Positions 1 through 64,000 of a DNA stretch of 64,000 bases are shown piece after piece. The stretch is from Crossiella equi (GTDB lineage: Bacteria > Actinomycetota > Actinomycetes > Mycobacteriales > Pseudonocardiaceae). The DNA lies in assembly GCF_017876755.1 (NCBI RefSeq), contig NZ_JAGIOO010000001.1, forward strand, positions 8,727,786 to 8,791,785, read 5' to 3'. A model generated the notes under the pieces. It made no database searches. It was not told the origin of the DNA and worked only from the letters and a program-made list of their open reading frames with translations. The first letter of the stretch is position 1. Every line of letters starts with the position of its first letter. Made by a program: the position numbers and the translations under genes.

Positions 1-364
1 GGCCGCGCCGGGTCAGGCGCTTGACCCGGGCCGGGCCGGTGACGAGCAGGCTCACCTGAAGCGCCCGACGCCAGGCCGGGGAGTCGGCGAGGCTGGGCAG
101 GGACCAGCCGTCCGTGCCGATCTCAGCGGCCCGGAACCGCTGGAAGTACCGGCCTCCGAGCTGCTGGGAGGTCACGCGGTGGCGGGCCACCAGGTCGATG
201 ACCCGGCCTGCCCAGGTGCGGGAGGTGGCGTCCAGGCGCAGCGGGTCCAGGCTTTCCCAGACCGAGAGGACGTCCCGGATCACCAGCGCTCCCAACGAAC
301 TCTGATCACGGCGGTACTGCTGGGTCAGCCGGGCTGCTTCCGATGCCGTTGCCACTGAACGCAT
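1..364 (-). CDS. VG15-like phage minor head protein, N-terminal part (runs off left edge)
   Basis: The first 121 residues of a leftward ORF are visible; the 3' end lies beyond base 1. The ATG at 364-362 lies inside the portal gene, so the two overlap by 59 bases. Visible sequence is alpha-helical, with the stretch LVARHRVTSQQLGGRYFQRF near residues 55-74. This resembles the start of actinophage VG15-type proteins, which follow the portal gene and are often linked to MuF-like head or capsid-maturation domains. The position right after portal is the main support. A GTG five residues... further in (reading VATASEAARL) is an alternative start. Family assignment is from recognition of pattern and synteny only. 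Confidence 0.5.
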   Translation of the reverse strand, partial: MRSVATASEAARLTQQYRRDQSSLGALVIRDVLSVWESLDPLRLDATSRTWAGRVIDLVARHRVTSQQLGGRYFQRFRAAEIGTDGWSLPSLADSPAWRRALQVSLLVTGPARVKRLTRRG

Positions 365-1688
365 TCCCTCCCTCCGCCGGGCCTTCGGTGTGGCGGGTCA
401 GGGTCTCGGCCAGCAGCGCGTGACCGTCCAGGCTGGCGGGCATCTGCGACCACCGCGCGATGTCGGTTTCGGTGACCCCGGGCAGGCGCTCCCACGCGGC
501 GCGGGGCGGGACCTCCATGAGGGAGACCGCCTTGCCCCAGGCGTCCATGACCGCAGCCAGCGACCGGGTTTGCGTGTCTCGCCAACGGATCTCACCGGAC
601 AGATCCGACCAGCCGTCCAGGTCTTGATCTGCCAGGGCGGCCAGGCGGTGCACCTGCTTCCAGGACTCGCCGTAGCTGGTGCGGCGTTCCCCCGCGCGGC
701 GCTGCAACCCGGCCTCGGCCGCGTCCAGTGCATCGGCGGCGAGGTTGGCCAGGCCCCCGTGCAGGGAGTGCGGAGGGGTCTGGGTGAGCGCGCTCATGTG
801 CCGCAGGATCTGTTCCAGGGCATCGATGTAGCCGCGCAGCTCGGTGGAGTCGAAGCTCCCGAAACGCGTGTCCGGGCTGTCGGAGTGCAGCAGCCGGTCC
901 GGCCCGATCGCGGGTTCGTCGTCCTCGTCCAGCTCCAAGCCGGATGCCCAGCGCTGTCGGTGCGCGCCGTGCTCGGCGCTCTGCATCAACAGAAAGGCGT
1001 GGTAGTTGAACCTGTCCTGCATGGGAATCACCGGCTCGACCACGCCCGGGGAGTCCTCGTCCAAGTCGTCTTCGTCCAGGAACCGCACCACCGGGCACAC
1101 GCCCATGCCGTGGTTCTGGTGGGACAGGTAGGTCAGGCCAGTGCTGTCCTCGGCCAGGTCGTAGACGGCCTGATCATCCAGCAGCCGCAGCATGGTCCGG
1201 GGTCCCTGAGGGGTCCAGGACACCGAGCGGGCCAGCGCGTAGACCGGCCACTCATCGCCCGGGTCGGCGTAGACGGCGGTCAGCCTGCGCGGGGAGTAGC
1301 CCCGGATCACCGGCGAGGGCCGCCCCGGCAGGACCATGACGAAGCTGTTCCCGTACTTCAGGGCGGCCCTGTGCACGGCGGCCTGGTGGCGCTCCATGCC
1401 CGCCCCGCGCCAGCGCGCCAGCGCGGCCGTGACCACCTCCTCGGGGGCCTGCGAGCGGTAGCCGGTCACCACCAGGTTCTGCGACAGGATCTGCACCAGC
1501 AGGCGGCAGAAGTTCGTGCGGCTGCGGCGCAGGGTCCACAGGTAGGCCGCACGCGCGTGCCGGGGCGCGAACGGAAGATCATGGTCCCCGGTGACGTAGC
1601 GGTGCACCCGGATGTTGCGTTCCTGATCGGGCCACCGCTCCATGACCCGTGCGGCCACATCCACCGCGTCCCGCTGGCTCAACGGCAC
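306..1688 (-). CDS. Phage portal protein (SPP1 gp6-like)
   Basis: A 460-residue protein forming the DNA entry/exit ring of the capsid vertex. The N-terminal third (LLVQILSQNLVVTGYRS, then KYGNSFVMVLPG) follows the usual actinophage portal pattern of a helical clip region and a beta-rich wing. A long helical stem region covers the middle (QDRFNYHAFLLMQSAEHGAHRQ) and the C-terminus is Gly/Ser-rich. Length fits the family (about 450-500). The GTG start follows a strong GGGAGGTGG ribosome site. It lies 28 bases after the large terminase in the standard TerS-TerL-portal order, all leftward, so it belongs to the late packaging operon of the prophage. Confidence 0.88.
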   Translation of the reverse strand: MPLSQRDAVDVAARVMERWPDQERNIRVHRYVTGDHDLPFAPRHARAAYLWTLRRSRTNFCRLLVQILSQNLVVTGYRSQAPEEVVTAALARWRGAGMERHQAAVHRAALKYGNSFVMVLPGRPSPVIRGYSPRRLTAVYADPGDEWPVYALARSVSWTPQGPRTMLRLLDDQAVYDLAEDSTGLTYLSHQNHGMGVCPVVRFLDEDDLDEDSPGVVEPVIPMQDRFNYHAFLLMQSAEHGAHRQRWASGLELDEDDEPAIGPDRLLHSDSPDTRFGSFDSTELRGYIDALEQILRHMSALTQTPPHSLHGGLANLAADALDAAEAGLQRRAGERRTSYGESWKQVHRLAALADQDLDGWSDLSGEIRWRDTQTRSLAAVMDAWGKAVSLMEVPPRAAWERLPGVTETDIARWSQMPASLDGHALLAETLTRHTEGPAEGGNAFSGNGIGSSPADPAVPP

Positions 1689-1716
1689 GGGACCACCTCC
1701 CGTATCCGTTGCTGTG

Positions 1717-3393
1717 TCAGTGGAAGACGCGGAGCTTGCCGCGCTTGCGCCGCTTGCGCTTGGCCCACTCCGGGGAGGCCAGCACCAGGCGGCGGACGTG
1801 CCGCGCGCCGATCAGGCACACGGCAAGGTCGATCTTATCGGGGGACTCAGCGGACTCCTTGCCGATGAGCAGCCCGTGCCGTCCCGGCCTGCGGCGTGCG
1901 TTGAGCATGTGCCGGGTCAGGCGCTCATCACCGTTGTGGGTCAAGGACTTCTCGCGGACATCGGTCAGCAGGCGCTTGACCGCAGGCGCGAACTCCGCGC
2001 TGCGGGCGCGCATGTCGAAGGCCACCGCGTGCCGGTAGCGGCCGTGGGTCGCGGGGATCAGCAGCCTGTCCCCGAACTCGGTAGCCCAGGTGTCCACGTA
2101 GGACTGAAACTCCGCGACGTCGGCGAAGAAGGCCACCACGTCGTAGTCCTCGAAGGCGTTGCGCACGGCGAGATCGGCCTCCGCCTTGTCCACCCTCCAG
2201 TCCTTGCCCTGCGGACCGGTGGGCTTTTCCTGGCAGTGCAGGACGATCGGGTGGCCGTCGGAGAGGCGTACCGCGATCAGGCCGGTAGCGTCGTCGGAGG
2301 TGCTGCCATCGAAGAACATGACCACCGTCTCGCCCGGGGCGACGTCCGGGCGCTCGGAATCGGCGCAGGCTGCCCACTCCGCCCCGGTGAGGTACGCCTT
2401 CGCGGCGGCACCACGGCGGTTGAAGAAGTAGCGTTCGGACTCCTCGGTGGACTTGGTGATGTCCCAGAACTCGGCATCCACGATGCCGGGCAGGTCCATC
2501 CAGGCCGCAGCCGGTCCGTAGACCTCGGTGAGCGCGGCCACCATCTCATCCATGTCGGTCATGTCCACAGTGGCCGGTGCTTCACGGTGGTCCCACAGCA
2601 GCCGGGCCGAGCGGGTCCGTCCCTCGCGGATGGCCTTGGCCTGCTTGTCCACTGCTTCCAGGGTGGAGTTCTGGCCGACCTGGTACATGGTCGAGGTCAT
2701 CAACGCCCACGGCTCAGCGGCCTTGCGCTTGCGCAGGTTCCGGTCCACCGTGGTGAACATCCTCCGCAGCTCCGGGATCACGTAGAGGTGCGGCTCATCG
2801 AAGACGACCATGGATTCTTTTCCGCCGTCCTTACTGGCGCTGGACGCGGTGGAGGGGACGATCTCCCCGCCGCCCGGGATCAGAATCCGTGTCAGGCCAA
2901 CAGAACCCGAGGGCATGCCCTCGCCGAGCCTGCCCTCGGACAGGTTGTAGTGCACGTTGTCGTAGGTGTTTCCCGACTGCGACTCTTCCGTTGCCATGCA
3001 ACGGATGTAGGGGTAGGTGACCGGTGCGCCCATCGGCTCTCCGGGTGCGTAGACGTAGGTGAAGTCCCGCCACTGGTAGACCTCGCCACCGCTGGCCCAG
3101 CCGGTGAACCGGCAGGGGCCGAAGGCTTCCAGCAGGACGAACGCGCCCGCCAGCTCCGATTTCGCGCGGCCCTTCGCGCGCACCAGGGCGGCCCGGGTGT
3201 AGAGCCGCCGCCCGGCCGCGGACAGGGCGTAGGCGTCGACCATGAAGGCGGCGAACTCGTCGTCCATGGCCATGGGCTCGCCCTGGATGTCCCCGGGGCC
3301 GTGGACGGTGAAGTGCTCCACCCAGGCCGCACCCAGCCAACCGAGGCTGCGGGCGCGGTCGTGGCCCGGGGCGGTGACCAGCTCACGGGGCAC
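1717..3393 (-). CDS. Phage terminase large subunit
   Basis: A 558-residue packaging motor: ATPase plus nuclease that translocates and cuts phage DNA at the portal. A Walker A-like loop is at about residues 73-84 (RAKGRAKSELAG), where Arg-Ala replaces the commoner Gly-Lys arrangement. Walker B is MVVFDEPH near 195-202. RNase H-like nuclease acidic residues are in FFDGSTSDD, AFFAD and DKIDLAVC in the C-terminal half. It overlaps the upstream small subunit by 11 bases, so the two are probably translationally coupled, and the GTG start sits inside that overlap. The C-terminus is very basic (KRKRRKRGKLR), as expected for a DNA-handling protein. Confidence 0.92.
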   Translation of the reverse strand: MPRELVTAPGHDRARSLGWLGAAWVEHFTVHGPGDIQGEPMAMDDEFAAFMVDAYALSAAGRRLYTRAALVRAKGRAKSELAGAFVLLEAFGPCRFTGWASGGEVYQWRDFTYVYAPGEPMGAPVTYPYIRCMATEESQSGNTYDNVHYNLSEGRLGEGMPSGSVGLTRILIPGGGEIVPSTASSASKDGGKESMVVFDEPHLYVIPELRRMFTTVDRNLRKRKAAEPWALMTSTMYQVGQNSTLEAVDKQAKAIREGRTRSARLLWDHREAPATVDMTDMDEMVAALTEVYGPAAAWMDLPGIVDAEFWDITKSTEESERYFFNRRGAAAKAYLTGAEWAACADSERPDVAPGETVVMFFDGSTSDDATGLIAVRLSDGHPIVLHCQEKPTGPQGKDWRVDKAEADLAVRNAFEDYDVVAFFADVAEFQSYVDTWATEFGDRLLIPATHGRYRHAVAFDMRARSAEFAPAVKRLLTDVREKSLTHNGDERLTRHMLNARRRPGRHGLLIGKESAESPDKIDLAVCLIGARHVRRLVLASPEWAKRKRRKRGKLRVFH

Positions 3394-3820
3394 CGCCGAG
3401 CCTCCGGCGTCGGTCGTCCAGCCGGGACACGGTGGCCGCGTCCGGGCCGCTGCTCTGCGGCGCGTCCTCGGTGGCGTACCGGATGCGCAGCTTCAAGCGG
3501 TCCTCATAGGAAACGCCGAGCTTGCCGTACCGCAACCGCAGCTCCGGGGCCATCTTGGTGTTACCGCGCCAGTAATCCTCAACCAGCACAACGGTTTCCA
3601 CCGCGAACATCCAGTCAGACTCAGTCCACAGGCGGCAGTGCGGCATGCGCCGGATCGACTCCCACCACTCCAGAGTCCTGGGGTGCCAAGGGTTCTCGTC
3701 GTTCTCGGGCAGGTCCGGCGACGGCCCGGGGTACGGGGTGGCCTCCACCTCGACCCAGTTGTACGCCTTGGGGTTGCGGTTGCGCGGGTTGTCCGAGGGA
3801 GGCCGTCCGGTCAGTGCCAC
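3383..3820 (-). CDS. Phage terminase small subunit
   Basis: A 145-residue protein directly upstream of, and overlapping, the large terminase. It is proline-rich at the N-terminus (GRPPSDNPRNRNPKAYNW), followed by helices containing WESIRRMPHC and WTESDWMFAVETVVLVEDYW, and a basic C-terminus. This is the layout of actinophage small terminases that recognise the packaging site. GTG start follows GAGGGGGTG. The role is known for the family; the match here rests on synteny and overall pattern rather than on a catalytic motif. Confidence 0.8.
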   Translation of the reverse strand: MALTGRPPSDNPRNRNPKAYNWVEVEATPYPGPSPDLPENDENPWHPRTLEWWESIRRMPHCRLWTESDWMFAVETVVLVEDYWRGNTKMAPELRLRYGKLGVSYEDRLKLRIRYATEDAPQSSGPDAATVSRLDDRRRRLGGAP

Positions 3821-3839
3821 TACGCACCCCCTCGTCCGG

Positions 3840-4610
3840 TCAGTGGTCGGGCTTGGGGTAGGGCTTGGCCAGGTGCGCGATCCTGCGCCGCATCGTCTTG
3901 GTCAAGGGCAGGACGTACCGGTGCTTGAGCGAGGCAACCTTGAGGTGCTGCACCTCGGGGTCGATCGTGCGGCGAACGAAGTCCTCGGCCTTCTCCCCTG
4001 CGGGGCGGTTCACGGCCATGTGCCGCAGCGTCCGGCCGTGCACCACGCGCCCGCCGGTCAGCCGGTAGTAGCTGTTGTACGGCGAGGTCAGCCCGGTGTA
4101 GATCCAGTTCCCGGCCTGGTAGATCCCGCCGTGGTGGCCGTGCGCGGTGTCGGCATAGGAGACCACGGCCAGCAGGCCGGGGCAGGCCGCGCGGAGCTGG
4201 CGCAGCGCGGCGGCCACAATGCGTGTCACGGGCTGTTCGTGCTCCCGCAGGGCAATCCGGGTCAGCTCCACGCACTGAGCCTGTGAGAGGCCGTAAGGGC
4301 TCCCGATGTTGTTCGTGGCTCCCCGGCCCACCACCACGGCCCCGACGAACACGCCCCACTCCCACACGCCGAAGCAGGCGTTTTTGCCAGCGGCGGGCAT
4401 TCGCTGGCTGTAGTGCCAGTGCCGGACCGCGTGCTGCGCGGCCGAGACGTGGCAGGGGGCCACCAGCAGCGGCACCGTGGGATCAGCCTGGATCGCGTCG
4501 ACCTGGTGGAGCGTCGGCAGGCCGGGAGCGCTGGCGGGGGACCCAGGTGATGCGGTCCAGGTCGGGCAGGGAGTCGGCCGTGGTGGGCCGGAAGTCGGGG
4601 AGTTCGCCAC
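3840..4610 (-). CDS. Mom-like DNA hypermodification protein
   Basis: The conserved core, about the last 210 residues, has the Mom signature: HWHYSQRMPAAGK, then FGVWEWGVFVGAVVVGRGA, ELTRIALREH, LLAVVSYADTAHGHHGGIY and YQAGNWIYTG. Mom of phage Mu has a GNAT-like fold and converts adenine in DNA to a carbamoylmethyl-type derivative, protecting phage DNA from restriction. The start is uncertain. GTG at 4610 follows GGAGGAAGGGGGG and gives 256 residues with a Pro-rich N-terminus; GTG at 4475 would give 211 residues and begin at the core. Another reading frame ending at 4483 also looks protein-like, so a frameshift at the N-terminus is possible. It lies between HNH and terminase, an unusual place next to the packaging genes. 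Confidence 0.78.
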   Translation of the reverse strand: MANSPTSGPPRPTPCPTWTASPGSPASAPGLPTLHQVDAIQADPTVPLLVAPCHVSAAQHAVRHWHYSQRMPAAGKNACFGVWEWGVFVGAVVVGRGATNNIGSPYGLSQAQCVELTRIALREHEQPVTRIVAAALRQLRAACPGLLAVVSYADTAHGHHGGIYQAGNWIYTGLTSPYNSYYRLTGGRVVHGRTLRHMAVNRPAGEKAEDFVRRTIDPEVQHLKVASLKHRYVLPLTKTMRRRIAHLAKPYPKPDH

Positions 4611-5015
4611 TGCGGCCCCCCTTCCTCCGTGCGCGGGGCGGGGTGGGAAACAGCGGCGGCGTGGTCGTGGTGGTCTCCGTGCTGGTGGGGGTGGCCGGGC
4701 GGGATCTCGGAGGGCATGTCCGCCCTGGTGGGTCCGGCCCGCCTCCGGCCGGCCGGACCCACCAGGGCGGGAAGCAGGCGTGCCCGCGGTCATCGACCTG
4801 GGGCGGGTGGGGCCGCCCGGTGATGGCGCCGCTGCAACCGCGGCCGGGCGGTCGGGGTGCTGGACGTCGGCCAGGACGACCACCCCGGGGGCATCGTGCT
4901 GGCGCGGCCGAGAGGCCGGGGCCGGGAGCTGGGAGTTTCGTACACGCCGCGAGGCGCTATGACAGACCGGTAGGGCTGGTCAGGGGCACGGGGTCACCCC
5001 CCACCCCTGCCTGGT
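4611..5015. other. 405-base gap with no confident gene
   Basis: Several frames on both strands are open here because of the high GC content. A rightward frame ending at the TAG near 4972 and a leftward extension of the Mom frame each look partly coding, but neither has a good start and ribosome site. The only clear structure is the 20-bp perfect hairpin at 4720-4770. Confidence 0.5.
4720..4770. terminator. 20-bp perfect inverted repeat, terminator-like
   Basis: Arms at 4720-4739 and 4751-4770 are perfectly complementary, with an 11-base loop. It is GC-only in character and has no T-tract, so it could be a terminator, an RNA-processing stem or a protein-binding site ahead of the Mom and terminase genes. 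Confidence 0.55.
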
Positions 5016-5249
5016 TCAGCCCGTCCGGCGCGGCCTGGTGCCCTTGCCGCCGCTCACCGGCTGTGACTGATCCGGGGCCGGATCGGCGTTGTCGGCGGGC
5101 AGCTCGTTCCCGGCCTGGCTGGGTTCGTCGTCCTGGTGCTCACGCACAGCGAACCCGGAGGCCAGCAGCCACTCAGCCGATGCCGGGTCGCGCTCGACCA
5201 CGGTCCCGGCCTGGTGGCCGCCAAGGTCGCGGAGCAGACGGATACGCAT
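5016..5249 (-). CDS. Small conserved phage protein, function unknown
   Basis: 77 residues, beginning MRIRLLRDLGGHQAGTVVER with a short beta-rich domain (about residues 1-38) and an acidic, proline-rich disordered tail. Small proteins of this shape are common beside HNH and packaging genes in actinophages; some are annotated as DUF7302-like, but I cannot confirm that family. It starts 6 bases after the HNH stop in the same direction, so they are likely co-transcribed and coupled. No enzymatic motif is visible. Confidence 0.6.
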   Translation of the reverse strand: MRIRLLRDLGGHQAGTVVERDPASAEWLLASGFAVREHQDDEPSQAGNELPADNADPAPDQSQPVSGGKGTRPRRTG

Positions 5250-5255
5250 CGGGGG

Positions 5256-5546
5256 TTACCTCTCGATCAGGCCGGGGTGCGGCCGAGTGGGACGGGTGGC
5301 GGAGACGCGGGCAGCCGCCGACGCGCGGCCACCCTCTGCGCCGCTCTTGGACAGGTGGCAGGTGCGGCACAGCCCGCGCAGGTTGGAGTCCGAGTGGTCG
5401 TCCCCGGGCACGATGTGGTCCACCTCAGCGGAGGGCACGCGCCAGCAGGCCACGCACACAGGATCGCGGCGCAGGATGCGCGCGCGGATGCGCGGCCAGG
5501 CCGGGGGCAGACGAGACGAACGAGTGCTTCCGGTCCAGGCAGGCAT
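5256..5546 (-). CDS. HNH endonuclease
   Basis: 95 residues. The HNH/zinc core is CVACWRVPSAEVDHIVPGDDHSDSN (seen as CxxC, DHIVPG, SNLRGLC, CRTCHLSK); the two CxxC pairs should bind zinc and DHI supplies the catalytic His. Phage HNH proteins placed next to terminase assist cleavage during packaging in several phages, and the location here fits. The start is uncertain; a shorter version beginning near RIRARILRRDPVC is possible. It heads the leftward late block that runs into Mom and terminase. Confidence 0.85.
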   Translation of the reverse strand: MPAWTGSTRSSRLPPAWPRIRARILRRDPVCVACWRVPSAEVDHIVPGDDHSDSNLRGLCRTCHLSKSGAEGGRASAAARVSATRPTRPHPGLIER

Positions 5547-5583
5547 GCATCACCGCCCGCCTGACCGTGCCTAAGCTGGACGG

Positions 5584-5838
5584 ATGACTGAGCCGCTAGA
5601 GCCGCTGTACACGGGGGACCGTGCGCCGTTTGTGCGCGAACTCAGCGCGGGGTTGGTCGACCTGGCCGCCGATGACAGCGCGGCCTGCATCCGGTGTGGG
5701 GCGCAGGCGCTGCTGTACGCGCTGGACGTCGACCAATTCCAGTGGTTCACCTGCCTGGCCTGCCACGGCTACGTCATGGCTGAACTGCTGCGCGGAGGCC
5801 GGGACGGCCAACGCCCACCGCTTCCGCCGCTGGCGTAG
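5584..5838 (+). CDS. Small Cys-pair protein, antisense to the phage late block
   Basis: 84 residues and the only rightward gene within the leftward phage block. It contains CIRC at about residues 36-39 and CLAC at about 58-61, a zinc-ribbon-like pair of CxxC knuckles, and no other recognisable domain. A TAAGCT element lies 7 bases before the ATG with no Shine-Dalgarno, which suggests a leaderless mRNA, common in actinomycetes; this is inference. It is followed within 10 bases by a strong terminator. Function unknown. Confidence 0.6.
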   Translation: MTEPLEPLYTGDRAPFVRELSAGLVDLAADDSAACIRCGAQALLYALDVDQFQWFTCLACHGYVMAELLRGGRDGQRPPLPPLA

Positions 5839-5847
5839 CGGACAGCG

Positions 5848-5887
5848 AAAAGCCCCGGCACCAGGGGGGAGAGGTGCCGGGGCTTTT
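5848..5887. terminator. Bidirectional intrinsic terminator
   Basis: A 15-bp stem (AAAAGCCCCGGCACC and its complement) with a 10-base loop, flanked by A-run and T-run so that it works on both strands. It separates the rightward 84-aa gene from the leftward HTH gene ending at 5968. Confidence 0.85.
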
Positions 5888-5967
5888 GCTTCGAGCCGGT
5901 CCGCCAGGGGGGTAGACGTGACCGACAGTTACAACCTAAGCGTTCGGTGCAGGTCAGCGCAACCCGG

Positions 5968-6606
5968 TTACTCGGGCGGCTGCTGCTCCCGGTAACGGGC
6001 GGCGTGCTTGAGCACGGTCGAGTAGGCCAGGCCGGTGCGCCGCCCGATCTCGGCGTAGCTCAGCTCCTCGCCGTTGGCCTCGGCCTCGGCCAGCAGCCCG
6101 GCCACCACCTCGGCCGCCTCCCGCTGCGGCACGGCATCGGCAGAGCCGCGCGGCCTGCCCCCGCGTGGCGCTGAGGCGCGTTCCTGGCGTAGCTGGCGGT
6201 GCGCCTGGATGGTGGAGCGCTTCCAGTGCTCCGTACCGCACACGACCGCGTCAGCGGCAGGAAGCAGGCGCGTGGGCTTCCCGGAGTCGGCTTCCCGGTC
6301 CTTCTTGGCGTAGGTGTTCCACGTGACCCTGGTGATGCCCAGCAGCTCCGCTGACTCCCTGGCGTCCAACAGGTCGGCGGGGTCCTCTTCGGACGGCAGA
6401 GCCGGGACCGGTTCACCGGCCACGTAGGCGCGCACCTGGTCCCGATCCCACAGGCGCGGGTGCCCCTTGCTGGGTGTGCCCGTGGTCAGGGTCGGCGGGT
6501 GACCAGGCTCCTCCCACGGCTGCTGACGCTTGAGCTGGTGGACGCTGCGGCCGTAGACCTCGGCCAGCCCGTCCAGGTCCACCGCTGTGCGGCCTGCGGG
6601 AATCAC
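5968..6606 (-). CDS. Phage helix-turn-helix DNA-binding protein
   Basis: 212 residues when started at the GTG at 6606, which follows AGGGAGG; the longer open frame upstream runs through a terminator hairpin and is not credible. Two helix-turn-helix candidates are visible: a MerR/excisionase-like one (SAELLGITRVTWNTYAKKD) near the middle and a C-terminal one (YAEIGRRTGLAYSTVLKH). A further N-terminal segment (LAEVYGRSVHQLKR) also looks HTH-like. Such multi-HTH proteins in actinophages are usually regulators or terminase-associated DNA-binding proteins. The target is unknown. Confidence 0.7.
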   Translation of the reverse strand: MIPAGRTAVDLDGLAEVYGRSVHQLKRQQPWEEPGHPPTLTTGTPSKGHPRLWDRDQVRAYVAGEPVPALPSEEDPADLLDARESAELLGITRVTWNTYAKKDREADSGKPTRLLPAADAVVCGTEHWKRSTIQAHRQLRQERASAPRGGRPRGSADAVPQREAAEVVAGLLAEAEANGEELSYAEIGRRTGLAYSTVLKHAARYREQQPPE

Positions 6607-6644
6607 GGTCCTGCCTCCCTGATGCGTTGGTGGTGCTGGGAATG

Positions 6645-6684
6645 CCGGTGCCCCGGCTCCCTGGGAGGGGAGCCGGGGCACCGG
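6645..6684. terminator. 17-bp hairpin after DUF2786-like gene 1
   Basis: Perfect 17-bp stem (6645-6661 with 6668-6684) and a 6-base loop, directly after the stop at 6690 on the minus strand. Its arm sequence is nearly the same as that of the hairpin at 7570-7605. Confidence 0.75.
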
Positions 6685-6689
6685 GTCTG

Positions 6690-7445
6690 TCAGTCGCGCA
6701 CCGCGCGCCGGACGTCGGGGATGTTCACCCCTTCGCGGGGGACGTAGGCGGTCATGCGACCGGCCAGCCACCCGGCCTCTTGCAGCTTGATGCCCTTGTC
6801 CATGTGCAGGACCGGGAACATCTCGGCGAACTTCTCCTCAACCCGGGTCAACTCGGCCTGCTGGATCGCGGCCACGGCCTCGGAGTCGGTGAAGTTCTCC
6901 CGGATCTCCTTGTGCAGCTTGCGAACCAGGTAGGCCACGCCGTGCCCGAACCCGCCGATGTAGGCGCGGCGGAAGTCGCGCCGCGCGCTGTTGCTCCGGC
7001 CGTCCGGGTGGTTCTGCATGGCCGCGTTCATGACCTGGACGGCCAGGACGTCCACCAGGGCAACGATCTCCGGGAGCATCAGGGCCAGCGCCTTACGGGC
7101 CGAGACGGTGCCCACGATCAGCACCACGCGGGGCCGGTCCTTGTCCTTGTTGAACATGTTGTTGCTGGTGGCCACCTTGCAGCCGAAGGACTCGGCGATG
7201 GACGCGACCAGCTCGGCGCGCGCCTTGCCGTCGTAGCCGCGTTCGTCGATCTCGAACCGCAGCACGTTGACGGCCTCACCCTTGCGGCCGGTGGTGTGGC
7301 GGTCGATCGCGGTGCCCAGCACCTCCACCAGCAGTCCGCGCAGGGAGTTGATCACGATCTCTCGCGCGGACTTGCCCTTGTCGGCGGTGGCCTCGGCGCG
7401 GATGGCTTCCAGCACCAGCACGATGGTTTCCTTGAAGGTATCCAT
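6690..7445 (-). CDS. DUF2786-like phage protein, paralog 1
   Basis: 251 residues from the ATG at 7445, which follows AAGGGAAAGAG in the conserved leader. The long version starting at 7541 is a translation of the promoter/leader and is rejected. It shares three blocks with the next two genes: GCKVATSNN followed by VVLIVG; a helical segment MLPEIVALVDV; and RRAYIGGFGHGVAYLV then FAEMFPVLHM. This pattern (short Cys-containing strand, VxG strand, then R..Y..GF helix) resembles DUF2786/DUF7168 proteins, which are frequent in phages and of unknown function. It has its own promoter and its own terminator. Confidence 0.75.
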   Translation of the reverse strand: MDTFKETIVLVLEAIRAEATADKGKSAREIVINSLRGLLVEVLGTAIDRHTTGRKGEAVNVLRFEIDERGYDGKARAELVASIAESFGCKVATSNNMFNKDKDRPRVVLIVGTVSARKALALMLPEIVALVDVLAVQVMNAAMQNHPDGRSNSARRDFRRAYIGGFGHGVAYLVRKLHKEIRENFTDSEAVAAIQQAELTRVEEKFAEMFPVLHMDKGIKLQEAGWLAGRMTAYVPREGVNIPDVRRAVRD

Positions 7446-7448
7446 GGT

Positions 7449-7547
7449 CTCTTTCCCTTGTCTCGTAGAGGGTTTCGGTTGCCGGGTCCGGGTTCCTAGT
7501 CCGTGCCCAACAACAAGAACTATACAACCAGTAGCGTGCACTGTCGA
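7449..7547 (-). promoter_or_regulatory. Promoter and conserved leader, copy 1
   Basis: On the minus strand there is a -35 TCGACA (7547-7542), a 17-base spacer and a -10 TATAGT (7524-7519), followed by a leader of about 70 bases ending AAGGGAAAGAG just before the ATG. The 80-base block 7451-7530 is repeated almost exactly at 8401-8480 and 9361-9440. Confidence 0.8.
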
Positions 7548-7569
7548 GTGGATGTGGTCCGCCCCACAG

Positions 7570-7605
7570 CCGGTGCCCCGGCTCTGCGGAGAGCCGGGGC
7601 ACCGG
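7570..7605. terminator. 16-bp hairpin after DUF2786-like gene 2
   Basis: Perfect 16-bp stem (7570-7585 with 7590-7605) and a 4-base loop GCGG, immediately after the stop at 7612 and before the -35 of the next unit. The arms share most of their sequence with 6645-6684. Confidence 0.75.
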
Positions 7606-7611
7606 GTCAGG

Positions 7612-8397
7612 TCAGTCCTGGTCGGCGGGGATGATCCGGTTGCGATCCTGGTTCCACAGCAGGCTTCCCATGGGGACGGCCGTCCACTCCCGGCCCGTGT
7701 TCAGCCCCTCAATGTGCCCGTTGAACTCAGATTCCTTGTGCAGCAAAGGAAACAGGCGCGTGTGCTCAGCCTGGATTCGCTCGAACTGTTGCGCCATAAC
7801 CTCATCCGGCAGTGCGCGCGACTCATCCGGCATGCCCACCTCCCTGTCCGGCTCCCAGGGTCCCCGCCGCTCCCGGTAGTCGTTCGCCGGGTCCGCCAGT
7901 AGGGAGCCGAAGCCCGCCAGGTAGCCGCGCGAGAAGGAACAGGCCACCTCAAGCGCGGTCTTGTGGTCGTGGCCGCGCAGCGAGGTCTCCCGGTGCTCCC
8001 TGGCGGCATTCCAGGCGTGGCCGACGCTCAGGCCGATCAGGCTCGGCAGGATGATGCGCAGTCCGTCCGTGGCCAGTTCGGTGCCCACGATCGTGAGGTG
8101 CCGATCGGTGAGATCCCACCCGGTGGCGGCCACCCGGCACCCGAGGCTGACGGCGGTCATGCACACCAGTTCGTGCAGCCCTCGGCCGGATGCTTCGTGG
8201 TAGACCAGTTCCTGTTCCATCGTGGTGATGGGCTGCACGGGCTGCCCCTTCGCCACTCGCCAGGCGTCCTCTCGCAGATCCGCGTCCACCACGCTCAGCA
8301 GCGCGCGGTAGATGAGCCTGCGCGCCTTGCGGGGCTCCGTGGTGCGGAACGCCTCCTTCGCCTGTTTGGTGATCTCCCGGGTCAACTTCCTGTTCAT
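7612..8397 (-). CDS. DUF2786-like phage protein, paralog 2
   Basis: 261 residues, start ATG at 8397 after AAGGGAAAGAGC. Shared blocks with the neighbouring paralogs are GCRVAATGWDLTDRHLTIVG near residue 85, LIILPSL-type helix (RIILPSLIGLSVG), SFSRGYLAGFGSLLADP near 155, and RLFPLLHKE near 215. The N-terminus (REITKQAKEAFRTTEPRKAR) is helical like the leading repeat of DUF2786 proteins. Sequence identity to paralog 1 is low, so the duplication is old or the copies diverged fast, while their leaders stayed almost identical. Autonomous unit with own promoter and terminator. Confidence 0.75.
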   Translation of the reverse strand: MNRKLTREITKQAKEAFRTTEPRKARRLIYRALLSVVDADLREDAWRVAKGQPVQPITTMEQELVYHEASGRGLHELVCMTAVSLGCRVAATGWDLTDRHLTIVGTELATDGLRIILPSLIGLSVGHAWNAAREHRETSLRGHDHKTALEVACSFSRGYLAGFGSLLADPANDYRERRGPWEPDREVGMPDESRALPDEVMAQQFERIQAEHTRLFPLLHKESEFNGHIEGLNTGREWTAVPMGSLLWNQDRNRIIPADQD

Positions 8398-8400
8398 GCT

Positions 8401-8497
8401 CTTTCCCTTGTCTCGTAGAGGGTTTCGGTTGCCGGGTCCGGGTTCCTAGTCCGTGCCCAACAACAAGAACTATACAACCAACATGCCGCAATGTCGA
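8401..8497 (-). promoter_or_regulatory. Promoter and conserved leader, copy 2
   Basis: Minus strand: -35 TCGACA (8497-8492), 17-base spacer, -10 TATAGT (8474-8469), then the same leader as copy 1 with ribosome site AAGGG at its end. The region upstream of the 80-base block is unrelated to copy 1 except for the -35, which argues that the promoter is under selection. Confidence 0.8.
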
Positions 8498-8507
8498 GAG
8501 GGTGTGA

Positions 8508-8544
8508 CCGGGGTCCCTGTCCCGCAACGGAACCGGGACCCCGG
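8508..8544. terminator. Hairpin after DUF2786-like gene 3
   Basis: 10-bp stem (8508-8517 with 8535-8544) around a 17-base loop, directly after the stop at 8551 on the minus strand. Weaker than the two related hairpins at 6645 and 7570. Confidence 0.55.
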
Positions 8545-8550
8545 CGCGAC

Positions 8551-9354
8551 TCAGAGTCCGTACTCGGCGCGCAGATCCTCAGGCAGCGCGCGGTGCAGAT
8601 CCTCGGTCTCCCAGACGCTCTGCCAGTCCAGCTCTTCGCCAGTCCGGCCCGCGTCGAACGCGTCCGTGTCGTACATGTGGACCGGATCCACGGTCAGGCG
8701 AGGGAACAGGGACCTGAAGGTGTTGGCTGTCAACACTTCCTGCGCGTTGATCACAGTGCGCGCCGTGATTCCGTGGCGTGCGGTGAACTTCTTCGCGTCC
8801 GGGGTCCGCTCATCGAAGAGCCAGCGGCGGTGAGCGTCGATCCGGTCGGCCAGCAGGGAGGCCCAGCCGATCACCCAGCCCTCGGTGTACCGGTGGCGGT
8901 CCACCTGGATCGCCAGGCGGTTCTGTCCGATCAGGTCCCCCGGGAACCGGCTGACGGCGGCCTGCTTCCCGTGTCGCAGCACCAAGTTGTTCATGGCGGG
9001 CAGGATCAACCTGAGTGCTTCCACCGCGATCTGGGGTCCGACCACCACCACGAAGCGGTCTGACCTGCTCCCGTCGTTGCCCACGGTGACCACCCGGCAC
9101 CCCATGCCCTGAGCGGCCAGGCAGACGGCCGAGGTCAGGCCCCTGGTGGCCGCCGCGCCGGACAGCTCCACCTGGTTCATGGCGATGCCCTGAGCCTCAG
9201 CTCCCAGGGCCAGCCGCTGCGCGTCCTCCGCAAAGCTGACGTTGGTGGCCCGATTGCCTGCCTTGGCAAGGATTTCGAGGGCAATCCACGGGTTGTCCAC
9301 CAGGCCAGCGGACTTGGCGTACCCCCGGATGATCCTCTTGGTCTCGCTTCGCAT
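8551..9354 (-). CDS. DUF2786-like phage protein, paralog 3
   Basis: 267 residues from the ATG at 9354; a GTG codon directly before it is an alternative. Of the three paralogs this one best shows the DUF2786 layout: an N-terminal helical repeat (IALEILAKAGNRATNVSFAE then AQRLALGAEAQGI), followed by GCRVVTVGNDG, DRFVVVVGPQIAVEALRLIL, and YTEGWVIGWASLLADRI. These proteins have no established activity. It is the first of three consecutive units transcribed leftward, each with the same leader. Confidence 0.78.
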   Translation of the reverse strand: MRSETKRIIRGYAKSAGLVDNPWIALEILAKAGNRATNVSFAEDAQRLALGAEAQGIAMNQVELSGAAATRGLTSAVCLAAQGMGCRVVTVGNDGSRSDRFVVVVGPQIAVEALRLILPAMNNLVLRHGKQAAVSRFPGDLIGQNRLAIQVDRHRYTEGWVIGWASLLADRIDAHRRWLFDERTPDAKKFTARHGITARTVINAQEVLTANTFRSLFPRLTVDPVHMYDTDAFDAGRTGEELDWQSVWETEDLHRALPEDLRAEYGL

Positions 9355-9360
9355 CACGCG

Positions 9361-9440
9361 TTTCCCTTGTCTCGTAGAGGGTTTCGGTTCGCTGGGTCCG
9401 GGTTCCTAGTCCGTGCCCAACAACAAGAACTATACAACCA
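9361..9440 (-). promoter_or_regulatory. Promoter/leader, copy 3
   Basis: Same 80-base block as at 7451-7530 and 8401-8480, with one base inserted in the middle and one lost at the end near the start codon. The -10 TATAGT is kept (9434-9429), but no TCGACA -35 lies 17 bases upstream, so this copy may be weaker or use an activator. Confidence 0.7.
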
Positions 9441-9789
9441 ATGCGATGCATGACGCTAGTCAGATTGAGTGATCCAGCACACAGCCGGGACGGCGCGGAG
9501 GGCACCAGGCCGTTGCCGACTGGCGACGGGCAGGTCGACTGCGAGCGAGTCGCCGGGCGAGCTAGGACTCCGCCCGGCTATGCTGCTCGGGTCCCGTAGA
9601 GGGGACTCAGGGCGGGATCGGCGTTCCTAACGCCCCGGACGGAAACGCCGGGGGCGGTGTCCGGTCCCGCCCGCCTCACTTCAACCGCGGGCACCCACCT
9701 CGGGCGGTTCTTCCCCGCCCGGTGACCTTCCCGCCAACCTCGCTGACCAGGGCGGTTCCACCCGCCCGACCCGTGTTCCCGCGGGCAGG
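9441..9789. other. 349-base noncoding stretch
   Basis: No frame here has a convincing start and ribosome site. The stretch from about 9660 to 9790 is rich in short, related GC blocks containing GGGCGG in both orientations (for example 9695-9712 and 9752-9772), which may form stems. A TATGCT near 9577 could be a rightward -10 but has no clear -35. I see no tRNA or named RNA. Confidence 0.4.
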
Positions 9790-10791
9790 TCAGGCCGGGC
9801 GGGTCTGCCCGCCCCTGCGTCGCTGCCAGGACACCAGCACCTCCGTGCGCGGGTACAGCGGCCGGTGCTTGCTCCCGTGCCGGGTCCAGCCGTCCTCACC
9901 CCGCCAGCGCCGCAGCGTGCCCACCGGCACGTCCAGCCACGCCGAGATAGCCGCCAGGTCCGAGACCTGCGAGCCCTGGGCCTGGCCGAGCTGGTCCCAC
10001 CGCTCCCGCGACCAGTACGCCCCGCAGGTCCGGCAGGTGATCCGGTCGCTGGTCAGCCGCGCCCGCAGCCGCGCGTCACAGGGCCGGGGCTCCCGCTCGC
10101 CGGGGTGGATGACCATGGTCGGGCAGGTGCCCACGGGCACGCTGGATTCCACCAGGCCGTGCGCCTCCCGGAGCTGGCGGCGCAGCTCGGTGACTTCGGC
10201 GGCCAGGTCGCCCACCCAGTACTGGCGGGTGATGAAGTCCAGCCACCGCGCCAGCAACCCGGCCTCTCCGGCCACGGTGCGCTGGTGCACCCCCAGCAGC
10301 AGGGCGGCCTGCTGGTGCAGCTCGGCCACGCGCCCGGCCAGCCGGGAGGCCCACGGCTGGCGCGTCGTCCAGTCCAGCCAGCCCAGCAGCCGCAGCCCCT
10401 CGGCAAGCTCGGCCTCGGTGGTCACCGGCACCATGCCCGCGTCCTGGCGGAGGTTGTCCACCCAGGAGGAGAGCACGTCCAGCACGGGCAGCGGGTCCCC
10501 CTCCTCCTCGGCCTGGGTGCGCGAGTCGGTCAGGGCCACCACCGAGTCCCGGACCGGGGAGCGGGAGCCGAACCCGGGTGCGCCCCGCCCGGCACCGGCG
10601 CCAGCCCCGGCCCCGGGAAGCCGGGCGTCATCCAGGGTCTCGTACAGCTCCACCACCTCGCGCAGGTTCGTCCGCAGGCGTTCGGCGCACGGGTCACACG
10701 TCAGGTACCCGGGGCGGGAGGCGAAGGGCGAGCCCAGGACCGAGCGGCACCCCAGCACGCACGGGACGACGGTGGACAGGATCTCGTTCAC
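9790..10791 (-). CDS. Phage zinc-binding/HTH protein, function unknown
   Basis: 333 residues from a GTG at 10791 that overlaps the upstream stop by 4 bases (GTGA), so the longer frame is rejected. The N-terminus has CVLGC ... LTCDPCAERL and a second pair CRTCGAYW lies near residue 265, so two Cys-pair knuckles are likely zinc sites. The C-terminal HTH-like segment is LAAISAWLDVPVGTLRRW followed by WTRHGSKHRPLYPRTEV, typical of proteins that bind DNA through a small wHTH. The middle is long amphipathic helix. Last gene of the tightly coupled early operon 13.3 to 9.8 kb. Confidence 0.7.
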   Translation of the reverse strand: MNEILSTVVPCVLGCRSVLGSPFASRPGYLTCDPCAERLRTNLREVVELYETLDDARLPGAGAGAGAGRGAPGFGSRSPVRDSVVALTDSRTQAEEEGDPLPVLDVLSSWVDNLRQDAGMVPVTTEAELAEGLRLLGWLDWTTRQPWASRLAGRVAELHQQAALLLGVHQRTVAGEAGLLARWLDFITRQYWVGDLAAEVTELRRQLREAHGLVESSVPVGTCPTMVIHPGEREPRPCDARLRARLTSDRITCRTCGAYWSRERWDQLGQAQGSQVSDLAAISAWLDVPVGTLRRWRGEDGWTRHGSKHRPLYPRTEVLVSWQRRRGGQTRPA

Positions 10792-11309
10792 GCGGGGTTC
10801 TCCTCGTTGCGGTTGTTGGCTTCCCGGCCCGCCTGGACCCGGGAGGGGTGCACGCGGGTGGTGACGCTGCGGGCCTCGGTGCGGTGGTGCGGCCAGCAGA
10901 TGACGCCCACCTCGGCCTGGCAGTCGGTGACCGGGCAGACCACGGCCAACGCGGCGGCCTGCTCCGGGCTGCGCTGCCACCCGGTCCGCTCATACATCTC
11001 GGCCATGCCGCGCCGGGACGCGGCGGCGAAGCGGCGACGCTCGGCCGGTCCGGGCGTCTTGTCGATGGCCCGCGCGGCGGCCTGCTCCCGCGCCCGCCGC
11101 ACGCGCTCCCGGATGTCGGTGGGGGTGATCGTGTCCGAGGTCGCCGAGTGCGCCGCTACGGCGGCTTGACACTCCCCGAGGGTCAGCCCGCGCAACGCGT
11201 GCTGCCAGGCCAGCACATCGGACTCTCCGGGACGGCGGCCGTGGTAGGCGGCCATCATGGCCAGCAGGGACGTGACCTCAGCCCTGCTCATGTAGTCGGT
11301 GTTGCTCAT
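10788..11309 (-). CDS. Helicase-loader-like phage protein with phage zinc finger
   Basis: 173 residues; ATG at 11309 overlaps the upstream stop (ATGA). The N-terminal part (EVTSLLAMMAAYHGRRPGES ... DVLAWQHALRGL ... ITPTDIRERVRRAREQ) matches the usual layout of actinophage replication loader-like proteins. The C-terminal part, beginning CPVTDCQAEVGVICWPHH and ending TTRVHPSR, is the phage/actinobacterial zinc-binding domain with spaced Cys pairs and a C-terminal His. It follows the replication-initiator-like gene, consistent with loading of a host helicase on phage DNA; this role is inferred. Confidence 0.72.
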   Translation of the reverse strand: MSNTDYMSRAEVTSLLAMMAAYHGRRPGESDVLAWQHALRGLTLGECQAAVAAHSATSDTITPTDIRERVRRAREQAAARAIDKTPGPAERRRFAAASRRGMAEMYERTGWQRSPEQAAALAVVCPVTDCQAEVGVICWPHHRTEARSVTTRVHPSRVQAGREANNRNEENPA

Positions 11310-12559
11310 CGGATGCTCTCCCAGGCCGGGGTGGACACGGAGGTGGTGGCGGAGACGAGTTCGCGCAGGCCCGATGGACCACCGGAGACGCGGGCGCGCA
11401 GAGCCCGCCCGGTCTCGGTGTCGTCCTGGTCCTCGATGGCGTAGCGCGCGGCCATGGCCAGCGTCGCGGCCACGGCGTCGTCGGTGCGGGATCGGGGCGC
11501 GCTGGCCTGCATGATCTGTGGTTCGCGCATGGCCTCGGAGACCAGCTCCGGCAACAGCCCGACCCCTACCCGCTTGCCCGACCACAGGCGCAGGCCGTCG
11601 CCGATGTGGTGGGAGGGGATGCCCTCGGCCAGCAGCCGGGAGACCTCGGCGGCCAGCCTGCCCGTGACCCGCTGCGGCTGTCCGGGCACGTGCTCGGCCA
11701 CCAGGTCGCGGGCCTCCTCGCGCACACGCGCGCGCTCACGTGCGCGCGGGTCGCCGCCCCCTTGAGTTGCTACCCAGGTGAGAGGGACAACCTCCCCCTT
11801 CCCCCCTCCCCCTTCCCCCAGGGGGTTCGCGCAAGGGTTGCCGGAAGGGTTCGGCGACTGGTCGCGCTGCAGCGCCTCGCGCGGGGTCTGAACTGCGGGT
11901 TCGGCAGGTGCGGTCCGCCCGGGGTCGTCCAGCCGGCCGGAGGCAGGCCGGACGACCCCAGCCGCCCCGCTGCGGGTGGGCGCCGGGAGCTCGCCGGGCG
12001 GGTTCACCGGCTCGGCGACTGTCCCCGCGGCCGTTCCCGCGGGCACGGTCACCGGGCGGGGCGCGGCACCGCGTCGGCGGCCTGCGGCGGCCAGCTCGGG
12101 CGGCATCGTGCGCTCCCCGGCCACCAGCGCGGCGGCAACGAGCTGCGGGCCGGGGCCGGTCACCTCCGCAGGGAGGCGGCGCAGCTCCTCGGCCAGCGCG
12201 GTGCGCAGCACCCGGGAGGAGATCCGGAACGCCTCCCGCAACGCCGCGCTGAGCACGTTGGGCTGCTTCCAGATGCCGTCCCGCCGGATGAGCGCCCGGA
12301 CCAGCAGCTCTTCCGCGTCGTGGTCCACGACGACGAACCGGGCCTCGGACAGCTCGCCGAGGGCAACGGAGATGGTGTCCACGGTGCCGCTGGCCGAGGC
12401 CGAGGCCCAGCGGCGCAGGCGCAGCGGCAGGGCACCGGAGTAGGTCATGTCCTCCTGGGAGAGGAGGAACAGGTACAGCCTCTGCGCCAGCTCGGACAGC
12501 GCCCGGAAATCCGGGTCGTTCCAGATGGAGCAGTAGACACGGGCATGGTCGCGCGCCAC
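11306..12559 (-). CDS. Phage replication initiator-like protein
   Basis: 417 residues. The N-terminus (HARVYCSIWNDPDFRALSEL ... AQRLYLFLLSQEDMTYSGAL) is the winged-helix replisome-organiser pattern seen in many actinophage replication proteins, followed by a second wing containing VRALIRRDGIWKQPNVL. A long Pro/Gly/Ala-rich linker (about residues 150-260) precedes a C-terminal helical domain with LAAEVSRLLAEGIPSHHIGD. GTG start at 12559 follows GGAGGACG. It overlaps the downstream loader-like gene by 4 bases, so both are likely made in fixed ratio. A phage replication origin may lie within this gene but none was identified. Confidence 0.7.
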   Translation of the reverse strand: MARDHARVYCSIWNDPDFRALSELAQRLYLFLLSQEDMTYSGALPLRLRRWASASASGTVDTISVALGELSEARFVVVDHDAEELLVRALIRRDGIWKQPNVLSAALREAFRISSRVLRTALAEELRRLPAEVTGPGPQLVAAALVAGERTMPPELAAAGRRRGAAPRPVTVPAGTAAGTVAEPVNPPGELPAPTRSGAAGVVRPASGRLDDPGRTAPAEPAVQTPREALQRDQSPNPSGNPCANPLGEGGGGKGEVVPLTWVATQGGGDPRARERARVREEARDLVAEHVPGQPQRVTGRLAAEVSRLLAEGIPSHHIGDGLRLWSGKRVGVGLLPELVSEAMREPQIMQASAPRSRTDDAVAATLAMAARYAIEDQDDTETGRALRARVSGGPSGLRELVSATTSVSTPAWESIR

Positions 12560-12577
12560 GGGGGTGCGTCCTCCGTC

Positions 12578-12802
12578 TCAGATTCGGTGTGCGGCAAGGG
12601 AAAGGCGCGCCCGTATCCGGGCTGCGGTGTAAGTCGTCATGCAGGCGCGTGCGGCCACCTGGTGGTCTGTGAGGCCGTCGCGGTGGCACCAGGTGACCAG
12701 CAGTTCCCGCGCACGCGCGGAGACCTGTTCGGCGACCAGTTCACCGGCCAGGCACCGGCGCGCGTCTTGCGCGTCCTGGTGCTGGCCGTCGTCCAGGCTC
12801 AC
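12578..12802 (-). CDS. Small HTH protein
   Basis: 74 residues, started at a GTG (12802) that overlaps the preceding stop by 4 bases. It has a sigma-70 region 4-like or LuxR-like helix-turn-helix near the C-terminus (DGLTDHQVAARACMTTYTAA). A larger open frame extends upstream but is out of frame with the real gene there. Its position in the coupled early operon and its small size suggest a DNA-binding accessory of phage replication or control; the function is unknown. Confidence 0.62.
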   Translation of the reverse strand: MSLDDGQHQDAQDARRCLAGELVAEQVSARARELLVTWCHRDGLTDHQVAARACMTTYTAARIRARLSLAAHRI

Positions 12803-13230
12803 CGTGCGGACCGATTCTCGTTGTCCGCCAAGGGCTTGAGGTCCAACTTGTAGACCGGGACCAGCTTGCCCAGGTTCTTGCCGAGCCTGTCCGTGCTGGG
12901 CACGTACTTGCCCGTGGACCGCAGCACACCGAGCCTGCACAGGCCGTTGGTGGTCGCGCCCACGGTCTGCGGCCGGACCCAGGTGGGCCTGATCGCGCGC
13001 CACCGGTTGGCGTTGGTCTCCCGGCCCGGGTGCGACAGCGCGTCGCACACGATGGTCACGACGTTGGCGGTCAGGTGGTCGTGGTTGCGCGGGTCCAGCA
13101 GCAACAGCGCGGCCACCGACGCGATGGGATCAGCCGGGGAGAGCGGGGCCGAAGCCGCGCGGCGCGCGACCTCGGCCACCAGGTCCGCCAGCCCTTCGTG
13201 GGGCCGGGGCCGCCCGGCCTGGCCGCTCAC
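12799..13230 (-). CDS. Phage early protein, winged-helix-like, function unknown
   Basis: 143 residues. The middle segment (WVRPQTVGATTNGLCRLGVL then RSTGKYVPSTDRLGK) looks like a winged helix: a recognition-helix candidate followed by a beta wing. The N-terminus (LADLVAEVARRAASAP ... SVAALLLLDPRNHDHLTANV) is helical. GTG start at 13230 overlaps the stop of the 33-aa ORF by 3 bases (GTGA), so translation is coupled to it. Second gene of the leftward early operon. No catalytic motif seen. Confidence 0.65.
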   Translation of the reverse strand: MSGQAGRPRPHEGLADLVAEVARRAASAPLSPADPIASVAALLLLDPRNHDHLTANVVTIVCDALSHPGRETNANRWRAIRPTWVRPQTVGATTNGLCRLGVLRSTGKYVPSTDRLGKNLGKLVPVYKLDLKPLADNENRSAR

Positions 13231-13328
13231 GGCTTCCCCGGGCGGTGCGGGACGGTCGCGTCAGTCGGCACCGGCGGAAGGTCGATGCCGTCCCCACAGG
13301 ACGACGCTGTGACGTAGTGTGATCGCAT
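13227..13328 (-). CDS. 33-residue small phage ORF
   Basis: A short ORF missed by length filters. The ATG at 13328 follows a strong GGAGG at 8 bases, and its stop overlaps the GTG of the next gene (GTGA), which is the usual actinophage operon join. Sequence starts MRSHYVTASSCGDGIDLPP and ends HRPGKP; there is no domain. It may be a real peptide or a leader ORF that couples translation of the next gene. Confidence 0.6.
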   Translation of the reverse strand: MRSHYVTASSCGDGIDLPPVPTDATVPHRPGKP

Positions 13329-13786
13329 GGTTGCCGCCTCCCTGGCGGCGGAGCTGGTGTCCGGGCGGGCAGAGACCTGCTACGCCGAACGCCACTGAGC
13401 AGGCGTCCGGCCTGCGCTCTCAGCGACAACCACACCGACAACAACGCCATCACCGAGCCGTCGTCGGCACGGTGGATCACCACCAGACGCACGTGTCCCC
13501 CTAGGACGTGGTCGGTCACGGCCGCCCCAGGTGTCCTCCGGGCGGAGGACACGGCGTGACGATGTGTGATCGACACCCTGCGCCGTTCGCCAGCATGTGT
13601 CAAGTTCATACCCCGTGTGGCGACTTGCCAGGGCCGGTTTATGACACGGGGCGGGCATAGTGTGAGGTGGTCCTCGGTAGCGATGTGCCCGGGGACCCGG
13701 TGCGCGAAGATCGCCCCGTGCGCGCGGAGGGTCAGTCCGCGCGATGAGCGGCGCGACCGGGGACCCGGGCGCGCGGGGAGGCACCC
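13329..13786. promoter_or_regulatory. Divergent phage control region
   Basis: 458 bases between the leftward early operon and the rightward repressor-like gene, the expected place for the lysogeny switch. It holds a 22-bp perfect palindrome (13531-13552), an inverted pair CCCCGTGT/ACACGGGG with centres about 33 bp apart (13611-13618 and 13644-13651), and a leftward promoter. A leftward frame from the GTG at 13519 looks protein-like for about 35 codons (VRLVVIHRADDGSVMALLSV) but then continues out through other genes, so no gene is called. Confidence 0.6.
13575..13603 (-). promoter_or_regulatory. Leftward early promoter candidate
   Basis: Minus strand TTGACA (13603-13598), exact 17-base spacer, then CAGGGT (13580-13575) as a moderate -10. 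It points into the early operon that begins with the 33-aa ORF at 13328, giving a leader of about 240 bases that contains the 22-bp palindrome at 13531-13552. Confidence 0.6.
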
Positions 13787-14215
13787 ATGAGCGCAGACCA
13801 GTCCCCGGTGGACGCACTCCGCATCCGGTACACCCGGAGCGAGCAGCACCCCAACGGCAAGCCCGTCCGGGAGATCGAGCGGGACCGGGGGCTGACGGAA
13901 GGCGCGTTGGCCAACGCGCGCAAGCGCGCCAGAGCCGGGAAGGTCCCGACCCTGGTCGCCATGGAACGCTGGGCCGCCGCCCTGGGCGCACCACTGGATG
14001 AGGTCTCCCGCGCCTTTGCTCTGGAGTGCGGCGTGGACCTGGCCGCCGAGCTGTCCGCCGAGGAGGACCAGCTCGTTGCCGACTACCGGGCGCTACCCGA
14101 GGGCGAGCAGAGAATGATCAGGGACCTGGCGCGCCTGGCCGCTGACCGCGCGCGCTCTGCCCGGTCCGAACCGGACTCGCGCGGGCCGTACTCAGAACCG
14201 CTGACGTCTCGCTGA
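13787..14215 (+). CDS. Phage repressor-like HTH protein
   Basis: 142 residues. The N-terminal 70 residues read as an XRE/lambda-like DNA-binding domain (VREIERDRGLTEGALANARK ... LVAMERWAAALGAPLDEVSR), followed by an acidic helix (ELSAEEDQLVADYRALPEGE) and a basic tail. ATG follows GGGGAGG. It is transcribed rightward, opposite to the early operon, with the inverted repeats of the control region between them, which is the arrangement of a prophage immunity repressor. No peptidase domain, so it is not a LexA-type self-cleaving repressor. Integrase is not adjacent. Confidence 0.75.
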   Translation: MSADQSPVDALRIRYTRSEQHPNGKPVREIERDRGLTEGALANARKRARAGKVPTLVAMERWAAALGAPLDEVSRAFALECGVDLAAELSAEEDQLVADYRALPEGEQRMIRDLARLAADRARSARSEPDSRGPYSEPLTSR

Positions 14216-14391
14216 CGTGCTGCTATCCGCCCGAAGCACCTTGCATCGGCAAGCACTGGGGAGCAGTATGCAAATTGCAGATGACGTTGAATGATCAACT
14301 ACAGGCTCGGCCAGCCGGGGGGCTGGGGTAGGCGAGCCCAAGGAGCACACCGCCGACTGATCGTCGGGCGGGCGTGCACGGAGGGGACAAC

Positions 14392-14754
14392 GTGAACGTG
14401 CAGCAGGACCGGTACCCGCTGATCGAACTCCGGCGCTACCTGACTGCGCCGTGGGAGCTGCGGATCAACCCGGACGGGACCAGGACCTTGCTGGCCCGCC
14501 CCGGCCTGCCGCTCACCGACAGCGTGGCCGAGCTGCTGAACGACCTCCGGGCGGCACGAAGCTGTCGCTGCGACGACCAGCTCGGCCCCGCGGACTTGGC
14601 CCCGGGCGCCACCTGCACCGCCCTGCTCCTCCGGCCGGCATCGACCGCGGGGCGGCAGGTCCGCCGCCCGGACCACGGCACCAACGCGCCCGGGGAGATC
14701 GTGCAGCCCCGAACGGCCGCCGACGACGAGCGGCCTTCCGGGTTCTGCGCGTGA
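14392..14754 (+). CDS. Hypothetical actinobacterial protein
   Basis: 120 residues from a GTG that follows GGAGGGGACAAC; an upstream ATG at 14374 has no ribosome site. N-terminus YPLIELRRYLTAPWELRINP is followed by TRTLLARPGLPLTDSVAELL and a Cys pair (SCRCDDQ). The C-terminal third is low-complexity. No known domain. It lies 176 bases after the repressor-like gene, so it could be a second lysogenic gene. Confidence 0.5.
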   Translation: MNVQQDRYPLIELRRYLTAPWELRINPDGTRTLLARPGLPLTDSVAELLNDLRAARSCRCDDQLGPADLAPGATCTALLLRPASTAGRQVRRPDHGTNAPGEIVQPRTAADDERPSGFCA

Positions 14755-14841
14755 TCACAGGACCCGATGGCGAGCACGTCTGCCAGGCCGCGTGTTGGCC
14801 TGGCAGACGGCCAGGGCTGACTTCGGTCGTGGATGCTGGCG

Positions 14842-15636
14842 CTACGCGCTTCTGATGGTGCGCAACAGCGCGTCAGCCAAGCCTGGCGCAACGGCAATCG
14901 TCTCGGTGGACGCGGAGGTGTGCTCCTGTCCCTGAGCGTCAATTACAAGCGCTCCGGCCTCACGCGCGATCAGCGCGCCCGCAGCGGTATCCCAGACGTG
15001 GTTCGCCATGATCACGGCTGCATCCAACCTGCCTTCCGCGACCCACACGAGATCAACGGCGGCTGAGCCGAGCATGCGAATACGTTCAACGCTCTTGGCT
15101 AGGTTCTCGGTGATGGCGAAACGTCTCTGGTTGCGATCCTCCGCGCCGTCTCCAACGGCGTAGTCACCGATGGAGACCATGGCCTTGCTGAGGTCCGAAG
15201 TTCTAGAGGGCGTAAGCCGTTTCCCATTGACGTATGCGCCGAGTCCAAATGCCGCGCCGTACTGGAGATTCATGAACGGCAGAGCCACGGCGGAGACCAC
15301 TACCGAATCCCCGTGCACTGCGGCAAGCGATATGCCGCAGATAGGCAGGTTGCGAACGAAATTCGAAGTTCCGTCAATGGGGTCAAGCACCCAGCGCCAA
15401 CCGTCATTCTCGGATGGGTCGAAGACGCCTTCTTCCTCGCCGTGAAATCCCATCTTCGGCGTGATGGTTGCGAGGAAATCTCGAATCTCGCGCTCGATCT
15501 TGAGATCCACCTCGGTGACGATGTCCCGGTCATTCTTGTCCTGGACGACCTCAGGCGTTGCGCTTCGGAAGATCTCGTACCCGACCTCGGTCGCCTTCTG
15601 TGCAACGCTGGAAAGGAATGAGGTCTGATACATCAC
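14842..15636 (-). CDS. Inositol monophosphatase-family phosphatase
   Basis: 264 residues, usual length for IMPase. Metal-binding motifs are intact: GEEE at about 66-69, WVLDPIDGTSNF at 82-93 (D85 and D88 bind Mg), and the downstream HVWDTAAGA near 213-221. The family dephosphorylates inositol phosphate, fructose 1,6-bisphosphate, PAP or related small phosphates; substrate cannot be told here. Its GTG/ATG start overlaps the stop of the HTH-sensor gene, so the two are made together. Codon use is visibly less GC-rich than the chromosome to the right, suggesting acquired cargo. In a phage context it might act on a nucleotide or sugar-phosphate signal, which is speculation. Confidence 0.85.
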   Translation of the reverse strand: MMYQTSFLSSVAQKATEVGYEIFRSATPEVVQDKNDRDIVTEVDLKIEREIRDFLATITPKMGFHGEEEGVFDPSENDGWRWVLDPIDGTSNFVRNLPICGISLAAVHGDSVVVSAVALPFMNLQYGAAFGLGAYVNGKRLTPSRTSDLSKAMVSIGDYAVGDGAEDRNQRRFAITENLAKSVERIRMLGSAAVDLVWVAEGRLDAAVIMANHVWDTAAGALIAREAGALVIDAQGQEHTSASTETIAVAPGLADALLRTIRSA

Positions 15637-16520
15637 ATTGCCTCCACGGAGCGTTCCCAGATCTGTTCAAAAATTGCGTTGAACGTCTTGAACAAACTTG
15701 GGATGTTCGGAAAGTCTTCAAAGCGTCGGATGACCATGGTGGGCGAGTCCATGCCGCGAGAACTCGGCAAGTACGGCTGAACGACTGCTGTCCGCTGGTT
15801 AACGATGATGATATTGAATCTGATTGGTTCATCGTAGGTGCGCACAAGAAGTCGGCCCTCCGAATCCTGTGACACAAGGGTTTTGAGTCTGAGGATCGAT
15901 TGAATGTTGATTCGGGTCAGCATCGATAGCAGCCCGGGAGAGTGAGACTCCTCTGCTTCCCGGGCTTTGATGGATTCACCTTCAGGGTCTAGGAATAGGA
16001 CTTTGATTTCCGTTCCATCGTTCAACATGTTCAGCAAAGCAACGTCAGAGTAGTGCTGTGCGATCATATTGTTAGAGAGCCCTGCAATGCATATTTCCCG
16101 CGCGCCCGCAAAAAGCTTGTCCGGCGGATAAGCCTGCGCGAATGCGGTACGCGTAGCGAATACTTCTCGAACGTCGCATAGGGGGTTCGAGGGGGGACCC
16201 CAGCCGGGGCTGGGGATCGGGAATTCGTGGTTGGCTCGCAGAGAGTCCGGGTCAACGAAAATCTGAGAACCGTCAGCAGCTCCGAATAGCTGTTGGACCT
16301 TATTCGGTGGAAACATCGCTTCCAGGACGCGGCAGTGGTCGGAATACGGAAGCCCTTTTACGTCCCCACTAAGCCATCTATAAAACTGCGCCTTACTTGG
16401 CGGCTTTGAAATAAGGCGCTGATCTATTTTTCTGGCGACCAGTTCATATTCGCGTGTAAACGCTCCATAAGCTTGGATGTGCCGATCGCGCGCCAGCGCT
16501 TTCAGTAGGTTTTCCTTCAT
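15633..16520 (-). CDS. XRE-type HTH protein with DUF5919-like sensor domain
   Basis: 295 residues from ATG 16520; the longer frame adds a segment translated from the operator repeats and is rejected. The N-terminal 90 residues include a helix-turn-helix-like region (LISKPPSKAQFYRWLSGDVK, GLPYSDHCRVLEAMFPPNKV). The C-terminal 190 residues carry ICIAGLSNNMIAQHYSD and IKVLFLDPEGESIKAREAEE followed by LVRTYDEPIRFNIIIVNQRT, the pattern of DUF5919 (phospholipase D-like sensory) domains of actinobacterial regulators. It probably controls itself with the IMPase gene, and the divergent five-gene operon through the GACAA repeats between them. No catalytic HxK motif is evident. Less GC-rich than the surroundings. 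Confidence 0.72.
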   Translation of the reverse strand: MKENLLKALARDRHIQAYGAFTREYELVARKIDQRLISKPPSKAQFYRWLSGDVKGLPYSDHCRVLEAMFPPNKVQQLFGAADGSQIFVDPDSLRANHEFPIPSPGWGPPSNPLCDVREVFATRTAFAQAYPPDKLFAGAREICIAGLSNNMIAQHYSDVALLNMLNDGTEIKVLFLDPEGESIKAREAEESHSPGLLSMLTRINIQSILRLKTLVSQDSEGRLLVRTYDEPIRFNIIIVNQRTAVVQPYLPSSRGMDSPTMVIRRFEDFPNIPSLFKTFNAIFEQIWERSVEAM

Positions 16521-16540
16521 GGCCACCCCGTCATCCGCGC

Positions 16541-16625
16541 GACAAGATGAGACGAGACTACCACTCGCGCAAGACAACATGAGACGCCACGACAAACAGA
16601 TGCGGAAAGCGAGACAACATGCAGG
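16541..16625. promoter_or_regulatory. Array of GACAA-SATG direct repeats (candidate operators)
   Basis: Repeats GACAAGATGAGAC (16541), GACAACATGAGAC (16573), GACAAACAGATG (16591) and GACAACATGCAGG (16613) lie between the divergent HTH-sensor gene and the five-gene operon. The first two are 32 bases apart, about three helical turns. A further GACAACATGTGCAGG occurs at about 18273 within the last gene of the operon. Probably binding sites for the adjacent regulator; inference. Confidence 0.55.
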
Positions 16626-16712
16626 TGATGATGGGACTCTAGTCAAGCCGATGCTGACCGCAGCTCACCTGATCGGGTGTGTGCAGCGGTTCGTTTCGGA
16701 GGTGGAAAACGA

Positions 16713-16961
16713 ATGTCGGAGACTCAGTCCGATCTCGACATGGATTTGGCTCTATCCGTCTGTGATGATTCGGTCATTAAGGTTGAACGTTGGGAAGACG
16801 GGCACATCCTGACGTTCGCTGGTAAGTCGCAGAGGATCGCGGTAATCCTCGGTGCATCGGATCTCCCTCGGTTGTTCGAGAAACTGGAGCCGTTCGCGCG
16901 GGATCATGAGGACGGAGGAAAAGTAGGCGCTCCGGCGGGGGTGAGCAATGTCGCTGGATGA
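16713..16961 (+). CDS. Small cargo protein 1, function unknown
   Basis: 82 residues; ATG at 16713 follows GGAGGTGG, so the longer frame is rejected. Sequence is acidic at the start (SETQSDLDMDLALSVCDDSV) then LTFAGKSQRIAVILGASDLP RLF-type beta/helix pattern, with no Cys pair. It is first of five overlapping rightward genes; its stop overlaps the start of the next gene by 14 bases. AT-rich codons relative to the flanking chromosome. No family recognised. Confidence 0.65.
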   Translation: MSETQSDLDMDLALSVCDDSVIKVERWEDGHILTFAGKSQRIAVILGASDLPRLFEKLEPFARDHEDGGKVGAPAGVSNVAG

Positions 16962-17367
16962 CCTGCGCCTAGTGCACGCCTTCTTTATGAATGTACGCCT
17001 GGACGACGATTTCGAAGTGCACATCTTCCCAATGCTCCCCGATTGCGAAGATAACATTTTCGGGCTCTCGTACTGCGGGATTCCCTTTGTGCCTACATGG
17101 GAACATGTTCGAGTAGTGCTCACCACACTTACCGATAAGTCCATGGCGTGCTGGAAGTGTCTCAATCGGGTTCCGTCTCGCTTCCATGAGAAGTTGCCTA
17201 AGAAGTACCGAAACCCCGAATTCCGCGAAATGCTCCGGTCGGCCTGGATTGTCCCAGGAACCGACCTATGTAGGCGCTTCATTCCTGATGAGTCGTGGGT
17301 TGCCAGATATGCCACCGGTGCGCGAATGGTGGTGAGCAGTGATGATGAAAAAGGATCTGGCGAGTAA
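16948..17367 (+). CDS. CxxC cargo protein, paralog A
   Basis: 139 residues. The distinctive block is CWKCLNRVPSRFHEKLPKKY followed by RNPEFREML (about residues 68-97). The same block, CxxC-x(5-6)-P-x(6-9)-LP-x(2)-[YW]-x(1-2)-[DP]-x-[FY], recurs in the next two genes, so the three are divergent tandem duplicates. A single CxxC could bind metal only with a partner or in a dimer. N-terminus is beta-rich (FEVHIFPMLPDCEDNIFGLS). Overlaps the neighbours on both sides, so translation is coupled. Function unknown. Confidence 0.65.
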   Translation: MSLDDLRLVHAFFMNVRLDDDFEVHIFPMLPDCEDNIFGLSYCGIPFVPTWEHVRVVLTTLTDKSMACWKCLNRVPSRFHEKLPKKYRNPEFREMLRSAWIVPGTDLCRRFIPDESWVARYATGARMVVSSDDEKGSGE

Positions 17368-17761
17368 GTTCAATATTGAGCGTCACCTTGGGGTCGAGAT
17401 CATCGCCGACCGATCTTCCGCCAATTGGGTTCGCCGCGTCTTGGTTCACGTCGTGTATGTCATTGAGGACTCGCTCGTGAATCGAGTTCGGTATCCGCTT
17501 TTGCGGTGCGACGTTCTCGATTCCGTGATCACGAAGTGTGGCCGGAAAGTGGAAGCGAACGAGATTGAGGACGTCGGGTTTCGCCCAGACTTCTACTACT
17601 GCCCTAGCTGTGTGCTGAGAATGCCTCCCGGAAGTAGGGGGATTCTTCCCAAGCGTTGGCGTGACCCGGATTACTGCAAGGAAATCGCAACCGTCATTTA
17701 CGTGGGTTCGATGTCTAGTCGCTTGAATCGTCAGGGAGTGGGTGGCGGAAATGGTGAATGA
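17339..17761 (+). CDS. CxxC cargo protein, paralog B
   Basis: 140 residues, starting MMMKKDLASKFNIERHLGVE. Contains YYCPSCVLRMPPGSRGILPK then RWRDPDYCKEI, matching the block in paralogs A and C. The N-terminal half is beta-rich (WVRRVLVHVVYVIEDSLVNR). It starts 29 bases before the end of paralog A and overlaps C by 20, so it sits within one coupled operon. No catalytic residues apparent; the family may be DNA, RNA or protein binding. Unknown function. Confidence 0.65.
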   Translation: MMMKKDLASKFNIERHLGVEIIADRSSANWVRRVLVHVVYVIEDSLVNRVRYPLLRCDVLDSVITKCGRKVEANEIEDVGFRPDFYYCPSCVLRMPPGSRGILPKRWRDPDYCKEIATVIYVGSMSSRLNRQGVGGGNGE

Positions 17762-18185
17762 CGACAGGGATAGAAAGGCTATTGAGGTCGGCCTCATCGT
17801 TTCCAATGAAACCGTCGTTGGAATACATGTCGCACATGTCGCAACCGTATCCGTGCCGAAAGGTTTTGACTCTCGAACTTTTCGGCCCCCACTTCCTCCT
17901 ACGGTGATTCTCTACTGTCAGAGCCGAGTTCCTGCAAGTCGGGTAGAGCAAGTGCCCATTGTGCAGAACACGATTTTCTGCGCTCAATGCGCGCTCAATC
18001 TACCACCGGAAAAGCGGGGGATTCTGAATGCCACCTATCAAGACCCGGACTTTCGTGTGATGCTCACTACGATGGCTGGCGAATATCGATACAAGGACGC
18101 TGGCCTTCGGTCGATCCATTCCTACCGGGGTGCGGTGTGGGGAATGTGCTCTCCCAGGGACGATGATGACAATCGTCCAGTTTGA
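17742..18185 (+). CDS. CxxC cargo protein, paralog C
   Basis: 147 residues. The shared block is IFCAQCALNLPPEKRGILNA then TYQDPDFRVML. The region before it (VEVGLIVSNETVVGIHVAHV-like strands) corresponds to the beta-rich half of paralog B. It is closer to B than to A in the LPP-x(2)-RGIL segment. The C-terminus (GMCSPRDDDDNRPV) is acidic. It overlaps the last gene of the operon by 23 bases. Confidence 0.65.
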   Translation: MAEMVNDDRDRKAIEVGLIVSNETVVGIHVAHVATVSVPKGFDSRTFRPPLPPTVILYCQSRVPASRVEQVPIVQNTIFCAQCALNLPPEKRGILNATYQDPDFRVMLTTMAGEYRYKDAGLRSIHSYRGAVWGMCSPRDDDDNRPV

Positions 18186-18426
18186 CACCGATCTCCGCAT
18201 CGGCGACCTGATCTGGTTTCAGGATGAGCCGGAGAAGATGATTCACCGTGTCAAGGTGGCGGCCAGAGACAGACAACATGTGCAGGTTCTTAGTGGGTGC
18301 GACAGGTACGTATCCAACGCGGTTGCCGTGGGTGCCGTGAAGGGTAAAAGGGCTGGCAGCATGACCTGTCTTGCTTGCGTGGAACGGCTGAAGCAATTCG
18401 GTTACGTGGCAAGCGACTGGCGCTAG
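18163..18426 (+). CDS. Small cargo protein 5, CxxC at C-terminus
   Basis: 87 residues from ATG 18163 (a second ATG follows directly). It begins with a beta-rich domain (TIVQFDTDLRIGDLIWFQDE) resembling a small SH3- or Hedgehog/intein-like barrel and ends with TCLACVERLKQFGYVASDW, a CxxC knuckle. It overlaps paralog C by 23 bases and ends 4 bases into the open frame of the truncated SDR on the other strand. Last gene before the inferred end of the element. Function unknown. Confidence 0.6.
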   Translation: MMTIVQFDTDLRIGDLIWFQDEPEKMIHRVKVAARDRQHVQVLSGCDRYVSNAVAVGAVKGKRAGSMTCLACVERLKQFGYVASDWR

Positions 18427-19154
18427 GCCACGCGGCTACATGCCAACGTCCCGACCCCCAGGCGCGGGGAGCCGGGACGTGCGGGCTGAGCGTGCGGGTC
18501 GGGGTCCAGGCCGCTCAGCCACCGGCGGGGGCGGTACCCGTGTGCTCTCACCTGCGGATACCGCTCCCCGCCGCTATGGGCAGTCTGTCCGAACTTGACG
18601 TTGGCCAGCTTGGCCTGCCCGTACGCGGCCACGCGGTCGTAGCGGCGCTCCCACTGGAGGTCCTCGAAGTGGATCTTCGCCCGGATGTTGTGCGCCATGC
18701 TGGCCACGGTGACCACGCGGGAGCCCGGGGTGGCCAGCACGCGGTCCAGCAGCAGGCCGGTGAAGGCGAAGTGCCCCAGGTGGTTGGTCCCGAACTGGAG
18801 CTCGAAGCCGTCCTGGGTCTTCGACCGCGGCGTGTACATCACCCCGGCGTTGTTGATCAGCAGGTCGATCCGGTCCAGGCTGTCCCGCAGCTCGGCCGCG
18901 GCGGTGCGCACCGAGTCCAGCGAGCTCAGGTCCAGGCGCTGCAACCGCACGGCCGCGCCGGGCGCGCTGGCGGTGATGCGCTCGGCGGCCTGCTTGCCCT
19001 TCTCCGGGTCGCGGACCGCCAGCACCACGGTGGCCCCGCGCCGGGCCAGCACGGCCGCGGTGTCGTAGCCGATGCCGGTGTTGCTGCCGGTCACGATCGC
19101 CACGCGTCCCTGCTGGTCCGGAACGTCCGCCTCGGTCCAGTTCTGCTCGCTCAT
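18423..19154 (-). pseudogene. SDR oxidoreductase, truncated at C-terminus
   Basis: The first about 185 residues are a normal short-chain dehydrogenase: NAD-binding VTGSNTGIG (about 21-29), NNAGV (about 105), active Ser in VASMAHNI and active site YGQAK (Tyr/Lys) near 175-180. After AKLAN the sequence stops resembling the family (VKFGQTAHSGGERYPQ onward) and runs to a chance stop, whereas relatives continue for about 110-130 more residues. The break lies near 18590-18600, next to the cargo operon, so the 3' half was probably displaced by integration of the mobile element. A substrate-binding C-terminal part is missing, so activity is unlikely. It is divergent from a TetR gene. Confidence 0.78.
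18446..18520. terminator. Two hairpins after the cargo operon
   Basis: First stem ACGTCCCG/CGGGACGT (18446-18453 with 18473-18480), second stem GGCTGAGCG/CGCTCAGCC (18484-18492 with 18512-18520). They follow the stop of the last cargo gene and lie in the stretch 18427-18600 that holds no gene and contains the inferred element boundary. Confidence 0.5.
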
Positions 19155-19174
19155 GACCTGCTCCAGATATAATC

Positions 19175-19215
19175 GGGGCCTGCGTTCCGTTTCGACGATA
19201 CGGAACGCAGGCCCC
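19175..19215. promoter_or_regulatory. 16-bp perfect inverted repeat, TetR operator candidate
   Basis: Arms GGGGCCTGCGTTCCGT (19175-19190) and its complement (19200-19215) around a 9-base spacer, exactly between the divergent SDR and TetR genes. A TATAAT-like element abuts its left arm. It is likely the operator through which the TetR protein controls both genes; with no T-run it is a poor terminator. Confidence 0.8.
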
Positions 19216-19240
19216 GTTTGTCGAGCGGGGTACGGAGGGA

Positions 19241-19813
19241 GTGCGGGTGGTGGAGAAGAAGACCAGGTCGGACGCGGTGCGCAACCGCGCGAAACTCCTG
19301 GAGGTGGCGTTCGAGACCTTCGCGGGCGAGGGCCTCCAGGTGCCCGTCGACGAGATCGCGCGCCGCGCCGGGGTGGGCGCGGGCACCGTCTACCGGCACT
19401 TCCCGACCAAGGAAGCCCTGTACGCGGCGATCGTGACCGACCAGTTCCACAAACTCATCAACGAGGGAGAGGCCCTGGTGGACGCGCCCGATCCCGGCGC
19501 GGCCTTCTTCGGCTACTTCACCGGCTTCATCCGCCAGGTCGCCGCGCACAGCGGGATGCTGGAGGCCTTCGCCGGGCTCGGCTACGACATCGAGGCCGCC
19601 GCGCCGGAGGCGGAGTGCCAGTTCAAGCGGGTGCTGGGGCGCCTGCTCGAACGGGCCCAGGAGGCGGGCGCGGTGCGCGCGGACGTGGTCATGCTCGACG
19701 TCAAGGCCGTGCTCATGGGCGGCCAGGCGGCCGTGGCCCACCGTGGCCCGGAGGAGGCCGAACGGGTGATTCAGGTTCTCTGCGCGGGGCTCCGGCCGGT
19801 CACGTTGCGCTAA
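19241..19813 (+). CDS. TetR-family transcriptional regulator
   Basis: 190 residues. N-terminal HTH is VDEIARRAGVGAGTVYRHFP (about 38-57) and the preceding helix AKLLEVAFETFAGEG is typical. The C-terminal ligand domain resembles the TetR_C_33/SBP-like group but is not diagnostic. GTG start follows CGGAGGGA. It probably represses the divergent SDR gene and itself via the perfect inverted repeat, and perhaps the P450-ferredoxin pair that starts 52 bases downstream in the same direction. Confidence 0.9.
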   Translation: MRVVEKKTRSDAVRNRAKLLEVAFETFAGEGLQVPVDEIARRAGVGAGTVYRHFPTKEALYAAIVTDQFHKLINEGEALVDAPDPGAAFFGYFTGFIRQVAAHSGMLEAFAGLGYDIEAAAPEAECQFKRVLGRLLERAQEAGAVRADVVMLDVKAVLMGGQAAVAHRGPEEAERVIQVLCAGLRPVTLR

Positions 19814-19864
19814 GTCAAGCAGCTGACTTAATGTGGCCCCAGGGATCAACCCAGGAGGCCACTG

Positions 19865-21085
19865 ATGACCGTTCCCGAAACCCGCCACGACGAGGTCCTC
19901 GACTACCCGTTCGTCCGGCCCAGCGCGCTGGAGGCGCCGCCGGAGTGGGCGCGGCTCGGCGCGAAGTGCCCGGTCACCGGCGTGCGCCTGCCCAGCGGCG
20001 ACCACGCGGTGCTGGTCACCGGTCAGCAGGACGTGCGCACGGTGCTCGGGGACGCCCGCTTCGGCCGCAACCTCAACGCCGACGGCGCCGCCCGCTTCAC
20101 CGAGGACGGCGGCCGGGGCCCGTTCGGCCGCGAGACCACGATCGACAAGGGCGAGGGGCACCTGCGCTGGCGGCGCCTGGTCAGCGGCTACTTCACCGCG
20201 CGCCGGATGACCGCGCTGCACCCGGCCATCGAGGCCGAGGCGCACCGGCTCATCGACGAGATGGAGAAGGCGGGCACCACCGCCGACCTGCGCACCGCGC
20301 TGGCCTTCCCGCTGCCGGTGTGGGTCATCTGCGAGATGCTCGGCGTCCCGGTGGCCGACCGCGACCGCTTCTCCCGCTGGTCCGACGCCATGCTCAACCT
20401 GACCCGCTACACCCAGGCCGAGGTGGAGCAGGCGCAGGCGGAGTTCAACGAGTACATGCTGGACCTGATCGAGGGCAAGCGCGGCCGGGACACCGACGAC
20501 CTGATCGGCGAGCTGATGAAGGCCGCCGAGGGCGCGAACGCGCGGCTGAGCGGCGAGGAGCTGCTGCGCACCTGCCAGGGCCTGCTGGTGGCCGGGCACG
20601 AGACCACCGCGAACATGATCGGCAAGATGGTCGCCCTGCTGCTGGCCGACCGCTCCCGCTGGGAGCAGCTGCTGGCCGACCCGTCGCTGGTGCGCACCGC
20701 GGTGGAGGAGGTGCTGCGCTACGACGCCCTCGGCGGCGGCTTCGGCCTGCCCCGCTACGTCACCGAGGACCTGGAGCTGTCCACGACCACGGTCCCGGCG
20801 GGCACCACCGTGCTGGTCGACATCGCCCAGGCCAACCGCGACACCTCGGTGGTCGAGCGCGCCGACGAGCTGGTGCTGGACCGCTCGCCCAACCCGCACA
20901 TCACCTTCGGCGTCGGCCTGCACTCCTGCCTCGGCCAGGCGCTGGCCCGCACCGAGCTGCAGACCGTGCTGAGCGTGCTGCTGGCCCGCCTGCCGGGCCT
21001 GGAGCTGGCGGTCAAGCCGGAGGAGCTGCGGATCAACCGCGACCTGCTGGTGGGCGGCCTCGCGGAACTCCCGGTGCGCTGGTGA
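19865..21085 (+). CDS. Cytochrome P450
   Basis: 406 residues, the usual size of an actinobacterial class I P450. I-helix AGHETT at 243-248, ExxR in EEVLRYD near 282, and heme-binding loop FGVGLHSCLG with Cys355 as the heme thiolate. N-terminal half follows the CYP105/107-like pattern but the family cannot be fixed by eye. It needs electrons from a ferredoxin, and the 3Fe-4S ferredoxin gene 29 bases downstream is the obvious partner. The substrate is unknown; neighbours (TetR, SDR) suggest redox modification of a small molecule or xenobiotic. Confidence 0.93.
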   Translation: MTVPETRHDEVLDYPFVRPSALEAPPEWARLGAKCPVTGVRLPSGDHAVLVTGQQDVRTVLGDARFGRNLNADGAARFTEDGGRGPFGRETTIDKGEGHLRWRRLVSGYFTARRMTALHPAIEAEAHRLIDEMEKAGTTADLRTALAFPLPVWVICEMLGVPVADRDRFSRWSDAMLNLTRYTQAEVEQAQAEFNEYMLDLIEGKRGRDTDDLIGELMKAAEGANARLSGEELLRTCQGLLVAGHETTANMIGKMVALLLADRSRWEQLLADPSLVRTAVEEVLRYDALGGGFGLPRYVTEDLELSTTTVPAGTTVLVDIAQANRDTSVVERADELVLDRSPNPHITFGVGLHSCLGQALARTELQTVLSVLLARLPGLELAVKPEELRINRDLLVGGLAELPVRW

Positions 21086-21114
21086 TCGTCCCCAGAGGAC
21101 GGAAGGAGAAGGCC

Positions 21115-21309
21115 GTGAAGGTCATCGTGGACCAGGACCGCTGCTGCGGCGCCGGTCAGTGCGTGCTGCTCGCGCCGGAGGTGTTCGACCAGCGCGAGGA
21201 GGACGGGGTGGTGGTCCTGCTGCAGGAGCGCCCGGGCGAGGAGCTGCACGCGGCCACCAAGGAGGCGGCCGCGGTGTGCCCGGCGGCGGCGATCACTCTG
21301 GCGGACTGA
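21115..21309 (+). CDS. 3Fe-4S ferredoxin, P450 redox partner
   Basis: 64 residues, standard for P450-associated ferredoxins. The cluster motif is CCGAGQC followed by VCPAAAI; the gap between CxxxxxC and the final CP fits a [3Fe-4S] type (Cys, Gly/Ala, Cys, distal Cys). GTG start follows GAAGGAGAAGG. Same strand as, and 29 bases after, the P450. Its last 17 bases overlap the tail of the convergent methyltransferase gene. Confidence 0.88.
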   Translation: MKVIVDQDRCCGAGQCVLLAPEVFDQREEDGVVVLLQERPGEELHAATKEAAAVCPAAAITLAD

Positions 21310-22087
21310 GCGCCCGGCGCCCCCAGGTGCTGACCAGGGGGTAGGCGGTCACGCTGAAGCCGGGGTCGCGCAGCAGGCGGTGGAACTCGGCCAGCTCGCC
21401 GGGCAGCACCCCGCCGGACTGGAGCTTCTCCCGCAGCTCCCAGGCGTTGGCCAGGAGCAGCCTGCTGCCCTCGCCGCCGCCCACCCAGATCGGCGTGGCG
21501 CGGGCGGTGGCGACCTCGGACAGTCCACAGTGGACGAACAGCTCGTCCAGCGAGGCGGCCCAGTCGAGGTCGTCGCAGCCCGCCTTCTGCAGCACCTCCA
21601 GCACCTGGGACTGCACCGCCCAGAACGCGGCCTGGCTGTGGGCCGAGCCGCCGAGCACGCGCTGCTCACGCGGCAGGATGTCCTCGACCACCAGCAGCCC
21701 GCCCGGTCGCAGCGCCCCGACCAGGCGGGCCACCGCGGCGTCCCGGCCCGGGTGGTGGATGAGCACCAGGCGGCAGTGGATGAGGTCGAACCCGGTGTCG
21801 GGCAGCGGCTCGTTGAGCACGTCGTGCCGCAGCACGCGCAGCGGGCCGCGCTCGCGCAGGAACCGGGTGTCCAGGTCGGTGGCCAGCACGTGGCCCGAGG
21901 GGCCCACGCGCTCGGCCAGCCAGCGGGCCACCGAGCCGCCGCCCGCGCCGACCTCCCAGCAGCGCCAGCCCTCGCCGGTGCCCAGTGCGGTGAGCCTGCG
22001 CTTGCTCACGGTGTCGTAGGTGGCTTCCAGCGCCGCCATGCGGGTGCGCGCCGCGTCGACCGCGTTGTCGAAGGGGTAACTGCCCAC
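21293..22087 (-). CDS. SAM-dependent methyltransferase
   Basis: 264 residues from the GTG at 22087 after CCAGGAGGCACC; the much longer frame reaching 23053 is antisense to the YdcF gene and rejected. Motif I is WEVGAGGGSVARWLAERVG near residue 47, then ATDLDTRFL, FDLIHCRLVLIHH, and LRPGGLLVVED, the class I Rossmann order. Many such genes act on small molecules in secondary metabolism, but the substrate is not evident. Tail-to-tail with the ferredoxin gene, with 17-bp overlap. Confidence 0.85.
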   Translation of the reverse strand: MGSYPFDNAVDAARTRMAALEATYDTVSKRRLTALGTGEGWRCWEVGAGGGSVARWLAERVGPSGHVLATDLDTRFLRERGPLRVLRHDVLNEPLPDTGFDLIHCRLVLIHHPGRDAAVARLVGALRPGGLLVVEDILPREQRVLGGSAHSQAAFWAVQSQVLEVLQKAGCDDLDWAASLDELFVHCGLSEVATARATPIWVGGGEGSRLLLANAWELREKLQSGGVLPGELAEFHRLLRDPGFSVTAYPLVSTWGRRALSPPE

Positions 22088-22246
22088 GGTGCCTCCTGGT
22101 CCGTCCCCTACCTTGGCCCGAGCCCGCCGGAAGCGAAAGTCGCAACACGAGTTGCGGCCCGAACCCGTACCCGGGAGATCACCCTCCGCGCCCACTGCTG
22201 CACACTGTGGACGGTCGCGGAACTGATCGTGGGAGGGGCGGCTCAG

Positions 22247-23266
22247 GTGCTGTTCGGATTGCTGGTGGGCATCATCGCGGTGGTGTTCCTCGTCCGGGTG
22301 GTGCGCGAGCCCCGCCGGATGAGCAACGCCGTCTGGTTCGGGGTGCTGCTGGTCTTCGGGACCCTGTGGGCGCTGGCCGAGCTCGGCCAGTACGGGCTGG
22401 GCGAGCTGGCCCTGGCCGTGGTGGCGCTGGTGGTCTTCCTGGTGGTGCTGGTGCTGCCGTTCGCCCTCATCGCCAACGGCGTGGTCATGGTGCGCCGCGA
22501 GTCGATGCGCCCGGCCAACCTGCTCTCGCTGCTCGCCGGGCTGGCACTGATCGCCCTGATGGTCTCGCCGGTCGTGCTGATCGCGTTCAACCTGGTCACG
22601 CCGACCTCGGTGCTCGCGCTCGCGGTGGCCTCGGTGCTGGCGGGCTACCTGGGGTTCCTGTTCACCAGCCTGCTCGCCTACTCGCTGGTCTACAGCAGGC
22701 TCAGCAGCCAGGGCCGCATCGACGCGGTGGTGGTGCTGGGCAGTGGTCTGCTCGGCGACCGGGTGCCGCCGCTGCTGGCCAGCCGCCTGGACAAGGGCCT
22801 GGCGCTCTACACCCGGGAGCGCGCCGCGGGCGGCGAGGCCGTGCTGGTGGTCTCCGGCGGCCAGGGGCCCGGCGAGACCACGACCGAGGCCGCCGCGATG
22901 CGGCTGTACCTGCTGGAGCGGCAGGTGCCGGACGAGCACATCGTGCTGGAGGACCGGGCGCGTACCACCGACGAGAACCTGCGGTTCAGCGCGGCGCTCG
23001 TGCAGGCGGTGCGCCCGGACGCGCGGATCGTGGCGGTCACGAACAACTACCACGTCTTCCGCACGGCGGTGCTGTCCTACCGGTTGAAGCTGAAGATGCG
23101 GGTGGCGGGCTCGCGCACCGCCCTGTACTTCCTGCCCAGCGCGTTCATCCGCGAGTGGGTCGCGCTGCTGAACCAGTACCGGTGGTGGACCGTGCTGGGG
23201 GCCATGCTGTTCCTGAGCCCCTTCCTCCTGGGCGGGGCGCTGTTCGTGTACTCGCGCTGGGCCTGA
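22247..23266 (+). CDS. YdcF/DUF218-family membrane protein
   Basis: 339 residues from GTG 22247 preceded by GGGAGGGG. The N-terminal 140 residues hold about five hydrophobic segments (LFGLLVGIIAVVFLVRVV, LALAVVALVVFLVVLVLPFA and others). The C-terminal domain is DUF218: VVVLGSGLLGDRVPPLLASR, VLVVSGGQGPGETTTEAAAM, RTTDENLRFSAALV, AVTNNYHVFRTAVL. Homologs ElyC/SanA/YdcF act in envelope biogenesis. A last hydrophobic segment lies at the C-terminus. Its stop is one base from the stop of the convergent GcvH-like gene. Confidence 0.87.
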   Translation: MLFGLLVGIIAVVFLVRVVREPRRMSNAVWFGVLLVFGTLWALAELGQYGLGELALAVVALVVFLVVLVLPFALIANGVVMVRRESMRPANLLSLLAGLALIALMVSPVVLIAFNLVTPTSVLALAVASVLAGYLGFLFTSLLAYSLVYSRLSSQGRIDAVVVLGSGLLGDRVPPLLASRLDKGLALYTRERAAGGEAVLVVSGGQGPGETTTEAAAMRLYLLERQVPDEHIVLEDRARTTDENLRFSAALVQAVRPDARIVAVTNNYHVFRTAVLSYRLKLKMRVAGSRTALYFLPSAFIREWVALLNQYRWWTVLGAMLFLSPFLLGGALFVYSRWA

Positions 23267-23650
23267 TCAGCCCAGCTGGCTGACCAGTTCCAGGTAGCTG
23301 GTGCCGTCCATCAGCTCGGCCACGTCGGCCACGCCCTGGACCTCGAACAGCCAGCCGGTCTCGTACGGGTCGAGCACGAGCAGGTCCGGGTCCTCCAGCA
23401 GCAGCTCGTTGCGGTCGACCACGACCCCGGACACCGGGGCGAACAGGTCGCCCACCCAGCGCGGCGTGGCCAGGAACCCGCACGGGGCGAGCAGGTGGAC
23501 GTCACTGCCGACCAGCGGCAGGCCGACCTCGGTGAGGTCGGACAGTCCCCGGGTGACCAGGTCGGTCAGCCCCACGCGCACGCGGTCGCCGCGGTCCAGC
23601 ACCCAGGTGTGGTCCCGGGTGTACCGGAGTGTCTGCAGGTCGGTGAACAT
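23267..23650 (-). CDS. GcvH-like protein lacking the lipoyl lysine
   Basis: 127 residues with the barrel-sandwich fold of glycine cleavage H protein: YTRDHTWV at the N-terminus, GLTDLVTRGLSDLTEVGLPL, LFAPVSGVVVDRN and GWLFEVQG. In true GcvH the lipoyl Lys sits in ESVKA just before the APVSG turn. Here that site reads FLATPRWVGDLFAPVSG, placing Arg64 at the lysine position, so lipoylation is not possible as drawn. It could be a scaffold or sensor, or a decayed copy. Related GcvH-like proteins are known beside sulfur or lipoate genes, but no gcvT, gcvP or lipoate ligase is near. Confidence 0.82.
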   Translation of the reverse strand: MFTDLQTLRYTRDHTWVLDRGDRVRVGLTDLVTRGLSDLTEVGLPLVGSDVHLLAPCGFLATPRWVGDLFAPVSGVVVDRNELLLEDPDLLVLDPYETGWLFEVQGVADVAELMDGTSYLELVSQLG

Positions 23651-23781
23651 TGCTCTGTTCTAGCGAGAGGCAGGTCACGTCGTAAACAAGACCGGGTGGA
23701 AAGTGCCCTAACGACCACATCCCACTTCCTCGGGGAGCGCATCTGGGCATCCGGGCCTCAAGTCCACGCCCGTTCGGATCC

Positions 23782-24330
23782 TCAGCCGCCGCCTCCGCCG
23801 CCTGAGTCCCCGGTGGCCGTGTGCGTTTCGCTGACCAGGACGCGCACCACCACGTCGTGGCCTGCCAGCAGGGATGTCAGCTCCGGGCCGAGCTCGCCCC
23901 GGTAGGGGAACTGCCGGGTCTCGACCGTGGTGGCGCGGAAGCGCAGTGCCAGGCGGGTCCAGGTGGGCATCCCGTCCACGTGGGTATGCCGAATCGTGAC
24001 CTCTCGCAACGATTCCAGGGGTAAGGTGCGCGGTCCTCTGCGGCTGTCGGTCTCCACCCGGCCGTCGCCGATCCGCACGGTGTGGGCGGCCTGGGCGTTC
24101 TGGTGGAACAGGTACAGGGTGAACGGGACGAGGACCGCGGCGATGGCGATGGGCACCACGATGAGCATCGTCTCCGACCGCCAGGGCGCCTCCTGGGCCC
24201 GCATCGTGCCGTAGCCGACCACCGCGAGGGCGGCCAGCAGTCCGGTGAGCGCGGCCAGGCCGGTGAGGGCGACCGCGAGCGGGCCGGGCTCGGTGTGGCC
24301 CTCCGGCGCGCGCAGCTCCCAGCTGGTCAT
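23782..24330 (-). CDS. Membrane protein, PH-like domain, function unknown
   Basis: 182 residues. Two membrane segments: about 18-42 (LAVALTGLAALTGLLAALAV) and 54-76 (TMLIVVPIAIAAVLVPFTLY). A cytosolic beta-rich part follows (VRIGDGRVETDS, LPLESLREVTIRH, LALRFRATTVETRQFPY, LTSLLAGHDVVVRV) that looks like a PH or bPH domain, ending in a Gly run. Actinobacterial proteins of this form are common and uncharacterised. It stands alone between convergent neighbours. Confidence 0.7.
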   Translation of the reverse strand: MTSWELRAPEGHTEPGPLAVALTGLAALTGLLAALAVVGYGTMRAQEAPWRSETMLIVVPIAIAAVLVPFTLYLFHQNAQAAHTVRIGDGRVETDSRRGPRTLPLESLREVTIRHTHVDGMPTWTRLALRFRATTVETRQFPYRGELGPELTSLLAGHDVVVRVLVSETHTATGDSGGGGGG

Positions 24331-24381
24331 GCCCTCAGTATGCGAACGGCCTGGTCGGAGGCCCAGCCGCCGAAGTGGTGA

Positions 24382-25605
24382 TCAGTTGCGCCCGATCGGG
24401 TCACTGTCCTCTGTGGACTGTCGGAGCTCGGTGCGGCGGCGGTTCAGGAAGGCTTGTTCGGCCGGGGTGGTGGCCAGTTCGGCCGCGCGGCCGTAGGCCG
24501 CGAGGGCGGCTTCGCGTTGGTCCGTCCGGCGGAGCAGGTCGGCCCGGATGGCGTGCCAGAGGTAGTAGCCGGGGAGGTCCAGGTCCTCGACCAGGGGGAG
24601 GGCGGCCGCCGGGCCGTCGAGCTCGGCCACCGCCACCGCGCGGTTGAGGGCTACCACCGGGGTCGGGGTGGTGTGCAGGAGGAGGTCGTAGAGGCCGACC
24701 ACGCGGGCCCAGTCGGTGGGTGGGGGCTGGCTGTGCACGGCGGTGATGGCGGCTTGGAGCTGGTACGGGCCCAGCTGTCCTCGGCGCAGGCAGGTTTCGA
24801 CCAGGTTCCGGCCCTCGTCGACGAGGGTCTGGTCCCAGCTCGCGCGGTCCTGTTCGGACAGTGGGACCAGCTCGCCGGTGGGGGTGGTGCGGGCGGCGCG
24901 GCGGGACTCGGTGAGCAGGAGGAGGGCGAGCAGGCCGTGGGCCTCCGGTTCGTCCGGCATGAGGGTGGTCAGGACGCGGGTCAGGCGGATCGCCTCGGCT
25001 GCCAGGCCCGGGTCGCCCAGGTGGCCCTGGTTGAACACCAGGTACAGCACGGCCAGCACCGAGCGGAGCCGGGCGGGCAGCTCGGCCTCGCGCGGGACGC
25101 GGTAGGGGATGCGGGCGTCCCGGATCTTGGCTTTGGCCCGTGAGATGCGCTGGGCCATCGTCGGTTCGGGGGTCAGGAAGGCTCGGGCGATCTCGGCGGT
25201 GGACAGGCCGCCGAGCATTCGGAGGGTGAGGGCGACCCGGGCGGCCGGGGCCAGCGCCGGGTGGCAGCAGGTGAAGACCAGTCGCAGGCGGTCGTCGCCC
25301 ACCGGGTCCTCCTCGCCGGGGGTGGGGGCGTGCAGGAGCTCGGCCTGGGCGTGGCGGTCCTCGCGGGTCGCCTCGCGGCGCAGGCGGTCGATCGCGCGGT
25401 TGCGGGCGGTGGTGATGATCCAGCCTGCCGGGCTCGGCGGGAGGCCGGTCTCCGGCCACTTGGCCAGCGCGGTGGCGAAGGCCTCCTGGACGGCTTCCTC
25501 GGCGTGGTCGAGGTCGCCCAGGGTGCGGGTGAGGACGGAGACCGCGCGGCCGTACTCGGCTCGGAACACGGCCGCGATGGTCTCCCGGCCGACCTGCTCA
25601 GCCAT
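24382..25605 (-). CDS. ECF42-type RNA polymerase sigma factor
   Basis: 407 residues, long for an ECF sigma. Regions sigma2 (YGRAVSVLTRTLGDLDHAEE, ATALAKWPETGLPPSPAGWI) and sigma4 (LTLRMLGGLSTAEIARAFLT, MAQRISRAKAKIRDA) are followed by a C-terminal extension of about 230 residues with helical TPR-like repeats ending FLNRRRTEL. That extension and the adjacent YCII gene define the ECF42 group. It starts within the end of the YCII gene (8-bp overlap), so they are co-translated. There is no anti-sigma gene; the extension is known to be needed for activity in this group. Confidence 0.92.
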   Translation of the reverse strand: MAEQVGRETIAAVFRAEYGRAVSVLTRTLGDLDHAEEAVQEAFATALAKWPETGLPPSPAGWIITTARNRAIDRLRREATREDRHAQAELLHAPTPGEEDPVGDDRLRLVFTCCHPALAPAARVALTLRMLGGLSTAEIARAFLTPEPTMAQRISRAKAKIRDARIPYRVPREAELPARLRSVLAVLYLVFNQGHLGDPGLAAEAIRLTRVLTTLMPDEPEAHGLLALLLLTESRRAARTTPTGELVPLSEQDRASWDQTLVDEGRNLVETCLRRGQLGPYQLQAAITAVHSQPPPTDWARVVGLYDLLLHTTPTPVVALNRAVAVAELDGPAAALPLVEDLDLPGYYLWHAIRADLLRRTDQREAALAAYGRAAELATTPAEQAFLNRRRTELRQSTEDSDPIGRN

Positions 25606-25939
25606 GCATCGGGCGGACCTCGATGGGCAGGCCGATGGCCTCGGACAGGCGGCCTGCCCAGTGCAGGGCGTCGTCCAGGTCTTCGGCTCGGATCACGGAG
25701 AAGCCGCCGATGTGCTCCTTGCCTTCGGTGAAGGGGCCGTCGGTGAGGAGGGTCTCGCCGTCGGTGACGCGGACGACCGTCGCGGTTTCCGGGGGCAGCA
25801 GCCCGGCCGCGTAGACGCGGATGTTCTTCGCGTCCATCTCCTCGTTGAGCGCGTTCAGACGTTCCATGATCGGGGCGAGGAACTCGGGCGGGGGTGTCGG
25901 GCCGTCCGGCTGGATGATGTTGAGCAGGTAGTTCGTCAT
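25598..25939 (-). CDS. YCII-related (DGPF) protein, ECF42 partner
   Basis: 113 residues with the conserved LTDGPFTEGKEHIGGFSVI segment that gives the DGPF name, and a C-terminal EVRPM. YCII proteins have a small ferredoxin-like fold with a His/Asp pair and are always found beside ECF42 sigma genes, though their role in signalling is unresolved. The ATG at 25939 is followed by an ordinary ORF that overlaps the sigma gene by 8 bases. Confidence 0.88.
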   Translation of the reverse strand: MTNYLLNIIQPDGPTPPPEFLAPIMERLNALNEEMDAKNIRVYAAGLLPPETATVVRVTDGETLLTDGPFTEGKEHIGGFSVIRAEDLDDALHWAGRLSEAIGLPIEVRPMHG

Positions 25940-26051
25940 GGCTGACTCCTTTCGGCACCACCTACACGAACGGCCTCCGCGCGTTTCGACAGTCTGGCGG
26001 AAGAATCCTGGAACCGCTGGCCGCCGGGCGGCTTCACCCGGGACGGGTGGG

Positions 26052-26384
26052 TCAGCGGTCTCCGGCCGCGGTCTTGACCATGGCCACCATCAGGCGGACC
26101 GCGTCCAGGTGGACCAGGCCGCTGTGCTGGACCAGGGAGCGCCAGGTGGGGTAGGCCAGGGCGTGGCGGACCGCGCCGGTGACCACGTTCGCGCGGGCCT
26201 GGTCGGCCTGGAACGGGGTGGCCAGGAGGTGGATCGCGTTGTCCACATAGGACTGGCTTGGGAGTGGGGCGCCCGGGACCGCCGGGTAGTACTCGTACAG
26301 TTCGGCCAGGGCGATGGAGAGGCGGCGGTCCGGGCGGGCGATTCGTTGCCACGCTTCCGGATCCGGCAAGGGGGTCTCGTCCAT
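26052..26384 (-). CDS. Hypothetical actinobacterial protein
   Basis: 110 residues from ATG 26384. Sequence is helical (AWQRIARPDRRLSIALAELY, LLATPFQADQARANVVTGAV, HALAYPTWRSLVQHSGLVHL), without recognisable motif. It is encoded between the YCII gene and a LysR gene in the same direction, but with gaps of 112 and 43 bases. No function can be suggested. Confidence 0.55.
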   Translation of the reverse strand: MDETPLPDPEAWQRIARPDRRLSIALAELYEYYPAVPGAPLPSQSYVDNAIHLLATPFQADQARANVVTGAVRHALAYPTWRSLVQHSGLVHLDAVRLMVAMVKTAAGDR

Positions 26385-26427
26385 GGCGGGCACCCTACCC
26401 AACGGCTGCCGGGGGTCCAACGGGCCG

Positions 26428-27324
26428 TCAGCGGTGCCAGGGGGTGTCCAGGCCATTGCGGACAGTGGTCAGGACGTGTCGGCGGAACCTCTCCGAGGCT
26501 GGCGGGAGGTCTCGGTCGGCCAGCCACATCAGTCCGATGTCCCGACGGGCCCGGACGTCGGTCAGGTGGAGGTGGGGTGTTGTCGGTTCGCCGCCGGGGA
26601 GGGGGAGCAGGGCCACGCCCAGGCCGGCCGCCACCAGGCCTCGGAGGGTTTCGACCTCCTCGCCTTCGAAGCCCGCCTTCGGGGTGAACCCGGCTTCCCG
26701 GCACAGGTGTTCGGTGGTCGTGCGGAGGGCGAAGCCCGGGCGGAGGAGAATGAAGGGTTCTTCGGCCAGGTCGGTCAGGCGGACCCGGGTCCGGGTGGCC
26801 AGGCGGTGTCCCGGGGGGACGGCCAGCAGGAGGGGCTCGACCAGGAGGCGTTGCCAGCACAGCTGGGGGTGGCCGGGGTTGTCGCTGGTGATCGCCAGGT
26901 CCGCCGTGCCGGTGAGGAGCTCCTCAGCCAGGCCCGCTTCGCCGTGTTGGGTCAGGTCGAAGCGGATGTCCGGGTGGTTCTCGCGGAAGCGGCTCAACAG
27001 GGGCGGGACCAGCCACGTGCCCATCGTGTGCAGGAAGGTCAGGGGGACCGTGCCCGCGTGGGGGTCGGTGAGCTCCGCGACCGCGCGCAGGCCCTGGGCG
27101 TAGCGGTCCAGGAGCTCGTCCACGTGGGCCTTGAACAGTCGTCCGGCCGGGGTGGGGACCAGGGTTTTGCCCACTCGTTGGAGAAGCTGGGCGCCCGCTT
27201 CGTGTTCGACCCTTGCCAGGGCGCGGGAGAGGGCGGGTTGGGTCAGGTGGGCTCGGCGGGCCGTTTCGGTGACCGTTGTCCCGGAGGCCACCTCGCGGAA
27301 CCAGGACAGTGTCCGCAAATCCAT
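26428..27324 (-). CDS. LysR-family regulator
   Basis: 298 residues. N-terminal winged HTH: LSWFREVASGTTVTETARRA, LTQPALSRALARVEHEAG (about 4-45); the rest is the periplasmic-binding-like effector domain (ADLAITSDNPGHPQLC, GEEVETLRGLVAAGLG). It is divergent from a thiamine-diphosphate enzyme gene 92 bases away, the standard LysR arrangement, so that gene is the likely target. The usual T-N11-A box should lie in that gap but was not pinned down. Confidence 0.9.
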   Translation of the reverse strand: MDLRTLSWFREVASGTTVTETARRAHLTQPALSRALARVEHEAGAQLLQRVGKTLVPTPAGRLFKAHVDELLDRYAQGLRAVAELTDPHAGTVPLTFLHTMGTWLVPPLLSRFRENHPDIRFDLTQHGEAGLAEELLTGTADLAITSDNPGHPQLCWQRLLVEPLLLAVPPGHRLATRTRVRLTDLAEEPFILLRPGFALRTTTEHLCREAGFTPKAGFEGEEVETLRGLVAAGLGVALLPLPGGEPTTPHLHLTDVRARRDIGLMWLADRDLPPASERFRRHVLTTVRNGLDTPWHR

Positions 27325-27416
27325 GTGTTCAGGTTATCGATTCTGGCTCGGACTGGCATTGGACGCATGGATTTGGGAGGACGAGGCTGGGGGTAGGAGA
27401 GCAGTGGGAGGTAGTC

Positions 27417-29147
27417 ATGGCCAACGTTGCCGAACAGCTGGTGCGGATGCTGGTCGAGGCCGGGGTGCGGCGCGTCTACGGCATCGTGGGGGACAGCCTC
27501 AACCCGATCGTGGACGCCGTCCGGCGCACCGAGGGCATCGAGTGGGTGCACGTGCGGCACGAGGAGTCCGCCGCGTTCGCCGCCGCCGCGGAGGCGCAGC
27601 TGACCGGGAAGCTCGCGGTGTGTGCCGGGAGCAGTGGGCCGGGCAACCTGCACCTGATCAACGGGCTGTTCGACGCCCACCGCAGCGGGGCGCCGGTGCT
27701 GGCGATCGCCTCGCACATCCCGGCCGCGCAGATCGGGACCGGCTACTTCCAGGAGACCCACCCCGAGCAGCTGTTCACCGAGTGCAGCCACTACAGCGAG
27801 CTGGTGTCGCAGCCCGAGCAGCTGCCGCGGCTGCTGCGCATCGCGATGGCCACCGCGCTGGGGCGGGGCGGGGTGTCGGTGCTGACCATTCCCGGGGACC
27901 TCGCCGACCGCAAGGCCGCTGCCCCCACACCGGCGGTGACCGCGGTCCGGCCGTCGCCGGTGGTGCCCGCCGAGGAGACCCTGGTCGAGCTGACCGGGCT
28001 GCTGGAGTCCTCGCAGAGGGTGATGCTGTTCGTCGGCGCCGGTGCCCGGGGCGCGCACGCCGAGATCATGGCGCTGGCGGACCTGCTGGGGGCGCCGGTC
28101 GGGCACTCCTTCGGGGGCAAGGAGTGGATCCAGTTCGACAACCCCTTCGACGTGGGCATGAGCGGGCTGCTCGGGTACGGCGCGTGCTTCGAGGCCATGC
28201 AGCAGGCCGACCGCGTGGTGCTGCTGGGCACCGACTTCCCGTATGACGCGTTCCTGCCGCAGGCCCGCACGGTCCAGATCGACCACGACCTGACCCGGCT
28301 GGGGCGGCGCACCCCGCTGGACCTGGCCGTGCACGGCAGCGTGCGGGAGACCGTGGCCGCGCTGCTGCCCCGGCTGCGCCGCCGCACCGACCGGTCCTAC
28401 CTGGAGCGCATGCTGCGCAAGCACGCGCACAAGCTGGAGACGGTCGTGGACGCCTACACCCGTGACATCGCCGAGCGCACCCCGATCCACCCGGAGTACG
28501 CGGCCGCGGTCCTGGACGAGCTGGCCGCCGACGACGCGGTGTTCACCATCGACACCGGCATGAACAACGTCTGGGCCGCCCGCTACCTGACCCCCAACGG
28601 CCGCCGCCGCATGATCGGCTCGTTCCGCCACGGCAGCATGGCCAACGCCCTGCCCCAGGCGATCGGTGCCCAGCTCTCCCACCCGGGCCGCCAGGTCATC
28701 GCACTCAGCGGCGACGGCGGGCTGTCCATGCTCCTGGGCGACCTGCTGACCCTGTCCACGGCGAAGGTGCCGGTCAAGGTCGTGGTCTTCAACAACGCCA
28801 GCCTGGGCATGGTCAAACTCGAGATGCTGGTCGACGGCCTGCCCGAACACGAGACCGACCACCCGGCGGTCAACTTCAGCGCGATCGCCGCCGCGGCGGG
28901 CCTGCACGCGGTCCGCGCCGAGAAGCCGGGCGACATCCGAGCCGCCCTGACCGAAGGCCTGGCCCACCCCGGCCCGTCCCTGATCGAACTGGTCACGGAC
29001 CCGAACGCCCTCTCCCTGCCCCCGAAGATCACCACCGGGATGGTCCGCGGCTTCGCCCTGGCCGCCGGGAAGACCGTGCTCAACGGCGGGGTCGGGAAGA
29101 TGGTGGAGATGGCGCGGAGCAACCTGCGCAACATTCCACGGCCCTGA
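27417..29147 (+). CDS. poxB: Pyruvate oxidase/dehydrogenase (quinone)-like ThDP enzyme
   Basis: 576 residues from ATG 27417 preceded by GGGAGG. Domain order is ThDP-Pyr (VHVRHEESAAFAAAAEAQLT, SSGPGNLHLINGLFDAHRSG), central FAD-type domain (VMLFVGAGARGAHAEIMALA) and ThDP-PP (GDGGLSMLLGDLLTL ... VVVFNNASLGMVK), with GDG and NN binding Mg and diphosphate. The layout fits PoxB (pyruvate plus quinone to acetate plus CO2); related acetolactate synthase or sulfoacetaldehyde acetyltransferase is less likely. Controlled probably by the divergent LysR. Confidence 0.85.
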   Translation: MANVAEQLVRMLVEAGVRRVYGIVGDSLNPIVDAVRRTEGIEWVHVRHEESAAFAAAAEAQLTGKLAVCAGSSGPGNLHLINGLFDAHRSGAPVLAIASHIPAAQIGTGYFQETHPEQLFTECSHYSELVSQPEQLPRLLRIAMATALGRGGVSVLTIPGDLADRKAAAPTPAVTAVRPSPVVPAEETLVELTGLLESSQRVMLFVGAGARGAHAEIMALADLLGAPVGHSFGGKEWIQFDNPFDVGMSGLLGYGACFEAMQQADRVVLLGTDFPYDAFLPQARTVQIDHDLTRLGRRTPLDLAVHGSVRETVAALLPRLRRRTDRSYLERMLRKHAHKLETVVDAYTRDIAERTPIHPEYAAAVLDELAADDAVFTIDTGMNNVWAARYLTPNGRRRMIGSFRHGSMANALPQAIGAQLSHPGRQVIALSGDGGLSMLLGDLLTLSTAKVPVKVVVFNNASLGMVKLEMLVDGLPEHETDHPAVNFSAIAAAAGLHAVRAEKPGDIRAALTEGLAHPGPSLIELVTDPNALSLPPKITTGMVRGFALAAGKTVLNGGVGKMVEMARSNLRNIPRP

Positions 29148-29253
29148 CCCGGCCACGCGGCGGCTGCCTTCCCGGGCGGCCGCCGCGTTCCCCGGGCGGG
29201 GTCGGCGTCCCTCGGCCGATGGACCGGGGAATTCGGGCCGGTTGGCCGATACC

Positions 29254-29967
29254 CTAGGCCGGGTGGTCCTCGACCATGGCGCGGTAGACCGGGCGCAGCA
29301 GCTCGGCCAGGGCCACCCCGGCCACCGTGGCGGTGAGCGGCGGCAGCTCGTCCAGCACCGGCGCGGGTGCCCCGGCGGCGGGTTCCACGGGACCCTCGGG
29401 CCAGTCGAAGAAGCTGGTCAGGTCCGCGTCCAGGGGTGCGGCGGCGGGCCGGGCGGGCAGCGGGACGACCACGCCGTGGTGGGCGCGGAGCTCGGCCAGC
29501 AGGGCCTCCCGGTCGCGGCCGCGCAGGGCGAACAGCAGGAACGGGTCCTCGGCAGCGGTGGCGGCGAAGGTGGCCAGGGTCGCGAGCAGGTGTCCGCACG
29601 GGATGGCCGGAGCCGGACAGGTGCAGTCCACAGTGGACTCGTGGGCGAGGTCCGGCAGCAGCTCGTACGCCGGTTCGGCGCAGGCCGGGGGGACCGTGCC
29701 GCTGAGCAGGTCGGTGGACAGGTCGTGGGCGAGGGCCTCGGTGATCCGGGCCCAGGCCGCCTTGCCGTGGGCCGGGACGGTGACGCGGGTGCGGTGGCGG
29801 CGCTGGCGGGTGACCTGGACCTCGGCGGTGACGCTGCCCGGCGTGACGGTCAGCCCGCGCACCCGGTCGCACAGGAAACCGGAGCTGGGATCGGCGAGGA
29901 AAGCCTTGAGGCCCAACGGTTCCAGCGCCCCGTGCAGGATCTCCGCCCACTGCTCCCGGTCAGTCAT
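29254..29967 (-). CDS. SWIM zinc-finger protein
   Basis: 237 residues. The SWIM motif CxCxnCxH is CTCPAPAIPCGH near residues 113-124. N-terminal part (LADPSSGFLCDRVRGLTV, AEVQVTRQRRHRTRVTVPA) is a beta domain. SWIM proteins bind DNA or protein and are found next to SNF2-type ATPases in many actinobacteria. The start lies 8 bases inside the SNF2 gene, so they are co-translated and probably form one complex. Confidence 0.85.
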   Translation of the reverse strand: MTDREQWAEILHGALEPLGLKAFLADPSSGFLCDRVRGLTVTPGSVTAEVQVTRQRRHRTRVTVPAHGKAAWARITEALAHDLSTDLLSGTVPPACAEPAYELLPDLAHESTVDCTCPAPAIPCGHLLATLATFAATAAEDPFLLFALRGRDREALLAELRAHHGVVVPLPARPAAAPLDADLTSFFDWPEGPVEPAAGAPAPVLDELPPLTATVAGVALAELLRPVYRAMVEDHPA

Positions 29968-32900
29968 CGACGGCCTCCGCGCCCAGCTCGAACATCTCCC
30001 GCAGCTCCGAGGCGGCCAGGTCGGTGAGCCAGTGCTCCCCGGCCACCGTGACCAGGTCGGCCAGGGCGCGTTTGCGGGTCAGCAGCGCGTCGACCCGCTC
30101 CTCGATCGTGCCGGGGCACTGGAACTTGCGGACCTGGACCGTGCGCTGCTGGCCGATGCGGAAGGCCCGGTCGGTGGCCTGGGCCTCCACCGCCGGGTTC
30201 CACCAGCGGTCCAGGTGGAAGACGTGCGTCGCGGCGGTGAGCGTCAGGCCCGAGCCCCCGGCCTTCAGCGAGGCCAGCAGCACCGGTGGGCCCTCACCGG
30301 ACTGGAAGCGGTCGACCAGGGTGTCGCGCTGGCGGGCGGACTGGCCGCCGTGCAGGTGCGCGATGCCGGTGTCCAGGCGGTCGGTCAGGTGCGGGGTGAG
30401 CAGGCGGCCGAACTCGGTGTACTGGGTGAAGCACAGCACGCGGTCGCCGGTGGCCAGCGCGGTGCGCAGCAGCTCCTCCAGGCGCAGCACCTTGCCCGAG
30501 CGGCGGCCCACCGGGGAGCCGTCGTGCAGCAGCTGCGCCGGGTGGTTGCAGACCTGCTTGAGCTTGGTGATCGCGGCCAGCACGTTGCCCCGGCGGCGGA
30601 TGCCGCTGCTGTCCACGATCCTGGTCATCATCTCCTCGACGACCGTGCGGTAGAGCGTGCCCTGCTCGCGGGTGAGGCGGTACTCCTCGACGAGCTCGAT
30701 CTTGGCGGGCAGCTCGGGGGCGATCGCCGGGTCGGTCTTGAGGCGGCGCAGCACGTAGGGGCGGGTGAGTCGGCGCAGCCGGGCCGCGGCCGCGGTGTCG
30801 CCCCGCAGCTCCAGCGGGGCGGCGAAGCGGTCGCGGAAGTCCTCCGCCGAGCCGAACCGGCCGGGGTTGAGGGCATCCAACAGCGCCCACAGCTCCGACA
30901 CCCCGTTCTCCACCGGCGTACCGGTGAGCGCGACGCGGTGCCGGGCGGGGAACCGACGGATGGCCCGGGCCGCCGCGGTGCGCGGGTTCTTCACCGCCTG
31001 GGCCTCGTCCAGGACCAGGCGGGCCCAGTCGACCTCGGCCAGCGCCGCGATGTCGCGGACGGCCGTGGCGTAGGTGGTGACCACGAGGTCGGCGTCGCCG
31101 TCGACCTTCGCCCGCGCCGGACCGTGGTGCACCCGCACACGCAGCTCCGGGGCGAACCGGGCGGCCTCGCGGGCCCACATGCCCAGCACGGCCACCGGGC
31201 ACAGCAGCAGGGTCGGGCCGGTCGCGCCCCGGGCCCGTTCCAGCGCCTCCAGGGCCAGTACCTGGATGGTCTTGCCCAGCCCCATGTCGTCGGCCAGGCA
31301 CACGCCGATGCCGGCCTCGGCCATCAGCGCCAGCCAGGCCACGCCCCGGCGCTGGTAGTCGCGCAGCTCACCGCGGAAGCCCGGCGGCAGCTCCACCGGC
31401 CGGGGGGCCAGCTCACCGGCGAGGAGGTCGGCCAGCCAGCCCCGCGCGTCGACCCCGGTGACCGGCAGCGGCAGACCGGGCAGCTCGGTGCCGTCCTGGT
31501 GCACGAGCAGCGCGAGCACCTCGGCCGGGGTCGGCACACGCGGTTTGGCCCGGCCCGGGTCGCGGCGCACGTGGGCCAGGGCCAGCCGCAGGTGCTCGGC
31601 GTCCACGTTGACCCAGTGCCCGCGCAGGCGCACCAGGTTGGACTTGGCGGCGACCAGGTCGAGCAGCTCGTCCTCGGCGAGCACCTCCTCGCCGACCGAG
31701 ACCGACCAGCGCAGCGTGCCCAGCTCCTCCCGGCTCAGGCGGCGTTCGCCCGAGATCCGGTCCACCGGGGCGCTGCGCACGGACAGCCGCAGCCCGGCCC
31801 GCCTGCGGCCACCCCAGGAGGCGGGCAGCTGCACCTCGAACCCGGCGTCCACCAGGCGCTGCGCGCCGTCGAGGAGGAACTCCTCGGCCTGGGCCACGGT
31901 CAGGTCGTGGACGCCGGGCCGGGGACCGGTCAGGACGTGGCCGAGCAGCGGCAGGACCTGCGCGGCACGGGCGAGCTCGGCGGTGAGCAGCCCCGGCGGG
32001 TCGGACAGGAACGGGCGGGCCCGCCCGGCCCAGATGTCCGCGGCGGGCAGCAGCAGGCTCGGGTCGGCGCTGGCCCGCAGGTGCACCGACAGCTGCCAGT
32101 GCGTGCCGTCACCGGTCTGGTCGGCCGGGTCGGGGAGGTCGGCGGAGACGGCCAGCGTGCGCGGTTCGGCCAGGCGCAGGCACAGCCTGCCCTCGCCCAG
32201 GTCGGTGTCGGCCGCGTCCTCCCAGGCGCTGGTCGCGCCGGCGACGGCCACCTGCACCGCCGCGGGCAGCCCGGCCTGGCCGTCGGCGGCGCACAGCGCC
32301 CGCAGCCACACCTGCACCGGCCCGTCCCCGTCCGGCGGGGCCAGGTCGGTGCGGGCCAGCCGGTCCCGGACGGCGGTGTCCACCATGGTGGCCAGCGCGT
32401 CCCGGACCAGGCGGGCCGGATCGGTCTGCTCGGCGCGTCCGGCCGCGGGCATGCCCAGGACCAGGCGCTGTGCGGCCACCGCGTCCGCCCCGCGCAGCAC
32501 CGGCCGCCACCGCGCCCGCGCGGCCTCCCCGGTCCCGGCGATGGCGGGCCGCACCCGGCCACGGCGGGCCAGGTCGGTGGCCAGGCCGAGCACGGCCCGC
32601 AGGTGCGCGACCGAGGCGCCGTACCGGACGCCCTCGGCCGGGTCCGCCAGCTCGGACGGGTCGACCAGCAGCGCGGGCACCGACCACGGTTGCAGGGTCA
32701 GCCCGGTCGCGGGGGCGCGGCTGCCGGTGAGGGTGGGGGAGGGCCAGGGGCCGGTGCCCCGGGAGGGCAGCCGCAGCGTGGCCCAGGCGGGCCTGCCGGG
32801 GTGCAGCGCGGTCAGCTCGGCCACCGAGGCGGCGAAGGGGTGCGGGCGCACCGACCAGGCGGTGGCCCGCATGGCGGTGCTGACCGGTCGGCGCGGGCTC

Positions 32901-32974
32901 TCGGCCCACAGCAGCAGCCCGCGGCCCGGCGACCACAGGCCGTGCACGGCCAGTGGGGCGGCGGACGGGCTCAT
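29960..32974 (-). CDS. SNF2-family DEAD/H ATPase
   Basis: 1004 residues from ATG 32974; upstream in-frame sequence to 33040 has no ribosome site. N-terminal about 450 residues are a variable, Trp/Ala-rich domain. The helicase part has DDMGLGKTIQ (Walker A), DEAQ (Walker B), LTGTPVENGVSELW (motif III), and the C-lobe with LHGGQSARQRDTLV, LKAGGSGLTLTAA and QATDRAFRIGQQRTVQV. These ATPases translocate on double-stranded DNA; the SWIM partner downstream overlaps by 8 bases. In bacteria such pairs are thought to act in DNA repair or transcription recycling (RapA-like); a role in defense is possible but not shown. Confidence 0.9.
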   Translation of the reverse strand: MSPSAAPLAVHGLWSPGRGLLLWAESPRRPVSTAMRATAWSVRPHPFAASVAELTALHPGRPAWATLRLPSRGTGPWPSPTLTGSRAPATGLTLQPWSVPALLVDPSELADPAEGVRYGASVAHLRAVLGLATDLARRGRVRPAIAGTGEAARARWRPVLRGADAVAAQRLVLGMPAAGRAEQTDPARLVRDALATMVDTAVRDRLARTDLAPPDGDGPVQVWLRALCAADGQAGLPAAVQVAVAGATSAWEDAADTDLGEGRLCLRLAEPRTLAVSADLPDPADQTGDGTHWQLSVHLRASADPSLLLPAADIWAGRARPFLSDPPGLLTAELARAAQVLPLLGHVLTGPRPGVHDLTVAQAEEFLLDGAQRLVDAGFEVQLPASWGGRRRAGLRLSVRSAPVDRISGERRLSREELGTLRWSVSVGEEVLAEDELLDLVAAKSNLVRLRGHWVNVDAEHLRLALAHVRRDPGRAKPRVPTPAEVLALLVHQDGTELPGLPLPVTGVDARGWLADLLAGELAPRPVELPPGFRGELRDYQRRGVAWLALMAEAGIGVCLADDMGLGKTIQVLALEALERARGATGPTLLLCPVAVLGMWAREAARFAPELRVRVHHGPARAKVDGDADLVVTTYATAVRDIAALAEVDWARLVLDEAQAVKNPRTAAARAIRRFPARHRVALTGTPVENGVSELWALLDALNPGRFGSAEDFRDRFAAPLELRGDTAAAARLRRLTRPYVLRRLKTDPAIAPELPAKIELVEEYRLTREQGTLYRTVVEEMMTRIVDSSGIRRRGNVLAAITKLKQVCNHPAQLLHDGSPVGRRSGKVLRLEELLRTALATGDRVLCFTQYTEFGRLLTPHLTDRLDTGIAHLHGGQSARQRDTLVDRFQSGEGPPVLLASLKAGGSGLTLTAATHVFHLDRWWNPAVEAQATDRAFRIGQQRTVQVRKFQCPGTIEERVDALLTRKRALADLVTVAGEHWLTDLAASELREMFELGAEAVDD

Positions 32975-33008
32975 GCCGCCATCCTGCCCGGGGCCGGTCA
33001 GCAACCGG

Positions 33009-33902
33009 TCAGCGGCTGCCGGTTGGCACGGGCGGCACACCGTCGCGCAGCAGCAGCTGCCGGAGCGCGGCAGTCACCTCGCCCGGCGCCTCCTCGGCCA
33101 TGAAGTGTCCACAGGAGACGGTGCGGTGGTCCAGGTCCGGGGCCCAGGCCGACCAGCGGGACCTGGCGTCGAAGCCCAGCTCGGCGCCCCAGTCCTGCTG
33201 GAGCACGGTCACCGGCATGGCCAGGGTCTGCCCGAGCTCGCGGGCGCGCAGGTCATCGGCCAGGTCCACGGTCGCGGAGGCGCGGTAGTCGGCGACGATC
33301 GAGGGCACCGCCTCGCGGCAGGCACGCAGGTAGGCCGCGCGCACGTCCGGGGGGATCGCGGCCGGGTCGCGGGTCCACTGGTCCAGGAAGGAGCCGAAGA
33401 AGGCGTCCGGGCTGCCCGCGATGAGCTGTTCGGGCAGGCCGGGGGGCTGGGCCATCAGGTACAGGTGCCAGCCGACCGCGGCCGAGACGCCCCGCATGAC
33501 CTCCCACATGTCCGGCAGCGGCAGGACGTCCAGGCTGAGCAGGTGCGAGACGTGCCTGGGGTGGTCCAGGGCGGTGCGGATGGCCACCAGCGCGCCGCGG
33601 TCGTGCCCGGCCAGGGCGAAGCGGTCGTGGCCCAGGGCCCTGGCGAGGGTGATGACGTCGGTGGCCATGGTGGTCTTGCGGTAGCCGTCGGCGGGCTTGT
33701 CGCTGGCGCCGTAGCCGCGCAGGTCCGGCACGATCACGGTGTGCTCGGCGGCCAGGTCGGCGGCGACGTGGCGCCACATCAGGTGGGTCTGCGGGAAGCC
33801 GTGCAGCAGGACCACGGGCGAGCCGCTGCCGCCGGTGGCGACGTGCAGGGCGACGTCCGGGGCCACCGGAACGCGCTGGTGGGAGAAGCCGGGGATGCTC
33901 AT
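33009..33902 (-). CDS. Alpha/beta hydrolase with Asp nucleophile (haloacetate dehalogenase/epoxide hydrolase-like)
   Basis: 297 residues from ATG 33902. Oxyanion motif HGFPQT, then GHDRGAL with Asp as nucleophile in place of Ser, a cap domain rich in Trp/Phe (FFGSFLDQWTRDPAAI), and the catalytic His in CGHFMAEEAP. That combination is typical of fluoroacetate/haloacetate dehalogenases and related epoxide hydrolases, which share the Asp nucleophile; the true substrate cannot be told. Divergent from the SARP regulator with 62 bases between starts, so the two may share control. Confidence 0.85.
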   Translation of the reverse strand: MSIPGFSHQRVPVAPDVALHVATGGSGSPVVLLHGFPQTHLMWRHVAADLAAEHTVIVPDLRGYGASDKPADGYRKTTMATDVITLARALGHDRFALAGHDRGALVAIRTALDHPRHVSHLLSLDVLPLPDMWEVMRGVSAAVGWHLYLMAQPPGLPEQLIAGSPDAFFGSFLDQWTRDPAAIPPDVRAAYLRACREAVPSIVADYRASATVDLADDLRARELGQTLAMPVTVLQQDWGAELGFDARSRWSAWAPDLDHRTVSCGHFMAEEAPGEVTAALRQLLLRDGVPPVPTGSR

Positions 33903-33964
33903 GCCCCGAGCGTGCCGGGCGTCGGTCAGCAACGGGTCAGCGTCGGCTGAGTAGGGTCGGCCGG

Positions 33965-36802
33965 GTGAGGTTCGGCGTGCTCGGGCCCCTGGTCGCCCAC
34001 GGTGCGGACGGCCCGGTGCCGCTCAAGGGCCCCCGGCACCGGGCGGTGCTGGCGCGGCTGCTGATCGCGCGCGGCCGGGTGGTGCCGGTGCGCGTGCTCG
34101 TCGACGACCTGTGGCCGGACCCGCCCGACGGCGCGGTCGGCGCGGTGCAGACCTTCGTCGGGGACCTGCGCCGGGTCCTGGAGCCCGGGCGGGCTCCGCG
34201 CACCCCGGCCCGGCTGCTGGTCACCGAGGGCTCGGGGTACGCGCTGCGGCTCCCGCCGGACGCCGTGGACGCCTGGCGGTTCGAGGCGGGCCTCGCACTG
34301 TCCACTGTGGAGGAGGCGCTCGGGCTGTGGCGCGGGCCCGCCTACGCGGAGTTCGCCGACCAGCCGTGGGCGCTCGCGGAGGTCGCACGGCTGGAGGAGC
34401 TGCGGCTGCACGCCGTCGAGCTGCGGGCGCAGGCCTGGCTCGCGGCCGGGCGGGCGGACGCGGTGGCGGCGGAGCTCCGGGCGCACGTGACGGAGCAGCC
34501 GTGGCGGGAGAACGGGTGGCGGCTGCTGGCCTTGGCGTTGTACCGGGCCGGTCGGCAGGGGGACGCGCTGGCGGCGTTGCGGGAGGCCCGGGCGGCGCTC
34601 GTGGAGGGGCTCGGGGTGGATCCCGGGGGCGCGCTGCGGGCGCTGGAGGCGGACATCCTCGGGCAGGACCCGGGGTTGGACCCGGTTGTGCCCACGGGAC
34701 CGACCCTGGTCGGCCGGGACGGGGAACTGGCCGCGCTGGCTTCAGCCACGCACCTGGCCCTGGTCTCCGGCGAGCCGGGCATCGGCAAGACGACCCTGGC
34801 CGAGGCGTTCTGCGCCCGGCTCCGCGACGTCCGGGTGGCCTGGGGCCGCAGCCCGGAGACCGGTGCCCCACCGCACTGGCCCTGGACCCAGGTCCTCACC
34901 GCCCTCGGCGGCGGGCCCGCCCCGGCCGAACGGCTCCAGTGGCAGCGCGAGGTCATCGCGTTCGTGGCCGCCCGCGCCCCGGTCGTCCTGGTCTTCGACG
35001 ACCTGCACTGGGCGGGCGGGGAAACCCTCGACCTGGTCACCGCCCTGGTCGGTGAGCGCGTGCCCGGGGTCCTGGTGCTCGCCACCCACCGCGAGGATCC
35101 CCGCCTCACCGCGTTCCTGGGCCGGGTGGCCCGGTTCGAGCCGGTGCGGGTGCGCCTGGCCGGGCTGACCGAGGCCGCCGTGCGCGAGCTGGTCCCCGAC
35201 GGGCTCGCCCCGGTCATCCACCGGCGCAGCGGTGGCAACCCGTTCTTCGTCCGCGAGCTCGTCCGGGCCGGGGGCGACCTGGTCCCCGAGGGTGTGCGCG
35301 ACCTGGTACGCCACCGCCTCGGCGCGCTGTCCGACGTCGAGCTGCTGCGCCGGGCCGCCGTGTTCGGCACCGGGGTCGAGGTCGACCTGCTCAGCGCGCA
35401 CCTGGGGGAGGACCGCGTCCTGGACGGCCTCGACACCGCTGTGCGCCACGGGTTCCTGGTCGAGGACGGGCCACGGCGGGTCCGGTTCGAGCACGCCCTG
35501 GTCCGGGACGCGGTCTACGAGGAGGTGTCCCTGGCCCGGCGTGCCCGCTGGCACCGCGAGGCCGCCGAGCTGCTGCACCGCGAGCGCCCGCACGAGGTCA
35601 CCGCCATCGCCGAGCACTTCCTGCTGGCCGGGGACCGGTCCCCGGAGCACGCCGTCCGGGCCGCCCGGGACGCCGAAGGCCAGCACGCGCCGCACGAGGC
35701 CGCCCGCTGGTGGCGGGTGGCCCTGGACCTCGAACCGCGGCTCGACCTGGTCATGGGACTGGTGCGCGCGCTGGCCGTCACCGGGGACCTGGCCGCCGCC
35801 CGCGCCCACCGCACCGAAGCCCTCGACCGCGCCGAGGCGACCGGCGCCCCGGCGGTGGTCGCCCGGGTGATCGGGGCCTTCGACGTGCCCGGCATCTGGA
35901 CCGCCAACGACGACCCGGCCATGTCCGCCCGCCTGGTCGAGGTCGCCGAACGCACGCTCACCGCGTTGCCCGACGACCGCGACCGCGCCCGCCTGCTGGC
36001 CACGATCGCCATGGAGCTGCGCGGCGGCCACGACGACCGGGGCGACCGCGCCGCCCGGGAGGCCGAGGCCATCGCCCGGCGGCTCGGCGATCCCGGCCTG
36101 CTGGCGTTCGCGCTCAACGGCCGGTTCATGCACACCTGCCACCGCGCCGGTCTGGCCCCCGAACGCGCCGCCCTGGGCCGCGAGCTGCTGGAGGTCGCCG
36201 GTGACCTGGTGTCCTTCCGGGTGCTCGGGCACCTCGTCCTGCTGCAAGCCCACTCCGCCCTGGCCGACCTGGCCACCGCCGACCGGCACGCCACCGCCGT
36301 CGACGTGCTCGGCGACCGGCACGGCCTGCCCCTGGTCGGCGTGTTCACCGACTGGTACCGCGCGCTCCGGCTCGTCATCACCGGCCAGCCCGCCGAAGCC
36401 GCCTACCGCGCCGCCGCACGGCGCCTGGACGGCTCGGGCATGCCGGGCCTGGAGCGCGGCCTCCTGCCCCTGGCCCTGCTCTGCCAACAGCCCGAGGTCG
36501 ACCTGGACCAGGACTGGGGCCCCCACCTGGACTGGGTCCGGCCGCTCGCACTGCCCGTCGACCAGGCCCGCGAGGCCGCCCACGCACTGCCCGAACCGCC
36601 CCGCGACCTGCTGCTGGAGGCCCGGCTCTGCCTGCTCGCCCGCGCCGCGCTGCGCCTGGGCGACCGCGAGCTGCTCACCCGGGCCTACGAGGCGCTGCGC
36701 CCGGCCGAGGCCGAGCTGGCCGGGGCCGGTTCCGGACTCCTGAGTTTCGGACCCGTTCGCCGCTACCTCGCCGAGCTGCGGGCCGCGATCATGGCTGGGT
36801 GA
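33965..36802 (+). CDS. SARP/AfsR-like regulator with BTAD and AAA ATPase
   Basis: 945 residues. N-terminal OmpR-type winged helix ([40 protein letters not shown], about 20-70), then the bacterial transcriptional activation domain (VHL-type helices [40 protein letters not shown]), then an ATPase: Walker [12 protein letters not shown] at 268-278, Walker [12 protein letters not shown]. The last 400 residues are helical TPR-like repeats. Such regulators activate secondary-metabolite genes in actinomycetes. The GTG start at 33965 follows GTCGGCCGG only weakly. The next gene (GH76) overlaps its stop by 4 bases. Target cluster unknown. Confidence 0.87.
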
Positions 36803-38217
36803 CGCGCCTGGTCGCCGCCCTGCTGGTCCCCGCCCTGCTGACGACCCCGATCCCCGCCCAGGCCGCCCCGGTGGCGGCCGTGTGCAACCGGTACTGCGAC
36901 GCCCGCGACCCGGCCCTGGCCCCGGCCGCCCGGCAACCGCACACCGCCACCCTGTTCGGCCGCCGGTTCACCCTGCACCTCAACGACACCGACGCCATGG
37001 GCTGGGCCGGGCTCACGGCCGCCAGCCCCGGCGACGAGGTGTGGCTGGACCGCTCCTTCGACGGCGGCCGCACCTGGACCCCGCGCCTGGGCGGCACCGC
37101 CGTCCCGGCGGGCCGCACCGGCTGGCGCACGCTCATGTACAACGTCGACGACTGGGCCGCCCGCGGCATCGGCGCGCTGCGCGCGTGCGGCAAGGCCGGG
37201 GACCGCCCGGAGATCGCCTGCACCCCGTGGGCGCGCAGCACCTGGAACGCCGGGGACCGCCGCTCGGCCGCCGCGACCACGCTCATGCAGTACTACGACC
37301 AGGGCACCGGGCAGTTCGACACCACCGGCTGGTGGCAGAACGCCAACGCGCTCACCGCTTTGGTGCACTTCACGCAGCGCTCGGGCATCCGAAGCTACAC
37401 CTACGCGATCGGTCTGACCTACGACCGCAACCGCGGCCACGCGCTCGGCGAGTTCCGCAACGAGTTCGTCGACGACACCGGCTGGTGGGCCCTGGCCTGG
37501 CTGGCCGCCTACGACCTCACCGGCGACCGCCGCTACCTGGAGACCGCGCGGGTCGGCGCCGCGCACATGCACGCCTACTGGGACACCACGTGCGGCGGCG
37601 GGGTGTGGTGGAAGACCGACCGGCGGGTGAAGAACGCCATCACCAACTCGCTGTACGTCCAGGTCAACGCCGCCCTGCACAACCGGGTCCCCGGCGACAC
37701 CACCCACCTGGCGCGGGCCCGCGCGGGCTGGGCCTGGTTCGAGGGCACCGGGATGGTCAACTCGGCGGACCTGGTCAACGACGGCCTGGACATGGCCACC
37801 TGCCGCAACGACGGCAAACCGGTGTGGTCCTACAACCAGGGTGTCCCGCTGGCCGCGCTGGTGGAGCTGCACCGCGCCACCGGCGAGGCCGCCCTGCTGA
37901 CGCGGGCCCGGCGGCTGGCGGCCGCCTCCACCGCCGACGCCAAGCTCAACCCGGGCGGCATCCTGCGCGAACCGTGCGAACCGAACTGCGAGCCGGACGG
38001 GCCGTCGTTCAAGGGCATCTACGCGCGCGGCCTGGCCGCACTCAACGCGGTGCTGCCGGACCGCCCCTACACCGCCTACCTGCGCCGACAGGCCGACTCG
38101 GCGTACGCCCGCAACCGCGACTCCCTGGACGGCTACGGCCTGCACTGGGCCGGTCCGGTCGACCACCTGGACGCCGCGCGGCAGCAGAGCGCGGTGGATC
38201 TCATGAACGCCGTGTAA
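36799..38217 (+). CDS. Glycoside hydrolase family 76 protein, secreted
   Basis: 472 residues. Signal peptide [20 protein letters not shown] with cleavage after about residue 22. GH76 signature: [13 protein letters not shown] then [18 protein letters not shown], with adjacent catalytic Asp225-Asp226. Family members are alpha-1,6-mannanases; substrate here may be yeast or cell-wall mannan. GTG start overlaps the SARP stop by 4 bases, giving a regulator-enzyme pair in one transcript. Confidence 0.88.
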
Positions 38218-38322
38218 CGGCCAGTCCCGAGTGCGGGGGAACGCCTCGCGCGTGACCACGCGGGTGCGTATAGTGCGCCCGGCGGTTCAGGCCGGGTGCC
38301 TGGCCGCCCGGGGGAAACGCGC

Positions 38323-39882
38323 ATGGGGAGTTCACGGGTGGAGTGGGTTCGCACCGAGATCGACGGTGTGCCGGTGTTCTGGTCCGCGCACGACGGGGAC
38401 CTCACCGCCGGGCTGGTGTTCCGGGTCGGCAGCGCCGACGAGCAGCTGGCCCGCCGCGGCATCACGCACCTGGTCGAGCACCTGGCGCTGTCCGAACTGG
38501 ACGAGCGGCCCGACCACGTCAACGGCGCCGTGGACGCCACCCTGACCACGTTCCTGCACAAGGGCAGCCCAGAGCGGGTGGCCGAGTTCTTCGCTCGGCT
38601 GTGCGGGGTGCTGGCCGACCTGCCGGTCACGCGCCTGGCCGTGGAGAACCAGCTGCTGCTCACCGAGGCCGACGCCCGGGGCCGCGACATCGCCTCCTCG
38701 CTGGCGATCTGGCGCTACGGCGCGGCCACCTACGGCCTGCCCGGCTACGACGAGTGCGGCATCGGCCTGCACACGCCCGAGGAGGTCCGGGCCTGGGCTC
38801 GCGGCTGGTTCACCCGGGGCAACGCCGCGATGTGGCTGATCGGCGGGCCGCCGCCGGAGGGCCTGCGGTTCCCGCTGCCGGACGGTCCGCGCGTGCCGCC
38901 GCCGCTGCCCACGAGTGCGTTGCGGCGCACGCCCGCCTACTTCCACGCCCAGCTCAACGGGATCGCGGCCAGCAGCGTCATCGAGCGCTCCGCGGCGGGC
39001 ATCGCCTACGCGGACCTGTTGCAGCGCAGGCTCTACCAGAACCTGCGGGTGGCGCAGGGCATCAGCTACAGCCAGTCCGCCAGCTACGACCGGCGGGACG
39101 GCGACATGGCGGAGATCTCCGCCTTCGCCGACGGCCTGCCCTCGGTGCACGGCAAGCTGGTGCGGGGCTTCGCCGAGGTGCTGGACTGGCTGTGCGAGCT
39201 GCCGGTGCGCGAGCACGAGCTGGACGAGCTGCTGGAGCTGCGCCGCGCCCCGCTGCGCGACCCCAAGGTGCTGGCCTCGCTCCCGGTCGGGGCGGCCGAG
39301 GCCGAACTGCTCGGCGCCGAACCGCCGACCGTGGCGTCCCTGGTGGACGAACTGGCGGTGCTGTCCGAAGAGGACATCCAGGACGTGGCGATCTCGGTGC
39401 GGGACAACCTGTTGCTGATGGTGCCCGAGGGCCACGAGCCACCACCCCGATACACGCCCGCGCCCACCGGCTCCACCGGCACGGTGGAGGGTGAGCTGCT
39501 GGTCTCCATCGACTCGGCCACCCCGGGCCGGGAGGGCAGACCCTTCCGGCCCGGCAACGAGGGCCGCCCACGCCTGTGCGTGGGCCCCACCGGGGTGAGC
39601 CTGGTCAACGGGCCGGAGTTCCTGACCGTGCGCTTCGCCGAGTGCGCGGCCATGTTCGCCTGGCCGGACGGCGCCCGCCACCTCATCGGCCTCGACGGGC
39701 TGCACCTGCTCGTCGAGCCGAACCTCTGGCAGGACGGGCACACCCTGCCCGCCCTGCTGGACGGCTGGGTGTCCCCGTCCCTGGTCGTGCCCCGGCCGCC
39801 CCGCCCGGAGCACGAGATCCCGCGCGCGCCGAAGCCGAGCTCCTCCTGGAGCCTGCTGCGGGCGCGCCGGAAACGCGGTTAG
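38323..39882 (+). CDS. M16-like metallopeptidase
   Basis: 519 residues from ATG 38323 (GTG at 38338, better placed behind GGGGAG, is an alternative). The inverted zinc motif HxxEH is HLVEH at about 49-53; a third ligand Glu would be about 76 residues downstream in the VENQLLLTEADARG segment. The N-terminal domain matches M16 (GITHLVEHLAL, STFLHKGSPERV-type). A C-terminal inactive-type domain follows. The last about 80 residues are Pro/Arg-rich. Stop codon TAG at 39880-39882 is formed with the first bases of a palindromic MITE-like element, so the original C-terminus may differ. Confidence 0.8.
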   Translation: MGSSRVEWVRTEIDGVPVFWSAHDGDLTAGLVFRVGSADEQLARRGITHLVEHLALSELDERPDHVNGAVDATLTTFLHKGSPERVAEFFARLCGVLADLPVTRLAVENQLLLTEADARGRDIASSLAIWRYGAATYGLPGYDECGIGLHTPEEVRAWARGWFTRGNAAMWLIGGPPPEGLRFPLPDGPRVPPPLPTSALRRTPAYFHAQLNGIAASSVIERSAAGIAYADLLQRRLYQNLRVAQGISYSQSASYDRRDGDMAEISAFADGLPSVHGKLVRGFAEVLDWLCELPVREHELDELLELRRAPLRDPKVLASLPVGAAEAELLGAEPPTVASLVDELAVLSEEDIQDVAISVRDNLLLMVPEGHEPPPRYTPAPTGSTGTVEGELLVSIDSATPGREGRPFRPGNEGRPRLCVGPTGVSLVNGPEFLTVRFAECAAMFAWPDGARHLIGLDGLHLLVEPNLWQDGHTLPALLDGWVSPSLVVPRPPRPEHEIPRAPKPSSSWSLLRARRKRG

Positions 39883-40042
39883 GTCGTGTCCGGTGGATGT
39901 TGCGCGCGGGCTCCGCGGCCCAGGTCGTTCCTGGCAAGGCGCCGGGGCGGCCGCATACCGGGTCGTATGTGGTCGTCCCGGCAACGCCGCCAGGGACGAG
40001 CTGGGCCCGGAGAACGCGTGCAAGATCCGCCGGACACGACCT
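39881..40042. mobile_element. MITE-like 162-bp palindromic element
   Basis: The whole stretch is one long imperfect palindrome. Its left end AGGTCGTGTCCGGTGGATGT and the complement of its right end AGGTCGTGTCCGGCGGATCT match at 18 of 20 bases, and similarity continues through both arms to the centre near 39961. No ORF for a transposase fits. The ends resemble IS5/IS630-type terminal repeats of actinomycetes; a target duplication is not clear. It fills nearly all of the gap between the M16 gene and the next gene. Confidence 0.75.
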
Positions 40043-40080
40043 GCCCCCTCTCCATTCCCCGAGTCCCTGGAGACCCCGCA

Positions 40081-41070
40081 GTGCCCAGCACCTTCATGAA
40101 GATCCTGCGCGTCCTGCGCGACATCAAGATCAGCAGCGACGCGGGCCCGGCCGACCCGGAGTTCAAGGCCGCCGAGTCCGACCTCTACGGCGGTGACCTG
40201 GACAAGGCCCGCACGCTGGTGGCGGGCACCCGGGACGACCACGAGATGCGCGACATCCGCGTGGGCAAGATCAGCGAGATCCTGGTCCGCCACGTCGACG
40301 AGCTGGCCAAGCTCACCGCCGCGAACCCGGACGACCCGGACCTCCAGCTCCTCCTCGGGGCCACCCGCATCAAGCACGCCTGGAAGGTCCGCACGGGCAA
40401 GCTGGCCAAGGACGTCACCCGGGAGCAGTTCGAGGAGTTCTGGTACCTCCTGGGCGGCGCGCACGACCCCCTGATGGCCGCGGCCGAGCTGCTCCCGGCC
40501 GACCCGGTGCCGTGGGACGAGATGCAGTGGCGCGGCCTGGGCCTCCAGGTCGACCGCGGCGAGCTGGACGACCTGTGGGCGGAGATCACCGCCCGCAACC
40601 CGTCCTTCTACGGCGCCCACTACTCCCGCGTGCAGGTCCTGTGCGAGAAGTGGCAGGGCAGCCACCGGGAGGTCCTGGAGTTCACCCAGGACGTGGCCAA
40701 CACCGCCCCGGCGGGCGAGCCCCTGGGCGCCCTGGTGGTCGCGGCCCACCTGGAGGTCCAGACGGCCAAGGGCGTCGACCCGCGCGAGTACTTCCGCCGC
40801 GGCGACCTCCCGGAGCAGCTGACCACGGTCAGCGACAACTGGCTGGCCACCCTCCGCCCGCACGCCCGCAACGTCGAGGCCCACCACCTGCTGGGCATGG
40901 GCCTGTACCTGGCGGGCCAGACCGAACGGGCGCGCGACCACTTCTCCCGCGTGAGCCCGAAGAGCGTCACCGACGGCCTGCCGTGGAGCTACATCGGCTA
41001 CCACTACGACAAGCTCGACTACCGCTCGGTGCGCAAGTCCCTGGGGCTGCGGATGAAGGAGTCCCGGTAG
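40081..41070 (+). CDS. TPR-like helical protein, function unknown
   Basis: 329 residues from GTG 40081. The sequence is made of helix pairs (ESDLYGGDLDKARTLVAGTR, LLLGATRIKHAWKVRTGKLA, RSFYGAHYS-type, LLGMGLYLAGQTERARDHFS) with the spacing of tetratricopeptide or similar repeats. No catalytic motif. The 5' end lies 38 bases after the MITE-like element, so its promoter may be within or supplied by it. Same strand as the M16 gene. Unknown function; likely a protein-binding scaffold. Confidence 0.65.
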   Translation: MPSTFMKILRVLRDIKISSDAGPADPEFKAAESDLYGGDLDKARTLVAGTRDDHEMRDIRVGKISEILVRHVDELAKLTAANPDDPDLQLLLGATRIKHAWKVRTGKLAKDVTREQFEEFWYLLGGAHDPLMAAAELLPADPVPWDEMQWRGLGLQVDRGELDDLWAEITARNPSFYGAHYSRVQVLCEKWQGSHREVLEFTQDVANTAPAGEPLGALVVAAHLEVQTAKGVDPREYFRRGDLPEQLTTVSDNWLATLRPHARNVEAHHLLGMGLYLAGQTERARDHFSRVSPKSVTDGLPWSYIGYHYDKLDYRSVRKSLGLRMKESR

Positions 41071-41071
41071 C

Positions 41072-41494
41072 TCAGGAGACCCGGCACGAGGCCCTCGGCC
41101 ACCGCTTCCGCAGCAGCTGGCAGAACTGCCGGGCCGCCTCCGCCCAGTCGATCGTCTGCGTGGGCGGTGGTGGCGCGGGCGGCCGGGTGGCCTCGGGCGC
41201 GGGCGGCGGGGGCGGGGTGGTCCGCGAGGGCACCACGACCTGGCTGGGCCTCGGCTTGGGTTTCACCGGCTCCACCCGAACCGCCTGCTCCACGGTGCTG
41301 CTGGCAGGCGGCACGGGCAGCGCCACCGGCTCGGGGGACGGCAGCGGCACCACGTTGGTCAGGATCGGCACGGGCAGCAGCGGGAACGCCGACCGCTCCG
41401 GCACGGCCAGCAGCTGCGCGGCACCGAACGTGCTGGTGGCGGCGATCAGGGCGAGCGCGACCAGACCGGGTCGGCGGTACACCGGAGTGCGCAC
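41072..41494 (-). CDS. Secreted or anchored Pro-rich protein
   Basis: 140 residues. N-terminal signal-like segment (RPGLVALALIAATSTFGAAQ), a Pro-rich linker of about 60 residues (PPPPPAPEATRPPAPPPPTQ), and a short C-terminal Trp/Cys-containing end (FCQLLRKRWPRASCRVS). Such layout suits a cell-surface or lipoprotein-like peptide tether. It is convergent with the TPR-like gene, one base after its stop. Function unknown. Confidence 0.6.
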   Translation of the reverse strand: MRTPVYRRPGLVALALIAATSTFGAAQLLAVPERSAFPLLPVPILTNVVPLPSPEPVALPVPPASSTVEQAVRVEPVKPKPRPSQVVVPSRTTPPPPPAPEATRPPAPPPPTQTIDWAEAARQFCQLLRKRWPRASCRVS

Positions 41495-41552
41495 GGGAAG
41501 CTCCCTCGGCGGAAGGCGTTTCCCCGGTTAACGGCTGCTCCGCACCGGCGGT

Positions 41553-41972
41553 TCACCAGGCGCGGGCGGCCCCGGCCTCCGCGGCTTCCTCGGCCTGCCG
41601 GGGCAGCGGCGGCATCACCGCGTGCCCGTCGACCTCCGCGACCGCCCACCAGGCCCGTGCCGCCGAGTGCTCGCCGAGCTGTTCCAGCACGACGGCCAGG
41701 CGCACCACCGCGTCCCCGATGCCGTGCCCGGAGGCGATCCGCAGCTGCGCCGCGGCCTCCTCGTAGTCACCGCAGGTCATGGCCGCCACGCCCTCGCGGT
41801 AGGCCCGGGTGCCGACCGACAGGGCGGCGATCTCGGCGTGCCCGGACGGCGTGTCCGCGCGGCGTTGCCACATATCGCCCAGCCGGGTGCGGAGTGCGCG
41901 CAGGGTGCGTCGTACAGCCAGATCATCCCTCATCACCGCGGTCGCCTCGGCCCGTCGGTCCACCAGCCGCAC
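41553..41972 (-). CDS. Small Sel1/TPR-like protein
   Basis: 139 residues from GTG 41972, placed behind GGAGGCAGC; longer versions are possible (ATG 41996). Contains one or two TPR/Sel1-type helix pairs (AYREGVAAMTCGDYEEAAAQ, VVRLAVVLEQLGEHSAARAW) and a basic N-terminal helix (RTLRALRTRLGDMWQRR). Found next to the Pro-rich gene in the same direction. Unknown function. Confidence 0.55.
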   Translation of the reverse strand: MRLVDRRAEATAVMRDDLAVRRTLRALRTRLGDMWQRRADTPSGHAEIAALSVGTRAYREGVAAMTCGDYEEAAAQLRIASGHGIGDAVVRLAVVLEQLGEHSAARAWWAVAEVDGHAVMPPLPRQAEEAAEAGAARAW

Positions 41973-42053
41973 TACGCTGCCTCCATCCACACACATGTCC
42001 GTGCCGATCTTGACGGCAAGTACTGCCCTCCGCATTCCCCCAGTCGACCAAGA

Positions 42054-43040
42054 TCACTCAAATGAGTGATCGAATGTCGTGTTCCGGTCCACGTTCGGCG
42101 GCGGCAGGGCACGGGCGGTGCGCCGGACCAGCGCGCGCAGCCACCGGTGCGCCGGGTAGTTCTCCAGCCGGGGGTGCCAGACCATGAAGCAGCGCAACGG
42201 GGCCAGCGTCACCGGCGGCGGGAACCCGCACAGCCCGTGCTCGGCCACCAGCCGGGTGCCGAGCCTGGCGGGCACGGTGGCGATCAGCTCGGTCCCGCGC
42301 ACCACGTGCGGCACCGACCCGAAGTACGGCACGCGCGCGGCCACCCGCCGGTTGGCGTACAGCCGCGGGACCACCGGCGCCGGGCTGGGCACGCCGTGCG
42401 GGAACCCCACCGCCACGTGCGGGTACCGGTAGAAGGCGGCCAGGTCCAGGCCGCGCCCGGCCGCCGGGTGCGCGGGGTCGACCAGGCACAGGTGGCCGTC
42501 GTCGAAGAGGTGCTCGCTGGCCAGCGGCGGGTCCGCGGCGGCGGCGGCGACCAGCAGGTCCAGCACACCGCGTTCGACCGCGCCGGTCACCCCGTCGTAC
42601 CAGGCGGAGAAGTCCACCACGCTGTTCGGCGCCTCGTGCGGGGCCACGGTGAACAGGCCCTCGGCGAGCACGGCCAGCGCGTAGTCGGTACCGGCGACGC
42701 GGAAGGTCTCGCCGCTGGTGGCCGGGTCGAACTCGCTCGCGCCGAGCAGGCTGGTCAGCTGCGGCACCACCTGGGCCAGCTCGTGCCGCAGCCGGGCCGC
42801 ACGCGGGGTCAGCTCGTAGCCCTCGCGCGAGCGCACCAGCAGCTCGTCGGCGAAGACCTCCCGCAGCCGCTGCAACGCCCGGCTCATCGCGGGCTGGCTC
42901 ATGGCCAGGCGCGCGGCGGCCCGGGACACGTGGCACTCCTCCAGCAGTGCCTGCAACGGCACCAGCAGGTTGAGGTCAACCTCCTGCAACCGCCGCAGGT
43001 GCCGGGCGGCCGGAGTGGGTGACGCGCGTTCCGTTCTCAT
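42054..43040 (-). CDS. LysR-family regulator
   Basis: 328 residues. HTH at about 20-55 (VDLNLLVPLQALLEECHVSR, AAARLAMSQPAMSRALQRLR) and a NodD-like effector domain (ELLVRSREGYELTPRA, PVVPRLYANRRVAARVP). It lies directly downstream (24 bases) of the five-gene operon and on the same strand, so it could be co-transcribed with it or have its own promoter at 43041-43064. No divergent target, unusual for LysR. Confidence 0.88.
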   Translation of the reverse strand: MRTERASPTPAARHLRRLQEVDLNLLVPLQALLEECHVSRAAARLAMSQPAMSRALQRLREVFADELLVRSREGYELTPRAARLRHELAQVVPQLTSLLGASEFDPATSGETFRVAGTDYALAVLAEGLFTVAPHEAPNSVVDFSAWYDGVTGAVERGVLDLLVAAAAADPPLASEHLFDDGHLCLVDPAHPAAGRGLDLAAFYRYPHVAVGFPHGVPSPAPVVPRLYANRRVAARVPYFGSVPHVVRGTELIATVPARLGTRLVAEHGLCGFPPPVTLAPLRCFMVWHPRLENYPAHRWLRALVRRTARALPPPNVDRNTTFDHSFE

Positions 43041-43064
43041 CGGAACCGCAGTATGCAGTGATCA

Positions 43065-44063
43065 TCAGGTGGTGACCAGGACGGTTCCGGTGTACTGGCC
43101 CGCCAGCAGCCCGGCCAGCGCCCGTGGTGCCTGGTCAAGGCCGGGCAGGGTGGTGTGGGGGAAGGAAATCGTGCCCTCGCGCAACGCGGTGCCGAAGGCC
43201 AGTTCCCAGTCCGGCAGCTCGTGCCGGTGGTGTGCGGTGGTCACGCCCCGGAGGCTGACCTCGCGGGAGAACAGCGCCAGCGCGTCGGTGGTGAACGGCG
43301 CGGTGGTCCCGCCCCGGGTCTGGCTGGCCAGCGCGCCGATGAGCACGTACCGGGACAGCGGCCGGGCCAGCCGCAACGCCGCCTCCAGCTGCTCGCCGCC
43401 CACGGTGTCCACCACGACGTCCAGGCCCTCGGGCGCGGCCGTCCGCAGCCGCTCCTCGAACGGCCCGGTGCCCCGGACCAGGACCTCGTCGAAGCCCAGC
43501 TCAGCCACCAGGCGCTCGGCCTTCGCGGCGGAGCCGACCGAGCCGAGCACCCGGGCGGCACCGCACAGCCGCGCGAACTGCCCGGCGATCACGCCCACGC
43601 CCCCGGCCGCGCCGCTGACGAACACCACGTCGCCGGGCCGGACCGGGGCGATCCGGGTGACCGCGAGCCAGCCCGCGAAACCGGAGGACAGGCAGGCCAG
43701 CGGAAACTCGCCCAGCGCCTCGGACAGGCGGTGCGCGCGTCCGTCCACCACGGCGTACTCCCGCCAGCCCAGGCGGTGCTGCACCAGGTCGCCGGGGGCG
43801 AGCCCGGGCAGGTCGCTGGTGACCACCTCGCCGAGCGCGGGCCCGTCCAGCGGCAGCCCGACCTGGTAGGGCGGCATGGGCAGCCCGCTGTGCTCGGCCA
43901 GCCGGGTGCGGGTCTCCGCGCCCACCCGCATGGCCAGGTTGCGCACGAGCGCCTGCCCCGGTCCGGGCACGGGCAGCGGTGCCTCGACCAGCTCCAGGCA
44001 GTCCGGCCGGTACTCGCCCTCCGGACGGTGCCGCAGCCGGACCTCCCGATGACTGTTGGTCAT
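43065..44063 (-). CDS. Zinc-independent MDR-family NADPH oxidoreductase
   Basis: 332 residues. The MDR Rossmann motif is VSGAAGGVGVIAGQFARLCG near residues 150-170, followed by VLGSVGSAAKAERLVAELGF and DVVVDTVGGEQLEAALR, the quinone-reductase/PTGR-like order without structural Cys ligands. Such enzymes reduce an alpha-beta double bond of an enone or similar. Its ATG overlaps the UbiA stop by 4 bases. In this operon a reductase that saturates a butenolide-like ring or prenyl enone is plausible, but not proven. Confidence 0.83.
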   Translation of the reverse strand: MTNSHREVRLRHRPEGEYRPDCLELVEAPLPVPGPGQALVRNLAMRVGAETRTRLAEHSGLPMPPYQVGLPLDGPALGEVVTSDLPGLAPGDLVQHRLGWREYAVVDGRAHRLSEALGEFPLACLSSGFAGWLAVTRIAPVRPGDVVFVSGAAGGVGVIAGQFARLCGAARVLGSVGSAAKAERLVAELGFDEVLVRGTGPFEERLRTAAPEGLDVVVDTVGGEQLEAALRLARPLSRYVLIGALASQTRGGTTAPFTTDALALFSREVSLRGVTTAHHRHELPDWELAFGTALREGTISFPHTTLPGLDQAPRALAGLLAGQYTGTVLVTT

Positions 44064-45016
44064 GCCAGGAACCGTACGTCGAGCACCGCGGCCGCCGCGA
44101 CAGCCGTGAGCACGTAGGTCCAGGCCAGGTAGCCCATGGCCGGGCCGGGCGGCCAGCCGGGACGGCGCAGCGCGACCAGCTCCTCGGCCCCGCGCCAGAC
44201 CAGGCCGAGCGGGGCCAGCGGCAGCCACGCGCCGAAGGCCGCCACCCCGGAGACCTCCCAGGGCCGCACGAGGACCAGCAGGAGCAGCGCCGCGGCCAGC
44301 GGGAAGCCCGCCGCCACCCAGGCCGAACCCCGGAAGCCGAGCAGGTTGGAGTAGAACTGCGCGCCGGGCACGACCTCGCGCCGGGTCTTGCGCGCGAACT
44401 CGAAGTGCAGGAACACCCCCGCGCACAGCAGCAGCGGCAGCAGCAGCCGCGCCTGGAAGGCCAGGCCGGAGGCCTCCAGGTAGGCGAGCAGGATGTGCGT
44501 GCCGATGATCACCTGCACGAAGTAGCTGACCCACAGGTTGGTGAACGTGCTGTCCCGGAACCTCGGCGAGACCCGCTCCAGCAGCACCAGGAACAGCACA
44601 TAGGCCAGCACCACCAGGAACAGCCCGGCCAGCGCCGGCGAGCGCCACAGGGCCAGCCCGCCGCCGAGCACGGTGATCGCGGCCATGGCCACGCGCAGGT
44701 CGGCCACCCCGATCGCACCGCGCGGCAGCGGCCGGTCCGGGTTGTGCACCCGGTCGTACTCCAGGTCCTTCTGCTCGTCGACCACGCGGATGAACACCAG
44801 CGCCAGCCACACCAGCGCCATCTCCACCACGGTGTGCGTGCCCACCACCCACGGTCCGCGCGCCGGGTCCAGCAGCGCGACCGCGGCCTGCAGCGCCACC
44901 ACCCAGACCACCGCGTAGGTCAGGTAGATCTTGTTCGGGGCGCGTTCGCCGAGGAAGGCGAGCAGGCGGCTGCCTCGGGTGCCCGGCAGCGTCGGGGGCA
45001 GGGTGTCAGTGCTCAT
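44060..45016 (-). CDS. UbiA-type prenyltransferase
   Basis: 318 residues from ATG 45016. Predicted about eight membrane segments. The acidic motif is RVVDEQKDLEYDRVHNPDRP (D80, D84, D88 then DRPLPRG), like the Mg-diphosphate site of UbiA enzymes, and the second acidic site near EFARKTRREV. UbiA enzymes move a prenyl chain from diphosphate to an aromatic or sugar acceptor in the membrane. Its start overlaps the end of the PEP-synthase-like gene by 11 bases. Acceptor unknown. Confidence 0.85.
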   Translation of the reverse strand: MSTDTLPPTLPGTRGSRLLAFLGERAPNKIYLTYAVVWVVALQAAVALLDPARGPWVVGTHTVVEMALVWLALVFIRVVDEQKDLEYDRVHNPDRPLPRGAIGVADLRVAMAAITVLGGGLALWRSPALAGLFLVVLAYVLFLVLLERVSPRFRDSTFTNLWVSYFVQVIIGTHILLAYLEASGLAFQARLLLPLLLCAGVFLHFEFARKTRREVVPGAQFYSNLLGFRGSAWVAAGFPLAAALLLLVLVRPWEVSGVAAFGAWLPLAPLGLVWRGAEELVALRRPGWPPGPAMGYLAWTYVLTAVAAAAVLDVRFLA

Positions 45017-47663
45017 GTGCGGTCTCCGCGAGGATGGTGACGGTGCCCGCCGCGCCGTCCAGTTCGACCTGGGCACCGTCGGCGATGGCGGTGGTCGCGC
45101 CCGGGACGGCGACCACGGTGGGGATGCGGAACTTGCGGCCGGTGATCGCGGTGTGCGACAGCAGCGTGCCGCGCTCCACGACGATGCCCTTGGCGGACAG
45201 CATCAGGAACAGCCAGCCCGGGTCGGTCTCCCGGGCCACCAGCACGAGGTCCTCGGTGGGCGGCAGCGGCTGGTGCGGGTCCACCACGACCCGGGCGGTA
45301 CCGCGCACCCGGCCGCTGCTGGAGCCCAGGCCGCGCAGCGGACCGTCGGCGTCGCCGTGGGTCTCCTCACCGGGCAGCTGGTCCGGGACCACGCCCACGG
45401 TGGCGAAGTTCATCGGCAGCAGCGGGCCCCCGGCCGCGTGCTCAGCGCGGCGCAGCCGGGACAGCGCGAGCAGGTCGCGGGTGACACCGGTACCGTCGTA
45501 GAAGGACAGGATCTCGTCGTGGGTGAGGTGCACGACGTCGTCCGGGGAGTCCAGCAGGCCGCGCCCGGCCAGGTCGGCGCCCAGGCGGCGGAACACCGCG
45601 CGGCCGAAGCCGTAGATCTCGGCGCGCGCGTACCGGGTGTTCTCGCGGATGTCGATGTACTTGCGCTGCTTGTCCAGCAGGAACCGCAGCACCGCGCGGC
45701 GCACCGGCTGTCCGGCCAGGTGCTTGGCCAGCTCGGCCTCGGCGGTGCGGCGGGTCTGGGCCTCGCGCCTGCGCAGCTCGCGTTCGGTCAGCTCGCCCTT
45801 GGCGTAGTCCCCGGCCAGTCGCAGCAGTTGCCAGGGCTGTTCGCGCGGGGTGCGCACCTCCAGCTTGAGCTCCTGGAGGCCGCGATCGCCGTGCTGCTGC
45901 GCGTGGGCCAGGATGCGGCGGGGGAGCTCGGTCCCGAACTCGCCGCGCGCCAGCCGTGCCCACACCTGTTCGACCGGTTCGGCGGCCAGCGCCGCCAGCA
46001 GCTTCTTGTCCTCGCGCACCTGTTCGGCGATGCCCACCAGGGACAGCAGGATGTCGGTGCTGCGGTTGCCCCCGCCGCCGCACAGCAGGTCGCTGTGCAG
46101 GCCGGTGTCGGCCCGCGGCACCCACCTGGCCAGCAGCGCCATCGCACCGGACTCCGCCAGCTGCAACAGCACGTCGTTGACCAGCGTGTAGCCCCACTGC
46201 TCGCCGACCTCGGTCCACAGCGACCGCATCAGGTGCGTCAGCTCCAGCGGGTCGGCGCCCTCCAGCTTCGCGCGGTGCGCGCCGATCGTGCGGTCCCACC
46301 AGCGGCCGAAGCGCCGGGCGGAGGGCACGTGCCTGCGCCACAACGACAGCAGACGCAGTGCACCCGGCAGGGCACGACGGGAACGCACCGGGTCAGGGTG
46401 CAGGTCGTGCACGGACGGGGACATGCCCATCATGCGCTGGAAGCTGTGCCGCCACAGCGGGAAGGTCTCCGAGAGCCGGTGCAGCCGGTACCAGGTGCTC
46501 AGCGAGTAGTACACGCGCCCGTGCAGCAGGCCGAGCATGCCGCGCAGGTCGTCCTCGTGCCGGTCCACGGTGGACATCGGCACGCCGAGCTTGCGGTAGA
46601 AGTCGCGGAAGTCCTCGCGGTAGAACCGCTGCGCGAAGGTGTAGGTGAGCGCGGTGGTGGTGCCCGGGTAGCTCTCGGTGATGTTGGCGTTGCTCCACAG
46701 CCGCTGGCGTGCCAGGTCCAGCACGACCGGCCGGGCCTGCAACACGTGCAGCTTCCCGTCGGTGGTGAAGGTGCCCTCGATGTCCTGGCCGGGCCCGAAC
46801 AGCCGCTCCACGCGGTCGCCGAGCGCCAGGACCTCCTGGACCTGCCCGGGCGAGAGCGCGGGCGCCTCGCGCTCGTCGGCGCGGACCGGCAGCAGCACCG
46901 GACCGGCGGCCGGGCGGACCGGGTCGAGGTCCATGCGCAGGTCCTTGTGCGCGGTGACCGTGCGCACCGGCTGGCCGTCCCGGGGCGCGAAGTGGTGGTC
47001 CAGGGGCACCTTCTCCTGCACCACGCCCTCGCCGATGCCGAGCCCGGCCGCGATCACGCGGTCCCGGCTGCCGGTGATGGGGTCGCAGGTGAACAGCACG
47101 AACGAGCGCTGCCCGAAGGCCATGCGCTGCACGCCGACGCCGACCTCGACCTCGGCCAGCCCGTCACCCCGGGCGGCGCGGTAGAGCAGGGCCTGGGTGC
47201 CGAAACCGGAGGCCCAGCAGCGGCGCACCGCGTCCAGCAGCCGGTCCCGGGTGACGTAGAGCAGGCTTTCGCTGATCCCGGCGAAGGCGTCGGTGGCCGA
47301 GTCCTCGCTGATCATCGAGGACCGCACGGACACCATCGCCTCGGCGCCGAAGCTGCGGTCGAACTCCCGGTACAGCGCGGCCAGCGCGTCCGGGGGCACC
47401 GCTGCCTCGTGCACGATGCGCCGCAACAGCGCCGAACCCTCGGCCAGTGAGGTGGCGTCGGTGGTGTCCAGCTTGTCCAGCACCCGGTCCACCTCGTCCC
47501 GGTGCGCGGCGAGCACGGTGGTGAACAGGCTGGCGGGCAGGCAGAAGAAGCGCGGTACGGGCAGCCCGGCGGCGGCCATGTCGGCCTGGCGGGCGAACTT
47601 GCGGCCCACCTCGCTTTCGTCGAGCAGGGCGCGGCCGGTGAGGATGTGCGGCACGGCGGTCAC
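45006..47663 (-). CDS. PEP-synthase/PigC/Rph-like phosphotransferase
   Basis: 885 residues from GTG 47663, which overlaps the previous stop by 4 bases; the longer frame to 48164 is a shadow. The N-terminal ATP-binding domain has VSVRSSMISEDSATDAFAGI (about 105-125) and RVIAAGLGIGEGVV, then GTFTTDGKLHVLQARPVV. A central about 430-residue helical domain follows. The C-terminal swivel carries the phosphate-carrier His837 in LLSHTAITGRKFRIPTVV. This three-domain order is that of PEP synthase relatives such as rifampin phosphotransferase (Rph) and the prodiginine-condensing enzyme PigC/RedH (about 888 aa). It may activate or phosphorylate a pathway intermediate bound by the middle domain. Confidence 0.83.
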   Translation of the reverse strand: MTAVPHILTGRALLDESEVGRKFARQADMAAAGLPVPRFFCLPASLFTTVLAAHRDEVDRVLDKLDTTDATSLAEGSALLRRIVHEAAVPPDALAALYREFDRSFGAEAMVSVRSSMISEDSATDAFAGISESLLYVTRDRLLDAVRRCWASGFGTQALLYRAARGDGLAEVEVGVGVQRMAFGQRSFVLFTCDPITGSRDRVIAAGLGIGEGVVQEKVPLDHHFAPRDGQPVRTVTAHKDLRMDLDPVRPAAGPVLLPVRADEREAPALSPGQVQEVLALGDRVERLFGPGQDIEGTFTTDGKLHVLQARPVVLDLARQRLWSNANITESYPGTTTALTYTFAQRFYREDFRDFYRKLGVPMSTVDRHEDDLRGMLGLLHGRVYYSLSTWYRLHRLSETFPLWRHSFQRMMGMSPSVHDLHPDPVRSRRALPGALRLLSLWRRHVPSARRFGRWWDRTIGAHRAKLEGADPLELTHLMRSLWTEVGEQWGYTLVNDVLLQLAESGAMALLARWVPRADTGLHSDLLCGGGGNRSTDILLSLVGIAEQVREDKKLLAALAAEPVEQVWARLARGEFGTELPRRILAHAQQHGDRGLQELKLEVRTPREQPWQLLRLAGDYAKGELTERELRRREAQTRRTAEAELAKHLAGQPVRRAVLRFLLDKQRKYIDIRENTRYARAEIYGFGRAVFRRLGADLAGRGLLDSPDDVVHLTHDEILSFYDGTGVTRDLLALSRLRRAEHAAGGPLLPMNFATVGVVPDQLPGEETHGDADGPLRGLGSSSGRVRGTARVVVDPHQPLPPTEDLVLVARETDPGWLFLMLSAKGIVVERGTLLSHTAITGRKFRIPTVVAVPGATTAIADGAQVELDGAAGTVTILAETAHEH

Positions 47664-48310
47664 CAGATCCCGGGGACGAGCCTGCGGTGGCTGTTCGCGT
47701 AGTCCTGGTACCCGGGCAGGGTGAGCAGCACGCGCTCCTCCACCACGATGCGCATGAGCATGGTCGGGATCAGGAGCACGACGAGCGCGGCCGCGCTGGC
47801 GGTGTTGAGGAAGAACAGCACGAACACCGCGTTGGCCGCGCCCATGCCGAGGTAGGCGGGGTGGCGCACCAGCCGGTACGGGCCGCTGGTGACGACCTCG
47901 TGGTCGTCCAGGGCGCGCACGCGGTGGGAGTAGAAGCGGCCGAGCGTGCGGATGGCGACCAGGCGCAGGCCGACCGCGGCGGCGAAGAGCACCGGCAGCG
48001 CGGCCATCCACGGCTGGTACTCCGTCCAGTCCGAGGGCAGCACGCACGCGGTGACCACGACCGCGACGCGGGCCAGGCCGTAGGCGTAGACGGTGCCGCG
48101 GTCGGACTCGGCGTTGGTGCTGGTGGAGCTTCGCACCGAGGTGAGCAGCTCGGCGGCCAGCCACAGCAGGTGCAGCGTGGCCAGCACGGTGCCGACGACG
48201 GCCAGCGGGTCGGGCCAGTTGAGCAGGCCGCGCACGATCGCGTACAGCGAGGCCAGGGTGGTGGAGCCGACGACGAACAGGGGGAACTTGCGCAGCAGCC
48301 AGGAGGTCAC
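47660..48310 (-). CDS. Isoprenylcysteine methyltransferase-like membrane protein
   Basis: 216 residues, several membrane helices. The ICMT signature is GPYRLVRHPAYLGMGAANAV followed by EERVLLTLPGYQDYANSHRR (about 145-210), with SAM-binding residues near the RHP and EE sites. Family members methylate small molecules at carboxyl or hydroxyl groups at the membrane, often lipids or terpenoids. GTG start overlaps the AfsA-like stop by 4 bases (48307-48310), and its stop overlaps the next gene, so all are tightly coupled. Confidence 0.83.
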   Translation of the reverse strand: MTSWLLRKFPLFVVGSTTLASLYAIVRGLLNWPDPLAVVGTVLATLHLLWLAAELLTSVRSSTSTNAESDRGTVYAYGLARVAVVVTACVLPSDWTEYQPWMAALPVLFAAAVGLRLVAIRTLGRFYSHRVRALDDHEVVTSGPYRLVRHPAYLGMGAANAVFVLFFLNTASAAALVVLLIPTMLMRIVVEERVLLTLPGYQDYANSHRRLVPGIW

Positions 48311-49083
48311 CGGGCCGCTCCGTCCACCGCGGCGGCCGGGGTGAACCGCCCGCGCAGCGCGGCCATCGTCTTGTCCGCGGCCCGGGTCTCCAGGTGCTCG
48401 GCGGTCTCGGTGGGCAGGATGAGCATCTCCATCGAGCCGACCGCGCCCACCTCCCCGGCCTGGGTGAACTCGCAGGTACCGGCGAAGAGCAGGCCGGTCT
48501 CGCGCTTGCGGGTCACCGTGTCCAGCCGGTAGACGAGGTCGGTCCGCAGCGGCAGCAGGAACCTGGTGAACCGCGTGGACTGGGAGTTGATGATGAACCG
48601 GGTCGGGCCCCGGTGGCCGACCTCCTCCGGGTAGAGGTGCTCGCCGACCGCGAGGGTCATCTGCCGGATGGCCTCGATGAGCACCATGCCGGACAGGTGC
48701 GTGCCGGTGGTGTGGTCCAGCAGCAGCTCGTTGCGGTTGGACAGCCGCAGCGTGGCCTCGTACACCCCCGGGCCGCCGACGCGGAAGCCCGCCAGCAGGA
48801 TGTTGTCCGGGTTGTGCTTGTGCACCTCGGGCCGTCCGGCCAGGCCGGGGGTCTCCGGGTCGGCCAGGCGGTGGGTGGACAGGCCGTGCAGCGCCAGCTC
48901 CGCGCGCAGCAGGTCGCGCTCCTGCGCCCCGATGCCCTGGGCGGGCACGAAGCGCACGTCCTCGTCGCGGTGGGCGCCCAGCCGCAGCTCGCGCAGCAGC
49001 TCCGAGAGCCCGATCACATCGGGCCGCGGCGGGCCGCCGTACAGGCGATCACCGATGACGAAGATGACCTGTTCTTTGTGCAC
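48307..49083 (-). CDS. AfsA-type hot-dog domain protein
   Basis: 258 residues. The AfsA hot-dog segment is VHKHNPDNILLAGFRVGG then LDHTTGTHLSGMVLIEAI (about 85-135), followed by FTRFLLPLRTDLVYRLDTVT. AfsA makes gamma-butyrolactone-type signals by joining a beta-ketoacyl chain to dihydroxyacetone phosphate. Canonical AfsA has two such domains in about 300 residues; this has one clear copy and a distinct N-terminal about 80-residue segment. It heads the five-gene operon. May produce a signal or a lipid intermediate; the role is inferred from family and context. Confidence 0.8.
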   Translation of the reverse strand: MHKEQVIFVIGDRLYGGPPRPDVIGLSELLRELRLGAHRDEDVRFVPAQGIGAQERDLLRAELALHGLSTHRLADPETPGLAGRPEVHKHNPDNILLAGFRVGGPGVYEATLRLSNRNELLLDHTTGTHLSGMVLIEAIRQMTLAVGEHLYPEEVGHRGPTRFIINSQSTRFTRFLLPLRTDLVYRLDTVTRKRETGLLFAGTCEFTQAGEVGAVGSMEMLILPTETAEHLETRAADKTMAALRGRFTPAAAVDGAAR

Positions 49084-49394
49084 AGCCGCTGCACCTCCAG
49101 AGGAACGGGTTTGTCAAAGCCAGGCGAGTCTGGCCCACCATCACCTGGACGGGCGAGTACCCAAAGGAATACCTACTCGGTATTGGTGAGCTGCCGTGAT
49201 CGTGCGTCGGCGCTCCTCACCGGGTCAAATACACCTGTGGCATCTTCTGGATCCGGGGCGCGAATAGTCGCTGAACGCGGCCCGGAAGCGCTTCGGGTGG
49301 ATCGAATACTTTGTGGTCCGAATTAGGTTTTTCGGGTGTGCGGGAATACACGGCTTGGGGGAACAAGCGGTTGCGGGCGGTTGTTGTCCGGCAC
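49084..49394. promoter_or_regulatory. Divergent intergenic region with ARE-like palindrome
   Basis: 311 bases between the AfsA-like gene (minus) and the SnoaL-like gene (plus), relatively AT-rich. It contains the AATACC-TACTC-GGTATT palindrome at 49168-49184. Candidate hexamers are present on both strands but I cannot pair them with confidence. No ORF was found. Confidence 0.5.
49168..49184. promoter_or_regulatory. ARE-like palindrome
   Basis: AATACC at 49168-49173 and GGTATT at 49179-49184 are exact inverted repeats around a 5-base centre. Receptor proteins of gamma-butyrolactone signals bind palindromes of this general sort (ACC...GGT half-sites). It lies about 85 bases upstream of the AfsA-like start. 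Confidence 0.5.
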
Positions 49395-49745
49395 ATGAGT
49401 GACGAGACGATCCTCCGCGCGGTGCTCGACCAGTGGCGCGAGGCGGTCAACGCCCACGAACCGGGCAAGGTGGCGGCGCTGTTCACCGAGGACGCGATCT
49501 TCCAGGGCCTGCGGCCCTACAGCGTCGGCCCGGCCGGGGTCGAGGACTACTACGCGGGCCAGCCGCTGGGCCTGCGCGCCGAGTACGAGGTCCAGGAGAC
49601 CCGGCGGCTGGCCGGGGACGTGCTGCTGGGCTACGTGGCGGTGGACTTCACCTTCCCGGACGGCCGGGTGGCCGAGGTGCAGCTGGGCCTGCTCCTGCGC
49701 GGTGACCGCATCGCGCACTACCAGGTGTCCCCTCGGCCGAGGTAG
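49395..49745 (+). CDS. SnoaL/NTF2-like protein
   Basis: 116 residues from ATG 49395. NTF2-like fold pattern: DQWREAVNAHEPGKVAALFT, EDAIFQGL near 30-40, EVQLGLLLRGDRIAHYQVS at the end. This group includes SgcJ/EcaC-like and SnoaL-like polyketide cyclases and small hydratases; no catalytic residue set assigns one. Divergent from the AfsA operon and 101 bases upstream of a serine hydrolase. It could be part of a small metabolite pathway. Confidence 0.7.
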   Translation: MSDETILRAVLDQWREAVNAHEPGKVAALFTEDAIFQGLRPYSVGPAGVEDYYAGQPLGLRAEYEVQETRRLAGDVLLGYVAVDFTFPDGRVAEVQLGLLLRGDRIAHYQVSPRPR

Positions 49746-49846
49746 GGCTGGCTCCACCCCGGGAACGGGAGTGTGCTGGCGGGTGCGCGCGGCGCGGTCC
49801 CGGCAAGGTGGTGATCACCGAAACACCACCTGGAGAGGACCCGCAG

Positions 49847-50941
49847 ATGAAGCGCACCCTGGCGGCAACCATCACCGTCGGCCTGGCACTGGTGTGCACC
49901 GGTGCCGGCGCCGTGGCCGCACCCAAGGACCCGGTGCGCGCCAGCCTGGAGGGGTTGGTGCACAACGACAAGTTCCCGGCAGCACTGGCCACGGTGGACG
50001 GACGCCACCTGGTCGCCGGGCAGGCGCCGCGCAACGGCAAGGTGCGCATCGGCAGCAACACCAAGGCCTTCGTGGCCACCGCCGTGCTCCAGCTGGTCGG
50101 CGAGGGCAAGGTCAAGCTGGACGAGCCGATCGAGACCTACCTGCCGGGCCTGGTGCGCGGCGAGGGCATCGACGGGCGGAACATCACCGTGCGGCAGGTG
50201 CTCCAGCACACCAGCGGCCTGCCCAACTACACCAAGTACCTGGGCATCGAGGGCTTCGGTGAGGTGCGCGACCGCTACGTCTCGCCCCGGGAGACCCTGG
50301 ACGCGGGCTTGGCGCACCCGGCCGACTTCGCGCCCGGTACCCAGTGGTCCTACAGCAACACCGGCTACACCGTGGCGGGCCTGATCATCCAGAAGGTCAC
50401 CGGCCGCCCGGTGTCCGAAGTGGTCACCGAACGCGTGATCAAGAAGGCCGGGCTGCGTGACACCTACTGGCCGAACGTGGGCGAGCGCACGCTCCGGGGC
50501 ACGCACGCCCGGGGCTACGAGCGCAACGTGGCCAGCGACCCGGCCTCGGTGGTCGACGCCACCGTCATGGACGCGGGCTGGGGCTGGGCCGCGGGCGAGC
50601 TGGTCGGCACGCCCGAGGACCTCAACCGCTTCTACCGCGCGCTGCTGGGCGGCAAGCTGCTGCGCCCGGTCGAGCTGGCCGAGATGAAGCGCACCGTGCC
50701 CGCCCCGGGCCTGTTCGCGGGCGCCACGTACGGCCTGGGCCTGATGCGCGTCGAGCTGGGCTGCGGCAAGGTGATGTGGGGCCACGGCGGTGACATCCCC
50801 GGTTACGAGACCCGGGGCGGGGTCACCGAGGACGGGCGCGAGGCCGCGCTGGCGGTGACCGCGCTGCCCGGTACGTTCGGCGACGCGCAGACCGCGCACC
50901 AGCACGTGCTGGCCGCCGTGGAGACCATGCTCTGCCGGTGA
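49847..50941 (+). CDS. Secreted serine beta-lactamase-fold hydrolase (class C/DD-peptidase-like)
   Basis: 364 residues from ATG 49847 behind GGAGAGG. Signal peptide MKRTLAATITVGLALVCTGA. Catalytic SxxK in IGSNTKAF (Ser, Lys), YSN in SYSNTGYTVAGL, and the third motif HGG in WGHGGDIPGY. This is the DD-carboxypeptidase/class C beta-lactamase/esterase fold. Substrate could be peptidoglycan, a beta-lactam or an ester; sequence alone does not decide. Stands alone apart from the SnoaL-like gene. Confidence 0.87.
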   Translation: MKRTLAATITVGLALVCTGAGAVAAPKDPVRASLEGLVHNDKFPAALATVDGRHLVAGQAPRNGKVRIGSNTKAFVATAVLQLVGEGKVKLDEPIETYLPGLVRGEGIDGRNITVRQVLQHTSGLPNYTKYLGIEGFGEVRDRYVSPRETLDAGLAHPADFAPGTQWSYSNTGYTVAGLIIQKVTGRPVSEVVTERVIKKAGLRDTYWPNVGERTLRGTHARGYERNVASDPASVVDATVMDAGWGWAAGELVGTPEDLNRFYRALLGGKLLRPVELAEMKRTVPAPGLFAGATYGLGLMRVELGCGKVMWGHGGDIPGYETRGGVTEDGREAALAVTALPGTFGDAQTAHQHVLAAVETMLCR

Positions 50942-50944
50942 GGT

Positions 50945-51300
50945 GTGGCCGGTGGTGACCCGAGCGCGGCGGAACTCGGCCGACCCCGACCTGGGCGTGC
51001 TCGCCGGACGGTTGCTCTTCGCCGTGCAGGGGCACTGTCCGCCACCTTGGCCGGACGGGGTTTCGCCGCCAACCAGCAGCGCCACGCCGTGCGGCTGGGC
51101 GAGGCGGACCTCGCCCGGTTCACCGCCTGGCTCGCCGACATCGCCCAGCACCAGCGCGACAGCTTCCGGGCGGTCGGGGCGGAGTGGCGCCCGGTCGGCC
51201 CGGGACGTGCTGCCAGATGTGCGGCGCCCGTCGGTGACCGCGAGTGTGGCGGCCGCCCCACCGCAATTCGGTGGACCGCCTTGTTACGGTCGTGGGCATG
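50945..51300 (+). pseudogene. Probable frameshifted remnant
   Basis: About 60 residues in one frame (LAGRGFAANQQRHAVRLGEA ... DLARFTAWLADIAQHQRDSF) look like a helical protein but the convincing stretches at the start and end are in another frame. No ribosome site or plausible start for an intact gene. It may be a decayed gene between the hydrolase and DIP1984 genes. Confidence 0.35.
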
Positions 51301-51774
51301 ACGGGGGAGATGAAGCTCGCCGAAGCTCTGGCCCTGCGCGCGGAGGCGGCCAAGCGTGTCGAACGCCTGCGCGGCCGCATCGTGGCCAACGCGCGCTACC
51401 AGGAGGGTGAGACCCCGGCCGAGGACGCGGCGGCCCTGCTGTCCGAAGCGGACACCACCCTGGCCGAACTGGAAACCCTCATCCGCCGCATCAACCGCAC
51501 GAACGCGGCCACCCGCCTGGGCGAGGGCACGCTCACCGACGCCCTGGCCCGCCGCGACATCCTGCGCCTGCGCCACCAGTTGCTGACCGCCGCCGCGGAC
51601 GCCGCCGCCGGTGGCGGCAACGACTACCACCGCCAGCTCCGCTCGGAGCTGCGCCAGCTCTCGGCCCTCCCGGTCACCGACCTCCGCACCGAGGCCGACC
51701 GCGTGGCCGCCGACCTCCGCCAGGTCGACACCGCGATCCAGCGCACCAACTGGGAGGCCGACCTCCTGGACTGA
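51298..51774 (+). CDS. DIP1984-family protein
   Basis: 158 residues of almost pure alpha-helix (EALALRAEAAKRVERLRGRI, DTTLAELETLIRRINRTNAA, LARRDILRLRHQLLTAAADA, TDLRTEADRVAADLRQVDTA), the pattern of DIP1984/septicolysin-like proteins, common in actinobacteria and of unknown function. ATG 51298 is used; no strong ribosome site. No operon partners. Confidence 0.8.
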   Translation: MTGEMKLAEALALRAEAAKRVERLRGRIVANARYQEGETPAEDAAALLSEADTTLAELETLIRRINRTNAATRLGEGTLTDALARRDILRLRHQLLTAAADAAAGGGNDYHRQLRSELRQLSALPVTDLRTEADRVAADLRQVDTAIQRTNWEADLLD

Positions 51775-52048
51775 GGCCGTGGGAAGCAGGTAGCCGCCAC
51801 CGGGGAAGCGAGCACGAACCCGACGAACCGGCGGGTGAATCCCGGTTCACGTGTGGTAGCGCGGAGGGCAGCGCTGGGGGTTCGACTCCTCCGATGACAA
51901 CGCAGCCCAGCACCACGCACAGGTGACCGCGCACGCGGCACAGTTCACCACCACGTGCTGGTCCCCGGAGGCGGTGAGGGCGGGCAAGGGGCACTTCCCA
52001 CGGCCTCACCCGGTTCATGGCGCGCTGAACCGCCCGCCGCCGCGGACC

Positions 52049-52390
52049 TCACCGGAACTCGTGCACGACCTCGATCAGCCCGACCAGGTGCGTGTTGAAC
52101 TCCGCCAGCTCCTCCGCGGGCACCCACAGCTCCAGGATCGTCCGACCCCCGGCCTGCCGCACCGGGTAGCGCGACAGGAACTCCGTCTCCACCTCGAACC
52201 GCGTCACGTAGCCGACCCCGCCGTGCGGCACGTTCCAGTCCCGGGCGATCCTGATCGCGTAGTCCTCGTTCAGCACCGGGTAGAAGATGGGCTGGTCCGG
52301 CAGGCGCGGGGGCCAGGCCCGCCAGCCCGAGGCGCGGACCAGGTCCAGCTCCTCCGGGCCGGTCGGGCGCCACAGGGTTGTCGTCTCCAT
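52049..52390 (-). CDS. Conserved actinobacterial protein, function unknown
   Basis: 113 residues starting METTTLWRPTGPEELDLVRA. Segments WRAWPPRLPDQPIFYPVLNE, YVTRFEVETEFLSRYPVRQA and ELWVPAEELAEFNTHLVG are typical of a widespread small family often annotated ADP-ribosyl-like or unknown; no catalytic triad is evident. Encoded 14 bases after the LysE-type exporter on the same strand, so likely co-transcribed with it. Confidence 0.65.
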   Translation of the reverse strand: METTTLWRPTGPEELDLVRASGWRAWPPRLPDQPIFYPVLNEDYAIRIARDWNVPHGGVGYVTRFEVETEFLSRYPVRQAGGRTILELWVPAEELAEFNTHLVGLIEVVHEFR

Positions 52391-52404
52391 CGCCGTTCTC
52401 CTTC

Positions 52405-53022
52405 TCAGGTCAGCACCAAGTCCACCGCCAGCCCGGTGATCAGCGCCGCCGAACCGAGCGCGGTGGCCAACCGACCCCGGGGACCGGTGAGCAGCCGCCC
52501 CAGCAGGCTGCCGCCCGCCACCAGGAGCAGCTGCCAGCTCACCGAGGCGAGGAAGGCCGCCAGCACGTAACCACCCTCCGCCCAGGCCGACCAGTGGGTC
52601 TCACCCCGGCCCAGGACCAGGGCCGTGAAGTAGACGACGGTGGTCGGGTTCAGCAGCGTGATGCCCAGCAGCAGCAGGAACGCCCCCGCCGGGCCCGGAG
52701 GGGTCTCCGCGCGGGTCGCGGCCGGGGACCGGAACCGGCGGAGCGCCGTCCACGCGGTGCGGGCCGCCAGTCCGGCCAGGACCAGTGCCGACAGCCAGCG
52801 CAGCGGTACCACGACGGGTTGCAGCAGGCCGGTCAGCGCCGCCCCGCCCAGCACCGCGACCAGGGCGTACAGCCCGTCCGCCGCAGCCACGCCCAGGGCC
52901 GCGCCCGCGCCCACGCGCCACGAGGTCCGGGCCGTCAGGGCCACGAGGTAGGTCGCCACCGCGCCGACCGGGACGGCGATGCCGTAGCCCGCCAGCAGGC
53001 CCGCGACCAGTGCCTCGGTCAT
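52405..53022 (-). CDS. LysE-family amino-acid exporter
   Basis: 205 residues, about six membrane segments. Glycine-rich start (GLLAGYGIAVPVGAVATYLV), the conserved GxxLGVxxxxxxxA-type region (GAGAALGVAAADGLYALVAV) and NPTTVVYFTALVLGRG are typical of LysE/RhtB exporters. It exports basic amino acids or related metabolites; the exact substrate is unknown. Near to an AraC regulator gene but in the same direction with a 142-base gap. Confidence 0.85.
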   Translation of the reverse strand: MTEALVAGLLAGYGIAVPVGAVATYLVALTARTSWRVGAGAALGVAAADGLYALVAVLGGAALTGLLQPVVVPLRWLSALVLAGLAARTAWTALRRFRSPAATRAETPPGPAGAFLLLLGITLLNPTTVVYFTALVLGRGETHWSAWAEGGYVLAAFLASVSWQLLLVAGGSLLGRLLTGPRGRLATALGSAALITGLAVDLVLT

Positions 53023-53164
53023 GACCGCGCGGCGGTCGTCCTCCCGGGAACGCGCGCCTGCTGTCGGGCCGCCGGGGTGGTCACGGCGGTCGGCGACAGG
53101 GGCACTCGGGTCGTGGTCATGGCACGGGATCGTGGTGGCACGGGTGCGGTGTGGGCAAGCGCAT

Positions 53165-54064
53165 TTACCGCCGGACCGAACCGGGGGAGCGGCCCAGCAC
53201 GCGTTTGAAGGCCGTGCTGAACGCGCTTTCCGAGCGGTAGCCGAACTCCGCCGCCACCGAGCTGACCGTGCGGTCGCCGTGCCGCAGCGCCCGCTCGGCC
53301 GAGTGCAGCCGCCAGCGGGCCAGGTAGTCCAGCGGCGGCAGGCCCACCAGGTCGCGGAAGCGCTGGGCGAACGTGCTGCGGGACAACGAGACCTCGGCCG
53401 CCAGACCGGCCACCGTCCACGGCCGAGCGGGCTCGCGGTGCAGCAGGGTCAGCGCCCGCGTGATCGCCGGGTCCCGCAGCGCGCCCAGGAAACCCGGTGC
53501 GCGCCCGTCGGTCAGCAGGGTGCGCAGCGCCTGGGTGAACAGCAGCTGCGTCAGCTGGTCGCGCATGCTGGCCGCACCCGGTTCGGCCGAGGCGGACTCG
53601 TGCGCCAGCAGCTGGAGCACCGGGTGCACCACGTCGGCGGCGGGAGAGTCGCCCGGGATGCGCACCGCGGCGGGCAGCTGCTCGAACAGCAGGCCCGCCG
53701 TGGTCTCGTCGAAGGTGATCGCGCCGCCGACCAGGACGGTGCGCTCGCCGTCCTGGTCGGTGCGGTAGTGCACCGGGGCCGGGAACACACCGGCGAACAC
53801 CGCGTGGCCGTCGGCCGGGGGCAGGTCCGGGTGCGAGCCCGCCTGGTAGCCCTGGCCGCTGGCCATCAGGTAGCAGTCGCCCTCCTTGAGCAGCACCGGT
53901 TCGGCGCCGTGCACGGTCAGCCAGCACGAGCCGGACAGCAGCGCGCCGACCTTGATGTGCCCGCTGCCGTGGAAGGCCAGCGCCCACTCGCCCGCCGCCT
54001 CGAAGCGCGAGGACTCCGCGGCGCGCACGTCCAGCAGCCGCAGCACCTCCGACAACACGTCCAC
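53165..54064 (-). CDS. AraC-family regulator (cupin-6 type)
   Basis: 299 residues from GTG 54064 after CGGAGGTGCGCC; the longer ORF is rejected. N-terminal cupin-like sensory domain (FHGSGHIKVGALLSGSCWLT, LKEGDCYLMASGQGYQAGSH) and C-terminal two-HTH AraC domain (TVAGLAAEVSLSRSTFAQRF, SSVAAEFGYRSESAFSTAFK). It is divergent from the aldo-keto reductase gene with 102 bases between starts, the usual target arrangement. Confidence 0.88.
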   Translation of the reverse strand: MDVLSEVLRLLDVRAAESSRFEAAGEWALAFHGSGHIKVGALLSGSCWLTVHGAEPVLLKEGDCYLMASGQGYQAGSHPDLPPADGHAVFAGVFPAPVHYRTDQDGERTVLVGGAITFDETTAGLLFEQLPAAVRIPGDSPAADVVHPVLQLLAHESASAEPGAASMRDQLTQLLFTQALRTLLTDGRAPGFLGALRDPAITRALTLLHREPARPWTVAGLAAEVSLSRSTFAQRFRDLVGLPPLDYLARWRLHSAERALRHGDRTVSSVAAEFGYRSESAFSTAFKRVLGRSPGSVRR

Positions 54065-54166
54065 GGCGCACCTCCGGACGATCACGAACCCATCCCGGAC
54101 TCCCGAGCATGGATTATGCGCCAACCCGTTCCTAGCGTGGTGGTCAGGACCTTGGAGGAGAACCAC

Positions 54167-55186
54167 ATGCGTTACGAACAGCTGGGCACCACGGGCGTCT
54201 ACGTCTCCCGGATCGCCTTGGGCACCATGACTTTCGGCGGTGCGGACACCCCGCCGTGGAACGTGGTCGGCGGGCTGGACCAGGCGGCGTCCGGCGAGAT
54301 CATCGCCGCCGCCCTGGACGCCGGGGTCAACCTGCTGGACACCGCCGACATGTACGCGGGCGGGGAGTGCGAGGAGATCATCGGACGGGCGCTCGGCACG
54401 CGGCGCGAGGACGTCCTGCTGGCCACCAAGCTCGCCGCGCGCGTCGGGCCCGGGGTGAACCAGGTCGGGCTGTCCCGCCTGCACCTGCTGCGCTCGCTGG
54501 AGGACAGCCTGCGGCGGCTGCGCACCGACCGGATCGACCTGTACCAGGTGCACGCCTTCGATCCCCTTGTGCCGCTTGCGGAAACACTCTCCGCACTCGA
54601 CGACGCCGTCCGGCAGGGCAAGGTTCGCTACCTCGGGGTGTCCAACTTCGCCGCGTGGCAGCTGGCGAAGGCGCTCGGGGTGTCCGAACGGCTGGGCCTG
54701 CCGCGCTTCCAGGCCACGCAGTCCTACTACTCGCTGGCCGGGCGGGACATCGAGGACGAGCTCGTCCCGCTGCTGCTGTCCGAGCAGGTCGGGCTGCTGG
54801 TGTACAGCCCGCTCGCGGGCGGGTTCCTCTCCGGCAAGTTCGACCGCCACGGCAACACCGACGAGCACGCCCGGCGCGCGGTCGCGGACACCCCGCCGGT
54901 GGACCTGGCCCGCACCTACGACGTCATCGACGTGCTGGGGAAGGTGGCCGCGCGGCACCAGGCCTCGGTCGCGCAGGTCGCGCTGGCCTGGGTGCTGGCC
55001 CAGCCCGCGGTCACCAGTGTCATCGTCGGCGCCCGCCGCCCGGCCCAGCTCGCGGACAACCTCGGCGCCCTCGAGCTCGTTCTGACGGCTGAGGATCTCA
55101 CCGAACTGGGTGAGGTCAGCGCCACACCCGTGCGTTACCCCCACTGGCTGCCCGCGACCGAGGACTGGCGTCACCCACAGTCCTGA
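54167..55186 (+). CDS. Aldo-keto reductase
   Basis: 339 residues from ATG 54167 behind GGAGGAG. Core motifs: LDTADMYAGGECEEIIGRAL (Asp/Tyr), LATKLAARVG (Lys), IDLYQVHAFDP (His), YSPLAGGFLSGKF, TSVIVGARRPAQLADNLGAL for NADPH. It reduces aldehydes or ketones; the natural substrate is unknown. Divergent AraC regulator probably controls it. Confidence 0.88.
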   Translation: MRYEQLGTTGVYVSRIALGTMTFGGADTPPWNVVGGLDQAASGEIIAAALDAGVNLLDTADMYAGGECEEIIGRALGTRREDVLLATKLAARVGPGVNQVGLSRLHLLRSLEDSLRRLRTDRIDLYQVHAFDPLVPLAETLSALDDAVRQGKVRYLGVSNFAAWQLAKALGVSERLGLPRFQATQSYYSLAGRDIEDELVPLLLSEQVGLLVYSPLAGGFLSGKFDRHGNTDEHARRAVADTPPVDLARTYDVIDVLGKVAARHQASVAQVALAWVLAQPAVTSVIVGARRPAQLADNLGALELVLTAEDLTELGEVSATPVRYPHWLPATEDWRHPQS

Positions 55187-55189
55187 CGC

Positions 55190-55279
55190 GCGTGGCCGGG
55201 AGCTGAACGAGCACACCGTGGCCTGGCTCCGCGAGTGGGGCCTCACCGAGGCGGTCCGGCGCGCCTCCCGCCCGCCTGA
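55190..55279 (+). pseudogene. Remnant of an FAD-dependent aromatic monooxygenase
   Basis: About 30 residues (RELNEHTVAWLREWGLTEAV) match the segment after the FAD motif in aromatic hydroxylases (LNxRTxExLRxWG). No start or remaining domains; the rest is deleted, and the O-methyltransferase gene lies on the other strand. It suggests that a natural-product tailoring locus has decayed here. Confidence 0.45.
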
Positions 55280-55280
55280 C

Positions 55281-56300
55281 TCAGGGCTTGCGGGCCACCA
55301 GCACCCCGTTGGCACCGGGGCAGTCGAAGGGCACCACGCCGTGGACCTCCAACCCGGCGGCGGTGAGCCACTCGGTGTACTCGGCCGCGGGGTAGTTGCG
55401 GCCCCAGGTCTCCACGAGCATGTTCAGGCTCATCAGCGCCGCCAGGTGCGGGCCGGTCCGCTCGTCGTTGACGAAGGACTCGCACACCAGCAGCACACCA
55501 CCGGGCTCCAGGGCCTTCACACAGGAGGTCACCAGGGCCCGGCCGTCGGCCTCGGTCCAGTCGTGCAGGACATTGGAGAGCAGGACCGCGTCGTGCCCGG
55601 TGGGCAGCTCGTCGGTGAAGAAGTCCCCGGCCACGAAGTCGATGCGGTCGGCCAGCCCCGCCCCGGTCACGCGCTCGCGGGTCAGCTCGCACACGAACTC
55701 CTGGTCGAAGACCGTCGCCCGAAGGTGGGGGTAGGCGCGGCACAGCTCGATGTCGAAGGCCGCGCCGCCACCGCCCACGTCCAGCAGGCGCCGCACCGCG
55801 CCGAAGTCGACCGCCTCGGCCAGCGCCGGGGCGGTGTTGCCCGCCAGCGAGTACATGCCGTCCCAGAACAGGTCCCGGACCACCGGGTCGTCCGGTGCGA
55901 ACAGCGACCGCTGGTTCGCCACGTCCCAGGTGGTCGGGTGGTCGCCGCGGAAGGCGGTTTCCAGTCGCTCGTAGGCCCGGTACTGGTGCTGGTCCACCAC
56001 CTTGACCCAGCCGCCGAAGTACCGCGGCTTGCCCGCCACCAGGTACTCCTCGGCCAGCGGGGAGTTCCGGAAGCTGTCACCGGTGCGCTCCAGCAGTCCC
56101 AGGGACACGCATGCGGTGAGCAGCAGGTCCGCGGGCCGGGGCCGGACCCCGTGCCGGGCGGTGAACTCGGCGAGGGTGGTCTCCCGGCCCCCGGCCAGGT
56201 CGGTGAACACACCCAGCCGGTCGGCCAGCGCCAGGGCCTTGAACGCGTAGACGCCGGAGGCCAGTTCCATCAGCGGCATGGGGGACAGCTCGTTCGGCAC
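55281..56300 (-). CDS. O-methyltransferase (small-molecule, SAM-dependent)
   Basis: 339 residues from GTG 56300, though other in-frame starts upstream are possible. The N-terminal dimerisation wHTH (ALADRLGVFTDLAGGRETTL, LLLTACVSLGLLERTGDSFR) is followed by a class I SAM domain: LLDVGGGGAAFDIEL, FVAGDFFTDELP, VLLSNVLHDWTEADGRALVT and LEPGGVLLVCE. This is the plant-type/polyketide O-methyltransferase architecture. Substrate likely a phenolic natural product; adjacent flavin-monooxygenase remnant supports that. Confidence 0.85.
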   Translation of the reverse strand: MPNELSPMPLMELASGVYAFKALALADRLGVFTDLAGGRETTLAEFTARHGVRPRPADLLLTACVSLGLLERTGDSFRNSPLAEEYLVAGKPRYFGGWVKVVDQHQYRAYERLETAFRGDHPTTWDVANQRSLFAPDDPVVRDLFWDGMYSLAGNTAPALAEAVDFGAVRRLLDVGGGGAAFDIELCRAYPHLRATVFDQEFVCELTRERVTGAGLADRIDFVAGDFFTDELPTGHDAVLLSNVLHDWTEADGRALVTSCVKALEPGGVLLVCESFVNDERTGPHLAALMSLNMLVETWGRNYPAAEYTEWLTAAGLEVHGVVPFDCPGANGVLVARKP

Positions 56301-56474
56301 CGGGCCAGCGTAGGGCGGCTGACCCCGTGACCACCGGTTGTGGCACCGAACGTGTGACCCCGGGCCGTGGGTGGCACCCCGAGCCGGTGTCAGGGGAAAA
56401 CCGGATGGCCCGGGAGACGGCCACCGGCATCCTGGCAGGGAGAGCACCACGTCACACACCGGAGGACTGATCTC

Positions 56475-56807
56475 GTGACAGCTGAGCCACACCACCCCGC
56501 CCAGCCGCCCAAGGGCGCGCGGGCGGTGGTCCAGATCTCGCCCAACCCCACGACGCACCGCGGCCAGGAGGTGACCATCACCGGGAGCTGCGGTGGGGGC
56601 ACCGGACTGCGGAAGATCGTCAGCGGGGTGGGCGGAGCGCCGATCCTGGAGGACGTGCGGATCCGGCAGACCGGGCCGGACCGGTTCGAGGCCACCGCCC
56701 GCCTGCGGGACACCATCGGCAACGGGGTCGGCCCGGTGTTCGTCGACTGCGGCACCGAGGTCGGGGTGACCCTGCTGGTCACCCACGTCGGTCCCGGGGA
56801 GGACTGA
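56475..56807 (+). CDS. Small beta-rich protein, function unknown
   Basis: 110 residues from GTG 56475 behind GGAGGACTG. Pattern of alternating strands (VVQISPNPTTHRGQEVTITG, FEATARLRDTIGNGVGPVFV, VGVTLLVTHVG) suggests an Ig-like or carbohydrate-binding fold. No signal peptide seen. Its stop codon is directly beside the stop of the convergent P450 gene. Function unknown. Confidence 0.55.
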   Translation: MTAEPHHPAQPPKGARAVVQISPNPTTHRGQEVTITGSCGGGTGLRKIVSGVGGAPILEDVRIRQTGPDRFEATARLRDTIGNGVGPVFVDCGTEVGVTLLVTHVGPGED

Positions 56808-58019
56808 CTACCAGGTCACCGGCAGCGCGTGCACGCCGTAGATGCGCATGCTGGTGCGCAGCGGGACCTCCTCGGGCGGGACCGCCAGCGCCAGCGTGGG
56901 GAAGCGGGCCAGCAGCCCGGCGAAGCCCGCGCGCATCTCGATGCGGGCCAGCTGCTGGCCCAGGCACTGGTGCACGCCGTGCCCGAAGGCCAGGTGACCC
57001 CGGGCGTTGCGGTGCACGTCCAGGGCCTCCGGCGCGTCGAAGCGGTGCGGGTCGTGGTTGGCGGCCAACAGCATCAGCACCACCGTCGACCCCTCGGGGA
57101 TGGTGTGGCCGCCCAGCTCCAGGTCCTCGCTGGCGTAGCGGTAGAAGACGTCGCCGACGCTGAGGTAGCGCAGCATCTCCTCGACCGCGCCCGGCATCAG
57201 CTCGGGGTTCTCGCGCAGCGCGGCCAGCTGCTCCGGGTGCTCTAGCAGTGCGAAGGTGCCGAGGGCCAGCATGTTCGCCGTGGTCTCGTGCCCGGCCAGC
57301 AGCAGCAGGAAGCCGATGCCCGCCAGCTCCTCGATGCTCAGGTCCTCCTGGCGGGCCAGGTCGGAGAGGATGTCCTCGCCCGGCTCGGCGCGCTTGCGGG
57401 CGACCAGCTCGCCCAGGTAGCCGGTGAGGGCGGTGAAGACCGCGACCTTCTCCTCCACCGGCAGGTCCTTGTCCAGGAACCTGTTCGAGTTGCCCTGGAA
57501 CTCCTCGCGGTCGGCGTAGGGCACACCCAGCAGCTCGCAGATCACCAGCGAGGGCACCGGCAGCGCGAAGGCCTGGACCAGGTCCACCGGCGGGGTCAGC
57601 CGGGACATCTCGTCCAGCTGCCGTTCGACGACCTCGTTGATGTGGTCCTCGAGCTGCTTCATCCGCCGCACGGTGAACGCGCCGGTGAGCTTGCGGCGCA
57701 ACCGGGTGTGGTCCGGCGGGTCCATCGCCACGAACAGGCCGGGCACCGCGGGCGGCGGCTCGGTGATCTCCGGCATGCCCTGGACCACGTACGGCTCGTG
57801 CAGGATGCCGATGTCGTTGCGGGAGCTGAACCGCGTGTCCGCCAGCACCTGGCGGACCAGGTCGTAGCCGGTGACGATCCAGCCCTGATGGCCGTCGGGG
57901 AAGGTCATCGGGGTGACCGGCCCGGCCTCGCGCAGCCGGGTGATGAAGCCCGGCGGGACGAACGGGCCCGCGTCGCGGTCGGTGGGCAGGGCCTGTGGCG
58001 TGGTGGTCAGTTCGGTCAT
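56808..58019 (-). CDS. Cytochrome P450
   Basis: 403 residues from ATG 58019; the frame extends farther but without ribosome site. I-helix AGHETT, ExxR in VEEMLRYLSV, and heme loop FGHGVHQCLG with Cys352. It lacks an adjacent ferredoxin gene, so it would share a partner from elsewhere, for example the one at 21.1 kb. Family likely CYP107/105-like by general pattern. Substrate unknown; an O-methyltransferase gene nearby points to secondary metabolism. Confidence 0.92.
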   Translation of the reverse strand: MTELTTTPQALPTDRDAGPFVPPGFITRLREAGPVTPMTFPDGHQGWIVTGYDLVRQVLADTRFSSRNDIGILHEPYVVQGMPEITEPPPAVPGLFVAMDPPDHTRLRRKLTGAFTVRRMKQLEDHINEVVERQLDEMSRLTPPVDLVQAFALPVPSLVICELLGVPYADREEFQGNSNRFLDKDLPVEEKVAVFTALTGYLGELVARKRAEPGEDILSDLARQEDLSIEELAGIGFLLLLAGHETTANMLALGTFALLEHPEQLAALRENPELMPGAVEEMLRYLSVGDVFYRYASEDLELGGHTIPEGSTVVLMLLAANHDPHRFDAPEALDVHRNARGHLAFGHGVHQCLGQQLARIEMRAGFAGLLARFPTLALAVPPEEVPLRTSMRIYGVHALPVTW

Positions 58020-58099
58020 GCCACTGATGGTCGACCCTGCCCTCGGGTCAAGGTCAACCCGGATGTCCGAGCGCGGTGCCCACGATGCGGCCGAGCTTG

Positions 58100-58840
58100 T
58101 CAGCCCGCCACATCCTGAGCCGCCCCGGCGTCCAGGTACAACGACGCCGCCGGGTGCTCCCGGAGGTAGGACGCGGGACAGGCAGGCCCCACCGGCCCGA
58201 GCAGGGCCGCCCGCACCGCCGCCCGCTTCCGCTGCCCGAGCACCGTGCACACGATCCGCCGCCCGTCCAGCAGCGTGGGCAGGGTCAACGTCAACGCCTC
58301 CACCGGAACCTGGTCCAGGCCGGGGAAGCAGCCGTCGTTGACCTGCTGCACCCGCGAGGTCTCGTCGAGCCGGACCACCCGCACCGCCAACGGGTCGTGC
58401 CGCAGGGCCTCCGGCGGGTCGTTGAACGCCAGGTGCCCGTTCTCCCCGATCCCCAACAACACCAGATCCAACGGAGCCTCCCCGACGAGCTCGGCGTACC
58501 GCTCCGCCCCGGCCGCGGCATCGAGGTAGTGCACAACCCCGGGCCGCACCAACCGGAACAGGTGCTCATCCAGGTAAGCGGCGAACGTCCCAGGCGCCCC
58601 CACCGGCAGCCCGACGTAGTCATCGAGCTGGAAGGCGGTGACCCGCCCCCAGTCGATCCCGCCGGCACCGGCCAGGGTCCGCAGGCAGATGTCCTGCGAC
58701 GGAGCAGCCGCGAAAGCCACCCGGGCCCGAGCCTGACCTTCCAGGATCGCACGGAGGTGCCGCGCGGCTGCCACACCCGCGGCGCGCCCCGCCTCCTCGG
58801 CGGTGGGCAGGCGGTGGACTTCCAGGAGAGAGTTCAGCAA
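58100..58840 (-). CDS. nagB: Glucosamine-6-phosphate deaminase-like protein
   Basis: 246 residues from TTG 58840, a weak start; in-frame ATG codons at 58885 and 58876 would overlap the upstream symporter end by about 30 bases. Catalytic segments: FQLDDYVGLPVGAPGTFAAY (Asp of LDDY) and GIGENGHLAFNDPPEAL with His of ENGH. NagB turns glucosamine-6-P into fructose-6-P and ammonia. The gene follows the symporter by 7 bases, forming a two-gene operon for uptake and deamination of an amino sugar. The sugar could also be a related GlcN-6-P-like compound. Confidence 0.82.
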   Translation of the reverse strand: MLNSLLEVHRLPTAEEAGRAAGVAAARHLRAILEGQARARVAFAAAPSQDICLRTLAGAGGIDWGRVTAFQLDDYVGLPVGAPGTFAAYLDEHLFRLVRPGVVHYLDAAAGAERYAELVGEAPLDLVLLGIGENGHLAFNDPPEALRHDPLAVRVVRLDETSRVQQVNDGCFPGLDQVPVEALTLTLPTLLDGRRIVCTVLGQRKRAAVRAALLGPVGPACPASYLREHPAASLYLDAGAAQDVAG

Positions 58841-58847
58841 CGTCGAC

Positions 58848-60305
58848 TCACTTTCGAATGGCGGCGAGCAGTTCATCGGAATCACGGTTGTGCCAGGGAC
58901 GCAGCACGCCCACGAGCACGTAGCAGAACAGGGAGGCCAGCACCGGGGCCGCGATCGTCAGGCGGTCGTCCAGGACGTAGCGGTTGACGGTGAACACCAC
59001 GACCCCGGCGAGCCAGGACAAGACCACCGCACTCGGCCCGCAGCGGCGGAAAGCGGGGAGCATGCCGAGCAGCATCGGCACCGCCACCGGCCCGACCAGC
59101 GCACCGAACCACAGGACGAGCAGCCCGAGCACACCCCCGAAACCGTCCGCGGTGAGCGCGATGCCCATCGAGGCGGCGATGAACAGGAACGTGGCCACCC
59201 GCCCCGCGAACAGCTCGGCAGGCCCCACGAGCCGGGCCCCGGTCAGCGCCGGAACGATGTCGCGCACCACCACCGACGAGATCGCGTTGGCATCCGAGGA
59301 GGTCATCGCCATGGTGTGGGCGAACATCCCGGCCAGCACCAGGCCCACCAGCCCGTCCGGCAGCAGCTCGAAGACCAGCAGCCCGTAGGACTGCTCCGGC
59401 TCGGCCCCCGGCAGCAGAACCGGGGCCGCCCACATCGGGAAGAACAACACCAGCGGCCACACCAGGTACAGCCCCGCCGACAGCAGCGCCGACCGACGTG
59501 CGGCCGAACCACTGGGCGCGGCGAGGAACCGCTGCGCGAGGTTCCAGGTGCCGCCGTTGTAGGACAGCAGGTTGATGAGGCAGTAGGCCAGGAAGAACGG
59601 CACGGTCAGCGACCCCGCGAACGGCTCCGAGTGCGACGGCGGCAGCCGGTCCCACAGCGTGACCGCGGCCTCCACCCCGCCGAGCCGCCACAGCACGGCC
59701 ACCAGCAACGCGATCCCGGCCACCAGCTGGATGGCGAACTGCCCGAAATCAGTGAGCGCGTCCGCCCACAGCCCGCCGATCGTCGAGTACACCATCGTCA
59801 CCCCGCCCACGAGCAGGATGCCGAGCGGCAGCGCCAGCCCGGTGAAGGCCTGCAACAGGATCGCGCTGGCCGCCCACTTCGCCGCCACGTCGAACACCTT
59901 CAACGCCGTCCCCGACCAGGCCAGCACCTGCTGGCTGCGCACGTCGTACCGGACCGCGAGGTACTCCAGCGGCGAGACCACCCCGAGCCGCTCCCGGAGC
60001 CGGGGCCACCGGGGCGCGAACACGAACGCCCCGACCACGCAGGCCAGCGTGATGCTCACCGCCCACCACACGTACACCGCGAACCCCGTGGTGTAGGCCA
60101 ACGCGGCGTAGGCCACGAACACCGCGGCCGAGTACCCCGACATGTGGTGCGAGATCCCGGCCAGCCACCACGGCAGCCCGCCGCCCGCGGTGAAGAAGTC
60201 CGCCGCGGACCGCACCCGCCGCCGCGACCACCACCCGATGGCCACCATCACCCCGAAGTAGCCCCCGAGAACCAGCCAGGCGGTGACACCCATGCTGAAA
60301 ACCAT
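58848..60305 (-). CDS. Sodium:solute symporter (SSS family)
   Basis: 485 residues from ATG 60305 or 60293 (neither has a good ribosome site, and both lie inside the operator palindrome). About 13 hydrophobic segments; the SSS signature region is GGLPWWLAGISHHMSGYSAA and NLAQRFLAA near residue 235. Family imports sugars, amino acids or solutes with Na+. Next to nagB and divergent from the LacI gene, so an amino sugar or sugar acid is the likely cargo. The longer frame to 61973 is antisense to LacI and NagA. Confidence 0.85.
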   Translation of the reverse strand: MVFSMGVTAWLVLGGYFGVMVAIGWWSRRRVRSAADFFTAGGGLPWWLAGISHHMSGYSAAVFVAYAALAYTTGFAVYVWWAVSITLACVVGAFVFAPRWPRLRERLGVVSPLEYLAVRYDVRSQQVLAWSGTALKVFDVAAKWAASAILLQAFTGLALPLGILLVGGVTMVYSTIGGLWADALTDFGQFAIQLVAGIALLVAVLWRLGGVEAAVTLWDRLPPSHSEPFAGSLTVPFFLAYCLINLLSYNGGTWNLAQRFLAAPSGSAARRSALLSAGLYLVWPLVLFFPMWAAPVLLPGAEPEQSYGLLVFELLPDGLVGLVLAGMFAHTMAMTSSDANAISSVVVRDIVPALTGARLVGPAELFAGRVATFLFIAASMGIALTADGFGGVLGLLVLWFGALVGPVAVPMLLGMLPAFRRCGPSAVVLSWLAGVVVFTVNRYVLDDRLTIAAPVLASLFCYVLVGVLRPWHNRDSDELLAAIRK

Positions 60306-60320
60306 TGCACAATTTTCAGC
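60294..60320. promoter_or_regulatory. LacI operator candidate at the symporter start
   Basis: Inverted repeat GCTGAAAA ... TTTTCAGC (arms 60294-60301 and 60313-60320). It includes TGAAAACCATTGCA (60296-60309), which agrees with the LacI-type site at 61398-61411 in 12 of 14 bases, and covers the symporter start codons. Likely bound by the LacI protein encoded just to the right. Confidence 0.72.
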
Positions 60321-60383
60321 AGGGTCAAGTGCCAAGACCGGACAGCCCCCTAGGATGTCGACCAACGAAGAACGGGAGGCGGG

Positions 60384-61352
60384 ATGGCCGCGACGATCAT
60401 CGAGGTGGCCCGGCTGGCGGGGGTCTCGCCCACCACGGTCTCCCGGGCGTTCACCCGCCCGGACCTGCTCAACGCCGACACCCGGGCCACCGTGCTCTCC
60501 GCCGCCGAACAGCTCGGCTACACCCCGAACCGGGCGGCGAAAGGCCTGGTCACCGGCAAGACCGGCAACGTCGGCATCCTGGTCCCGGACATCGTCAACC
60601 CGTTCTACCCACCCGTGGTCAAGGGCGCCACGGACCGGGCCAGCGCGGCCGACCTGGCCGTCTTCCTGGCCACCACCGAGCTCGACCCGCGCCGCGAGCT
60701 CAAGGTCGCCCGTGGGATGGCCAAGCAGGTCGACGGCCTGGTCCTCTGCGCCACGCAGCTCTCCGCCGAGCAGCTCGCCGGGCTCGCCGAGTCCTGCCCG
60801 GTCGTCCTGCTCAACGCCGAGAGCCCCGGCCTGCCCAGTGTCGTGGTCGACGCCGAACCGGGCATGACCGACGCCGTGGAACACCTCGCTGCTCTGGGGC
60901 ACAACGGTTTCATCTACCTCTCCGGCCCGGCGGCGTCCTGGTCCAACACCCAGCGCCTGACCGTCCTGCGCCGCGAGGCCGAGCGCCTCGGCCTGGCCTT
61001 CGACGTGCTCGGCCCCTTCGCCGCCAGCTACGACGCGGGTGTCCTGGCCGCCGACCGGGTGATCGCCTCCGGTGCCACCGCGGTGGTCGCCTTCGACGAC
61101 CAGATGGCCCTGGGCGTGCTCTCCCGGCTGCACGACCGGGGGGTGGACGTCCCCGGCCGGGTCTCGGTCGTCGGCTGCGACGGCGTGCTGCCCGTCGGCA
61201 TGGCCAGACCAGCCCTGACCACGGTGAACGCTCCCTGCGCCCGGGTCGGCCGGGCTGCCGTGGAGGTGGTCCTGGGTGATGCCCGGGAGGCCCGTGGGCA
61301 GGCCTTCGAGGGCTACCTCGTGGTCCGCGACTCCACCGGCCCGCGAGGCTGA
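60384..61352 (+). CDS. LacI-family regulator
   Basis: 322 residues, ATG 60384 behind GGGAGGCGGG. N-terminal HTH IIEVARLAGVSPTTVSRAFT (about 4-23) and hinge; the rest is the periplasmic-binding-like domain (VGILVPDIVNPFYPPVVKGA, VVAFDDQMALGVLSRLHDRG, VVGCDGVLPVGMARPALTTV). It most likely regulates the divergent symporter-nagB operon and the downstream nagA-manD genes through the TGAAAAnCnTTGCA motif. Effector likely a sugar phosphate. Confidence 0.92.
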   Translation: MAATIIEVARLAGVSPTTVSRAFTRPDLLNADTRATVLSAAEQLGYTPNRAAKGLVTGKTGNVGILVPDIVNPFYPPVVKGATDRASAADLAVFLATTELDPRRELKVARGMAKQVDGLVLCATQLSAEQLAGLAESCPVVLLNAESPGLPSVVVDAEPGMTDAVEHLAALGHNGFIYLSGPAASWSNTQRLTVLRREAERLGLAFDVLGPFAASYDAGVLAADRVIASGATAVVAFDDQMALGVLSRLHDRGVDVPGRVSVVGCDGVLPVGMARPALTTVNAPCARVGRAAVEVVLGDAREARGQAFEGYLVVRDSTGPRG

Positions 61353-61397
61353 TCCGGCCGGGGCCCTGGCCGGATCCGGCCAGGATGACGCTTGAGT

Positions 61398-61411
61398 TGA
61401 AAAGCTTTGCA
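61398..61411. promoter_or_regulatory. LacI operator candidate before nagA
   Basis: TGAAAAGCTTTGCA, the LacI-type palindrome with GC centre, 54 bases before the nagA-like ATG and 46 bases after the LacI stop. It agrees with the one at 60296-60309. Confidence 0.72.
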
Positions 61412-61464
61412 TGTCACGCTGGCCCGACTCGACCCGTTCGGACACGAACGCGAGGCGGTGCGGG

Positions 61465-62598
61465 ATGGACATCACGGGACTGGACCCGGGCAGCGGACGC
61501 GGGGTGCGCGTCCGGGCCGAGCACGGGCTCATCACCGCCGTCGAGGACGCCCCGGAGGTGACCGGGGACTGGTGGCTGGCGCCGGGACTGGTCGACCTGC
61601 AGGTCAACGGCTTCGCCGGGCACGACCTCAACGCCCCCGGCGTCGAGGTGGACACCGTGCTGGCGCTGACCGCCGCCCTGCGCGAGCACGGCGTCACCAC
61701 CTTCGCCCCCACCCTGGTCACCGCCCCCGAGCACCGGATCACCCGCGCGCTGGCCGTCATCGCGCAGGCCCGCCGGGTCAGCCCGGCCGTCCGGCACGCC
61801 ATCCCGCACGTGCACGTCGAGGGCCCGCACCTGTCCACTGAGGACGGACCGCGCGGCGCCCACGACCCGGCCTGGATGCGCCCGCCCCGCACCGAGGAGT
61901 TCCACCGCTGGCAGCAGGCCTGCGACGGCCTGGTCGGCATGGTGACGCTGTCCCCGCACCACCCGGACAGCACGGCCTACATCGCCGAGCTGCGCCGCCA
62001 CGGCGTGCACGCCGCCATCGGCCACACGCACTGCACCCCCGAGCAGGTCGAGGCCGCGGTCGAGGCGGGCGCGACGGTGTCCACGCACCTGGGCAACGGC
62101 GCGCACGCGGTGCTGCCGAGGCACCCCAACTACCTGTGGACCCAGCTCGCCGAGGACCGGCTCATGGCCGGGTTCATCGCCGACGGCCACCACCTGCCCG
62201 CCGCCGCCCTGACCGCGATGCTGCGCGCCAAGGGCCCGCACCGGTCGTTCCTGGTCTCGGACTCCGTCGCCCTGGCCGGTCTGCCGCCGGGCACCTACAC
62301 CACGCCGGTGGGCGGCCAGGTCGAGCTGACCGCGTCCGGGCGGCTGGGCAAGGCCGGCACCCCGTTCCTGGCCGGTGCCGCCCGCTGCCTGGCCGACGGT
62401 GTGGCCGAGGTGGTCGCGCTGACCGGCATCGGCCTCGCCGAGGCGCTGAGACTGGCCACGGAGAACCCGGCGCGGTTGCTGCCGCCGGGCACCGGGGCAC
62501 CCCGGGGTGTGCTCCGCCCGGGCGCGGCCGCGGACCTCGTCCGCTTCCGCTGGGCGCCCGGCGACCACCACCTGACCTTCGACAAGGAGCTCGTTTGA
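61465..62598 (+). CDS. nagA: N-acetylglucosamine-6-phosphate deacetylase-like amidohydrolase
   Basis: 377 residues from ATG 61465. Amidohydrolase/NagA features: [37 protein letters not shown] (Glu metal ligand), [20 protein letters not shown] (His), and the catalytic Asp in [15 protein letters not shown]. The usual THLFNAM segment is altered to [18 protein letters not shown], so this is an atypical subgroup and the exact substrate should be treated as open. It is followed without gap by the manD-like gene. Confidence 0.8.
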
Positions 62599-63812
62599 TG
62601 CGCATCACCCACGCCGACGTCATCGTCACCAGCCCGGGCCGCAACTACGTGACCCTCAAGCTCACCACCGACTCCGGCCTGACCGGCCTCGGCGACGCGA
62701 CCCTGAACGGGCGCGAGCTGGCGGTGGTGTCCTACCTCCGGGACCACGTGTGCCCGCTGCTGGTCGGCAAGGACGCCTCGCGCATCACCGACATCTGGGA
62801 GTACCTGTACAAGGGCGCGTACTGGCGGCGCGGCCCGGTGACCATGACCGCGATCGCCGCCGTGGACTGCGCGCTGTGGGACATCCTGGGCAAGGCCACC
62901 GGCCGCCCGGTGCACGAGCTGCTCGGCGGCGCCTGCCGCGAGGGCGTGCTCATCTACGGCCACGCCAACGGCGGCACGGTCGAGGAGCTGGTCGCCGACG
63001 TCGGCCGCTACCTGGAGCAGGGCTACCGCGCGATCCGTGTGCAGGCCTCGGTCCCCGGCCTGGAGAGCACCTACGGCATCCACCACGAGGGCACCGGCCA
63101 CACCTACGAGCCCGCCGACGCGCGCACCCCCACCGAGAACGTCTGGGACACCGCCGCCTACCTGCGCTTCGCCCCGGAGCTGATGGCCGCGGTGCGCGAG
63201 GCGCACGGCTACGGCTTCCACCTGCTGCACGACGTGCACCACCGGCTCAGCCCGCGCGAGGCCGCCCGCCTGGGCAAGTCCCTGGAGCCGTACGACATGT
63301 TCTGGATCGAGGACGCCACCCCGGCCGAGGACCAGGCCGCGTTCGAGCTGATCCGGCAGCACACCACCACCCCGCTCGCGGTCGGCGAGGTGTTCAACTC
63401 GATCTGGGACTGCCAGCACCTGATCACCAACCGGCTCATCGACTACATCCGCTGCTCGGTCTCGCACACCGGCGGCATCACGCACCTGCGCAAGATCTTC
63501 GACCTGGCCGCGCTGTACGGCGTGCGCACCGGCTCGCACGGCGCGGGCGACCTCTCACCGGTCTCCTTGGCCGCCGCGCTCCAGCTCGACCTCGCCGTGC
63601 CCAACTTCGGCATCCAGGAGTACATGGGCCACCTCAGCCCGGCCGAGGAGGTCTTCCGCACCGGGTACCGCTTCGAGGACGGCTACCTGAAGCCGGGCAC
63701 CGCACCGGGCCTGGGCGTGGAGCTGGACGAGGAGGCCGCCGCGCGCTACCCGTACGAGCCGAAGTCGTTGCCGGTCAACCGGTTGCGGGATGGGACGATG
63801 CATGACTGGTGA
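62598..63812 (+). CDS. D-mannonate dehydratase-like (enolase superfamily, ManD/RspA)
   Basis: 404 residues; ATG shares bases with the nagA stop (TGATG). ManD markers: N-terminal capping domain, [20 protein letters not shown] (metal Asp), [10 protein letters not shown] (Glu), [16 protein letters not shown] (Glu), [20 protein letters not shown] (His). Family reaction: D-mannonate to 2-keto-3-deoxygluconate, but some members have low or other activities. Joined to nagA and to the next gene, so it belongs to one sugar-acid pathway. Confidence 0.84.
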
Positions 63813-64000
63813 CCTCGTGCTCTCGGCGCGCACCCTGGACCGGCTGCCCGCCTCGGTGGCCCGGCCCGGCCCGCGCTCCGGCGAGGCACCCGGGATCGTG
63901 CACCTGGGCGCCGGGGCCTTCCACCGCGCGCACCAGGCCGTCCACACCGAGGAGGCGGGCGACGGCTGGGGCATCCTCGCGGTCAGCCCGCGCAATCCGG
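63802..64000 (+). CDS. Mannitol dehydrogenase/fructuronate reductase-family protein, 5' part
   Basis: The first about 66 residues are visible; the gene runs off the right edge. NAD-binding start [20 protein letters not shown] is typical of the mannitol dehydrogenase/UxuB group, which interconverts fructuronate and mannonate. It overlaps the manD stop by 11 bases. Together with ManD it could make a fructuronate to keto-deoxygluconate route. Confidence 0.75.

What the first reader, a model, noticed from the sequence alone, without database searches (positions are those of the whole stretch)
43065..49083. Five overlapping genes: AfsA hot-dog, ICMT, PigC/Rph-like phosphotransferase, UbiA, MDR reductase
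Every gene join in this leftward operon overlaps (4, 4, 11 and 4 bases), so the products are probably made together. Known parts: AfsA-type condensing chemistry, UbiA prenyl transfer, ICMT methylation, and a three-domain PEP-synthase-like enzyme like those used in PigC condensation or rifampin phosphorylation. I do not know a characterised pathway with this set. It suggests a small membrane-linked lipid or meroterpenoid, or a modified butyrolactone-like signal.
Basis: partly seen in the sequence, partly recalled or inferred. Interest (0 to 1): 0.85.

Follow-up and report, generated by a model that had tools for sequence, protein, structure and literature searches.

The report
Salinipostin-like operon with methyltransferase swap
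Five overlapping bacterial genes look like a variant of the pathway for salinipostins (natural lactone phosphate esters), with one methyltransferase where the fatty-tail genes would be, so they probably make a small methyl-capped phosphate ester.

Summary
The five overlapping genes are real. The same five families in the same order occur in three Streptomyces loci; AfsA-like, ICMT, PPDK-like and UbiA occur together in 30 of 31 ICMT-bearing loci, window included.

The set has a known relative. That cluster makes salinipostin phosphotriesters (recalled; papers not held). Its tail genes (acyl-AMP ligase, DUF6001, ACP, thioester reductase, NDK-like) are absent here and ICMT is present. Of 120 UbiA loci, 31 have ICMT, 79 NDK-like plus thioester reductase, 10 neither, none both.

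Best reading: a butyrolactone phosphotriester pathway whose third ester is methyl (cyclophostin-like), not fatty alkyl. This is inference: no product is known, the AfsA protein is divergent, the swap may be one old event, and six ICMT loci have a layout that suits a prenylation rival. New variant of a known kind.

The parts
48307..49083 (-). AfsA-like protein, 258 aa: one FabZ-like hot-dog domain (about 79-224) after a small N-terminal alpha/beta part
47660..48310 (-). ICMT-family membrane methyltransferase, 216 aa; proposed O-methyltransferase of the phosphate
   Evidence: PF04140 62.5 bits; nearest solved sequence is an isoprenylcysteine methyltransferase, E 2.2e-5; RHPxY in 31 of 31
45006..47663 (-). 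PPDK-like ATP-dependent phosphotransferase, 885 aa: ATP-binding domain 17-313, central part, phosphohistidine domain 804-873
   Evidence: Pfam; nearest solved sequences 5hv2, 5fbs, 5hv1, named PEP synthase in the listing and recalled as rifampin phosphotransferases; SHTAI aligns with the THGAV of 5hv2; tree
44060..45016 (-). UbiA-fold membrane protein, 318 aa, with D80-x3-D84-x3-D88 and E206-x2-R209-K210 where UbiA proteins usually have a second Asp motif (recalled)
   Evidence: conservation; fold
43065..44063 (-). MDR NADPH-dependent double-bond reductase, 332 aa; proposed butenolide C=C reductase
   Evidence: Pfam; nearest solved sequence is a Double Bond Reductase, 7e4d, E 7.2e-46
42054..43040 (-). 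LysR-type regulator 24 nt downstream of the MDR gene; possible sixth gene of the transcript, not seen in the three closest relatives

Best explanation
The operon is a compact relative of the salinipostin (spt) pathway that makes a small bicyclic butyrolactone phosphotriester capped with methyl, like cyclophostin, instead of a long alkyl chain, as in salinipostins and cyclipostins. Proposed steps, all inferred: (1) the AfsA-like hot-dog enzyme joins a short beta-ketoacyl thioester from primary metabolism to dihydroxyacetone phosphate, giving a butenolide phosphate; (2) the MDR reductase removes the ring double bond; (3) the PPDK-like enzyme, via a phosphohistidine and ATP -> AMP + Pi, activates the molecule, either as an enol phosphate (PEP-synthase-like chemistry) or by turning the lactone phosphate into a diphosphate; (4) the UbiA-fold protein binds the (di)phosphate at the membrane and closes the cyclic enol phosphate; (5) the ICMT-family enzyme methylates the last P-O(-) with SAM. 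SAM alkylation needs no phosphate activation, which would explain why the NDK-like kinase and the tail genes are missing together. Shown: gene families, order, conservation, module exclusivity in the loci examined, predicted folds of UbiA and AfsA-like. Inferred: every reaction and the product.
For: Nine-gene operon PPDK-AMP ligase-DUF6001-ACP-thioester reductase-NDK-UbiA-luciferase-like-AfsA in a genome with a 5,183,331-base contig (L221), with the same gene order in L222-L227 (the 270-296 aa reductase slot was Pfam-tested only in L221). Nine genes with AfsA last fits spt1-9 (recalled). The window shares PPDK (30% over 902, 270 bits), UbiA (34% over 282, 122 bits) and, weakly, AfsA (30% over 83, 36 bits) with L221. 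Module exclusivity in 120 loci: ICMT only 31, NDK-like plus thioester reductase 79, neither 10, both 0. In the UbiA tree the tail-type UbiAs lie on the same side of a 100/99 branch as the window, away from the P450-linked ICMT loci. D80, D84, D88, R95, E206, K210 are kept in 118 of 118 UbiAs of all types. The reductase slot is filled by unrelated folds: MDR, SDR, nitroreductase, luciferase-like. Cyclophostin is the 3-methoxy ester; cyclipostins have a lipophilic chain on the same core (passages of PMC6681047).
Against: No product is linked to any ICMT-type operon that I saw. The window's AfsA has one hot-dog domain instead of two and scores 31.1 of 200 bits for the ScbA/BarX equivalog. ICMT-type and tail-type PPDKs are only about 30% identical and form two clades on long branches; their kinship against three paralogs of the same genome has SH-aLRT 93 with long outgroups and a quick tree method, and one paralog is nearly as similar by identity (29% over 892). 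The exclusivity may reflect one old split, not many swaps. Six ICMT loci (L167, L168, L170, L172-L174) have extra genes and a P450 before UbiA; in the one tested (L170) an extra gene is polyprenyl-synthetase-like, which suits a prenyl-using UbiA. NDK-like relatives also occur with no UbiA nearby (L232, L233). I know of no ICMT-family phosphate methyltransferase. spt1-9 names and the S. tropica identity rest on recall.
Confidence: 0.5

Rival explanations
1. Prenylated butyrolactone or other meroterpenoid: UbiA transfers a prenyl group to an AfsA-made lactone, ICMT makes a methyl ester, the PPDK-like enzyme phosphorylates or ligates.
For: UbiA fold and D-x3-D-x3-D motif; L170 has a polyprenyl-synthetase-like gene between PPDK and UbiA, and five more loci share that layout by gene order; ICMT's classic substrates are prenylated (recalled).
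Against: No polyprenyl synthase among the window neighbours tested; flanking genes of most other loci were not annotated. The second motif is E-x2-R-K in 111 of 118 UbiAs; the seven that lost the Arg are the six loci of that layout plus L169, which is cut by a contig end. A related UbiA sits in the Salinispora-type nine-gene operon, whose salinipostin products have no prenyl group (recalled).
Confidence: 0.2
2. Ordinary gamma-butyrolactone hormone pathway (A-factor-like) with accessory tailoring and no phosphotriester.
For: An AfsA domain and a double-bond reductase are the two kinds of enzyme that A-factor synthesis needs (recalled).
Against: The genome has a separate AfsA with two domain matches. 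The window's AfsA fails the ScbA/BarX cut-off. PPDK, UbiA and ICMT have no role in that pathway as I know it, yet PPDK and UbiA are neighbours in 25 of 31 ICMT loci.
Confidence: 0.13
3. A PigC/RedH-like condensing system: the PPDK-like enzyme joins two carbon units and the other genes decorate the product.
For: Same domain layout as RedH/PigC, with matches of 288.8 and 236.3 bits.
Against: Far below those families' cut-offs (1350 and 1300); better score to model NF004881 (530.9, itself below its cut-off of 883), which the tail-type PPDK of L099 passes (1094.1); no pyrrole-type genes among the five.
Confidence: 0.07

Closest known systems
Salinipostin (spt1-9) cluster of Salinispora (Kudo 2020, Creamer 2021; both recalled and not held, the latter's title seen in a reference list)
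   Same: PPDK-like, UbiA, a reductase and AfsA in one overlapping operon
   Different: The window lacks acyl-AMP ligase, DUF6001, ACP, thioester reductase and NDK-like genes, and has ICMT; MDR instead of a luciferase-like protein; divergent one-domain AfsA
Cyclophostin / cyclipostins (PMC6681047, passages seen)
   Same: Predicted product type: bicyclic lactone enol phosphotriester, methyl against long-chain ester
   Different: No gene cluster for cyclophostin seen in the listings of my searches (one search listed 30 of 91 papers); the match is predicted only
A-factor / ScbA-BarX gamma-butyrolactone synthesis
   Same: AfsA hot-dog domain plus a double-bond reductase
   Different: One hot-dog instead of two, below the equivalog cut-off; three further enzymes
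Rifampin phosphotransferase Rph
   Same: ATP domain, central part, phosphohistidine domain in that order; nearest solved structures (their identity as Rph is recalled)
   Different: 263.4 of 999 bits; operon context does not look like resistance
Isoprenylcysteine carboxyl methyltransferase (ICMT)
   Same: Pfam family and RHPxY motif
   Different: 51.5 of 160 bits for the equivalog; predicted phosphate, not carboxylate, as acceptor

Membership tests
Salinipostin (spt) cluster | PPDK-like gene | tested here: met
   30% over 902 aa to the PPDK of L221, 270 bits
Salinipostin (spt) cluster | UbiA with D-x3-D-x3-D and E-x2-R-K | tested here: met
Salinipostin (spt) cluster | AfsA with two hot-dog domains | tested here: not met
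   one PF03756 stretch against two in L221; N-terminal part not a hot-dog in the model
Salinipostin (spt) cluster | Tail module: acyl-AMP ligase, DUF6001, ACP, thioester reductase, NDK-like | tested here: not met
   none in window 34001-58000
Salinipostin (spt) cluster | Phosphotriester product | not testable with these tools
   no product data
ScbA/BarX gamma-butyrolactone synthase | NCBIfam NF041195 cut-off 200 bits | tested here: not met
   31.1 bits
RedH / PigC ligases | NCBIfam cut-offs 1350 / 1300 bits | tested here: not met
   288.8 / 236.3 bits
Rph | NCBIfam NF041857 cut-off 999 bits | tested here: not met
   263.4 bits
Housekeeping PEP synthase | TIGR01418 cut-off 739.75 bits | tested here: not met
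   191.6 bits
ICMT superfamily | Pfam PF04140 cut-off 24 bits | tested here: met
   62.5 bits
UbiA superfamily | Pfam PF01040 cut-off 34.2 bits | tested here: not met
   19.6 bits
UbiA superfamily | UbiA fold | tested here: met
Cyclophostin pathway | Methyl phosphotriester product | not testable with these tools
   prediction only

The most novel reading that the evidence does not exclude
The operon is the first gene set recognised for methyl phosphotriester (cyclophostin-type) natural products. ICMT is a new kind of phosphate O-methyltransferase, and UbiA is a prenyltransferase fold turned to phosphate ring closure. Swapping one module, ICMT against fatty-alcohol genes plus an NDK-like kinase, decides between methyl and alkyl esters across actinomycetes and Pseudomonas.
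Probability: 0.42. Interest if true: 0.8.

Novelty: new variant of a known kind. Interest (0 to 1): 0.62.

Why it matters
How bacteria build phosphotriesters (natural organophosphates that inhibit serine hydrolases and acetylcholinesterase) is, as far as my limited searches show, not settled. The comparison here assigns a shared core (PPDK, UbiA, AfsA, reductase) and two alternative ester modules, so each step becomes a testable single-gene prediction, and it gives a genome-mining signature (AfsA-ICMT-PPDK-UbiA) for a little-explored set of operons.

Tried and rejected
Rejected: Rph resistance gene, housekeeping PEP synthase, and PigC/RedH ligase as identities of the 885-aa protein. Rejected: the operon as part of a larger cluster in the window; the neighbours tested are GH76, LysE-type translocator, beta-lactamase-family hydrolase, LysR, DUF6847, weak M16, TPR and SnoaL hits, or unassigned. 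Promoter/terminator scan: nothing above shuffles.

Led nowhere: the NDK-like profile over 394 genomes (247 with a match) mostly found short housekeeping-type NDK; the genus of G323 was the wrong group. Paper searches listed no cyclophostin gene cluster by title; some listings were cut (20 of 12,446, 30 of 91), and the library holds only open-licence papers, so this does not show that none is in print. VIA-align listed no structure over the AfsA N-terminal part; that part was not searched alone.

Two strong hits (G756, G760), its weak hits, and G356 were not fetched. One search kept 80 of 167 confirmed loci, so rarer layouts may be missing. The PPDK tree held 31 of 31 ICMT-type, 16 of 79 tail-type and 7 of 10 'neither' loci plus 3 paralogs; the UbiA tree 30 of 31, 18 of 79 and 10 of 10 (L057 left out for masked letters). 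Family labels come from clustering; Pfam was run only on the members named. The gene caller is a simple codon model of my own; starts may be off, and the PPDK called in L168 lacks the His motif.
Full report

Conservation. UbiA was sought in 200 genomes of the same family (11 with a match, own included; none of the 4 other same-genus genomes listed), 394 of the class (12, own included), 297 of one further family (23, some weak), 160 of one genus (11), and in named species genomes (80 of 167 confirmed loci kept). I called genes in 129 loci including the window, dropped six duplicates and three loci without a called UbiA, and kept 120. PPDK and UbiA are direct neighbours in 25 of the 31 ICMT-bearing loci. 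The exact five families in order occur in L053, L054 and L057 (Streptomyces); L056 (Parafrankia) and L076 and L111 (Pseudomonas) have AfsA-ICMT-PPDK-UbiA followed by a gene of a cluster whose L111 member is an SDR.

Link to salinipostin. A genus searched from G294 gave 11 genomes with a UbiA match, six of them of 5.2-5.9 Mb; one has a contig of 5,183,331 bases, the size I recall for Salinispora tropica CNB-440. Its locus L221 is nine overlapping or touching genes: PPDK-like, AMP-binding, DUF6001 (below cut-off, 20 of 25), ACP, thioester reductase-like, NDK-like, UbiA, luciferase-like, AfsA (the ACP by clustering). L222-L227 have the same order. Nine genes with the butyrolactone synthase last fits the spt1-9 cluster as I recall it; I could not read those papers.

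Module swap. Among 120 loci, 31 have ICMT, 79 have NDK-like plus thioester reductase, 10 have neither, none has both, within nine genes of UbiA. Of the 10, L090, L169, L171 and L231 lie at contig edges; L032, L041, L042, L228 and L229 form a third layout; L166 has AfsA-PPDK-UbiA-SDR. In the PPDK tree the ICMT loci and the 'neither' loci form one side and the tail type another (both 100, SH-aLRT), so this may be one old event. In the UbiA tree the tail type is nested among ICMT-type UbiAs. The two trees disagree on the history, but both place the window beside L053 and L054 (PPDK 99; UbiA 98/76).

Catalytic signs. UbiA keeps D80, D84, D88, P93, R95, E206 and K210 in 118 of 118; R209 in 111 of 118. 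The PPDK phosphohistidine motif is present in 108 of 109, and ICMT RHPxY in 31 of 31. The MDR protein is nearest to a solved double-bond reductase. Near UbiA in the 31 ICMT loci I found SDR in 10, MDR in 4 (one with a P450 of the other strand nearby), nitroreductase with P450 in 9, nitroreductase alone in 2, P450 alone in 6; the Salinispora-type operon has a luciferase-like protein.

AfsA. The window protein has a small alpha/beta N-terminal part and one FabZ-like hot-dog, with a D-H-x4-H-x2-G-M-x3-E-A-x-R-Q stretch like that of canonical AfsA's second domain (partly recalled). Seven of the ten ICMT-type AfsAs aligned carry a DHPxDHxP motif in the first half; the window, L056 and L057 do not. 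Whether the window's protein still condenses with dihydroxyacetone phosphate is untested.

Mechanism. The shared genes fit the lactone enol-phosphate core; the swapped genes fit the third ester on phosphorus. Cyclophostin (methoxy) and cyclipostins (lipophilic chain) share that core, and the review says that a common biosynthetic origin with A-factor-type lactones is possible (passages of PMC6681047). SAM methylation needs no activated phosphate, consistent with absence of the NDK-like kinase together with the tail genes. All reactions are inferred.

Against. Six ICMT loci have extra genes and a P450 between PPDK and UbiA; in L170, the one tested, these are polyprenyl-synthetase-like and a PucR-type regulator. 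Those loci lack R209, so their UbiA may differ in substrate, or the prenylation rival may hold more widely. NDK-like relatives occur without UbiA in L232 and L233. No chemistry is known to me for any ICMT-type locus.

Noticed in passing
L167, L168, L170, L172-L174: ICMT-type clusters with extra genes and a P450 between PPDK and UbiA; in L170 (the one tested) these are polyprenyl-synthetase-like and a PucR-type regulator. UbiA there has lost R209.
   Followed up: partly
L032, L041, L042, L228, L229: Third layout: PPDK-UbiA with AfsA, and in L042 a KASIII, ACP, DUF6182 and unassigned genes; no ICMT and no tail module.
   Followed up: partly
L076, L111 (Pseudomonas): ICMT-type operons in Pseudomonas, nested among actinomycete PPDKs and UbiAs in the trees: likely transfer between phyla.
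   Followed up: no
L034, L048, L055, L111, L165, L174, L230 AfsA proteins: A DHPxDHxP motif lies in the first half and VHRxxxEN-like in the second, the reverse of canonical AfsA as I recall it: a possible domain-order swap.
   Followed up: partly
window 49808-50941: Beta-lactamase-family serine hydrolase with a signal-peptide-like start, upstream and divergent; serine hydrolases are targets of the predicted product class. Not checked for conservation.
   Followed up: no
L053:10050-10574, L054:11951-12496: NUDIX-domain gene directly after the MDR gene in two of the three closest Streptomyces operons.
   Followed up: no
L237:4262-5173 (own genome): A separate AfsA with two domain matches elsewhere in the same genome.
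   Followed up: partly
L232, L233: Genes related to the NDK-like protein of the tail module, without UbiA nearby.
   Followed up: no
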